Positions 1-34,879 of a stretch of 34,879 nt of DNA are shown piece after piece. This stretch comes from an uncultured Rikenella sp. GTDB lineage: Bacteria; Bacteroidota; Bacteroidia; Bacteroidales; Rikenellaceae. The stretch covers positions 1 through 34,879 of the forward strand of contig NZ_CANQYJ010000012.1 of the NCBI RefSeq assembly GCF_947628055.1, written 5' to 3'. Numbering within the stretch: position 1 is the stretch's first letter; every line of letters starts with the position of its first letter. Under the pieces are notes generated by a model, which made no database searches, was not told the origin of the DNA, and saw only the letters and a program-made list of their open reading frames with translations. The position numbers and the translations under genes were made by a program.

Positions 1-298
1 TGCTCGGTTCTTTGCTGACAAAGAAAGTAGAAGCCCCGCCGGCTCGAGGCGGCTAAAAACAAATGTCCCGCCCGGCAGGAGGGCCGCAAAAAAAGTTTTT
101 TTAAGAACAAACGCCCCGTCGGCACGCGCCAGGCAAAAAGCCACGCAACCTCAGACAAAAACCCCGACAAGGCCCGTGCAAGGCCAGCGATTCGCAGAAA
201 CATACGGTGAACGTTCAACCGTCCGCCGGCATACCATACAGTAAAAACACCCACGACGCGGGCAGAACCCCGCACCCCGAAGCGAATACGGAACCGAA

Positions 299-2626
299 AT
301 GACCAGACCACCACGACATACCTTATACAGCCTCCTGCTGCTGATCGCAGGAGCAGCAGTTTCCTGCTCCACCACCAAACGGCTGGCCGACGGCGAAATC
401 CTCTACACAGGCGTCAAAAAAATGACCTTCACGCCCGAAACCGACAGCCTGAAAATTCCGAAAAGCGTGACCTCCGCCGCCTCGCAGCCCCTGAACGTAG
501 CCCCGAACAACCCCCTCCGGTCACCCTACTGGCGCACCGGCATTCCCACCGGACTGTGGGCATGGAACCACCTCTACACCCCGAAAGAAAAAGGATTCAA
601 ACACTGGCTCTACAAACGGATAGCCAAGCCGCCCGTGCTGATCTCGAAAGTGCGGCCCGACCTGCGCGTGAAAGTCTCCGGCCAGATATTCGAGAACCAC
701 GGCTACTTCGGCGTGCGGGGAGACTACGAACTGCTGCCCAGCAGACACAAGCCCGACAAGAAAGCCAAAGTGAACTACCGTTTCACCGTCCCGGCACCGC
801 ACACCTACGACTCCATCCAGTACCTCGCTGCGCCCGGCGAAGTCGGCAAGATCGTCGACAGCCTCCGTGCAGGCACCTTGCTGCGCCGGGGAGCCGTCTA
901 CAACCTCGACACCCTCACAGCCGAGCGCAACCGGATCGCAACAGCGCTGCGCAGCCTGGGATATTACTACTTCCGGCCCGAATACATCGTCTACGAAGCC
1001 GACACGACCCAAAGACCCTACAAAGTGGAACTGCGGATGCGTCTGGCCGAAGGCATCCCGCCCGCCGCCATGCGGCCCTACCGCGTAGGCAGCGTGAACA
1101 TCAGCCTCTTCAATCCGGTGCCGGGCCCCGTCGACACGATGACCTTGGGCCCCGTGCGCGTGCGCTACCAGAAACCGCTGAAAATCCGGCCGCGCATCCT
1201 CCAGGGAGCGATCGCCCTGACCCCGGGCCAGCTATTCAACGTCGAAGCGCAAAACACCACCCAGACGAACCTCAACAAACTCGGAATCTTCAACTCCGTA
1301 AGCCTGACCGTGCCGCCGTTGGACTCGCTGGGCACGAAATGCGACTCGTTGGATGTACGCATCTCGGCCACATTCGACAAACCGATGCAGGCCGACTTTG
1401 AAGCCGACCTCACCTCCAAGTCGAACAGCTACTTAGGCCCCGGCATCACGTTCGGCCTGCGGCACAACAACCTGTTTAAAGGAGGCGAAGTGCTGGCCCT
1501 GAACCTGACCGGCTCCTACGAATGGCAAACCGGCAACCAGCGGCAGTACGAGACCAAACCGACCGCCGTAAACTCCTATGAATTCGGGTTGAACGCCTCG
1601 CTCGGCATCCCGCGCATCCTGGCTCCGGGATACCGGTACAGACGACCGGTTTATCCCGCCCAGACAACCTTCAAGATCGGAGCCGACCTGATGAACCGGC
1701 CCAAATACTTCCGGATGCTGGCGCTCAACGTCTCGGCCGGCTACGACTTCCGCACATCGCCTTACAGCTCGCACAGCCTGACCGTTTTCAAACTCACCTA
1801 CAACAAGCTGCTGCACACCTCGCACGAGTTCGACTCCACGATGCAGCAGAACCCCGCCGTCGCGCTGAGCTTCAGCGACCAGTTCATCCCGTCGCTCAGT
1901 TACACCTACACTTTCGACAAAACCTACGGACGGCGGCAGAACAACCGGTTCGTCTTCCAGAGCACGATCACCGACGCCGGAAACATCCTGTCGGCCCTGT
2001 ATGGCATTTTCGGTTCGCACGGAACCAAGAAACTGTTCGGCAGCCCCTTCTCGCAATTCGTCAAAGGGATTGTCGAGGCCAAATGGTACCATAAGGTCGG
2101 GCAGCACAATATGCTGGCATCGCGTCTGCTGGTCGGAGCCGGATACGCCTACGGCAATTCGCAGGTCATGCCCTACAGCGAGCAATTCTACATCGGCGGA
2201 GCCAACAGCATACGCGCTTTCACGGTGCGGTCGCTGGGGCCGGGCAGCTACCGCCCGCCGAAAGACCAGGTCAACGGATACTGGGACCAGACCGGAGACT
2301 TCAAGATAGAAGCCAACGTGGAGTTCCGTTTCCGAATGATGGGGCGGCTGGGCGGCGCGGTGTTCGTGGACGCGGGGAACATCTGGCTGCTCAAAAAAGA
2401 CCCGCAGCGGCCGGGCGGCGTGCTGCGGGCAAAAGGTTTCTGGAACGACATAGCTTTAGGCACCGGAGTAGGCCTGCGGTACGACATCAGCGTGCTGGTG
2501 CTGCGCCTCGACCTGGGGATCGGCATCCACACGCCCTATCCCGACCCGGACAAAAAAGGCTATTACAATATCCAGAGCTTCAAAGACGGGCTGGGCCTTC
2601 ACCTGGCCATCGGTTATCCGTTCTAA
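299..2626 (+). CDS. BamA/TamA-like outer membrane surface-antigen protein (lipoprotein-type N-terminus)
   Basis: Long ORF. N-terminus MTRPPRHTLYSLLLLIAGAAVSCSTTKRLADGEILYTGVKKM is a lipobox followed by a TamL-like motif. The C-terminal barrel contains EQFYIGGANSIRAFTVRSLGPGSY and ends in aromatic ...LAIGYPF. Confidence 0.9.
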   Translation: MTRPPRHTLYSLLLLIAGAAVSCSTTKRLADGEILYTGVKKMTFTPETDSLKIPKSVTSAASQPLNVAPNNPLRSPYWRTGIPTGLWAWNHLYTPKEKGFKHWLYKRIAKPPVLISKVRPDLRVKVSGQIFENHGYFGVRGDYELLPSRHKPDKKAKVNYRFTVPAPHTYDSIQYLAAPGEVGKIVDSLRAGTLLRRGAVYNLDTLTAERNRIATALRSLGYYYFRPEYIVYEADTTQRPYKVELRMRLAEGIPPAAMRPYRVGSVNISLFNPVPGPVDTMTLGPVRVRYQKPLKIRPRILQGAIALTPGQLFNVEAQNTTQTNLNKLGIFNSVSLTVPPLDSLGTKCDSLDVRISATFDKPMQADFEADLTSKSNSYLGPGITFGLRHNNLFKGGEVLALNLTGSYEWQTGNQRQYETKPTAVNSYEFGLNASLGIPRILAPGYRYRRPVYPAQTTFKIGADLMNRPKYFRMLALNVSAGYDFRTSPYSSHSLTVFKLTYNKLLHTSHEFDSTMQQNPAVALSFSDQFIPSLSYTYTFDKTYGRRQNNRFVFQSTITDAGNILSALYGIFGSHGTKKLFGSPFSQFVKGIVEAKWYHKVGQHNMLASRLLVGAGYAYGNSQVMPYSEQFYIGGANSIRAFTVRSLGPGSYRPPKDQVNGYWDQTGDFKIEANVEFRFRMMGRLGGAVFVDAGNIWLLKKDPQRPGGVLRAKGFWNDIALGTGVGLRYDISVLVLRLDLGIGIHTPYPDPDKKGYYNIQSFKDGLGLHLAIGYPF

Positions 2627-3186
2627 TCGCCGACGTAGTAGATGCAGGTCACCGCAGCGTCCGGCTCGAAATCGGCAGCGGCGAGCACCAGCTCCGTCCC
2701 CTGGGCATACGCGTCGTTGAGCTTTTTCAGGCCCGACTCTTTCATCCCGTCCACCCGGCAGCGGAACCCGTTCAGTTCGTATTCAAACCCCTCGTGGTAA
2801 AGCGTCTTGAGGCCCGGCTTGGCCAGCAGTTCGGAGACTTTCATCCCCGGACGCATCCCCTCGGGCGTCGAGACTTCGGGCGAGTAGACGATCAGCAAAT
2901 CGACCGTCTGGCCGTAAGCCGGGATTTCAGCCACTTTCTGCTCTCCCGAATAGAATGTATACAGGGTATAGGTGTCGCCCATATCCTCTTCTTCGCTCTT
3001 CATCACTTTGTCATACAGCCCCTGGCACTGGTCGGGAATCGAAGCCACCGGAGCTCCGTTTTTCAGGCACCCCAGCCCCTCCGGGGTCAGTTCGGAGGCC
3101 GCCGGTGCGGCATTGCCTCCGCAAGCGGACAGCACAACGGCTGCCAAAGCCAGCAAACCGGTTTTCGTAAAAATACGTTTCGTCAT
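2623..3186 (-). CDS. hypothetical lipoprotein
   Basis: Signal/lipobox MTKRIFTKTGLLALAAVVLSACGG. Convergent with the upstream OMP gene. No family recognised. Confidence 0.75.
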   Translation of the reverse strand: MTKRIFTKTGLLALAAVVLSACGGNAAPAASELTPEGLGCLKNGAPVASIPDQCQGLYDKVMKSEEEDMGDTYTLYTFYSGEQKVAEIPAYGQTVDLLIVYSPEVSTPEGMRPGMKVSELLAKPGLKTLYHEGFEYELNGFRCRVDGMKESGLKKLNDAYAQGTELVLAAADFEPDAAVTCIYYVGD

Positions 3187-3301
3187 GTCGGTAAAAATTT
3201 AAGTAAAACAGAAAAGCGGCCCGCCGACCATCCGGCGAACCGCTTCCAAGATAATCTTTTTTATGCAAAACGGCAAATTCCTGCCGTTCGCGCTTTATTT
3301 T

Positions 3302-4021
3302 TTACGAATCCCTGCCGCTCTCCGTTTCGCGCCGGATCAGCTCCTCCACCAGCGGCGGCACTCCGGCAGCCGCCCCTTCGGCGATCACGGTCAGCGGATT
3401 GGGAATCGCCACTTGCGCCGGCCGCGGATCGACCAGCCACACCGGAACGTCCGGCCGCAGCCGGTAGATCAGCCCCGCCGCCGGATAGACCGCCAGCGAA
3501 GTGCCGATCACCACGAACAGATCGGCTTCCCGCACGATCTCCAACGCCCTTTCGTATTCCGGCACCGCCTCGCCGAAAAAGACGATATGCGGCCTCAGCT
3601 GCGCTCCGTCCGGCCCCTTGTCGCCCAAGCGGGTCGGCCCCGGCGCCGGAACGATCACCTCCGGATTCCGTTCGCTGCGCGCCTTGCGCAGCTCGCCGTG
3701 CAGGTGGATGACCCTCGAGCTTCCCGCCCGCTCGTGCAGATCGTCCACATTCTGGGTCACCACCGTCACCTGTTCAAAATATTCCTCCAGCCGAGCCACC
3801 GCCCGGTGCCCCGCATTCGGCTCCACCTCGTCGAGCTGCGCCCGCCGGGCGTTATAAAAATCCAGCACCCCCTGCGGGTCGCGCGCCCAGGCTTCCGGGG
3901 TGCAGACATCCTCGATGCGGTGGTTCTCCCACAGACCGTCCGCATCACGGAAGGTCGAGACCCCGCTGTCGGCGCTCATCCCGGCCCCGGTGAAAACCAC
4001 CGCTTTTTTCTGAGATTTCAT
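3302..4021 (-). CDS. cobB: NAD-dependent SIR2-family protein deacylase
   Basis: Motifs VVFTGAGMSADSGVSTFRD, TQNVDDLHERAGS, IHLHGEL, RPHIVFFGE, VVIGTSLAVYPAAGL. Confidence 0.95.
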   Translation of the reverse strand: MKSQKKAVVFTGAGMSADSGVSTFRDADGLWENHRIEDVCTPEAWARDPQGVLDFYNARRAQLDEVEPNAGHRAVARLEEYFEQVTVVTQNVDDLHERAGSSRVIHLHGELRKARSERNPEVIVPAPGPTRLGDKGPDGAQLRPHIVFFGEAVPEYERALEIVREADLFVVIGTSLAVYPAAGLIYRLRPDVPVWLVDPRPAQVAIPNPLTVIAEGAAAGVPPLVEELIRRETESGRDS

Positions 4022-4147
4022 GATCCAAGGTTTTTTAATCCCCTAAAGATACGATATTCATCCCTTTTCCCCGCATCCGAAAGCCCGGGCGGTGTTTCCT
4101 ATCATCTGGAAACACCGCCCGGGCCGGAGAGACCGGAACCATGCCAT

Positions 4148-5758
4148 TTATTTCGCCCCGGGAAAACCGGTCGAGCTTTTGATCCCCCCCGCTATGACTT
4201 TCCACAGGAAATTGAATGGCGACTTCGCGGTGTCGCGCACCGCCTGGGCCCGCACCGTCCGCAATCCTTTGTGGTCGGGATTCGACGACTTGACGAACAT
4301 GAAATTCACCAGCCCCGACAGCAGTCTGCGCTCCCGTTTGCGGCCTCCCGACCCCTCTCGGAGCAAAGCGACCGACAGGTCGCTGTAACGCATTTTCATC
4401 GTCACCTCGGCCTCCTTATGGTTCCCCGCCACAGAGAACGAAAGACCGTCGAGCCGGCCGGAACGGATGTCCGCTTCGGCCAGCGGCGTCAGCATCCGGT
4501 TGAAAACCTGCAGGTTCACCGGCCCCAGCGTACCCTCGACCTCGAACCGGTCGTTGGCCGGGTGCGCCGGAAAACGGAAAACGGCCCGCAGCAGCGCCGT
4601 GTCCATCACCTTGCCCGAGGCAGTCAGCGTATAAAAAGTATCGGTCGTCTCGGGCCGGTTCGTGATCCCCCGGAACACCCCGTTCAGACCGTCGAACGTG
4701 ATCCTGCCGGGCCGATCGCCCGAAGCCGACAGTTCCTCGTATACCGCGCGGGCGTTCACGATCTCCGCCGTGCCGATCTCCACGGCGAAAGGCAAGCCCT
4801 GGATCATCTCGTGCAGCATCGGTTTGAACTGTTCCTGCCGCACGATCCGCCGGTTTTTGTAGCTCGCGACCTCGGCATCCTTCACCGTGAGCGTGTCGAC
4901 CGCCAGGCTCCGCTCATGCCACATGCGGTTGTAATCCACTCCCTGGGCGATGACAGAACCGACGATGGCCTGCGTCCAGTCGGTGTGCCGGGCCACTTTC
5001 CATGCATACTCGGCTTTGTCGTACTGCGGGATCAGCCGGATGTTCGCCATCGACAGGGTGCGGTCGCTCAGACCGAGTTCCACATGCTCGGCCTCCAGCA
5101 TCTGGGCGGTAATCGGGAACCGGGCGGAGAGCTTGGAGACGGTCAGGCGCACATCGTCGCAAAACAGCGGCCTCGCGTCCGGCATCCGGGCGGGATTGTA
5201 GAGAAAGCCGTCGGCCTCGAGGGTCAGCCCTTGGACGGCATAGCTGTTTCGGGTGCCGTTCGACATCCGGATCTCCGCGTCGCATAGCCGCACCTCGCCC
5301 GCCGAAATCCGCCCCACCTGTGCCAGGATCTTGTCGCGCAGGCCCAGCAGCCGGCCGGCGGGATCCGCCTCCGGCTGTCTGCCGTCCACCACCAGCGTGA
5401 TGCGGGGCTTGTCGATCTCCAGCGAACGCAGGGAGATATATTTCTCGCCTTTGCGGCTGAAACGAATCCCCCTCAGGGCGATTTTCCCGATCTCGACCCC
5501 GACGGAGTCGGCGCCGGAGAGGAAAACTCCGACTTTGGAAGTGTCGACCCCGACGGCAATATCCCGGAGCAGGACGGTACGCTTGTGGAGGCTGACGCGC
5601 ACCCGGCCGATTCTCAGTTTCACGGCTCCGTCCGTGCGGTCGGCGATCTCCTTTTCGACCGTCCGGCGTATCTTCGACCCGATCCACCACTCCACGCCGA
5701 GGACAACGAAGATCAGCAGGGTTGCGGTACCCAACAGGACATACAAGGCTGTTTTCAT
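4148..5758 (-). CDS. AsmA/DUF748-like inner-membrane-anchored protein
   Basis: N-terminal TM segment ALYVLLGTATLLIFVVLGVEWW followed by an AsmA-like region. Start taken at MKTALY. Confidence 0.65.
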   Translation of the reverse strand: MKTALYVLLGTATLLIFVVLGVEWWIGSKIRRTVEKEIADRTDGAVKLRIGRVRVSLHKRTVLLRDIAVGVDTSKVGVFLSGADSVGVEIGKIALRGIRFSRKGEKYISLRSLEIDKPRITLVVDGRQPEADPAGRLLGLRDKILAQVGRISAGEVRLCDAEIRMSNGTRNSYAVQGLTLEADGFLYNPARMPDARPLFCDDVRLTVSKLSARFPITAQMLEAEHVELGLSDRTLSMANIRLIPQYDKAEYAWKVARHTDWTQAIVGSVIAQGVDYNRMWHERSLAVDTLTVKDAEVASYKNRRIVRQEQFKPMLHEMIQGLPFAVEIGTAEIVNARAVYEELSASGDRPGRITFDGLNGVFRGITNRPETTDTFYTLTASGKVMDTALLRAVFRFPAHPANDRFEVEGTLGPVNLQVFNRMLTPLAEADIRSGRLDGLSFSVAGNHKEAEVTMKMRYSDLSVALLREGSGGRKRERRLLSGLVNFMFVKSSNPDHKGLRTVRAQAVRDTAKSPFNFLWKVIAGGIKSSTGFPGAK

Positions 5759-5944
5759 CTTCACGATACACATTTTTCCCTCTCCATAGCCAAAATCGTA
5801 CCACCGCCGCCTGCTCCCGGGCCGTTTTCACCCGGCCGTTTCGTCCGATCTGCCTTCCGGACCTCTCCGCCCGCTGCCCCAACACCCCCGCTGCGAAAAC
5901 AAAAACGCCTCTTCCGTCTGGCTTTGACGGAAGAGGCGCGAAAG

Positions 5945-6018
5945 TGACACCGACAGGACTCAAACCTGTAACCTGTTGATCCGTAGTCAACTGCTCTATT
6001 CAATTAAGCTACGGTGCC
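5945..6018 (-). tRNA. tRNA-Arg (anticodon ACG)
   Basis: Reverse complement GGCACCGTAGCTTAATTGAATAGAGCAGTTGACTACGGATCAACAGGTTACAGGTTTGAGTCCTGTCGGTGTCA folds as a cloverleaf. Acceptor GGCACCG/CGGTGTC, anticodon loop CTACGGA. Confidence 0.93.
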
Positions 6019-6076
6019 GTTGTTTTTGCGTTACAAAAGTAGATATTTCCCGAATAATTCCCAAATTTATAATCTC

Positions 6077-6084
6077 TATATTTG
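6077..6084 (+). promoter_or_regulatory. Bacteroidetes-type -7 box (TATATTTG) upstream of bioB
   Basis: Matches TAnnTTTG about 22 nt before the ATG at 6106. Confidence 0.55.
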
Positions 6085-6105
6085 CAAAAACTCTTACCGA
6101 AAACG

Positions 6106-7080
6106 ATGAAATCCATCGAAGAACTCACCGCCGGCATTCTCGGCGGATACCTTATATCCGAAGCGGAGGCTCTCGATTTGCTCCACCATGCCGAAACCGA
6201 CGCTTTGTGCGATGCGGCGGATCGGGTGCGCAGGCATTTCATGGGCGACCGATTAGACACTTGCTCGATCATGAACGCCCGCAGCGGGCGTTGTCCGGAG
6301 GACTGCAAATGGTGTTCGCAGTCCGTGCACCATAAAACGAAAATCGACGTATATCCGCTCACGGATCAGGCCGAGGCGCTGCGCCACGCCCGGGACAACC
6401 ACGACAAAGGGGTGGGCCGCTTCTCGTTAGTGACCAGCGGCCGGACAATGACGGACGCGCAGATAGACCGGTGCGTGGAGATATACCGCGCGATCGCCGC
6501 CGAGTGCGAAAGGTTCCGCGGCGGAATGCTGTGCGCCTCGATGGGCCTGCTGACCCGGGAGCAGCTGCAAAGACTCAGGGATGCGGGAGTGGGCAGCTAC
6601 CACTGCAACATCGAGACGGCCCCGTCTTACTTTCCGAAGCTCTGTTCCACGCATACGCTGGACGAAAAACTCCGAACCATAGGCTGGGCGCGGGAAGCGG
6701 GGATGAAAATATGCAGCGGAGGGATTATCGGCATGGGCGAGACGGCGGAGCAGCGGGTGGAGATGGCTTTCGCACTGCGGAACATCGGTGTGGCGTCGAT
6801 CCCGGTCAACGTGCTGAACCCCATTCCGGGGACGCCGTTGGAAAACATGCCGCCGCTGCCGGACGACGCGATTCTGCGCACTTTCGCCCTGTTCCGGCTC
6901 ATCAATCCGGCGGTCTATATCCGTTTTGCGGGAGGACGCACGCTGCTCAGGCCCGAAATCCAGGAGCGGGCGTTGCGCAGCGGAGTGAACGCGGCGATCG
7001 TGGGCGACCTGCTCACGACCATCGGTTCGGGCATTGCGCAGGACAAGGAGATGTTCGCCCGCTGCGGCTTCTCCTGCTGA
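6106..7080 (+). CDS. bioB: biotin synthase
   Basis: Radical-SAM motif SGRCPEDCKWCSQS plus NIETAP, CSGGIIGMGE, RFAGGRTLL. Start at MKSIEEL. Confidence 0.95.
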   Translation: MKSIEELTAGILGGYLISEAEALDLLHHAETDALCDAADRVRRHFMGDRLDTCSIMNARSGRCPEDCKWCSQSVHHKTKIDVYPLTDQAEALRHARDNHDKGVGRFSLVTSGRTMTDAQIDRCVEIYRAIAAECERFRGGMLCASMGLLTREQLQRLRDAGVGSYHCNIETAPSYFPKLCSTHTLDEKLRTIGWAREAGMKICSGGIIGMGETAEQRVEMAFALRNIGVASIPVNVLNPIPGTPLENMPPLPDDAILRTFALFRLINPAVYIRFAGGRTLLRPEIQERALRSGVNAAIVGDLLTTIGSGIAQDKEMFARCGFSC

Positions 7081-7175
7081 AACCGGACAGCGGGCCCGAC
7101 AAGGCGCCCGGCGCCTTATTCCGCCTTATTTCATGATACGTCCGGCAAGCGGCGCTTCCATTCCGGAACCGACGA

Positions 7176-7835
7176 TCATTTGACCGGATTCCGTTTGGTG
7201 TATTTCTTCTGTGGATAGCCGCCGCCGTTGTTATTCGGGCCCGAATTGCCCGAACGTCCGATTTTGCCGCGCCCGCCGCGCCCCTGCACCGACGAAGTGT
7301 CGACGCGGGTGTTGTCCAGTGCATCGGCATCCAGCACGATAGCCCCTTTCGACATTTGCCGGATATCGGCGATCACCACCTCGTTTGAAGGAAACTCCTT
7401 ATTGTATTCGAACGATTTCTGTCTCATGTATTTGGCCACATTTTCCGCCGCCGTGTCGCGTTCTTCGCCCGCCGGCTCCTTGGCCAGCGCATCGACCATC
7501 CGTTTGACATTGGCCCCGTACTGTTTCCGGGCGATATAGCTTTGCGAGTTGGCCATCGGATGCGGATGGGGGGCGAACATGTCCGGCGTGGGCTTCGGAT
7601 AGGGCGCATCGACGTCGAGGTCGAAGTCGGCGATCATGAACAGGTGATCCCAAAGCATATGCTGGAACCCTTCGCTGTCTTTCTGCGCCGGATTGACATT
7701 GGCCATCACGGCCACGACCACTTCCGCCTGGCGGTTTCGCAGCTCCCTGTCCGCAATGGTTTTCAGGTAGCTGACCATAGTCTGCACGTTGCGTCCGTAC
7801 TCGGAGAGCAGGAGCCGCTGTTTATCTCGGTTCAT
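7176..7835 (-). CDS. DUF4290-type protein
   Basis: N-terminus MNRDKQRLLLSEYGRNVQTMVSYLKTI plus HMLWDHLFMIADFDLDVDAPYP, typical of the Bacteroidales DUF4290 family. Disordered G/N/R-rich tail. Confidence 0.8.
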   Translation of the reverse strand: MNRDKQRLLLSEYGRNVQTMVSYLKTIADRELRNRQAEVVVAVMANVNPAQKDSEGFQHMLWDHLFMIADFDLDVDAPYPKPTPDMFAPHPHPMANSQSYIARKQYGANVKRMVDALAKEPAGEERDTAAENVAKYMRQKSFEYNKEFPSNEVVIADIRQMSKGAIVLDADALDNTRVDTSSVQGRGGRGKIGRSGNSGPNNNGGGYPQKKYTKRNPVK

Positions 7836-7913
7836 CGCTGAAATTTTGATTTTGGCACCGGATTTGCGGGATTTTTTGCGAAATAAAAACTGCCCGCAAT
7901 GATGAATTCAAAG

Positions 7914-7921
7914 CAAATATA
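7914..7921 (-). promoter_or_regulatory. -7 box TATATTTG for the DUF4290 gene
   Basis: caaatata on the + strand. Divergent to TAACTTTG at 7926-7933. Confidence 0.45.
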
Positions 7922-7925
7922 ATGC

Positions 7926-7933
7926 TAACTTTG
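7926..7933 (+). promoter_or_regulatory. -7 box TAACTTTG for the sigma-54 regulator gene
   Basis: TAnnTTTG match 29 nt upstream of the ATG at 7962. Confidence 0.5.
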
Positions 7934-7961
7934 GAATCGGGAAAAAATAATCGACAAAAAT

Positions 7962-9128
7962 ATGGCGAAAATATTAGTGATCGACGACGAGCGGAGTATC
8001 CGCAACATTATCGGAGAGTTGCTGGAGATGGAAGGACACACGGTGAAAACCGCCGAGAACGGATTGCAGGGGTATGAAATGATCGGGGCCGAGGCGTTCG
8101 ACCTGGTGATTTCGGACATCAAAATGCCGGAAATGGATGGTATCGAGCTGCTGGACAAGCTGATCGAGACGCATCAGGACATCACGATGGTGATGATCTC
8201 GGGCCACGGGAATATCGATACGGCGGTGGATTGCATCAAGAAAGGCGCTTTCGACTACATCGAGAAGCCGATCGACATGAATCGTTTGCTGGTGACGGTC
8301 AAGAATGCGCTGGAACGGGGGTCGCTGGTCAAGGAGACCAAGACTTTGCGGCGCAAGGTGCACAAGGTGGCGGAGATCGTAGGCGAGTCGCCGGCGATCG
8401 AACGGGTCAAGATGATGATCGACAAGGTGGCGTCGAGCGATGCACGGGTCTTGATTACGGGCTCGAACGGGACGGGAAAGGAGTTAGTGGCGCGCTGGCT
8501 GCACGAGAAAAGCGACCGGGCGGCCATGCCGTTCGTGGAGGTCAATTGCGCGGCGATCCCGTCGGAACTGATCGAGAGCGAGTTATTCGGGCATGAAAAG
8601 GGGGCGTTTACGTCGGCGATCAAGCAGCGCAAGGGGAAGTTCGAGCAGGCGGACGGCGGAACGATTTTCTTGGACGAGATCGGGGACATGAGTCTGGCGG
8701 CGCAGGCGAAGGTGCTGCGGGCGTTGCAGGAACGCAAGATCACGAGGGTAGGTTCGGACAAGGATATTACGGTGGATGCGCGGGTGCTGGCGGCGACGAA
8801 CAAAAACCTGTCGGAGGAGATTGCCAAGGGTAATTTCCGCGAGGATTTGTACCACCGGCTGAGTGTCATTCTCATCCATGTGCCGAAGCTGGCGGATCGG
8901 CGCGAGGATATTCCGCTGCTGGTGAACCATTTTATCAAAAGCATTTGTGCCGATAAGGGCAAACCGCTGAGTACGATTACGCCGGAGGCGGTGGAGGCGT
9001 TGTGTGGCATGCCGTGGACGGGGAATATCCGGGAGTTGCATAATGCGGTGGAGCGTCTGTTGATTCTGAGCGGGCGGGAGATTACGCTGGACGATGTCAA
9101 ATTGTATGTGATGCAAACGGACGAGTGA
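7962..9128 (+). CDS. sigma-54-dependent NtrC-family response regulator
   Basis: Receiver domain (VIDDERSIRN, VISDIKMPEMDG), AAA+ GESPAIERVKMMIDKVASSDARVLITGSNGTGKELVARWLH, GAFTSA, FLDEIGDM, and the NIRELHNAVERL region. Confidence 0.95.
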   Translation: MAKILVIDDERSIRNIIGELLEMEGHTVKTAENGLQGYEMIGAEAFDLVISDIKMPEMDGIELLDKLIETHQDITMVMISGHGNIDTAVDCIKKGAFDYIEKPIDMNRLLVTVKNALERGSLVKETKTLRRKVHKVAEIVGESPAIERVKMMIDKVASSDARVLITGSNGTGKELVARWLHEKSDRAAMPFVEVNCAAIPSELIESELFGHEKGAFTSAIKQRKGKFEQADGGTIFLDEIGDMSLAAQAKVLRALQERKITRVGSDKDITVDARVLAATNKNLSEEIAKGNFREDLYHRLSVILIHVPKLADRREDIPLLVNHFIKSICADKGKPLSTITPEAVEALCGMPWTGNIRELHNAVERLLILSGREITLDDVKLYVMQTDE

Positions 9129-9313
9129 TCGGGGCGGGGGGCAATGGAATGGCGCGTGCCGCTGGCTCTTGGGGAAAGGTGGATTGCGGTTGTGTTATTC
9201 CGGGGCAGGGAATCGCACTCGCTGGATATTATTTTTGCAGGTTGCTCGAAAGCTCTGCGAAGGGGATACCGCGGACGGGGGGCTTCTGCCATGGTTTGCC
9301 CGGTTTGTTGAAG

Positions 9314-9454
9314 GCAGTCCTTTGCCCGGGCGGGGTCCCGTCGGGGCTTTATTGGAGTTTGCGCTGTTTTATTAAGGCGGTTACAACCTTTTGTCCACCG
9401 CGGGGCCCCGTTGGGGCTTTTGTTGGAGTTTGCATTGCTTTATTAAGGTGGTTA
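9314..9454. repeat. two diverged tandem copies of a ~70 bp GC-rich unit
   Basis: Unit 1 cagtcctttgcccgggcggggtcccgtcggggctttattggagtttgcgctgttttattaaggcggtta. Unit 2 caaccttttgtccaccgcggggccccgttggggcttttgttggagtttgcattgctttattaaggtggtta. Confidence 0.75.
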
Positions 9455-9460
9455 CTGCCC

Positions 9461-9564
9461 GGTTGGAGTACCTATCGCACCCGCGCGCCATGCCGGAAAA
9501 AGGGAAATCGACGGTTTCAACGTGAGTTGAAAGCGAACGATTTTCCCGACGCGCGGGGAAAATA
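9461..9564. repeat. hairpin repeat family D, copy 1
   Basis: ggttggagtacctatcgcacccgcgcgccatgccgg followed by hairpin GGGAAATCG..TTTCAAC..GTTGAAA..CGATTTTCCC. Aligns with copy 2 at 9674-9777. Confidence 0.6.
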
Positions 9565-9673
9565 AGTTGGATTAAAGACTGCCCAAGCGAAACGCAGTTT
9601 CGCCCGTCCCGCCGGGGTCACCCGGACGCCGCCCGCGCAGGGCAGTACCCTCCGGTTAAGGTGTAGCACCCCC

Positions 9674-9777
9674 AGCTGGAATGCCCAGCGACACCCCGCG
9701 CGCGATTGCTGGAGAAGGAAATCGTTCAAAAGCAGCATGCGCTTTTGAACAGGATTTCCGCCAGCGTGCAGGCAAAA
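9674..9777. repeat. hairpin repeat family D, copy 2
   Basis: agctggaatgcccagcgacaccccgcgcgcgattgctgg followed by hairpin GGAAATC..GTTCAAAAGC/GCTTTTGAAC..GATTTCC. Confidence 0.6.
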
Positions 9778-9908
9778 CCCATCTTCGGGTCGCAGCCTGC
9801 GGAATTGGGTAGTTCCAGCCCGGCTCGGGTGCCGAGCGGCACCGGACCTCCCGAGGGGGAGGCGTCTGGCCCGCGCGACCTGCGGTCGCAAATAGTATCA
9901 AAAAAACA

Positions 9909-10324
9909 GTACGGTTTATTTAGCACTGTGCCGTGAGTGACTGTTCTTTCTTTGAAAAGAAAGGCCCCATAGGGGCTTTCCGGGCTGTAATTACCCTAAT
10001 CCTTACGCTCCGCAGTCCTCTTTCTTTGAACCCTGTTTTTTTGTCAGGACTTTCCAATGCGGCGCGCATAAAGGTAATGCAATCATTAGCGCGCCCATTG
10101 AGAAAGCCCGACAAAAACAAAACATTCGAGAACCGGGGGTACCCGGCAGGCTCAAGAGATGCGTTAGCATCTCAAAAAGTTTTTCTGGTTCTCGCTAACT
10201 GCGCTCCGCTTGTTTTCCTCCTCGCCGCTCACCATAGTCCGCAAGCGGCCTCTGGATTCGCTGGCAGCGTCGGTTGTTCACAAAGAGAACAGTACCCTCC
10301 TGGAACACGTACAATAAAACCTAC
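9909..10324 (+). repeat. mosaic structured repeat element, copy C
   Basis: Shares gtgagtgactgttctttctttgaaaagaaag, cgctccgcagtcctctt, gggtacccggcaggctcaagagatgcg..agcatctcaaaaa, and ttgttcacaaagagaacagtaccctcc..aaaacctac with copies A and B. Internal hairpin differs. Confidence 0.8.
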
Positions 10325-10389
10325 AATAAAAAGTTCTGCGTGTTCGACTTCGCGCCCACCCTCTAAGGCTGAGCAAACTCCCGGTCGGC

Positions 10390-10414
10390 GTGCCCGGCGG
10401 TACCCGCCGGGCAC
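10390..10414. repeat. perfect hairpin gtgcccggcgg-tac-ccgccgggcac
   Basis: 11-bp inverted repeat with a 3-nt loop, in the gap before the TPR gene. Confidence 0.7.
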
Positions 10415-10517
10415 GCGGCGCTGCGAACCGGCACGGCTAAAAAAACCGCCGCCCATTTCCAACTCTCGGAAAAAACCCGTACTTTTGTCCCCAGATTTCA
10501 AAAACCGAATAACAGTC

Positions 10518-11222
10518 ATGGCAGAAACCAATAAGAACCGTCGCGCCCAAGACCCCGAACAGGTTATCGAACAGGGACTCGGCCGATTCGAACTCTTTAT
10601 CGAACGCAACGGGAAAGCGATGCTCGTCATACTCGGGATAATCATCGTCTTAGTAGGCGGCTACTTCTCCTACAAGTACCTCTACCTCGCCCCGCGCGCG
10701 GAAAAGGCATCAGCCGCCATGTTTGAAGCCCAGAACCAGTTTGAACGCGACTCTTTCGCTTTGGCATTGAACGGCAACGCATCGTTCGACGGATTCTTAG
10801 CCATTGCAGACCGGTACGGCAATACCCCGCAGGGGAATATCGCCAGACACTATGCAGGTTTGTGCTACCTCTATATGGGCAAGTATCAGGAGGCTATCGA
10901 CGCTTTCAAGTCTTACAAGGCCGTGGGACACAATGCCGCAGGCACCTTGATCGCCGCACAGAACTTGGGCTTGACAGGAGACGCTTACATCGAACTCGGA
11001 CAACTGGAAGAAGGGGTTAAATATTATGAACAGGCGGCCGCTTACAGCGATAATGTCGGCACCACACCGGTATACCTTAAGAAAGCGGGGATGGTCAACG
11101 AAAAATTAGGCAACCTGCAAAAGGCGCTGGACCAATATCTGAATATCCGCAACAACTATCCGCGCAGCATGCAGGCGCGCGACATCGAGAAATTCATCGC
11201 CAGAGTGCAGCAACAACTTTGA
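10518..11222 (+). CDS. tetratricopeptide-repeat membrane-anchored protein
   Basis: Start MAETNKNRRAQDPEQ. TM segment AMLVILGIIIVLVGGYFSYKYLYL. TPR-like repeats (NIARHYAGLCYLYMGKYQEAIDAFKSY; TGDAYIELGQLEEGVKYYEQA). Confidence 0.85.
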   Translation: MAETNKNRRAQDPEQVIEQGLGRFELFIERNGKAMLVILGIIIVLVGGYFSYKYLYLAPRAEKASAAMFEAQNQFERDSFALALNGNASFDGFLAIADRYGNTPQGNIARHYAGLCYLYMGKYQEAIDAFKSYKAVGHNAAGTLIAAQNLGLTGDAYIELGQLEEGVKYYEQAAAYSDNVGTTPVYLKKAGMVNEKLGNLQKALDQYLNIRNNYPRSMQARDIEKFIARVQQQL

Positions 11223-11339
11223 GCAAGTTTGACCGATTTGCCGAAACCTATGTGCGATCCCCCATTTCGCTTCATTTGAAGGAATAGGCCGGGATCGCAC
11301 TTCTTTTATAGTGTTAAGCAACAAACAGTACCTAAGATA

Positions 11340-11870
11340 ATGGCCTCAAATCTGAAAAACCTCTCCGTTTTCGACCGGCCCGTGCCGTCGGCTTCCGAGA
11401 TGTCCTTCGGCATCGTGGTGGCGGAATGGAACTACGCGATCACCAGTGCTCTGCTCGAAGGCGCCGTCGCCACTCTGCGCGCCGCCGGCTGCCCCGAAGA
11501 GAAGATCAGCGTCAAATGGGTGCCCGGAACTTTCGAACTGGCTATGGGCGCCCAATATTTTGCAGAATACACCAATGTCGACGCCGTGATCGTACTCGGC
11601 TGCGTGATCCAAGGCGACACCCGGCATTTCGACTTCATCTGCCAGGGAGTGACGATGGGCGTGCAGCAGATGCAGCTCAGCTGGAACATGCCGATTGCTT
11701 TTGGGGTGCTGACCACCGACGACCGGCAGCAGGCTCTCGACCGGGCAGGCGGAAAGCTCGGCAACAAAGGCGACGAAGCGGCAGCGACGGCGATCAAGAT
11801 GGTCGCCCTGCAGCGCGAAATGGAGATGGAAGACAACGGCGAAAATACCGGGCGGGCTGTCGTCAACTAA
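11340..11870 (+). CDS. ribH: 6,7-dimethyl-8-ribityllumazine synthase
   Basis: FGIVVAEWNYAITSALLEGA, VPGTFELAMGAQ, VIVLGCVIQGDTRHFDFIC, MPIAFGVLTTDDRQQALDRAGG. Confidence 0.96.
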   Translation: MASNLKNLSVFDRPVPSASEMSFGIVVAEWNYAITSALLEGAVATLRAAGCPEEKISVKWVPGTFELAMGAQYFAEYTNVDAVIVLGCVIQGDTRHFDFICQGVTMGVQQMQLSWNMPIAFGVLTTDDRQQALDRAGGKLGNKGDEAAATAIKMVALQREMEMEDNGENTGRAVVN

Positions 11871-12068
11871 AAGACGAGATTTCGCTCCGGGCTTGTTCTG
11901 GTCTGACGGCGACAATACATTAAAGGATATTGCCTGCTATCGTTTTTTCTGTATCGGCTGCGCGGGGCAGACAATAACTTAGGCATGGTTTGCGGTACGG
12001 CGCGGAGAAACTTTTCTTTGCCCGAAAACAACCTGTGAATCAACCTCTTAAGCGTGCGAAGCACCGGA

Positions 12069-13643
12069 TCATCTTCTCCGCCGCCATTTGGCCACAGCCC
12101 CTCGCAGCAGGTCAGCCGCTAATTTTGCGAAACAGCGCATTCCTTGCGAACAGAGGTACATCGCTCCTCCGCAAATCGCCCCGTAAACCAGCGGCGCCGC
12201 CAACGCATTGACCACCCACCCGCTCCACGAGGTCATCGGCGGCAGCCATCCTAACCCCACGATCCAGCCCGACAGCAGCCAACTCCCCCCGATAATAGTA
12301 ATGTATTTTCCCACCGTCGCCCAATACTCCCCCGACGGCTCCCGAAATCCCCGCCGGTAGAGGAAATACGGTTTCCACAGCAGCACGAAAAGCCCCGTGC
12401 TCAGCAGTGTCCCTGCCACGACTCCCGCCACCCCGTAATGCAGGCAGGCCCACACCGAGATCGCCACGTTCAGTCCCGCCTCCGTCCACGCCGCCCACAC
12501 GTCGTGATACAGTCCGTAAGCGTTCAGAAAATACTGCACCGTCTGGCGTACAAAGCCGATAAAGAGCGTGGCGACCAACATCAGCACGACCGGCTGCGAG
12601 AACAACACGTAGCGATCCGGCGTGAGCCACAGTGCGATGAACGGATTGACCAGCACGTAGAATGCGAATGCCAGCGTCCCGCCTATCCAGAAGTACATGG
12701 CGTTGAACTGCCAGAACACCAGCCGTATCTTGTCTCTGTTCCCTTCCGCCACTAAATTGCCCACCCCGGCATAGCTGTTTTGCAAAGTCCCGGTGATAAA
12801 GGTCGTTATCCGGTTGATGATGATCGAATAGTTCGTGTAGAATGCCACCATCATGAGCGACAGCACTTGTGAAATCACGAGTTTGTCGGACTGCACCAAT
12901 ATGAATCCGGCGATGCGGTGGGCAAAGATACGTTTCATCCCGGCGAACACTTCCCGATATTTGCGCACCACGCTCCTCCCCGCCCGCACCGAGGTGCGCA
13001 GCCACGGATAGACGCGCCGCACTACGGTTTCCAACCACACGGCGAAAACCGCTCCGAACACGATCTCTATACCTAACCAGGTCAAGTAGCCGGCTCCGGT
13101 CCATTTCAGCAGTGCCATCTGGAGCAGCACTTTCCCGATCAGGCACAGGTTGAACACGCGTGTCACCGCATACCCCCGCTGGTCGGCCACCAGCAGGTTC
13201 TGTTTGTAGTTGACTAAGTAACTCAGAAGTGTGGTCGTGAGGAAGGTGAAATAGGCTGCGTAGATCAGTCCGACATGCAAGCCTCCTGCTATGTCTTTGG
13301 CGAATATCCACGGGATGAATGCCGCAAAGACCAGTCCCGCCGCGCCTATCACGATGCCGACTATCCGGAACAGCCACCCGAGGAGCGATACGAGTTCGGT
13401 GATTTGTTCTCTGTCGCCCCGGTAGAGCGGTGTGTAGAGTACGTTGGCGATCGCGACGGAGATTCCCATTTCGGCCAGGTTCAGAAAGCCGATATAGCTC
13501 ATCACGGTCTCGGAAAGGCCGACCAGTTCGTTGCCCAGCGTGGCGAGGAAGATCCGCCGCGAAAAAAAATTCAGCAGCAGCACCAGCATGTAAAATGCCA
13601 GCGATATTTTCACGTTTTTGACACTGTACGAGATTCTCGACAT
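12069..13643 (-). CDS. polysaccharide/oligosaccharide flippase (Wzx/MATE-like)
   Basis: Roughly 12-14 TM segments. N-terminus SYSVKNVKISLAFYMLVLLLNFFSRRIFLATLGNELVGLSETVMSYIGFLNLAEMGI is typical of a Bacteroidales flippase. Confidence 0.85.
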   Translation of the reverse strand: MSRISYSVKNVKISLAFYMLVLLLNFFSRRIFLATLGNELVGLSETVMSYIGFLNLAEMGISVAIANVLYTPLYRGDREQITELVSLLGWLFRIVGIVIGAAGLVFAAFIPWIFAKDIAGGLHVGLIYAAYFTFLTTTLLSYLVNYKQNLLVADQRGYAVTRVFNLCLIGKVLLQMALLKWTGAGYLTWLGIEIVFGAVFAVWLETVVRRVYPWLRTSVRAGRSVVRKYREVFAGMKRIFAHRIAGFILVQSDKLVISQVLSLMMVAFYTNYSIIINRITTFITGTLQNSYAGVGNLVAEGNRDKIRLVFWQFNAMYFWIGGTLAFAFYVLVNPFIALWLTPDRYVLFSQPVVLMLVATLFIGFVRQTVQYFLNAYGLYHDVWAAWTEAGLNVAISVWACLHYGVAGVVAGTLLSTGLFVLLWKPYFLYRRGFREPSGEYWATVGKYITIIGGSWLLSGWIVGLGWLPPMTSWSGWVVNALAAPLVYGAICGGAMYLCSQGMRCFAKLAADLLRGAVAKWRRRR

Positions 13644-13867
13644 GGAATGTTTCCCGATTCGTCATTTATGCAGCGACAGTCTGGTCTGCAGCCGCTTTTC
13701 GGATTTTTCCCGGTAGTTTTCGCGAAAATATAACATTTTTTTCAACGGGGGTGTACAGACTGCGGATGATTTGCAATTGATGTGTTTGACGACCGGAGGC
13801 TGCCGTTGCTGCGGAAACCCGATAATAAACTTACGATTTTTCAACGGCCCGCAGCCTTCAGAAACCG

Positions 13868-16261
13868 CTACTCCCTTACGTAAATTCGTTTGATCCGCGC
13901 CGATACGGAAGTCAGCACCTCATACGAGATCGTGCCCAAAACCCGAGCCACATCCCGCACAGTAGGCTTTTCGCCGAAAATCACCACCTCGTCCCCCTCA
14001 GCCGCCTCCGGTACAGCCGTTACGTCGATCATGCAAGTGTCCATGCAGATATTTCCGATCGTCGGACACAACACCCCCCGGACACAAACCTGCCCCGCCC
14101 CATTTCCTAAGCCCCGGTCCATGCCATCCGCATAGCCGATCGGGATAGTCGCCATACGCATCGGGCCGCCGACGACCCCGCGCCGGTTATACCCCACCGT
14201 ATCGCCCGCATGCAGATGTTTGATCTGCACGATCTGCGTTTTGAGCGTCGCCGCCACTTGCAATTTCGGATCCTCGATGCCGTACAGCCCCACCCCCAGG
14301 CGCACCATGTCGAAATGAGCCTCCGGAAAACGAACGATCCCCGCACTGTTGCAGATATGGCGCAAAATAGAAGTGTCGCCTAGCGCCTCGACGATCCGAC
14401 CGCTCATGGCCGTAAAAGCGGCAATCTGTCCCCGCGTAAATTCATCCTCCGCCGGGTCTTCCGAAGCCGCCAAGTGCGAAAAGATCGACCGTACGCGAAC
14501 CGCATTCTCCCGCTTCAAAGCATCGCAAAGAGCCGGAATGTCGTCCGGCATGAACCCCAGACGGTGCATGCCCGTGTCCATCTTCAGGTGTATAGGTGCT
14601 CCGGCGATACCCCGGCTGCCCATCTCGCAGGCGTAATTTTTCAGCGACGCGAACGAATAGATTTCCGGTTCGAGGTCGTAATCGGCCATGACCGCGAAGC
14701 TGCCTGGATCGGAGTTCAGCACCACGATCGGCAGGTGTATTCCGGCTTCGCGCAGCGCCACCCCTTCGTCGGCGAAAGCGACAGCCAGATAATCGACCCC
14801 CTCGTGTTGAAGCATAGCCGCGATCTCGTCCGCCCCGGTTCCGTAGGAGTAGGCCTTGACCATCACCATTACCCGCGTCTCCGGCCGGAGCATGGCGCGG
14901 AAGTGGTTCAGATTGTCGGCCAGCGCGGTGAGGTTGACCTCCAGCGTGGTGGTATGGGTGCGTTTCTCCAAAAACCGGGAGATGCGCTCGAAACCGAAAG
15001 CCCGGCTCCCCTTGATCAGAATATACCGCCCGGCGAAACGTTCTTTGTCGGCGTGACGCAGAAAGTCGTCGGTGGAGGCATAGAAATGGGCATGCTCGGG
15101 CCCCAGAACAGCGGCGAAGCGATGCGCTGCCGAAGTGACCTCGGGCCCGATTCCGATCAAGTCGGCGACTCCATGCTCCCGCACCAAGGCAGCCACCTGC
15201 CGGTAGAGCTCGTCCGGTTTCAGCCCGGCCTGCATGATGTCGGAGAGGATCAGCGCTTTGGAACGCTCCCCGGCGTTATGGTCGAGGCAGTCGAGAGCGA
15301 TCCCGAGCGAAGTGAGGTCGCTGTTGTACGAGTCGTTGATCAGGGTGCTCCCGAGTATCCCTTCGCGCAACTCGAGCCGCATGGCGACAGGCTGCAATTC
15401 CGAAAAGGGTTTCGGCGCGATGCCGAGCAGTCGATAGAGCGCTGCGACATGGGCGGCGTTTTCGCGCGAAGCGTAATCCCCGAAAAGCTCGGCCAGGCCG
15501 GTCATTTCGTCGGCTCTCCAGCCGTGAAGACGTTCGGGACATTTGCCGTACCGTTTGCCGATATGCCGGGCGATCAGCGGGCTGTCGGCATGATAGATCA
15601 CAGCTTCGGCCCCCCGGAACAGCTTGAGCTTTTCGTCGAGTTTCTGTTCGTCGGAGTTGAAATTTTCGCTGTGGGCGGCCCCGATATTGGTGAGGATGCC
15701 GATCTGGGGACGGATCATGGCTTCGAGCCGCTCCATTTCGCCGGGCTGCGAGATTCCGGCCTCGATCACCACGAGCTGTTCGTCGCCCCGGATCATCAGC
15801 AGCGAAAGGGCTACGCCTATCTGCGAGTTGTAACTGCGCGGGCTGCGCAGCAGCCGTCCGGCACCCTCGGGCCAGAGCTGTGCGATCCACTCTTTGACCA
15901 CCGTCTTGCCGTTGCTGCCGGTAACGGCTGCCACGGTGCCGTTGTACTGCTGGCGGTGGTAGGCGGCCAGGGCCTGCAAAGCCTGAAGCGTGTCGGGCAC
16001 AGTGACGAACGAGGCTTCGGGCATGGCTGAGGCGGCGGTGTCGGGCACGTATCCGGCCAGAAAACTGCGCACGCCGCGGCGATAGAGGTCGGCGATATAG
16101 TGATGTCCGTCGTGGTTGGGCCCGGTCAGGGCGACGAAAAGGGTGTCGGCGGGCCGGGCAATGTGGTTGCGGCTGTCGGTGGCGACGGCGGTGACGTGCC
16201 GGTCGCTGCCGTGGAGGGTGCCGCCGGAGGTGGCGGCTATGTGGGACAAAGTGTAATCCAT
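13868..16261 (-). CDS. bifunctional MurF ligase / alanine racemase
   Basis: N-terminal Mur ligase (AVTGSNGKTVVKEWIAQL, SYNSQIGVALSLL, LINDSYNSD). C-terminal alanine racemase (MVMVKAYSYGTGADEIA, HLKMDTGMHRLGF, GYNRRGVV, IPIGYADGMDRGLG, ICMDTCMIDVT). Start at MDYTLSHIAA. Confidence 0.95.
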   Translation of the reverse strand: MDYTLSHIAATSGGTLHGSDRHVTAVATDSRNHIARPADTLFVALTGPNHDGHHYIADLYRRGVRSFLAGYVPDTAASAMPEASFVTVPDTLQALQALAAYHRQQYNGTVAAVTGSNGKTVVKEWIAQLWPEGAGRLLRSPRSYNSQIGVALSLLMIRGDEQLVVIEAGISQPGEMERLEAMIRPQIGILTNIGAAHSENFNSDEQKLDEKLKLFRGAEAVIYHADSPLIARHIGKRYGKCPERLHGWRADEMTGLAELFGDYASRENAAHVAALYRLLGIAPKPFSELQPVAMRLELREGILGSTLINDSYNSDLTSLGIALDCLDHNAGERSKALILSDIMQAGLKPDELYRQVAALVREHGVADLIGIGPEVTSAAHRFAAVLGPEHAHFYASTDDFLRHADKERFAGRYILIKGSRAFGFERISRFLEKRTHTTTLEVNLTALADNLNHFRAMLRPETRVMVMVKAYSYGTGADEIAAMLQHEGVDYLAVAFADEGVALREAGIHLPIVVLNSDPGSFAVMADYDLEPEIYSFASLKNYACEMGSRGIAGAPIHLKMDTGMHRLGFMPDDIPALCDALKRENAVRVRSIFSHLAASEDPAEDEFTRGQIAAFTAMSGRIVEALGDTSILRHICNSAGIVRFPEAHFDMVRLGVGLYGIEDPKLQVAATLKTQIVQIKHLHAGDTVGYNRRGVVGGPMRMATIPIGYADGMDRGLGNGAGQVCVRGVLCPTIGNICMDTCMIDVTAVPEAAEGDEVVIFGEKPTVRDVARVLGTISYEVLTSVSARIKRIYVRE

Positions 16262-16291
16262 GTTTTTTGTTGCCGTTGTGGTTCGAGGCTG

Positions 16292-16299
16292 CAAAGTTA
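16292..16299 (-). promoter_or_regulatory. -7 box TAACTTTG upstream of murF-alr
   Basis: caaagtta on the + strand, about 30 nt upstream of the start. Confidence 0.5.
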
Positions 16300-16426
16300 C
16301 ATTTTTTATCGGCTCGCTGCGGCGGCCGACCGGTTTCCGTTCCCGTGCGCCCGGCACCGCCGCCGGCGGTTTCCCCTTGTCGGCGGGAGCGGCGGGAAAA
16401 AGCACGCGGGAACGCGTGAAATTAAG

Positions 16427-16434
16427 TATCTTTG
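16427..16434 (+). promoter_or_regulatory. -7 box TATCTTTG upstream of recF
   Basis: TAnnTTTG match 28 nt before the ATG at 16462. Confidence 0.5.
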
Positions 16435-16461
16435 TCTGTCAAACTTTTGTGGGGGATAAGG

Positions 16462-17565
16462 ATGTTCCTGGAACGGATTTCGATACTGAATTTCAAAAAT
16501 ATAGCGGAGGCGGAACTGGAGTTCTCGGCCAATGTGAACTGCCTGGTCGGGGATAACGGCACCGGGAAGACGAACTTGGTGGATGCGGTGTGGTACCTGT
16601 CGATGAGCAAAAGCTCGGTGGGGCTGACGGACGGGCAGTCGATACGGCACGGGGAGGATTTTTTCATGCTGGACGGACATTATTCGCTGGGCGGCGGGGA
16701 GCGGCGGGAAGGGGTGGTGTGCAGTTTCAAGCGGGGGGCGGGCAAGGTCATCAAACGGAACGGCAAGGAGTATGACCGGGTGACGGAACATATCGGGCTG
16801 CTCCCTATCGTGATGGTGTCGCCGGCGGACACGGCGCTGATCCACGAGTCGGGCGACGAGCGGCGGCGGTTTCTCAATTCGTTCCTTTCGCAGATCGATC
16901 GAGAGTACCTCACGGCGATGGTGAAGTACAATCGTTTGCTTCAGGAGCGCAACCGGCTCCTGAAGACGGGGGCGCTGTCGGGATTCGGGGAGATTCTGGA
17001 GGTGCTGGACATGCAACTGGCGGAGGTGGGGACGCTGGTGTATGCCAAGCGGGCGGAGATGATTGCCCGGCTGGCGCCGAGGGTGGCGGAGTATTATGCG
17101 ATCTTGTCGTCTGACCGGGAAGAGGTGGAGGTGTCGTATCGCTCGGAACTTTCGGAGGGGGATTTTGCGAGTCTGCTGGAGGCGTCGCGGGAGCGGGATC
17201 GTCTTTGCGGGTTCACGAACTGCGGAATCCACCGGGATGATATGAAGTTGGAAATACTGGGCTTTCCGATCCGCAAATATGGTTCGCAGGGGCAGCAGAA
17301 GTCGATGCTGCTGGCGCTGAAGCTGGCGCAGTTCGACATTATCCGGGAGCTGAGGGGGGTAAGGCCGATCTTGTTGCTGGATGATGTGTTCGACAAGCTG
17401 GATATGGCGCGGGTGGAGCAGCTGATCGGAATGGTGTCGTCGGATCGGTTCGGACAGATTTTCATTACGGACAGCAATAAGGTGCGGATTGAGGGGATTT
17501 TGGCGAAAATGACGGAGAATTACAAGTTGTTCGGGGTGAACGGCGGTGTGTTTACGGAGGTGTAG
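16462..17565 (+). CDS. recF: DNA replication/repair protein RecF
   Basis: MFLERISILNFKNI, VGDNGTGKTNLVDAVWYLS, YGSQGQQKSMLLALKLAQ, ILLLDDVFDKLD. Confidence 0.95.
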   Translation: MFLERISILNFKNIAEAELEFSANVNCLVGDNGTGKTNLVDAVWYLSMSKSSVGLTDGQSIRHGEDFFMLDGHYSLGGGERREGVVCSFKRGAGKVIKRNGKEYDRVTEHIGLLPIVMVSPADTALIHESGDERRRFLNSFLSQIDREYLTAMVKYNRLLQERNRLLKTGALSGFGEILEVLDMQLAEVGTLVYAKRAEMIARLAPRVAEYYAILSSDREEVEVSYRSELSEGDFASLLEASRERDRLCGFTNCGIHRDDMKLEILGFPIRKYGSQGQQKSMLLALKLAQFDIIRELRGVRPILLLDDVFDKLDMARVEQLIGMVSSDRFGQIFITDSNKVRIEGILAKMTENYKLFGVNGGVFTEV

Positions 17566-17619
17566 CTTTTGCAGAACGGGCTTTGCCGATGGACTGACAA
17601 TATGCGGACTATTTTATTT

Positions 17620-17998
17620 GTAGGTTTTCTTGCACATGCTTGGGAGTGAACTGTTCTCTTTGTGAACAAAGAGAACCAGAAAACCGACGCAGCAGGCGAG
17701 CGCCATCAAGCTTGCTCGAATGGCCGAGGCGCCAGGAGGAAGGCGAAGTCAAACTTTCTGAGATGCTTACGCATCTCTTGAGCCTGCCGGATACCCTTGT
17801 CTTTGATTCTCTTGGGGTGTGAGCAATAGCGGGCTATTGAGTACCGTGCTTTATGCCCGCTATTGCCACGCCCCAAAGAAAGTGCAATGCAAGAGGACTG
17901 CGGAGCGTAAGGAGTAGCGCAGCTATCGGAAAGTCTTTTGGGTACCTTTTCTTCAGAAAAGGTACGGTTCCATCCGGCACCGTGCAATATAAACCTAC
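17620..17998 (-). repeat. mosaic structured repeat element, copy A
   Basis: Terminal inverted repeat gtaggtttt.ttgcac..gtgcaatataaacctac. Reverse complement matches copy B over nearly its whole length by eye. Hairpins at 17653-17676 and 17814-17874. Confidence 0.88.
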
Positions 17999-18080
17999 AA
18001 TTAAATAAATTCAGTTTCCGCAGCAGCACGGCGCCGCACGGCGGAAATACGAAAAACACAGCCAACCTACCGAATAAAAT

Positions 18081-18821
18081 ATGCAAATCGACATTATAGG
18101 CACCGCCGCCGAAGTCAACGACCAGCGCGTAGCCGGTCGGAACGTCGCCGTGATCGACGTTTTCCGCGCCACATCCGTGATGATCACCGCCATGCGAAAC
18201 GGCGCACGCGAGATCATCCCCGTGACCGGCATCGAAGAAAGCTTTCGGCTGCGCGACCTGATCGCCCAGGCACACCGCCAGGCCGATGATCCCGGCCCCG
18301 TGCTGCTCGGCGGCGAACGCAACACCGTCATCATCGAAGGCTTCGACCTCGACAACTCCCCTTTGCGGTATACCCCCGACATCGTGCGCGACGCCACCAT
18401 CATCATGAGCACCACCAACGGCACCCGCGCCGTGAACTGCGCCCAAGGCGCCGCCGACGAAATCTACATAGCCGCCTTGCTCAACGCCGACGCCGTAGCA
18501 CAGCGATTGGGCGAACAAGGCAAAGACACGGCACTCATCTGCTCCGGCCGGCACGACCGGTTCACGATCGAAGACGCCCTCTGCGCCGGAATGATGGCAC
18601 GATATTTGGCGAACCACTACGAATATACACTTACCGATTTCGCGTGGTGGTGCGCCGACGTGTACCAGCGGTACGAGACCGACCTGATGCAGGCCCTCGG
18701 CCACTGCGAACACTATCGCAACATCAAAGGCCGCTGGGCAGCCGACATCGAATGGTGTCTGACCCGCAACATGACGGACATCACCCCGCACATCACTAAA
18801 GAAGGAGGAATCCGACCATGA
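18081..18821 (+). CDS. comB: 2-phosphosulfolactate phosphatase family (ComB-like)
   Basis: VAVIDVFRATSVMITAMRNGAREIIPV, LLGGERN, IIMSTTNGTRAV, ICSGRHDRFTIEDALCAG. Confidence 0.9.
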   Translation: MQIDIIGTAAEVNDQRVAGRNVAVIDVFRATSVMITAMRNGAREIIPVTGIEESFRLRDLIAQAHRQADDPGPVLLGGERNTVIIEGFDLDNSPLRYTPDIVRDATIIMSTTNGTRAVNCAQGAADEIYIAALLNADAVAQRLGEQGKDTALICSGRHDRFTIEDALCAGMMARYLANHYEYTLTDFAWWCADVYQRYETDLMQALGHCEHYRNIKGRWAADIEWCLTRNMTDITPHITKEGGIRP

Positions 18822-19060
18822 CAACCGACAACACCATGGATCAAAGCCGCGTAGTGACCATCAAACGCTACACCACGCCCAACGAAGCCTATCTCGACGC
18901 CGACCTGCTCCGCGACAACGGCATCGAATGCAGCGTAGACGGAGCCATCGGCGACACAGTGCTGCCATTCATCCAGGGACAAGTCAGCCTGCTCGTCGCC
19001 GAAGTCGACGCAGCGCGGGCGGCAGCACTCGTGCCCGGCGCCGACCTGCCCACAGACTGA
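18818..19060 (+). CDS. DUF2007-type putative signal-transducing protein
   Basis: ATGA overlap with comB. VVTIKRYTTPNEAYLDADLLRDNGIECSVDG..VSLLVAEVDAARA matches the DUF2007 pattern. Confidence 0.8.
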   Translation: MTTDNTMDQSRVVTIKRYTTPNEAYLDADLLRDNGIECSVDGAIGDTVLPFIQGQVSLLVAEVDAARAAALVPGADLPTD

Positions 19061-19077
19061 AACCCATAACCGAAACT

Positions 19078-20271
19078 ATGCCCATAACCCGCGAAGAAGA
19101 GATTCTCGGAGATCTGGCCGCCCGGGGCAACCTGCGCAGCCTCAACACCCTGCGCACCCACGGCGCCTATATTTACGCCCCGGACGGACAGGGCGGCGAA
19201 ACGGAATACTACAACCTCTCGTCCAACGACTACCTCGGCCTCGCAGAAACCGCTTTGCAGAAGCGGTTTCTGCGCTCGGTCGACACGGAACGTTTCCTGA
19301 TGGGAAACCCCTCGTCCCGGCTGATGACCGGCAACAGCCCTGCCTATGCCGCATTGGAAAACACCCTCGCCGGACTGCTGGGCACAGAAACCGCACTCGC
19401 ACTCGGCTCGGGATTCGCCGTGAACAGCGGCATACTGCCTGCCGTGACCCAAAAAGGCGATTTGATCCTGGCCGACAAACTGGTGCACGCCAGCCTGATC
19501 GACGGATTGAGACTTTGCGGCGAGGGAGTGGAGTGGCAGCGGTTCCGGCACAACGACATGGAACAGCTCGCCACGATGCTCGGCCGCACGCAGGGGAAAA
19601 GCTGCGGACGGACGATTGTCGTGACCGAGAGCCTTTTCAGCATGGACGGCGACTTCGCACCGCTGGACACCTTAGCGGAACTGCAACATCAATACGGTTT
19701 CCTGCTCTACTTAGACGAAGCCCACGCCTTCGGCATATACGGGCCTGAATCCGCCCCGGGCACAGGTTTGCTGGCCGCTTACAATGCGGCCCATCCCGAG
19801 CTGCCTTTACGGGCGGAATACCAGGTGGTGACTTTCGGCAAGGCATTGGCTTCGGCAGGAGCGGCCGTGGCCTGCTCGCAACAAACCAAAGAACTGTTAA
19901 TCAACCGGATGCGGCCGCTGATCTTCTCCACCGCCCTGCCCGACATGACCTTAGAGTGGACCCGGTTCCTGCTCGGCAGGCTGCCCGAATTCCAGCCCAA
20001 ACGCCAGCGGCTGCAAGAGCTGATTTCCGTGATCAACCACACTTTGCAACCGGAAAATCCTTACCTTTCGCAAATCATACCCATTAGGGCCGGAACCAAC
20101 GAAAACGCATTGCGCATGGCCGCTGTCCTGCGCGACGAAGGGTTCTGGACGACGGCCATCCGGCACCCCACCGTTCCGCAAGGAGAAGCCCGGATCAGAG
20201 TATCGCTGTGCGCAAGTCATAACCCGTATAAAATCGAACAATTCGCCACCCTATGCAAGCAGTTTGGATAA
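19078..20271 (+). CDS. bioF: 8-amino-7-oxononanoate synthase (alpha-oxoamine synthase family)
   Basis: NLSSNDYLGLAE, GSRL-like SSRLMTGNSPAYAALE, TESLFSMDGDFAPLDTLAEL, LYLDEAHAFGIYG, VVTFGKALASAGAAV. Start at MPITREEE. Confidence 0.9.
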   Translation: MPITREEEILGDLAARGNLRSLNTLRTHGAYIYAPDGQGGETEYYNLSSNDYLGLAETALQKRFLRSVDTERFLMGNPSSRLMTGNSPAYAALENTLAGLLGTETALALGSGFAVNSGILPAVTQKGDLILADKLVHASLIDGLRLCGEGVEWQRFRHNDMEQLATMLGRTQGKSCGRTIVVTESLFSMDGDFAPLDTLAELQHQYGFLLYLDEAHAFGIYGPESAPGTGLLAAYNAAHPELPLRAEYQVVTFGKALASAGAAVACSQQTKELLINRMRPLIFSTALPDMTLEWTRFLLGRLPEFQPKRQRLQELISVINHTLQPENPYLSQIIPIRAGTNENALRMAAVLRDEGFWTTAIRHPTVPQGEARIRVSLCASHNPYKIEQFATLCKQFG

Positions 20272-20984
20272 CCCGCTCCGCCGAGGCCGACATTCCGCAG
20301 AGACGCGTGATCGTCTTCGCCGCCGGCTGGGCCGGATCGGACGAACTGGTGCGGCATCTCGCTCGGCCGGCGGAGTGCGACCTGCTGTGCCTGTACGACT
20401 ACCGCTCACTCCCCAGCCCGACGGAAACCGCCGGCCTCTATTCACAGATCACGCCATACCGTCACAAACACCTGATAGCCTGGTCTTTCGGCGTTTGGGC
20501 CGCCACGCGGATATTCGGCGGCGGGCTTTTCGACCGGGCAAACGATTGGGACACCGCCACCGCCGTGAACGGCTCTCCCATTCCGATTAGCGACACCTAT
20601 GGCATACCCCGGCGGGCCTTCGCCGTCACGGAGCGGAGCATCGGCACTGCCGGAACGGCGAAATTCCTCGAACGCATGTGCGGCACCCCGGCAATCCTGA
20701 AAGCATATTACAAACACCGCTCCACCCGGGCTTTGGAGGAGATCTGCGACGAACTTCGGCAACTCCGGCGGCAGGCTCTCGACGGCCTGCCCGAAAAGCC
20801 GGAACTGGTTCCGGCTTTCTGGACCGGCGCACTCATCGGCGGACAGGATGCTATCTTTCCGCCGGAAAACCTGTCGGCCTACTGGCGCGAAGCCGGCGTG
20901 CCGATCGCTTTCGACCCGGATATGCCCCATTATCCGCTGTACGACCCAGAAAGACTGATCCGACTGATTTATGAAACACGATAA
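20253..20984 (+). CDS. bioG: DUF452 family, pimeloyl-[ACP] methyl ester esterase BioG
   Basis: VFAAGWAGSDELVRHL, LYDYRSL, LIAWSFGVWAA. Overlaps bioF and bioC. Confidence 0.88.
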   Translation: MQAVWITRSAEADIPQRRVIVFAAGWAGSDELVRHLARPAECDLLCLYDYRSLPSPTETAGLYSQITPYRHKHLIAWSFGVWAATRIFGGGLFDRANDWDTATAVNGSPIPISDTYGIPRRAFAVTERSIGTAGTAKFLERMCGTPAILKAYYKHRSTRALEEICDELRQLRRQALDGLPEKPELVPAFWTGALIGGQDAIFPPENLSAYWREAGVPIAFDPDMPHYPLYDPERLIRLIYETR

Positions 20985-21792
20985 AGTGCTGCTGAAGCAG
21001 AGATTCGAGCGTCATTTGGGAACCTACGACACGCTGGCTACCGTACAGCGCGCCATCGCCGGGCGGCTCGCGACTTTGCTGGAGAGCACCGGTACTTCCG
21101 ACCTGAAAGAGGGCGGGAAAAAAGGCGTCGAGATCGGCACCGGAACCGGATTCCTGACCCGGCATCTGATACGGCTCTTTCCCCGGACGGAATGGACGCT
21201 GAACGATCTGGTGCCCAAAAGCCGGGACTTTCTTCCCCCGACCACGCCTTGCGGCGTTCCTTTACGGTTTACGGCGGGCGACGGCGAGCTTTTCCGCTTC
21301 GGTACGGCGGTTTACGACTTGATCGCCAGCGCCTCCACCGTGCAGTGGTTCGACGACCTGCCGGGCTTCATCGCGCGTGCCGCCGCAGGGCTCGCACCCG
21401 GCGGCATACTGGCCCTCGGCACTTTCGGCCCGGAAAACTTCCGCGAGATCACTGCCACTACCGGGCAGGGGCTCGAATATTATCCGCTCGGCGAACTCGT
21501 CCGCATTTTTTCGACAAACGGCCTGCGCATCCTCTCCGAGGAGGAGTGGATCGAAGAGCAGCACTACCCTGCACCGACGGACGTATTGCGCCATTTGCGT
21601 CTCACCGGGGTCAATGCCGTGGCTGCGGAAAGATGGACGCACAGCCGCCTGAAACAATTTGAAGCGGACTACCGTTCCGCGTATTCTGTCGGTGCAGCGT
21701 CTGCCTCCGGCCCGAAAAAAGAGGAAGAAAAAAGCGGAGAATCCGTAACTTTGACTTTTCATCCGATCCTCCTGATCGCAGAAAAGCATTGA
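20971..21792 (+). CDS. bioC: malonyl-[ACP] O-methyltransferase BioC
   Basis: SAM-methyltransferase motif GVEIGTGTGFLTRHL, NDLVP, LIASASTVQWFDDLPGFIARAAAGLAPGGILALGTFGPENFREI. Confidence 0.9.
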   Translation: MKHDKVLLKQRFERHLGTYDTLATVQRAIAGRLATLLESTGTSDLKEGGKKGVEIGTGTGFLTRHLIRLFPRTEWTLNDLVPKSRDFLPPTTPCGVPLRFTAGDGELFRFGTAVYDLIASASTVQWFDDLPGFIARAAAGLAPGGILALGTFGPENFREITATTGQGLEYYPLGELVRIFSTNGLRILSEEEWIEEQHYPAPTDVLRHLRLTGVNAVAAERWTHSRLKQFEADYRSAYSVGAASASGPKKEEEKSGESVTLTFHPILLIAEKH

Positions 21793-21797
21793 GAATC

Positions 21798-22472
21798 ATG
21801 ACACTTTTATCCCGCGGCGCCTATTTCGTGAGCGGCATCGACACCGACGCCGGCAAGAGTTACGCCACCGGCGTGCTCGCCCGTATGTTGCAAGCCCAGG
21901 GGGTGCGCACAATCACCCAGAAATTCGTCCAGACCGGCAACACCGGCACTTCGGAAGACATCGAGCTGCACCGCCGGCTGATGGGGATCCCCATGCAGCC
22001 GGAAGATCTCGACCGGACGACTTGTCCGATCATTTACCGGTTTCCTGCCTCGCCCCACCTCTCTGCGGCTTTGGAAGGAACGGCGGTGGACACGGCTGTG
22101 ATCACGGCCTCTACCGACAAACTGCTGGAGCGATACGACGTCGTGCTGATCGAGGGGGCGGGGGGGCTGCTGGTGCCTCTGCGTCCGTTCGATCCGGCCC
22201 GCGAACCGCACGAATACCTGACTGCCGACTATGTGGCGGAGCATCGGCTGCCTCTGCTGTTCGTCACGTCGGCCCGGCTGGGAAGCCTGAACCATACTTT
22301 GCTCGGTTTTGAAGCGTGCCGGAAGCGGGGGATAGAGATTGCTGCGGTGCTGTGGAAGCTCTATCCGGCGGGCGATCCTCTCATCGCGGCCGACACGCGG
22401 AATTATATCGCGGATTATCTGCGGGTCTGGTGGCCGCAAGCCTGCCTGATCGACATTCCGAAAGCGGAATGA
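21798..22472 (+). CDS. bioD: dethiobiotin synthetase
   Basis: YFVSGIDTDAGKSYATGVLARML, KFVQTGNTGTSEDIELHRRLMG, VLIEGAGGLLVPL. Start at MTLLSRG. Confidence 0.94.
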   Translation: MTLLSRGAYFVSGIDTDAGKSYATGVLARMLQAQGVRTITQKFVQTGNTGTSEDIELHRRLMGIPMQPEDLDRTTCPIIYRFPASPHLSAALEGTAVDTAVITASTDKLLERYDVVLIEGAGGLLVPLRPFDPAREPHEYLTADYVAEHRLPLLFVTSARLGSLNHTLLGFEACRKRGIEIAAVLWKLYPAGDPLIAADTRNYIADYLRVWWPQACLIDIPKAE

Positions 22473-22562
22473 CCAGCTCCGTATTCCCCGGCGAACTTTC
22501 GTCGGGTATCTCCGGGCCGCCGCCACGGGGGCTGCGATGAGCCGAACACGTACAACTTTATC

Positions 22563-23020
22563 GTAGGTTTATTTTGCATTGTGCTGTGAGTGACTGTTCT
22601 TTCTTTGAAAAGAAAGAACCAAAGAAACTTTCAGATAGCTGCGCTACTCCTTAGGCTCCGCAGTCCTCTTGCATTGCGTTTGCTTTGGGGTGTGGCAATA
22701 GTGGGCATAAGGTATGGTACTCAATAGCCCGCTATTGCTCACACCCCAAGAGAATCAAAGACAAGGGTACCCGGCAGGCTCAAGAGATGCGTAAACATCT
22801 CAAAAATTTTAGCTTCGCCTTCCTCTTGGCGTCTCGGCCATTCGAGCAAGCTCGATGGCTCTCGCCTGCTGCGTCGGTTTTCCAGTTCCTTTTGTTCACA
22901 ACCGAGCAGCGTTTCGAGAGCAGAGGCCGCTTGCGGACTATGCCGAGATAGCGCGAGGAAAACAAGCGTAGCGAAGTTAAAGAGAACAGTTCCCTCCCAA
23001 GCACGTATAAGAAAACCTAC
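22563..23020 (+). repeat. mosaic structured repeat element, copy B
   Basis: Begins gtaggtttattttgcattgtgctgtgagtgactgttctttctttgaaaagaaagaac and ends ccctcccaagcacgtataagaaaacctac. Inverted relative to copy A. Carries a ~77 bp module at 22902-22978 that is absent from A. Confidence 0.88.
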
Positions 23021-23044
23021 TTATAACAATAGAAATTGCCGACT

Positions 23045-23833
23045 ATGGAAATCAGCCTCATCTTCTTTTCGCCGACCCATACCGGCCGGACCATTGCAGA
23101 GGCAGTGGCCGCCGGCTTCGCCTCAGGGGCCGATACCCTGCGAAACATCGACCTGACCTTGCCAAGCGGCAGCAGGAAAACGATCGAAGCTGGAGACATC
23201 GCAATCTTCGCCGCACCGGTTTACGGCGGCCGGGTAGCCGAAACCGCAGTGGAACGGTTCAGGCAAGTCAGAGCGGCGGAACCGGGCGTTACGCCAGCGA
23301 TATTGACCGTGGTCTACGGAAACCGCGATTATGAAGACGCACTGCTCGAACTGCAGGATATAGCCGTGCGGCAAGGATTCGTGCCCCTGTCGGCAGGAGC
23401 CTTCATCGGCGAACATTCCTACAGCCGTCCGAAAGAAGGGAGGCCCATCGCAGCAGGGCGTCCCGATGAAGCAGACCAGGCGCAGGCCCGACACCTCGGA
23501 GCCGCCTCGCGGGAGAAATATGAAAAAGGGACCCCGCAGCCATTGACAGTCAAAGGTCATATCCCCTACAAAACGAAAGGCCCTTCGACACCCGCCACAC
23601 CGGAAACCGATCCGGCCTTATGCACCGGATGCGGAACATGTGCCGAAATCTGCCCGACGGAAGTCATTTCGCTCACGGAAGCCGGAACAGCAGTCAGCGA
23701 CCTAACGGGATGTATCAAATGCTGCGCTTGCGTGAAATTCTGCCCGGCAGACGCCCGGAGGTTCGACACCCCCTATACCGAGAAACTGTTCACCCACTTC
23801 AGCGCCCGACGCGAGCCGGAACTGTTTTTGTAA
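23045..23833 (+). CDS. EFR1-type protein: flavodoxin-like domain plus 2x[4Fe-4S] ferredoxin
   Basis: ISLIFFSPTHTGRTIAEAVAAGF (FMN-binding-like), CTGCGTCAEICPTEVI and CIKCCACVKFCPADA clusters. Confidence 0.88.
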   Translation: MEISLIFFSPTHTGRTIAEAVAAGFASGADTLRNIDLTLPSGSRKTIEAGDIAIFAAPVYGGRVAETAVERFRQVRAAEPGVTPAILTVVYGNRDYEDALLELQDIAVRQGFVPLSAGAFIGEHSYSRPKEGRPIAAGRPDEADQAQARHLGAASREKYEKGTPQPLTVKGHIPYKTKGPSTPATPETDPALCTGCGTCAEICPTEVISLTEAGTAVSDLTGCIKCCACVKFCPADARRFDTPYTEKLFTHFSARREPELFL

Positions 23834-23871
23834 CCCCTTTCACCTCTTTCGCACGGTCGGTAAAAAGCGTT

Positions 23872-24102
23872 CTACCGGTTTAAAAAAGCCTCGCCCTTAT
23901 TTTTCCGCCTGAAGCGGTGTGCCGAGAGATACTTCCGCTCCGACACCGCGATACCGACCGACCAATTTTCCGGAACCCACGCCCGATCCGCCTTGCGGCG
24001 GAAAAAACGCCGCACGGACTGCCCCGTCACGAACGGTCGCAGCAGCATGCAAACGACAATCGACACAAGCAGGCAAGTAAGCAATATCTCTTCTGTATTC
24101 AT
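23872..24102 (-). CDS. small membrane protein of unknown function
   Basis: MNTEEILLTCLLVSIVVCMLLRPFV TM helix followed by a basic tail. 4-bp overlap with the upstream ORF. Confidence 0.55.
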   Translation of the reverse strand: MNTEEILLTCLLVSIVVCMLLRPFVTGQSVRRFFRRKADRAWVPENWSVGIAVSERKYLSAHRFRRKNKGEAFLNR

Positions 24103-24545
24103 GGCTTTTCAAATGCTTTCCGGCCGATCCGGTACCGGGCTGAATAGCCGGAACCTACGATCGTGAAATCGGAGTGTTTTGTAATTGCAATTATCGTGCA
24201 AGACTCTATCGTACACTCTTTCCCAGTATCTTTTGTCCGAAAGAGAGTGGCTTTCCGGCGCCATTTCCCCGTTAGAGTGTCTTTTTGCGGAATATCTTCG
24301 GACACGACCCTGAGCAACGGATTGACCGCCTCCTCGCCCCACTCGTTCCAGATCGTCAGGGACAGCTTCCGTGCATCCACCGTCAACCGGGCTTTGGCAG
24401 GGATCGACCGCCAGGTTCCGGTCGCCGTGTCCATCCTTTGCACGTATGGATAAATACGCGACACCTGCCCGGCCGACAGCCCCGGCAGGACGGATAAAGC
24501 GGCAGAGCCGACCGCCAGCAGAAGAGGAATGCGGAGTGGTTTCAT
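24099..24545 (-). CDS. secreted/periplasmic protein of unknown function
   Basis: Signal peptide MKPLRIPLLLAVGSAALSVLPGLSAGQ. Compact ORF coupled to the next. Confidence 0.6.
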   Translation of the reverse strand: MKPLRIPLLLAVGSAALSVLPGLSAGQVSRIYPYVQRMDTATGTWRSIPAKARLTVDARKLSLTIWNEWGEEAVNPLLRVVSEDIPQKDTLTGKWRRKATLFRTKDTGKECTIESCTIIAITKHSDFTIVGSGYSARYRIGRKAFEKP

Positions 24546-24674
24546 AGCCGGAAATAAAACAGGGTAAGCAATGCGGACACATGTTTCGTAAAGACCGATA
24601 ATTATTCCATAAAGGCCGATAATCGGTCAGTGCGGACAGAAATATATGACACTTTATTGCAGTTAAGTTTTATA

Positions 24675-24692
24675 GTTATCGTATATGATAAC
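24675..24692. promoter_or_regulatory. palindromic operator-like site 1, GTTATCGTATATGATAAC
   Basis: 6-bp perfect arms GTTATC/GATAAC around a 6-nt spacer. Confidence 0.65.
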
Positions 24693-24720
24693 CTCTTTGC
24701 AAAGATAAAGAAAAAACTTT

Positions 24721-24738
24721 GTTATCAAATATGATAAC
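24721..24738. promoter_or_regulatory. palindromic operator-like site 2, GTTATCAAATATGATAAC
   Basis: Same arms and spacer length as site 1, ending 3-6 nt before the XRE start codon. Confidence 0.65.
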
Positions 24739-24741
24739 ATA

Positions 24742-24957
24742 GTGATGAACGACATTTTGTACCGGATCGGTCGACGGATCGTGCAGCTCAGGACAGAGCG
24801 GGGGATCAGCCAGCAGGATCTCGCGGCGCGGTGCAATTTCGAGAAGTCGAACATGAGCCGGATCGAATACGGCCGCAGCAACGTGACCATAGGGACGCTG
24901 CTGACAATCAGCCGGGCGCTGGAAGTGAAGCTCCGCGACCTGGTGGATGTCGAATAA
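24742..24957 (+). CDS. XRE-family HTH transcriptional regulator
   Basis: IVQLRTERGISQQDLAARCNFEKSNMSRIEYGRSNVTIGTLLTISRALEVKLRDLV. Confidence 0.9.
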   Translation: MMNDILYRIGRRIVQLRTERGISQQDLAARCNFEKSNMSRIEYGRSNVTIGTLLTISRALEVKLRDLVDVE

Positions 24958-25010
24958 CGCCCGCCCGCTATTTTTTTACAGGCCGCCATACAACCGAACC
25001 CCTTTTTACA

Positions 25011-25018
25011 TATTTTTG
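25011..25018 (+). promoter_or_regulatory. -7 box TATTTTTG
   Basis: TAnnTTTG match 26 nt before the ATG at 25044. Confidence 0.45.
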
Positions 25019-25043
25019 CGAAGTATCTAACACACTTGGAATT

Positions 25044-25907
25044 ATGAAGAAAATTCTGATTCTTGCCTTCGGTGCAGCGGCGCTGGCCTCCTGCGGCCCG
25101 AAAGCCGACAAACCGGATCCGACGGCCTTAGCCAACGACTCGCTCACCCGGGTGATCGCAGCCAAGGATTCGATCATCAACGACGCATTCAACAGCATCG
25201 GCGAGATAGCGGCCAATATCAACCGGATCGCCGAACGCGAAAAAGTAGTCGTCCGGCAGACATCCGCCGGCGGAGAACTGACCAAACCGGTGCGGGAGCA
25301 GATTGCGGAAAATATCACTGCCATCAGCGACCTGTTAGACAAAAACCGCGCGACGATCGCCCGGCTTCAGGTGTCCGCCAACAAGCTCAAAGAGGCCAAC
25401 GTCCGGATCGAAGGATTTCAGACCCTGATCGCCCAGCTGCAGGAGCAGCTGGATCAGAAAAACGTCCAGTTGGCGGCCCTCACCGACCAGGTCAAAGCGC
25501 TGAAAGTCGAAGTGGAAGCGCTGGGACATACGGTGACCGACCTGGAAAACGACAAAGCCGAGCTGCAAGGCACCGTGGCGAGCCAGGACGCGGCGCTGCA
25601 CACGGTGTATTACATCGTAGCCTCCGATAAAGAGCTGGTCGAAAAGGACATCGTGGACAAGAAAGGCTTTATCGGCCGCACCCGCGTGGTGAGCGACAAC
25701 GCATCGATGGCCGACTTCACCCGCGCCGACGACCGTACCGTCGAACGGATTCCGGTGGGCAAGGCCAGAGTGCGCATCGTGACTTCGCATCCGGAGAACA
25801 GCTACATGCTCGTCAAAGGAGCGAAAGAGGTGGTCGAAGAGCTGGTGATCACCGACAAAGATGCCTTCTGGAAAAACTCCAAGATGCTTGTGATCTCGCA
25901 TAAATAA
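25044..25907 (+). CDS. coiled-coil lipoprotein of unknown function
   Basis: MKKILILAFGAAALASCGPK lipobox. Long coiled coil (QTLIAQLQEQLDQKNVQLAALTDQVKALKVEVEALGHTVTDLENDKAEL). Confidence 0.85.
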   Translation: MKKILILAFGAAALASCGPKADKPDPTALANDSLTRVIAAKDSIINDAFNSIGEIAANINRIAEREKVVVRQTSAGGELTKPVREQIAENITAISDLLDKNRATIARLQVSANKLKEANVRIEGFQTLIAQLQEQLDQKNVQLAALTDQVKALKVEVEALGHTVTDLENDKAELQGTVASQDAALHTVYYIVASDKELVEKDIVDKKGFIGRTRVVSDNASMADFTRADDRTVERIPVGKARVRIVTSHPENSYMLVKGAKEVVEELVITDKDAFWKNSKMLVISHK

Positions 25908-25943
25908 CAGGGGCCGTCTATTATGCAAGGGGCCGTCCCGGAA

Positions 25944-25985
25944 CGCAGCCCGCACAGGAAACCTTGGTTTCCTGTGCGGGCTGCG
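25944..25985. terminator. 20-bp perfect inverted repeat with minimal loop (terminator-like or other structured element)
   Basis: CGCAGCCCGCACAGGAAACC-TT-GGTTTCCTGTGCGGGCTGCG. Confidence 0.6.
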
Positions 25986-26226
25986 TCATTCTCTTCGGCC
26001 GCCACGCCCCGCCCGAAGTATTGCGGGCCGCCCCGGTATCCGGCTGCGGAGGCCCCCACCGCACCACCCCGATGCCCGCAGAACACCGCCGAGTTCGGAA
26101 AGCATCGCTTTTTTTCCGAACTTTGCAACGAGAACGACGTACCCCCGGCATGGACTTCCGCCAGGAAACAGGCCTCGGCGTCGCCGGCGGGACACTGACA
26201 AGTACCCGAAAAAACCAAGCCCGAAA

Positions 26227-26865
26227 ATGAAAAACGCCATCGCCATACTCAGTGCCACCGAATCGGAGCAGAACCCCCTGCGCGACCTTTTGGGCGACCG
26301 CTGCGCCGGCCGCGACTTGTTCTGGCACGTCGGCGGCATAGGCGCCGGCGCTACCGCCGGCGCCGCGCTGCGCATCATTCGCGACCGACGGCCCGGCCTC
26401 ATTATCCAGGCCGGGATCGCAGGAGCTTTGCCCCACAAACACCTCTCGGTGGGCGACACGGTGCTGGTCAGGAGCGACTACCAGGCCGACCTGGGGGCCT
26501 GGCGGCCCGAAACGGGACTTTTTGAACCGTTCGACACCCTGCCGGAAGCTGAGGTCATCGTATGCCCTTATGCGGAGCCGCTGCGGGAGCATTTCCGCCC
26601 GATCGCCGCCCGATCGGTCAACAGCGCCTGTTCTCCCCTGCCGCTGCGGGGCGGCGAAGCGCTGGAGTCGATGGAAGGAGCCGCATTCTTCGGGGTTTGT
26701 GCCGCCGAAAAAACGCCTTTTTTGCAGCTCCGCTCGGTATCCAACCAGGTAGGGGAGCCGCGCATCCGGTGGCGCATACCCGAAGCGCTGGACGCGCTCG
26801 CCTGGTCTCTCGCCGTATTGTTGAACGTACTGTCCGATTATAACCTGTCGAATCCAAACGCATGA
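26227..26865 (+). CDS. mqnB: futalosine hydrolase (menaquinone via futalosine)
   Basis: MTA/SAH nucleosidase-like fold: VGGIGAGATAGAALRIIRDRRPGLIIQAGIAGAL, VGDTVLVRSDYQADLGAW, SMEGAAFFGVC, LRSVSNQVG. Confidence 0.85.
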   Translation: MKNAIAILSATESEQNPLRDLLGDRCAGRDLFWHVGGIGAGATAGAALRIIRDRRPGLIIQAGIAGALPHKHLSVGDTVLVRSDYQADLGAWRPETGLFEPFDTLPEAEVIVCPYAEPLREHFRPIAARSVNSACSPLPLRGGEALESMEGAAFFGVCAAEKTPFLQLRSVSNQVGEPRIRWRIPEALDALAWSLAVLLNVLSDYNLSNPNA

Positions 26866-27347
26866 AAATTTCCAAGACCAATGCCGCCCGACTGTTGGAC
26901 AAAGCCGGGATCGACTACGAACTGATTCCCTACCGGACGGACGAAGAACATCTGGATGCCGGCCATGTGGCCGAACAGCTGCACGAGGATATTCGGCAAG
27001 TGTTCAAGACCTTGGTTTTGCGGGGCGACCGCAGCGGCATTTTCGTCTGCATCGTCCCCGGCGACCGGGAGGTCGACCTCAAAGCCGCGGCTAAGGTGTC
27101 GGGAAACAAGAGCGCGGCGATGATCCACCTGCGCGAACTGTTCGAGACCACAGGCTATATCCGCGGCGGCTGTTCGCCGATCGGCATGAAGCGCACTTTT
27201 CCGTCCTATATTCACGAGACTTGCCGCAGTTTCGAGCATATCTACATCAGCGCCGGCGTCCGCGGGCTTCAGATCAAGATCGCGCCGGACGACCTGATCC
27301 GGTTCGCTCGTCTGAAGGTCGCCCCGCTGACCGAAACGGACGAATGA
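26862..27347 (+). CDS. ybaK: Cys-tRNA(Pro) deacylase, YbaK/EbsC family
   Basis: KTNAARLLDKAGIDYELIPY, FKTLVLRGDRSGIFVCIVPGDREVDLKAAAKVSGNKSAAM, GYIRGGCSPIGMKR. ATGA overlap with mqnB. Confidence 0.92.
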   Translation: MKISKTNAARLLDKAGIDYELIPYRTDEEHLDAGHVAEQLHEDIRQVFKTLVLRGDRSGIFVCIVPGDREVDLKAAAKVSGNKSAAMIHLRELFETTGYIRGGCSPIGMKRTFPSYIHETCRSFEHIYISAGVRGLQIKIAPDDLIRFARLKVAPLTETDE

Positions 27348-27351
27348 CCCG

Positions 27352-28419
27352 ATGGACTTCCCTGCACTGATTCGATGGTACCTCGACAGCCACCGCCCCC
27401 TGCCGTGGCGCGAAACGCGCGACCCGTACCGCATCTGGCTTTCGGAGGTGATTCTCCAGCAAACCCGCGTGGCGCAGGGGCGGGACTATTACGACCGTTT
27501 CGTGGCCCGCTTCCCCACCGTCGCCGACCTCGCTTCCGCTCCGGAAGACGAGGTGTTGAAGTTGTGGCAGGGGTTAGGCTACTACAGCCGCGCCCGCAAC
27601 TTGCATTCGGCGGCGCAGCAGGTTGCAGCTCTGCACGGCGGCGTATTCCCGACGGAATACGCCGCTGTCCGGGCTTTGAAAGGGATCGGCGACTATACGG
27701 CGGCAGCCGTCGTTTCATTCTCGGCGGATGTTCCGTATGCTGTGGTGGATGGAAATGTGTACCGCGTACTCAGCCGTCTGTTCGACTTGGCTGCACCGAT
27801 TGACACGGCAGCCGGCAAAAGAGAATTCGCTTCGTTAGCGAAAGGACTGCTGGACGACTATCTCTTGGTGCCGGGTCATCGGGGCGCCGGGCTTTACAAT
27901 CAGGCGATCATGGAGTTGGGGGCGCTGGTCTGCACGCCGAAGTCGCCCAAGTGCGGGGAGTGTCCGGTGGCGGGGAACTGCCTCGCCCGGAAATACGGAA
28001 CCATCGGCGGGCGGCCGGTCAAACAAGGCCGAACAAAACAGACTCCGCGCTGGTTCCACTATCTCCATATCACGGACGAACGTGGGCGAACGGTAATCTG
28101 CCGCCGGGAAGGGAGAGATATTTGGCAAGGGTTGTATGAGTTCCCGCTGATCGAGACGGGTTCCGAAACCGAGTTCGGTGCTCTGCCGCTGCCTTCTTTC
28201 CTCTCAATATATACTTTAGTCGGATCGGTGCGGATGCCGAAGCATGTGCTTTCGCATCGGATTATCCACGCTGTGTTCCACCGGATTGCGGTTCCGGATC
28301 TGTCGGCGCTGGCCTTGCCGGCAGAGTGGCTGGTCGTTCCGTCCGAAAGGCTGGGCGATTATGCTGTGGCGCGGCTGACTGAGCTTTATCTGACAACCGA
28401 AAATAAAAACTTACAATAA
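27352..28419 (+). CDS. mutY: A/G-specific adenine glycosylase
   Basis: LPWRETRDPYRIWLSEVILQQTRVAQ, GLGYYSRARNLH, KGIGDYTAAAVVSF, VDGNVYRVLSRLF, C-X6-C-X2-C-X5-C cluster (CTPKSPKCGECPVAGNC). Confidence 0.95.
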   Translation: MDFPALIRWYLDSHRPLPWRETRDPYRIWLSEVILQQTRVAQGRDYYDRFVARFPTVADLASAPEDEVLKLWQGLGYYSRARNLHSAAQQVAALHGGVFPTEYAAVRALKGIGDYTAAAVVSFSADVPYAVVDGNVYRVLSRLFDLAAPIDTAAGKREFASLAKGLLDDYLLVPGHRGAGLYNQAIMELGALVCTPKSPKCGECPVAGNCLARKYGTIGGRPVKQGRTKQTPRWFHYLHITDERGRTVICRREGRDIWQGLYEFPLIETGSETEFGALPLPSFLSIYTLVGSVRMPKHVLSHRIIHAVFHRIAVPDLSALALPAEWLVVPSERLGDYAVARLTELYLTTENKNLQ

Positions 28420-28466
28420 AACGGCAATCGCCTCTCCCGGCCCAAAGAGAGAAAACACAAAGACAA

Positions 28467-28502
28467 AAGCTGTCGGCAAACCGACATTCGCCGACAGAGC
28501 TT
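28467..28502. terminator. hairpin between convergent mutY and nitroreductase genes
   Basis: aagctgtcggc..gccgacagagctt stem. Confidence 0.5.
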
Positions 28503-28556
28503 GCGAAAAATTCTTGAGTTCTCTCTTTCAGGCAGACCAGCGTCCAAGCGGGAAAC

Positions 28557-29420
28557 TTACAGCCACGTCGCTTCTGCCGGTTTCTTGTCGATATAGTTCG
28601 GGAATCGGAATGCCGGTATTCCCAGCGCCATCCCCGCCTGGATTTTCCCTTCGATACCCAGCAACTCCTTGAATCGGTTCCGGTGATCCTGCTCGATCGC
28701 CGAGCAGATGAAACCCGTATAGAACTGACTGATACCCAGACTTTCCGCCATCAGCGAACCATTTTCATAAGCCAGATTGGCATCGGCGTGCCCGAAGCGG
28801 GAAGCGGAGGGCGTGTGGATAAAAAGTACGGCTGTCGCACCGCGCAGAATCAGGTCATTCCCTTTGGCCTGTTCGTCGATCAGGCGCCGGAAGACAGGCA
28901 GATAATGGTAAACCCCCGGCAGCATCCGCCGCAAGAGCGGTTTGAGCAAAGGATTTTCCAATTTGCGAAGCACGCCGCCGAAAATGTCGAGAGTAATAAG
29001 AGTGATCTGTCGCAGCTTTTCCGGATCGGTCACCACCGTGAACGAGACCTGCTGCATATTGCTGGCCGTCGGAGCCCGGTGGGCCGCCTCTACGATCTGT
29101 TCCAGCTTTTCGCGGGGCACCGGCTCGCGGGCGAAAGCCCGGTTCGACCGGCGCGCCTTGATGAGTAGCATCACCTGTTCTGGCGCAGGCATGGCATTCC
29201 GGTCGACAGAATGCACTGTCGTCTCCGGAAACGCCGAATGGATGACCGAAGCGGTAGGACAGGCAGCCACGCAATGGCCGCAGGCGATACAGGTCTGGAT
29301 ATTCCGTGTCCCGACCGCTTCGCGCGGGCCGGCCTGCGTGAATATCTGCGAAGGGCAGACGGCTGCGCAGTGTCCGCAGCGGATACAAGTGGTTTCGTCG
29401 ATGTTCAGCGTGATGTCCAT
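28557..29420 (-). CDS. nitroreductase family protein with N-terminal 2x[4Fe-4S] ferredoxin domain
   Basis: CIRCGHCAAVCPSQIF, CIACGHCVAACPTASV. Nitroreductase core IKARRSNRAFAREPVPREKLEQIVEAAHRAPTASNMQ. Start at MDITLNI. Confidence 0.9.
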   Translation of the reverse strand: MDITLNIDETTCIRCGHCAAVCPSQIFTQAGPREAVGTRNIQTCIACGHCVAACPTASVIHSAFPETTVHSVDRNAMPAPEQVMLLIKARRSNRAFAREPVPREKLEQIVEAAHRAPTASNMQQVSFTVVTDPEKLRQITLITLDIFGGVLRKLENPLLKPLLRRMLPGVYHYLPVFRRLIDEQAKGNDLILRGATAVLFIHTPSASRFGHADANLAYENGSLMAESLGISQFYTGFICSAIEQDHRNRFKELLGIEGKIQAGMALGIPAFRFPNYIDKKPAEATWL

Positions 29421-29611
29421 TGCAAAAGAGTTTATCGAACCGGATAAAGATAATGAAAAACAAAACGTATTCCGCCGAAAGGTTTGATTATGGATGCCGT
29501 ACTGTTCAGGAGAAGGCGGAATCGTCGGTCTTCCGGAAGAGGCTGTTCCGAACCGGAGAACCGGAACGAAAAAAGCCTTGGTTCCGATCGAGGATCCAAG
29601 GCTTTTACAAG

Positions 29612-29684
29612 GTGGTGCCACCGGGAATCGAACCAGGGACACAAGGATTTTCAGTCCTTTGCTCTACCAACTGAGCTATGGTAG
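29612..29684 (-). tRNA. tRNA-Phe-like locus (anticodon GAA), acceptor stem disrupted, possible pseudo-tRNA
   Basis: Reverse complement ACTACCATAGCTCAGTTGGTAGAGCAAAGGACTGAAAATCCTTGTGTCCCTGGTTCGATTCCCGGTGGCACCA. D and anticodon arms are intact. The acceptor arm has 3 non-WC pairs of 7, and the T stem has one T-C mismatch. Confidence 0.75.
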
Positions 29685-29759
29685 TTTCGTTGTAAAAAAC
29701 GCTGTTATACAACGATTTACACACAGCTCATTCGCCACTTGTTTCTCTCTTTTCGTTCG

Positions 29760-29779
29760 GTTTAAACGCTGGTTTAAAC
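29760..29779. repeat. GTTTAAAC-gctg-GTTTAAAC duplicated palindrome
   Basis: Two 8-bp palindromes as direct and inverted repeats, just beyond the tRNA-Phe boundary. Confidence 0.6.
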
Positions 29780-30077
29780 AAATTGTAAGGTTAATGAATG
29801 AAGTGAATTATCTGAAAATTTTACAGATACAAACTAAAACGGCAAAAAACGTGCGACACAATTTTCCCCAATTCTCTCCTTATTTGGAATATTGCGTTGC
29901 TTTGTTGCTTATTAAAACAGCAAGGACAAACTTTTTCAAACGGTCTATTTAAAGCCCCCTTGTAAAAGTCTGTCCTCGCTGTCGGAAAGAATCGTTATAT
30001 AAAAGCATTGGTCTTAGGCGCAGGTGACGCAATCTCCGGAAAAGTCATTTATAATACCTTCGGGAAAATATGTCACA

Positions 30078-30117
30078 GAAAAAAGAGACCCCGCTCTGCC
30101 TCGGAAACGGAGCGGGG
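30078..30117 (-). terminator. Rho-independent terminator
   Basis: Minus strand CCCCGCTC..GAGCGGGG stem followed by TCTCTTTTTTC, downstream of the 30129-30584 ORF. Confidence 0.8.
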
Positions 30118-30128
30118 TGAAATAGAAA

Positions 30129-30584
30129 CTAAGCAATACAACAGTGAATTAGCAACCGTCGAATCCTGGTTTTGAAAGTGAGGATGAAGTCTATTTTTTG
30201 TTTTGGTGTTAATTCCGCCTGTTCCAACGCAATTATCAGCGTATTTAAGTCGGTATTGCGAGGTGCACTCAGACAATGACAAGCCCAACAAGAATCATCT
30301 ATGGGGATGTTGTAATCATCCGCGATTCTGTTTGCAGTATCCACGATAGATTCATGGCCTATTCCCGGAATTTTCAGGTTTTCCAGTTTTTCGTATAGAT
30401 CATTGAAGTCTTTGGTTTTGGATAATTGATTTTTATGGCTTTTTATGATTTGCTCCCACTGTTCTCGTACATGCTTGCGTACCCGGCTAAGAGGAGAGCG
30501 CAGTGTTTGGAACAAGCAAATCGTTCTGTGCTTACTGAGCTTATCGTACTCTTCGATTAATTCAAGCCATTGATTGTTCATCAT
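30129..30584 (-). CDS. hypothetical protein
   Basis: Intact 151-aa ORF with a downstream terminator. LKIPGIGHESIVDTANRIADDYNIPI is weakly HhH-like. Confidence 0.6.
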   Translation of the reverse strand: MMNNQWLELIEEYDKLSKHRTICLFQTLRSPLSRVRKHVREQWEQIIKSHKNQLSKTKDFNDLYEKLENLKIPGIGHESIVDTANRIADDYNIPIDDSCWACHCLSAPRNTDLNTLIIALEQAELTPKQKIDFILTFKTRIRRLLIHCCIA

Positions 30585-30608
30585 TGTTGTCGCTTTTACG
30601 GATTTATA

Positions 30609-30905
30609 TCAGTCGTTAATGAAGCGTTTGATTTGGGTAGTTTCTATATGTTTAATTTCTCCAGTTGCTTCTATCTCGATAATTGCCTTTGTAAGAGGAC
30701 AATACGCATCTTTGCATATTCGATAAGAATCTGCATATCGGTGAAATAGACCTACATCAGTTTTATCATCTTCATTTCCTCCATCCATAAAACCTGCATC
30801 TGGATTATAATTCTCTGATACAAAATACTCTACTTTTCTTAATTTTTCTCGTGCCGGTTTGTCTTTTCTTCTGTTATGCCCTACTGCTTTTCTTCGTTTC
30901 TTCAT
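30609..30905 (-). CDS. hypothetical small basic protein
   Basis: MKKRRKAVGHNRRKDKPAREKLRKVEYFVSENYNPDAGFMDGG. Immediately upstream of and co-oriented with the 30129-30584 ORF. Confidence 0.5.
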   Translation of the reverse strand: MKKRRKAVGHNRRKDKPAREKLRKVEYFVSENYNPDAGFMDGGNEDDKTDVGLFHRYADSYRICKDAYCPLTKAIIEIEATGEIKHIETTQIKRFIND

Positions 30906-31003
30906 ACCGTTTTGTTTTTTACCAGCTATGCGTTGCAACACATTGCTGGATATGGTTTAACGATTTTGTTTGTTCTTGTTTCTGGTTGAGGAAGAATCTC
31001 GGT

Positions 31004-33220
31004 TTATTCATCCAGCCCTGTGATATTAGCGAATTGGCTCCATCCATCGGCAGCCTTATAGGCCGTCACCGACGACGATGGGACTTTTAAAATGCAAAAA
31101 AAACTTTTTTTACCAATATCCGTCAATGCCCCGGTACCAATCCGGGGAGGAATCGAGGTGCCGATCTTGAACAATTGCACGCTTGAATTACCCCAAAAGG
31201 CATAATCCTCGATAGAAGTTACTTGTGTACAATTCGACATATCCACTGTCGTCAAATATAGCCCAGCAAAGGCTCCATAATAGTAAGAGAAGTACTGTCC
31301 TCCTCCAATCGTGTTGAGTTGAGACCCTGGTTCAAAGGTTACTGTTGCCAAGTTAGAACAGCCTTGGAATGCAGCACTTTCAATCATCTCCACACTGGCT
31401 GGAATCTCGATAGAGGTTAACGAGGAACAATCCGAAAAGGCACCATAATAAAATTGACCATCATATCCACTTGCACCATAACCTCCTGCAATCGTTTTCA
31501 ATCGAGACCCTGGTTCAAAAGTTACCGTTGCTAATTTAGAACAGTCTTTGAATGCACATATTTGAATCGTCTCCACACTGGCCGGAATTTCAATAGAGGT
31601 TAACGAGGAACAGTCCGAAAAGGCACCATGATAGATATTAGAATAGGTAGCATCAAGTGCACCCCCGATTAGTTTCAACTGAGACCCCGGTTCAAAAGTT
31701 ACCGTTGCTAATTTAGAACAGCCTTTGAATGCCGAGGCTTGTATCGTTTCCACACTAGCTGGAATTTCTACAGTAGTCAATGCGGTATAAGCAAGCAATC
31801 CTTCACTAATAATGGTCAAGGTTTTAGGAAGAATCAATTTTTGCACATTTTTAGAATAAAAAGCTTTTGCCGGCAACTCCGTAATATTTACTTCGGAAAT
31901 ATCGAGGTCAGTCAAAGCAGGCATCGAATAGTAGATAAACAGGAAATCGGCATCGTTCAATATCCCCGTAATTTTCAACGACTTGATGCGGGCATAGTCA
32001 TAGCCTGACAATACGTTCTCCAGTTCGCCTTTCGTCTCGACATGTACTTCCGTGCAGGTACCCAACTGCTGAATCATAATCGTTTGCAGGGTGTTTTTCT
32101 GCTCGTCTTTCAAAAAGACTGTTGCAAAACGTTGAGTCCCCTCGTTGGCAGCAACCTGAAAGGAGAGCGTCTTCTCTTGCAAAGCACGGGTCGCAGGAGC
32201 CAACGATAACCACGACTGAGCATCGGCAGAAATCTCGACCGTATAATCCATATTCGTCATTAATTTAATGGCTACGGTTCCTCCTTCAGAGGGAGTATCG
32301 ATCGCATTATCAGCCAGAACAACCTGACCCTGCATGCAATTCAAGGTAGCCATAAGAGTTCGATACTCTCCGTCATTGACGAATACAAGGATTTCACTTT
32401 CGACAATCGGGTTGGGAGCCGTTACGGTAATCGTCCCCTCGGCAGTCGAGGTCGGATTAACGATCGCTTTCCAGCCGTCTTGTGCAATCGCTTTGACAAC
32501 CGTATTTTCCGTACTTCCTGTGATCGTGTAAGAAATCGTTTTGCTCTCGCCTCCGTTCAAAATAGCGGCATCGGTCGTATTGAAAACAATGGCAAACTTC
32601 GCGCCCTCGCTTTTCGGTACCGTAAGAACGGTTCCGCTGGTCAACGTAAAATAGGCATTGTCTTTGTCTTCCGTTACACTTTTGAAGATGCTGTTACCAT
32701 CTTTACCATCTTCACCCACGGCCTTGCCGAGTTGTGTCCAAGTACTGCCGTTATTATAGGATATATACCAGTACCCATTCTCGATTTTCAGTTGAGGCGT
32801 AATGCCATCTTTACCACTCGTGCTGTCTTCTCCGTTTGTCCCATCCGTACCTTGTGCTTTCACTTTCTTACCTGCATCATCGGTCAGCCAACTGCCGTTC
32901 ACCGTCCAATAATAGAACCCGTCTTTATCTTGTTTCACGCCAATCTCAGGTGCATCGCCGCTATTCATCCCGTTCCGGATCGTTGCACTCTTACCGTCCG
33001 AGAAATGGATCGTGTACCCGTTCGTATTTTCTTCTACTTGGGTGATCGTAACTTGCGATTGTAGAGCCGTTACGATGGTTTGCAAGGCGGAAAGTTCTTC
33101 TTGCAACCTCGTTACCCGACCATTCACATCATTCAGTCCATTGCGTAACTCACTATCGTCATACTCGCTGCATCCGGACAGCAATGCGCTACCCATCAGC
33201 AAAAACAGTAGTTTTTTCAT
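31004..33220 (-). CDS. BspA-like leucine-rich-repeat surface lipoprotein with DUF4988-like N-terminus and BACON-like domains
   Basis: Lipobox MKKLLFLLMGSALLSGCSEYDDSELR. EIGVKQDKDGFYYWTVNGSWL..GKDGITPQLKIENGYWYISYNNGSTW. LRR_5-type repeats SLTSIEIPASVETIQxxAFKGCSKLATVTFEPGSQL. Confidence 0.92.
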   Translation of the reverse strand: MKKLLFLLMGSALLSGCSEYDDSELRNGLNDVNGRVTRLQEELSALQTIVTALQSQVTITQVEENTNGYTIHFSDGKSATIRNGMNSGDAPEIGVKQDKDGFYYWTVNGSWLTDDAGKKVKAQGTDGTNGEDSTSGKDGITPQLKIENGYWYISYNNGSTWTQLGKAVGEDGKDGNSIFKSVTEDKDNAYFTLTSGTVLTVPKSEGAKFAIVFNTTDAAILNGGESKTISYTITGSTENTVVKAIAQDGWKAIVNPTSTAEGTITVTAPNPIVESEILVFVNDGEYRTLMATLNCMQGQVVLADNAIDTPSEGGTVAIKLMTNMDYTVEISADAQSWLSLAPATRALQEKTLSFQVAANEGTQRFATVFLKDEQKNTLQTIMIQQLGTCTEVHVETKGELENVLSGYDYARIKSLKITGILNDADFLFIYYSMPALTDLDISEVNITELPAKAFYSKNVQKLILPKTLTIISEGLLAYTALTTVEIPASVETIQASAFKGCSKLATVTFEPGSQLKLIGGALDATYSNIYHGAFSDCSSLTSIEIPASVETIQICAFKDCSKLATVTFEPGSRLKTIAGGYGASGYDGQFYYGAFSDCSSLTSIEIPASVEMIESAAFQGCSNLATVTFEPGSQLNTIGGGQYFSYYYGAFAGLYLTTVDMSNCTQVTSIEDYAFWGNSSVQLFKIGTSIPPRIGTGALTDIGKKSFFCILKVPSSSVTAYKAADGWSQFANITGLDE
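31300..31775 (-). repeat. intragenic tandem repeats encoding LRR units
   Basis: Three near-identical blocks (gagaccctggttcaaaagttaccgttgctaatttagaacagcctttgaatgc..ccacactggctggaatttc..) within the BspA-like gene. Confidence 0.85.
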
Positions 33221-33222
33221 GA

Positions 33223-33567
33223 TTAGTAGGCTCCTGTGTTAACTGTTACTTTAGTTATTCTTGCGGTAAACTGGTTTGTTTGGGAATCGTAGTGTCTGAC
33301 TTTAAAAGAGACAGTTATCACGTAATTTTGTTCTATTTTAATATTCCCGTCTATGTCTGTCTCAAGCCTGCAAGAACCGTGATAGTCTCCACCAGTACAT
33401 CGTTCTAACGTACTGTCATCCACATCTTCGGGTTGTAAGTTCTTGGAATTAAACTCAACGTTTGAGATTTTTAAAACATTTAACTTTTTACCTTTTTCGT
33501 AAAAAGAATCACAGTCTTTTAACGCCTGTTCTACTGCCTGCTGTAGGGCTTTTTCTTTTTGTGTCAT
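33223..33567 (-). CDS. hypothetical protein
   Basis: MTQKEKALQQAVEQALKDCDSFYEKGKKLNVLKISNVEFNSKNL.. ORF abutting the BspA-like gene. Confidence 0.6.
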   Translation of the reverse strand: MTQKEKALQQAVEQALKDCDSFYEKGKKLNVLKISNVEFNSKNLQPEDVDDSTLERCTGGDYHGSCRLETDIDGNIKIEQNYVITVSFKVRHYDSQTNQFTARITKVTVNTGAY

Positions 33568-33607
33568 TGGAATAAAACACCGTATCGACTCCTCTGCGGT
33601 GGATAGG

Positions 33608-33857
33608 TAGAAAAAAGAAAGTGTGGAGTCGTTAGTTTATCGAATCGGAGGCTCTGGAATGCCCTTGCATCAAATAAACAATACCCCACACCTGTATATA
33701 GCACACGTCTCAGAACGAGAGGTACCTATACAAGTGATGAGTGTCAATTGCTTATCCCTGATGCTTTGAAATTTTCCAGATTTCCGATTCAGGATAAAAG
33801 CTAAACACTTTCATCGAAATATGTCTGCCGGGGTCTCCGAAAAGGCTCCCGACAGGG
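33608..33857 (-). ncRNA. candidate structured small RNA or transcribed leader with multi-hairpin architecture and terminal U tract
   Basis: Minus-strand TATCTTTG box at 33858-33865. Stems CUGUCGGG/CCCGGCAG, GAUG-AGUGU-GCUU-AUCC/GGAUAAGC-ACACU-CAUC, ACUUGUAUAG/CUAUAUACAGGU, GUGUGG..GUUUAU/AUAAAC..CCACAC. Then UUUCUUUUUUC. Confidence 0.5.
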
Positions 33858-33865
33858 GCAAAGAT
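33858..33865 (-). promoter_or_regulatory. -7 box TATCTTTG for the candidate ncRNA/leader
   Basis: caaagata on the + strand. Confidence 0.45.
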
Positions 33866-33985
33866 AGAAAATGTTTTGCTGCGAAACACTCCTCTGGGGT
33901 ATTGCACCGGCAAATTTCGGCGAAACTTTCCAAAAATTCGCTATTGACTCCAAACTATGTTAGTCGTAATGTTGGGCGTGTCGGC

Positions 33986-34267
33986 TTATTCCATCCCGCC
34001 GCAGATTTCAGCCATCACACCGTCCATGTAAACGGCTTGTCCACTCGTGGTGCGCCCCCACCAACAGCATCCGTAATCGTCGATGATTACTTCACCCTGT
34101 CCTCGGAGCTTATCAGTCAACCAGTCGCTCACCAACCACCATTCCAACACCTCGCAACCGGTGTCGTAAAGCGATTCGCAATCCAGCTTTCCGCACTGGA
34201 TCAACTCCTCCACCACGGTGGACTGAGGATACAGTACATGATTCTCAACCAAGGTTCGTCTATCCAT
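33986..34267 (-). CDS. hypothetical accessory-element protein
   Basis: MDRRTLVENHVLYPQSTVVEELIQCGKLDCESLYDTGCEVLEWWLVSDWLTDKLRGQGEVIIDDYGCCWWGR. Intact ORF in an AT-rich accessory region. Confidence 0.6.
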   Translation of the reverse strand: MDRRTLVENHVLYPQSTVVEELIQCGKLDCESLYDTGCEVLEWWLVSDWLTDKLRGQGEVIIDDYGCCWWGRTTSGQAVYMDGVMAEICGGME

Positions 34268-34510
34268 AAGGCTTGTTATTATAGGTTTACGAACATTGTG
34301 GCTGTCTTAATGGCTATCGTGCGAATAAATAAGAGATAGGTATCCCGGAAAGATTTCTCCAAGAAAAAAGGAGGGAGGGGTTATAAACAGAGTAGCCTGA
34401 AACGCACAATACAGGAGCAACACAAAAAATGCCTGACAGAAAATAGGATTCTGTAAAGCTCTTTTCTTTAGAAAAAATCATTTCCCGCTCAAAAAATCCG
34501 GCGACAATAA

Positions 34511-34580
34511 CAGAACTTTTTTTGATTCAGAACAGAGCTTTATATAGAACTCGGCTATTTCCCCCTCAAAAAAAGTTCTG
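34511..34580. repeat. 15-bp perfect inverted repeat CAGAACTTTTTTTGA ... TCAAAAAAAGTTCTG
   Basis: Arms at 34511-34525 and 34566-34580, 40-nt spacer. Confidence 0.75.
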
Positions 34581-34662
34581 CTGTTTGTACCTGCTTCTCT
34601 TTAAATGGCACGGTGTAATTAAAAACGCAACCTTACACTGTGAGGTTTCAGTCTCTCCGGAT

Positions 34663-34719
34663 GAGTGACGTAATTTGCATGGGGTATATAAGAGGAATTT
34701 TCGACTAATTATGTCACTC
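34663..34719. repeat. inverted repeat GAGTGACGTAAT ... ATTATGTCACTC
   Basis: Arms at 34663-34674 and 34708-34719, one mismatch. Confidence 0.65.
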
Positions 34720-34879
34720 GCCAAGTCAATACTTTTTATTTTTCAATTTCCATTCCCGTTGTTTGCCGGTTCTGGTCTCTGAAGCTTCGAAATAATAGGT
34801 GATACCTGTTGGTTGAATTAAATTAGTGCATATTTTATCTGTCCAATGGGACGATGATTAACGAAATTGACATATTGCA

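Follow-up and report, generated by a model that had tools for sequence, protein, structure and literature searches.

Composite transposons bounded by MITEs (TIME-COMP) have ends that are 99.6-100% identical, 5-bp direct repeats and a partner transposase (PMC4133298). Palindromic repeats of the REP/BIME type, including GTAG-tagged families, are associated with a RAYT transposase (PMC3733652, PMC2817692). In the open literature we found no paper linking Rikenellaceae with miniature inverted repeats, and no matching description of the element reported here. The locus lies in a 34,879-nt stretch of DNA (the window) from the genome bin of an uncultured Rikenella sp. (2.41 Mb, 170 contigs, 87% complete). 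The first-pass annotation had described about 4.5 kb (17999-22562) with six co-directional genes between long inverted repeats, and this geometry was borne out by arm alignment, by the reading of the element ends, which gave the same inner limits, and by Pfam/NCBIfam matches (Table 1). Probably, the two bracketing repeats, A and B, were placed independently of each other as copies of a non-coding, MITE-like multi-hairpin element that is present in many copies and belongs to a Rikenella-like genus, the bracket being a by-product of copy density.

Table 1. Element copies and genes in and around the bracketed segment (positions in the window)
Feature	Position	Strand	Remarks
recF	16432..17565	+	TIGR00611 324 bits; left neighbour of A
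Element copy A	17620..17998	+	End type I; inverted-arm alignment, reading of the ends
comB-like, 2-phosphosulfolactate phosphatase family	18081..18821	+	Pfam PF04029
DUF2007 gene, 80 aa	18818..19060	+	PF09413, E 5e-5, 23.7 bits, slightly below cut-off 25.7
bioF	19078..20271	+	TIGR00858 332 bits, below 426-bit equivalog cut-off
bioG	20253..20984	+	PF04301
bioC	20971..21792	+	TIGR02072 164 bits, slightly below 185-bit cut-off
bioD	21789..22472	+	TIGR00347 139 bits, above cut-off
Element copy B	22563..23020	-	End type I; about 80 nt extra insert in hairpin 1
4Fe-4S protein gene	23036..23833	+	Right neighbour of B
Element copy C	9909..10324	-	End type I; hairpin 3 of another sequence type

The inverted arms of A and B extended over 345 nt (17660-18004 and 22557-22901) with 86% identity, and arms at their outer ends over 48 nt (17614-17661 and 22979-23026) with 88% identity. 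As read from their ends, both copies opened with GTAGGTTT and closed with AAACCTAC. For each, a copy at least as close was present elsewhere: the closest relative of A was C45:15432 (94%, vs. 86% to B), whereas C32:12062 was 87% identical to B. This indicated that neither copy is the sister of the other. Copies C and A stood in a similar inverted geometry around recF and its neighbours. The start codon of comB was placed 82 nt past the end of A, and the start of bioF was set from the region conserved in congeners; the longest ORF, from 18928, overruns the DUF2007 gene. Operon context supports the names of the genes scoring below cut-off (DUF2007, bioC and bioF). A biotin synthase gene, bioB (6082-7080; TIGR00433 397 bits, above cut-off), was located 11 kb upstream of comB-bioFGCD, and in the congener G001 at about 50 kb from this block. 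The window also carried a Mur ligase - alanine racemase fusion gene (13868-16405) and three imperfect tandem copies of about 150-180 nt (31299-31810) within a gene for a BspA-type leucine-rich-repeat surface protein (31004-33220, minus strand).

The order of parts was common to the copies, with a terminal inverted repeat, hairpin 1, hairpin 2 containing the core, hairpin 3, a linker (GGACTGCGGAGCNTAAGGAGTAG), hairpin 4 and a second terminal repeat. Copy A started with the GTAGGTTT end, hairpin 1 (GTTCTCTTTGTGAACAAAGAGAAC), an optional 67-nt module and hairpin 2 (GAGATGCTTACGCATCTC), with the core TTGAGCCTGCCGGATACCC at 17778-17796, followed by a long hairpin 3, the conserved linker GGACTGCGGAGCGTAAGGAGTAG, hairpin 4 and the AAACCTAC end. 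Folded as single-strand DNA, copies A and B displayed z values of -8.1 and -6.1, respectively, as compared to shuffles. The stem of hairpin 1 was kept via paired changes (GTTCTCTTT/AAAGAGAAC, GTTCTTTTT/AAAAAGAAC and, in one copy, GTTCCTTTT/AAAAGGAAT), which were read off the variants and not from a covariation statistic. Several unrelated sequences occupied hairpin 3, every one of them forming long stems. Modules within the hairpins were found both ways round, as if loops flip between stem arms; the insert of hairpin 1 had opposite orientations in C and B, and hairpin 3 was flipped in L093 with respect to C. The inversions documented by sequence are thus those inside elements, not one of A versus B.

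Shared interiors carried two or more common end types (GTAGGTTT and CGTTCGTTTATTC) as well as rarer ones. Automatic classification of 24 copies gave one type for left and right ends in 23, the remaining copy lacking a recognisable left end; inspection of about 32 copies by eye agreed, with no clear mismatch. This indicated that A and B are whole elements and not half-and-half recombinants. Random hybrids, if frequent, would be mixed-ended in about half of the cases, and from the by-eye count we estimate that hybrids make up at most roughly one fifth of the copies. In the flanks of 24 copies no direct-repeat length or offset exceeded shuffled flanks save in single cases, and a TTAA-like preference appeared 2 nt outside the element ends (left 10/24, right 4/24). 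No target-site duplication was detected around A, around B or around the A-B unit, the flanks before A (TATTTTATTT) and after B (TTATAACAAT) showing no direct repeat at the outer ends.

An IS1380-type mobiliser, suggested by the TTAA-like flanks, was ruled out by the absence of PF13701 from eight genomes of the genus, with positive control genomes scoring. PF01797 and PF01609 were absent from four genomes of the genus, the positive control genomes again scoring. Among the three transposase families searched, no autonomous relative with the same ends was obtained; there were lone ends only, all truncated, and L163:4332, considered as an autonomous element, was one such remnant. In 1.6 Mb of G001, no repeat with ≥88% identity was found that exceeded 550 nt, so that multi-copy insertion sequences seem absent there. 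At gathering thresholds, Rfam returned two tRNAs only for the whole window and no match for the element, which was therefore rejected as a known structured RNA; plasmid or phage origin was discarded as well, since the comparison with plasmids and phages gave no match.

The core TTGAGCCTGCCGGGTACCC was present at a minimum of 117 places (at least; ≤2 mismatches) in the host genome, about one element copy per 20 kb, whereas the reversed-pattern control gave 0; copy A as blast query scored at least 40 places. In 379 kb of sampled host sequence there were 60 element pieces, many of them at contig ends. Most copies (28/35) were intergenic, and the other 7 overlapped an ORF edge or an ORF without homologue. 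Among 100 listed core places, 31 neighbouring pairs shared one contig, 19 of them in opposite orientation and 11 of these within 5 kb; random placement would give about 14 opposite pairs within 5.5 kb genome-wide. With an element so dense, opposite neighbours so common and A and C arranged likewise, the A-B bracket was to be expected. It is what chance gives, and unremarkable. Within the genome collection, a pattern taken from the element was found only in one uncultured Rikenella sp., from a rabbit sample, on which basis the host is presumed to be Rikenella-like.

Genes comB-bioFGCD were contiguous in six congeners (G001-G006) and bioFGCD in the seventh (G007), with protein identities of 53-85%, which indicated that the gene block is ancestral and not imported. 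Judging from these comparisons, the comB-DUF2007-bioFGCD block is vertically inherited in the genus. Its ancestral neighbourhood, as seen in G003-G006, comprised K008-K026-K038 before and K006-K027 after the block; in the host, contig C128 now carries the upstream neighbours and C102 those from the downstream side. Both edges of the block were synteny breaks in the comparison with 7/7 congeners, so that the synteny check proposed in the first pass returned changed neighbours on both sides of bioFGCD. If the contig is correct, both edges would be new joins. At A, recF (G001 285 kb) meets comB (G001 2033 kb), and at B, bioD (G001 2029 kb) meets a gene located at G001 2278 kb. The recF gene never adjoined bio genes in the congeners where it was found, nor did the 4Fe-4S gene in any congener; both genes were far apart in G001, G004 and G005 and adjacent in no congener where both were placed. 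There was consequently no empty site to compare.

Upstream of comB, G001 and G002 likewise carried elements, which had different end types; this points to recurrent insertion at this place. Also upstream of comB, an element between K026 and the carbamoyltransferase-like K038 (L052, L053 and L051) occupied the same site and orientation in G001, G003 and G006, indicating that element copies persist vertically. It had GATCTTTT ends in these three genomes but differing interiors, and was absent from G004 and G005. At the end of contig C128 (L131:5900-6310), a different palindrome-rich, repeat-like sequence came after the gene that ancestrally neighbours comB on its upstream side; G003 and G006 had similar sequence upstream of comB, which suggests a second dispersed family.

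According to the preferred reading, the element occupies intergenic gaps at the edges of transcription units, and copies happen to sit on either side of comB-DUF2007-bioFGCD, a block passed on vertically. Its past spread would have occurred by transposition, the transposase having been lost or not being recognised. Against this reading of A and B as passive copies stand the lack of a target-site duplication that would prove past transposition, the lack of an autonomous partner, and the location of 3/3 window copies at synteny breaks with respect to G001, a higher share than expected of a repeat that is purely passive.

The window's own copies had prompted the question of breaks and were left out as tests. 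In an early small test, 3/16 element junctions were syntenic vs. 30/47 controls, a signal that grew weaker once more sequence was added and transcription-unit boundaries served as controls. A later test considered element junctions outside the window, with the 1.6 Mb of G001 as comparison. Element junctions were syntenic in 6/20 cases, as compared to 39/75 for all controls (p = 0.13), 14/22 for controls with gaps ≥150 nt (p = 0.04) and 18/41 for transcription-unit boundaries (p = 0.40). When immediate neighbours were anchored on both sides, 4/13 element junctions were syntenic vs. 18/26 controls (p = 0.04) and 7/11 transcription-unit boundaries (p = 0.22), p ranging from 0.01 to 1.0 across settings. 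Breaks were not clearly commoner at copies than at other transcription-unit boundaries, and a break enrichment at copies was not upheld once its early signal had weakened.

These data bear on the reading that homologous recombination between element copies shuffles the chromosome and that exchanges at A and B brought the bio block to where it now lies. Three ancestral blocks (G001 285 kb, 2033/2029 kb and 2278 kb) meet exactly at A and B, the right side of L161 (1772 kb) and the left side of L156 (1773 kb) are halves of one ancestral neighbourhood split at two copies, and the two-sided comparison with all controls and the scarcity of long repeats in G001 point the same way. We nevertheless consider such shuffling unlikely: the difference vanished against transcription-unit boundaries, genes at 0.3-9.1 kb of the window were also scrambled with respect to G001 with no element among them, and exchange among random copies predicts mixed end types, none of which was seen.

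Assembly errors at a repeat could likewise have created the joins at A and B, in a bin of 170 contigs, many of which end within an element copy, and with neighbours of the block that differ from those of all congeners. This, too, is improbable, as misjoins at shared inner sequence predict mixed end types, absent among the approximately 32 copies, A and B are distinct from other copies and so can be told apart by reads, and scrambling is present also where no element lies.

Identity between A and B runs unbroken for at most 54 nt, a length accessible to RecA pairing, and recombination between both copies could, in principle, invert the 4.5-kb segment. Operation of this segment as a RecA-dependent switch is very unlikely, however, given that nothing points to a promoter switch, since the flip takes in the entire unit with its upstream region, and that A and B are not homogenised. 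Least probable is the movement of a biotin cassette as a MITE-bounded composite transposon, also advanced in the first pass: the geometry fits, the block has new neighbours and transposing composites of this kind are documented (PMC4133298), but A and B are diverged (86%), with copies at least as close elsewhere, whereas TIME-COMP ends differ by ≤1 nt (PMC4133298), no direct repeat surrounds the unit, no cognate transposase (three families) and no plasmid or phage match was found, and the cargo consists of ancestral chromosomal genes present essentially clade-wide, on which grounds the proposal was abandoned.

The arrangement is real but ordinary, and of the two the element family holds more interest; an attractive biotin transposon that lacks support is thereby kept off the record. 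What emerges from a Rikenella-like genus is a dense family of MITE-like elements that has apparently not been described before. It disrupts short-read assemblies, and it offers a way to ask if gene order is shaped by orphan repeats in genomes with few insertion sequences. More speculatively, and with rather low expectation, a genus-wide transposase-less multi-hairpin family might be the main repeat of chromosomes that seem nearly free of repeated insertion sequences; its hairpin loops would flip, its end types would diversify pairwise, and operons, comB-bioFGCD among them, would be reshuffled when copies recombine.

As in TIME-COMP1, A and B are two non-autonomous copies in opposite orientation around host genes (PMC4133298), but with ends only 86% identical and without 5-bp direct repeats or a partner transposase. 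With REP/BIME the element shares more than 100 extragenic copies with hairpins, and its end type I starts with GTAG; in contrast, it is about 10 times longer, the GTAG is apart from the hairpin and other end types lack GTAG and CGTC. A REP/BIME with RAYT was ruled out, there being no 20-40 nt GTAG- or CGTC-tagged hairpin, and Y1 transposase being absent from the four genomes searched. The element differs from MITEs in that no target-site duplication was demonstrated and no parent insertion sequence turned up, in that three or more end types share one interior, and in that this interior is a chain of exchangeable hairpins, whereas it resembles them in being short (about 320-650 nt as measured), non-coding, high-copy, intergenic and without a transposase of its own, and in its AT-rich terminal inverted repeats, matched within copies.

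What the first reader, a model, noticed from the sequence alone, without database searches (positions are those of the whole stretch)
22902..22978. Module insertion inside the closing hairpin of copy B, present inverted in copy C and absent from copy A
Copy A has a continuous ..ttgttcacaaagagaac.. (reverse complement). Copy B is split as ttgttcacaa | ~77 bp | aagagaac. The inserted block (cagaggccgcttgcggactatg..gaggaaaacaagcgtagcgaagtta) appears in copy C at about 10195-10254 as its reverse complement (taactgcgctccgcttgttttcctcctcgccgctcaccatagtccgcaagcggcctctg), in a different position. This implies sub-elements that insert and invert independently within the larger element.
Basis: seen in the sequence. 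Interest (0 to 1): 0.75.

Follow-up and report, generated by a model that had tools for sequence, protein, structure and literature searches.

The report
Hairpin module nested in mosaic repeats
A gut bacterium (genus Rikenella, or very close to it) carries roughly a hundred copies of a patchwork DNA repeat built from swappable hairpins; the 77-bp piece in this finding is one such hairpin, lodged inside another, and it looks inverted only because its target is a palindrome with two mirror-image arms.

Summary
Copy B holds exactly 77 bp (22902-22978) in the loop of the closing hairpin, copy A has that hairpin empty, and copy C holds a related 77-bp module (10197-10273) in the other arm, reading backwards. 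The match is far above shuffles (39 versus at most 18 in 2,000). The genome belongs to the same genus as a MAG deposited as Rikenella sp. (Rikenellaceae, Bacteroidales). In 954 kb of it I found 99 repeat clusters, so roughly 100 elements per genome are likely. Each element is a chain of hairpin cassettes joined by conserved linkers; several positions come in different types that combine almost freely (34 combinations in 42 complete copies). All four types of the long central hairpin occur with both loop orientations. The module sits in the left or right arm of the closing hairpin, with its CCGA end at the apex in all 54 apex junctions; none is reversed. So the 'inversion' is arm choice in a palindromic host, not a flip of the module. 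Related stand-alone units exist in three other genera. No candidate transposase was found. I read this as a new composite mosaic repeat family, probably reshaped by inverted-repeat template switching plus recombination.

The parts
22563..23020 (+). Copy B: full mosaic element (terminal inverted arms GTAGGTTT ... AAACCTAC)
22596..22619 (+). Copy B hairpin P2, cassette type F (GTTCTTTCTTTGAAAAGAAAGAAC)
22685..22749 (+). Copy B long hairpin P3, cassette type 1, loop orientation +
22784..22801 (+). Copy B small hairpin P4 (GAGATGCG...CATCTC) in the conserved linker
22811..22879 (-). Copy B accessory module Y (AACCGACGCAGCAG..hairpin..GGCGAAGC on the minus strand); also in copy A, absent from copy C
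22885..22987 (+). Copy B closing hairpin P5 with the module in its right arm
22892..22901 (+). Copy B P5 apex TTGTTCACAA
22902..22978 (+). Module X, 77 bp (CCGAGCAGCG ... GCGAAGTT): the finding
17620..17998 (-). Copy A: full element with empty closing hairpin
17653..17676 (-). Copy A empty P5 (GTTCTCTTTGTTCACAAAGAGAAC)
9909..10324 (+). Copy C: full element, P3 type 4, module in the left arm of P5
10188..10290 (+). Copy C closing hairpin P5
10197..10273 (-). Module X', 77 bp, subtype CCGACGCTGCCAG..., in the left arm, hence reverse-complemented

Best explanation
The 77-bp block is one hairpin unit of a composite intergenic repeat family of Rikenella. Shown: the host element is a series of hairpin cassettes (P1 terminal arms, P2, P3, P4, P5) on conserved linkers, and units of the module's kind lie in the arms of P5 (and of P2) with a fixed polarity relative to the hairpin. 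Because P5 is a palindrome, insertion in the left arm makes the module read backwards relative to insertion in the right arm; that is the 'inversion'. Inferred: new units enter at hairpins, probably when a replicating strand pauses at the hairpin and resumes on another template that shares a few bases; the same process evens out stem arms and flips loops. Inferred: once made, a P5 variant spreads to other elements by homologous recombination across the conserved linkers, which gives the near-random cassette combinations. Inferred: the repeats are mainly selfish or neutral DNA-level palindromes rather than genes.
For: Polarity rule 54:0 (36 right-arm and 18 left-arm apex junctions, none reversed), plus P2 junctions obeying the same rule (two apex, two base). 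P5 states in 51 scored copies: 29 empty, 11 right, 5 left, 3 both, 3 fused palindromes. P5 state shows no detectable association with P1, P2, linker or P3 (shuffle p 0.15-0.95) and is associated only with adjacent module Y (p<0.001). 34 combinations in 42 complete copies. P3 loops occur in both orientations in all four types (18/2, 14/4, 4/8, 3/1). Terminal arms pair better with their own partner than with other copies' arms (15.3 versus 11.4, p 6e-6), and C7:31974 has a private but complementary pair. Stand-alone related units occur in G035, G016 and G026 without the P5 apex or the anc2 linker in the loci read. Empty P5 occurs across the genus, including G005. The same arm arrangements occur in G001, a 2-contig genome. 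Template switching between inverted repeats is published to homogenise arms and invert spacers (PMC8604942; PMC8794818).
Against: No event has been caught between strains: only one genome per species is held, so direction and rate are inferred. The left-arm base is nearly always GTTCTCGCTAAC, which points to few insertions followed by spread rather than frequent independent insertion. Template switching explains loop flips and arm matching well but does not by itself explain how ~100 dispersed copies arose; an unrecognised mobilising enzyme may exist. Published spacer inversions are much shorter (2-5 substituted bases in yeast genes) than the ~90-110-nt type-3 loops here. Many paralogous copies are not independent, so the association tests are only indicative.
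Confidence: 0.6

Rival explanations
1. Nested non-autonomous transposons: both the ~340-bp element and the 77-bp module are MITE-like and moved by a transposase, the module preferring hairpins as target.
For: The element has terminal inverted arms and ~100 dispersed copies. The module has constant ends and occurs alone elsewhere. At one orthologous gene junction G003 and G006 carry an element that G004 lacks. A 2-bp AA duplication at the right-arm site is possible from the sequences.
Against: No Y1_Tnp, DDE_Tnp_1 or IS110 (Transposase_20) match in any of 8 genus genomes, and for rve only a sub-threshold match in G001. Terminal arms exist in several unrelated sequences that pair only with their own partner, unlike constant transposase sites. 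No convincing target duplication was seen.
Confidence: 0.22
2. A structured RNA family: hairpins are kept for RNA function and modules are tolerated in loops.
For: Strong folding (z -7.1 for copy B, DNA parameters); some compensated stem changes (14 cells in P3 types 1 and 2); conserved linkers.
Against: G-T mismatches are not in excess of A-C (24 versus 45 in P3; 37 versus 54 in P1), although one ancestral C-A column drives much of the P3 difference and without it the test is inconclusive. No Rfam family reached its gathering score in the repeats; only two microRNA families matched, far below theirs. Placement follows the genomic background (54 tandem, 12 convergent, 10 divergent) and orientation to neighbouring genes is mixed, 16 versus 11. 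All four P3 types exist with both loop orientations.
Confidence: 0.1
3. One ancestral P5 with both arms filled; copies A, B and C arose by simple deletions.
For: Three copies with both arms filled exist, and removing either arm's module would give the other layouts.
Against: Empty P5 is the commonest form in this genome (29 of 51) and is seen across the genus, including species with few of these repeats. Related units occur without P5 in other genera. A deletion in the left arm would not restore the exact empty sequence, since GTTCTCGC would have to become GTTCTCTT.
Confidence: 0.06
4. Assembly artefact: repeats chimerically joined in a short-read MAG.
For: Many contigs of this MAG end inside the repeats.
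Against: Copies A, B and C lie inside a 34.9-kb contig; left-arm and right-arm layouts recur at many unrelated flanks and in G001, a 2-contig genome of 98% completeness.
Confidence: 0.02

Closest known systems
Composite interspersed repeats: BIME (enterobacteria), NIME (Neisseria), BOX (pneumococcus)
   Same: Short intergenic repeats, tens to hundreds per genome, assembled from interchangeable subunits (described in PMC3049150).
   Different: Other sequences and another phylum. Here units are nested inside the stems of other hairpins with fixed polarity, hairpin types are swapped at fixed positions, and loops flip.
Rickettsia palindromic elements (RPE) and other bacterial MITE-like palindromes
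   Same: Hairpin units of about 100-150 bp spread through a genome, without an experimentally supported mobilising enzyme (PMC2229807).
   Different: RPEs also enter protein and RNA genes. Here no repeat cluster overlapped a predicted gene in the 954 kb, and the units mostly lie in other repeats' hairpins.
REP/RAYT system (IS200/IS605-like TnpA_REP)
   Same: Short palindromic repeats in many copies, sometimes in pairs.
   Different: No Y1_Tnp gene in any of the 8 genus genomes.
Inverted-repeat template switching (quasipalindrome mutation; spacer inversion)
   Same: Arm homogenisation and spacer inversion between inverted repeats, as in PMC8604942 and PMC8794818.
   Different: Here loops are up to ~110 nt, all four central-hairpin types flip, and extra hairpin units are added, which that mechanism has not been shown to do.
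Small loop inversions in chloroplast hairpins
   Same: Loops found in both orientations between short inverted repeats (several plastome papers listed; only titles, counts and abstract openings seen, not read).
   Different: Bacterial, in dispersed paralogous copies rather than single orthologous sites.

Membership tests
Composite bacterial interspersed mosaic repeats (BIME/NIME/BOX-like, in the broad sense) | Many dispersed intergenic copies | tested here: met
   99 clusters in 954 kb, none overlapping a predicted gene
Composite bacterial interspersed mosaic repeats (BIME/NIME/BOX-like, in the broad sense) | Built from several distinct subunits in variable combinations | tested here: met
   34 combinations in 42 complete copies
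BIME, NIME or BOX proper | Sequence homology to PU, dRS3 or boxA/B/C | not tested
   No alignment to those families was made; they are known from other phyla, so membership is not claimed
REP/RAYT | Associated Y1 transposase (PF01797) | tested here: not met
   No match in G000-G007
MITE of a DDE insertion sequence | Transposase with matching terminal repeats in the genome | tested here: inconclusive
   No DDE_Tnp_1 in 8 genus genomes, and rve only as one sub-threshold match; other DDE families not searched; own genome is 87% complete
MITE of a DDE insertion sequence | Constant terminal inverted repeats | tested here: not met
   Several unrelated arm sequences, each complementary to its own partner
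MITE of a DDE insertion sequence | Target-site duplication | tested here: inconclusive
   TTAA near several ends and a possible AA at P5, not distinguishable from stem extension
IS110/IS1111-type hairpin-targeting elements | IS110-family transposase (PF02371) | tested here: not met
   No match in 8 genus genomes, with positive controls
Structured RNA (Rfam) | Match to a described family | tested here: not met
   Gathering scan found only two tRNAs; permissive scan of copy B found only sub-gathering microRNA matches
Inverted-repeat template switching | Loop found in both orientations between conserved arms | tested here: met
   All four P3 types; P5 apex flipped once, C32
Inverted-repeat template switching | Observed event in replication | not testable with these tools
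   Needs mutation accumulation or strain series

The most novel reading that the evidence does not exclude
Rikenellaceae hold an undescribed mobile system in which hairpin DNA units are copied specifically into the arms of other hairpins, with polarity set by the target hairpin, by an enzyme unrelated to the transposase families searched here.
Probability: 0.15. Interest if true: 0.8.

Novelty: new variant of a known kind. Interest (0 to 1): 0.5.

Why it matters
Mosaic repeats of bacteria have been known for decades, but how their subunits are shuffled is still unclear. This family shows one genome with many copies in which nesting polarity, loop flips, arm matching and cassette swapping can all be scored, so the contributions of template switching, recombination and transposition could be separated directly in strain series or laboratory mutants. 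It also warns that 'inverted' modules in palindromic repeats need not mean an inversion event.

Tried and rejected
RAYT/REP: no Y1_Tnp in the genus. IS110: none. DDE_Tnp_1: none; rve: only one sub-threshold match, in G001. Reverse transcriptase: PF00078 is present in G000, G001, G002, G006 and G007 and absent from G003, G004 and G005, which looked as if it tracked repeat load. The protein has an IGNLTSQ motif, lies next to a kinase-like gene in several of the genomes inspected and in several follows ORFs with a repeated NNRANGFQVRCLQAF-type C-terminus, which I read as a diversity-generating retroelement (my reading, no family test); the correlation is more simply explained by kinship, so I dropped it. 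Simple flip of the P5 loop as the cause of copy C: rejected, because TTGTTCACAA keeps its orientation. RNA selection by G-U excess: not seen, and inconclusive once one ancestral column is removed. Terminator-like placement: convergent sites not enriched. Empty-site comparison for a target duplication: the G004 junction lacks the element but is too diverged to align. Viral contigs: no hit to one exact 19-mer. A first script for stem pairs returned nothing because its search range was too short; it was rerun.

Full report
CHECK OF THE OBSERVATION. The three copies are as described. Copy A (17620-17998, minus strand) closes with GTTCTCTTTGTTCACAAAGAGAAC. Copy B carries exactly 77 bp, 22902-22978, between TTGTTCACAA and AAAGAGAAC. 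Copy C carries 77 bp, 10197-10273, between GTTCTCGCT and TTGTTCACAA. The blocks match as reverse complements over 58-59 nt with local score 39, against at most 18 for 2,000 dinucleotide shuffles and at most 15 for random pieces of the window. They are not identical units: the apex-side ~19 bp differ (CCGAGCAGCG, subtype X, versus CCGACGCTGCCAG, subtype X').

WHERE IT IS FROM. The window is contig C12 of a 2.41-Mb, 87% complete MAG. A record titled Rikenella sp. isolate SC0320_S5_12 (L110, handle G061) gives the same contig number and coordinates as G002 in the same query, so G061 and G002 appear to be the same genome, and G002 is classed in the window's own genus. It was not found in IMG/VR. 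The genome scan may leave out records very near the window's own.

ABUNDANCE. In 954 kb (28 contigs, 40% of the genome) 99 clusters are repeated at least five-fold and cover 25.5 kb. 56 elements hold both conserved linkers in the 1.1 Mb read, 36 of them in the 954 kb. By simple scaling roughly 100 elements per genome is likely; this is an estimate.

ANATOMY. The typical element is ~340 bp: terminal arms P1; hairpin P2; linker with CGCTACTCCTTAGGCTCCGCAGTCCTC; long hairpin P3; linker GGGTACCCGGCAGGCTCAAGAGATGC with small hairpin P4; closing hairpin P5. P2 has four scored types, P3 four and P1 at least two plus private ones. P5 in 51 scored copies is empty 29, right-arm 11, left-arm 5, both arms 3, fused palindrome 3. 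A further module, Y, of the same general make-up may lie before P5 (19 of 56). Y is in copies A and B, not C.

POLARITY. Scanning all sources on both strands, the CCGA end of the module abuts the P5 apex 36 times in the right arm and 18 times in the left arm; the reverse arrangement was not found (0 by apex patterns, 0 by base pattern). Two modules in P2 follow the same rule. So the module's direction is fixed relative to its hairpin, and only the arm varies. This accounts for the 'inverted' module of copy C without any inversion event.

TRUE FLIPS. P3 loops do occur in both orientations: type 1 18/2, type 2 14/4, type 3 4/8, type 4 3/1 (sequences). For example C8:33596 has TTAGGTACTGAACCTTATGATG and C23:8049 has CATCATGAGGTTCAGTACCTAA. 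In one empty P5 (C32) the apex reads TTGTGAACAA. Published work shows that template switching between inverted repeats homogenises arms and inverts spacers (PMC8604942) and can create and maintain hairpins (PMC8794818).

SHUFFLING. 42 fully typed copies give 34 combinations. P5 state shows no association with P1, P2, linker or P3 in shuffle tests (p 0.15-0.95); it is associated with the adjacent Y (p<0.001). A few other pairs are weakly associated (P1-P2 p 0.03, P2-P3 p 0.015, linker-P3 orientation p 0.02, P3-P3 orientation p 0.003). Twenty-one pairs were tested and copies are related, so the weak values are not evidence. Recombination across the conserved linkers is the simplest inference.

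P1. Own arms pair better than swapped arms (mean 15.3 versus 11.4, 32 of 42, p 6e-6). C7:31974 has an arm sequence not shared with the two main types, yet well paired.

GAIN OR LOSS. Empty P5 is seen in G001, G002, G003, G005, G006 and the Rikenella sp. MAG. In the loci read from G035, G016 and G026, units with the module's hairpin or tail occur without the P5 apex or the anc2 linker; in G026 the unit runs CAACCGACGC...CAAGCGTAGCGAAGTTTAATCTC with almost the same ends. This favours insertion into P5. At the sigma-54 regulator junction, G003 and G006 carry elements with internally different content, while G004, with the same neighbouring gene, has none. The two flanks of copy B, and the two flanks of copy C, are not adjacent in the other genus genomes where both were found, so these copies sit at rearrangement points; cause and effect are open.

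RNA OR DNA. In P3 stems G-T mismatches number 24 and A-C 45, in P1 37 and 54: no G-U excess on the plus strand. Much of the P3 difference comes from one C-A column (29 of 32 A-C cells in types 1 and 2), and without it the test does not decide. No Rfam family fits. Clusters follow background placement between genes (gene calls are rough, 73.5% coding). DNA-level palindromes are favoured but not proved.

ENZYME. No Y1, IS110 or DDE_Tnp_1 transposase in eight genus genomes; rve only as one sub-threshold match. The reverse transcriptase found is read as that of a diversity-generating retroelement and set aside. Other transposase families were not searched.

FOLDING. Copy B as a whole folds far better than shuffles (z -7.1), and the empty P5 of copy A does too (z -3.1); the filled P5 pieces of copies B and C do not (z about 0.2). 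So a module in P5 weakens the closing hairpin rather than extending it.

VERDICT. Anatomy, polarity rule, loop flips and cassette mixing are shown. Insertion by hairpin-associated template switching followed by recombination is inferred (0.6). The kind is known (composite mosaic repeats); the family and the nesting rule appear new to the literature I could search, which lacks most subscription journals.

Noticed in passing
window 9481-9900: Another set of repeated sequence just upstream of copy C, matching many other places in the genome and genus; a different repeat family from the 340-bp element.
   Followed up: no
L175:8453-9922 (G000:C17): Reverse transcriptase ORF with IGNLTSQ motif; upstream reading frames in several genomes end in NNRANGFQVRCLQAF-like stretches: probably a diversity-generating retroelement, with relatives in G001, G002, G006 and G007.
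   Followed up: partly
window 22563-23020 and 9909-10324: Copies B and C lie where gene order differs from the other genus genomes: their flanking genes are far apart or on different contigs there.
   Followed up: partly
window 31299-31810: Three direct repeats of 152 nt at ~180-nt spacing, inside a long ORF (31004-33220, minus strand).
   Followed up: no
L061, L060 (G035): Dense arrays of several different hairpin units of the same general make-up, plus GTCATGCTGAGCGAAG-type repeats.
   Followed up: partly
L043:1-408, L025:16296-16792, L059:2649-2749: Three P5 hairpins in which a left-arm and a right-arm module are fused at the centre with loss of the apex, giving a longer palindrome.
   Followed up: partly
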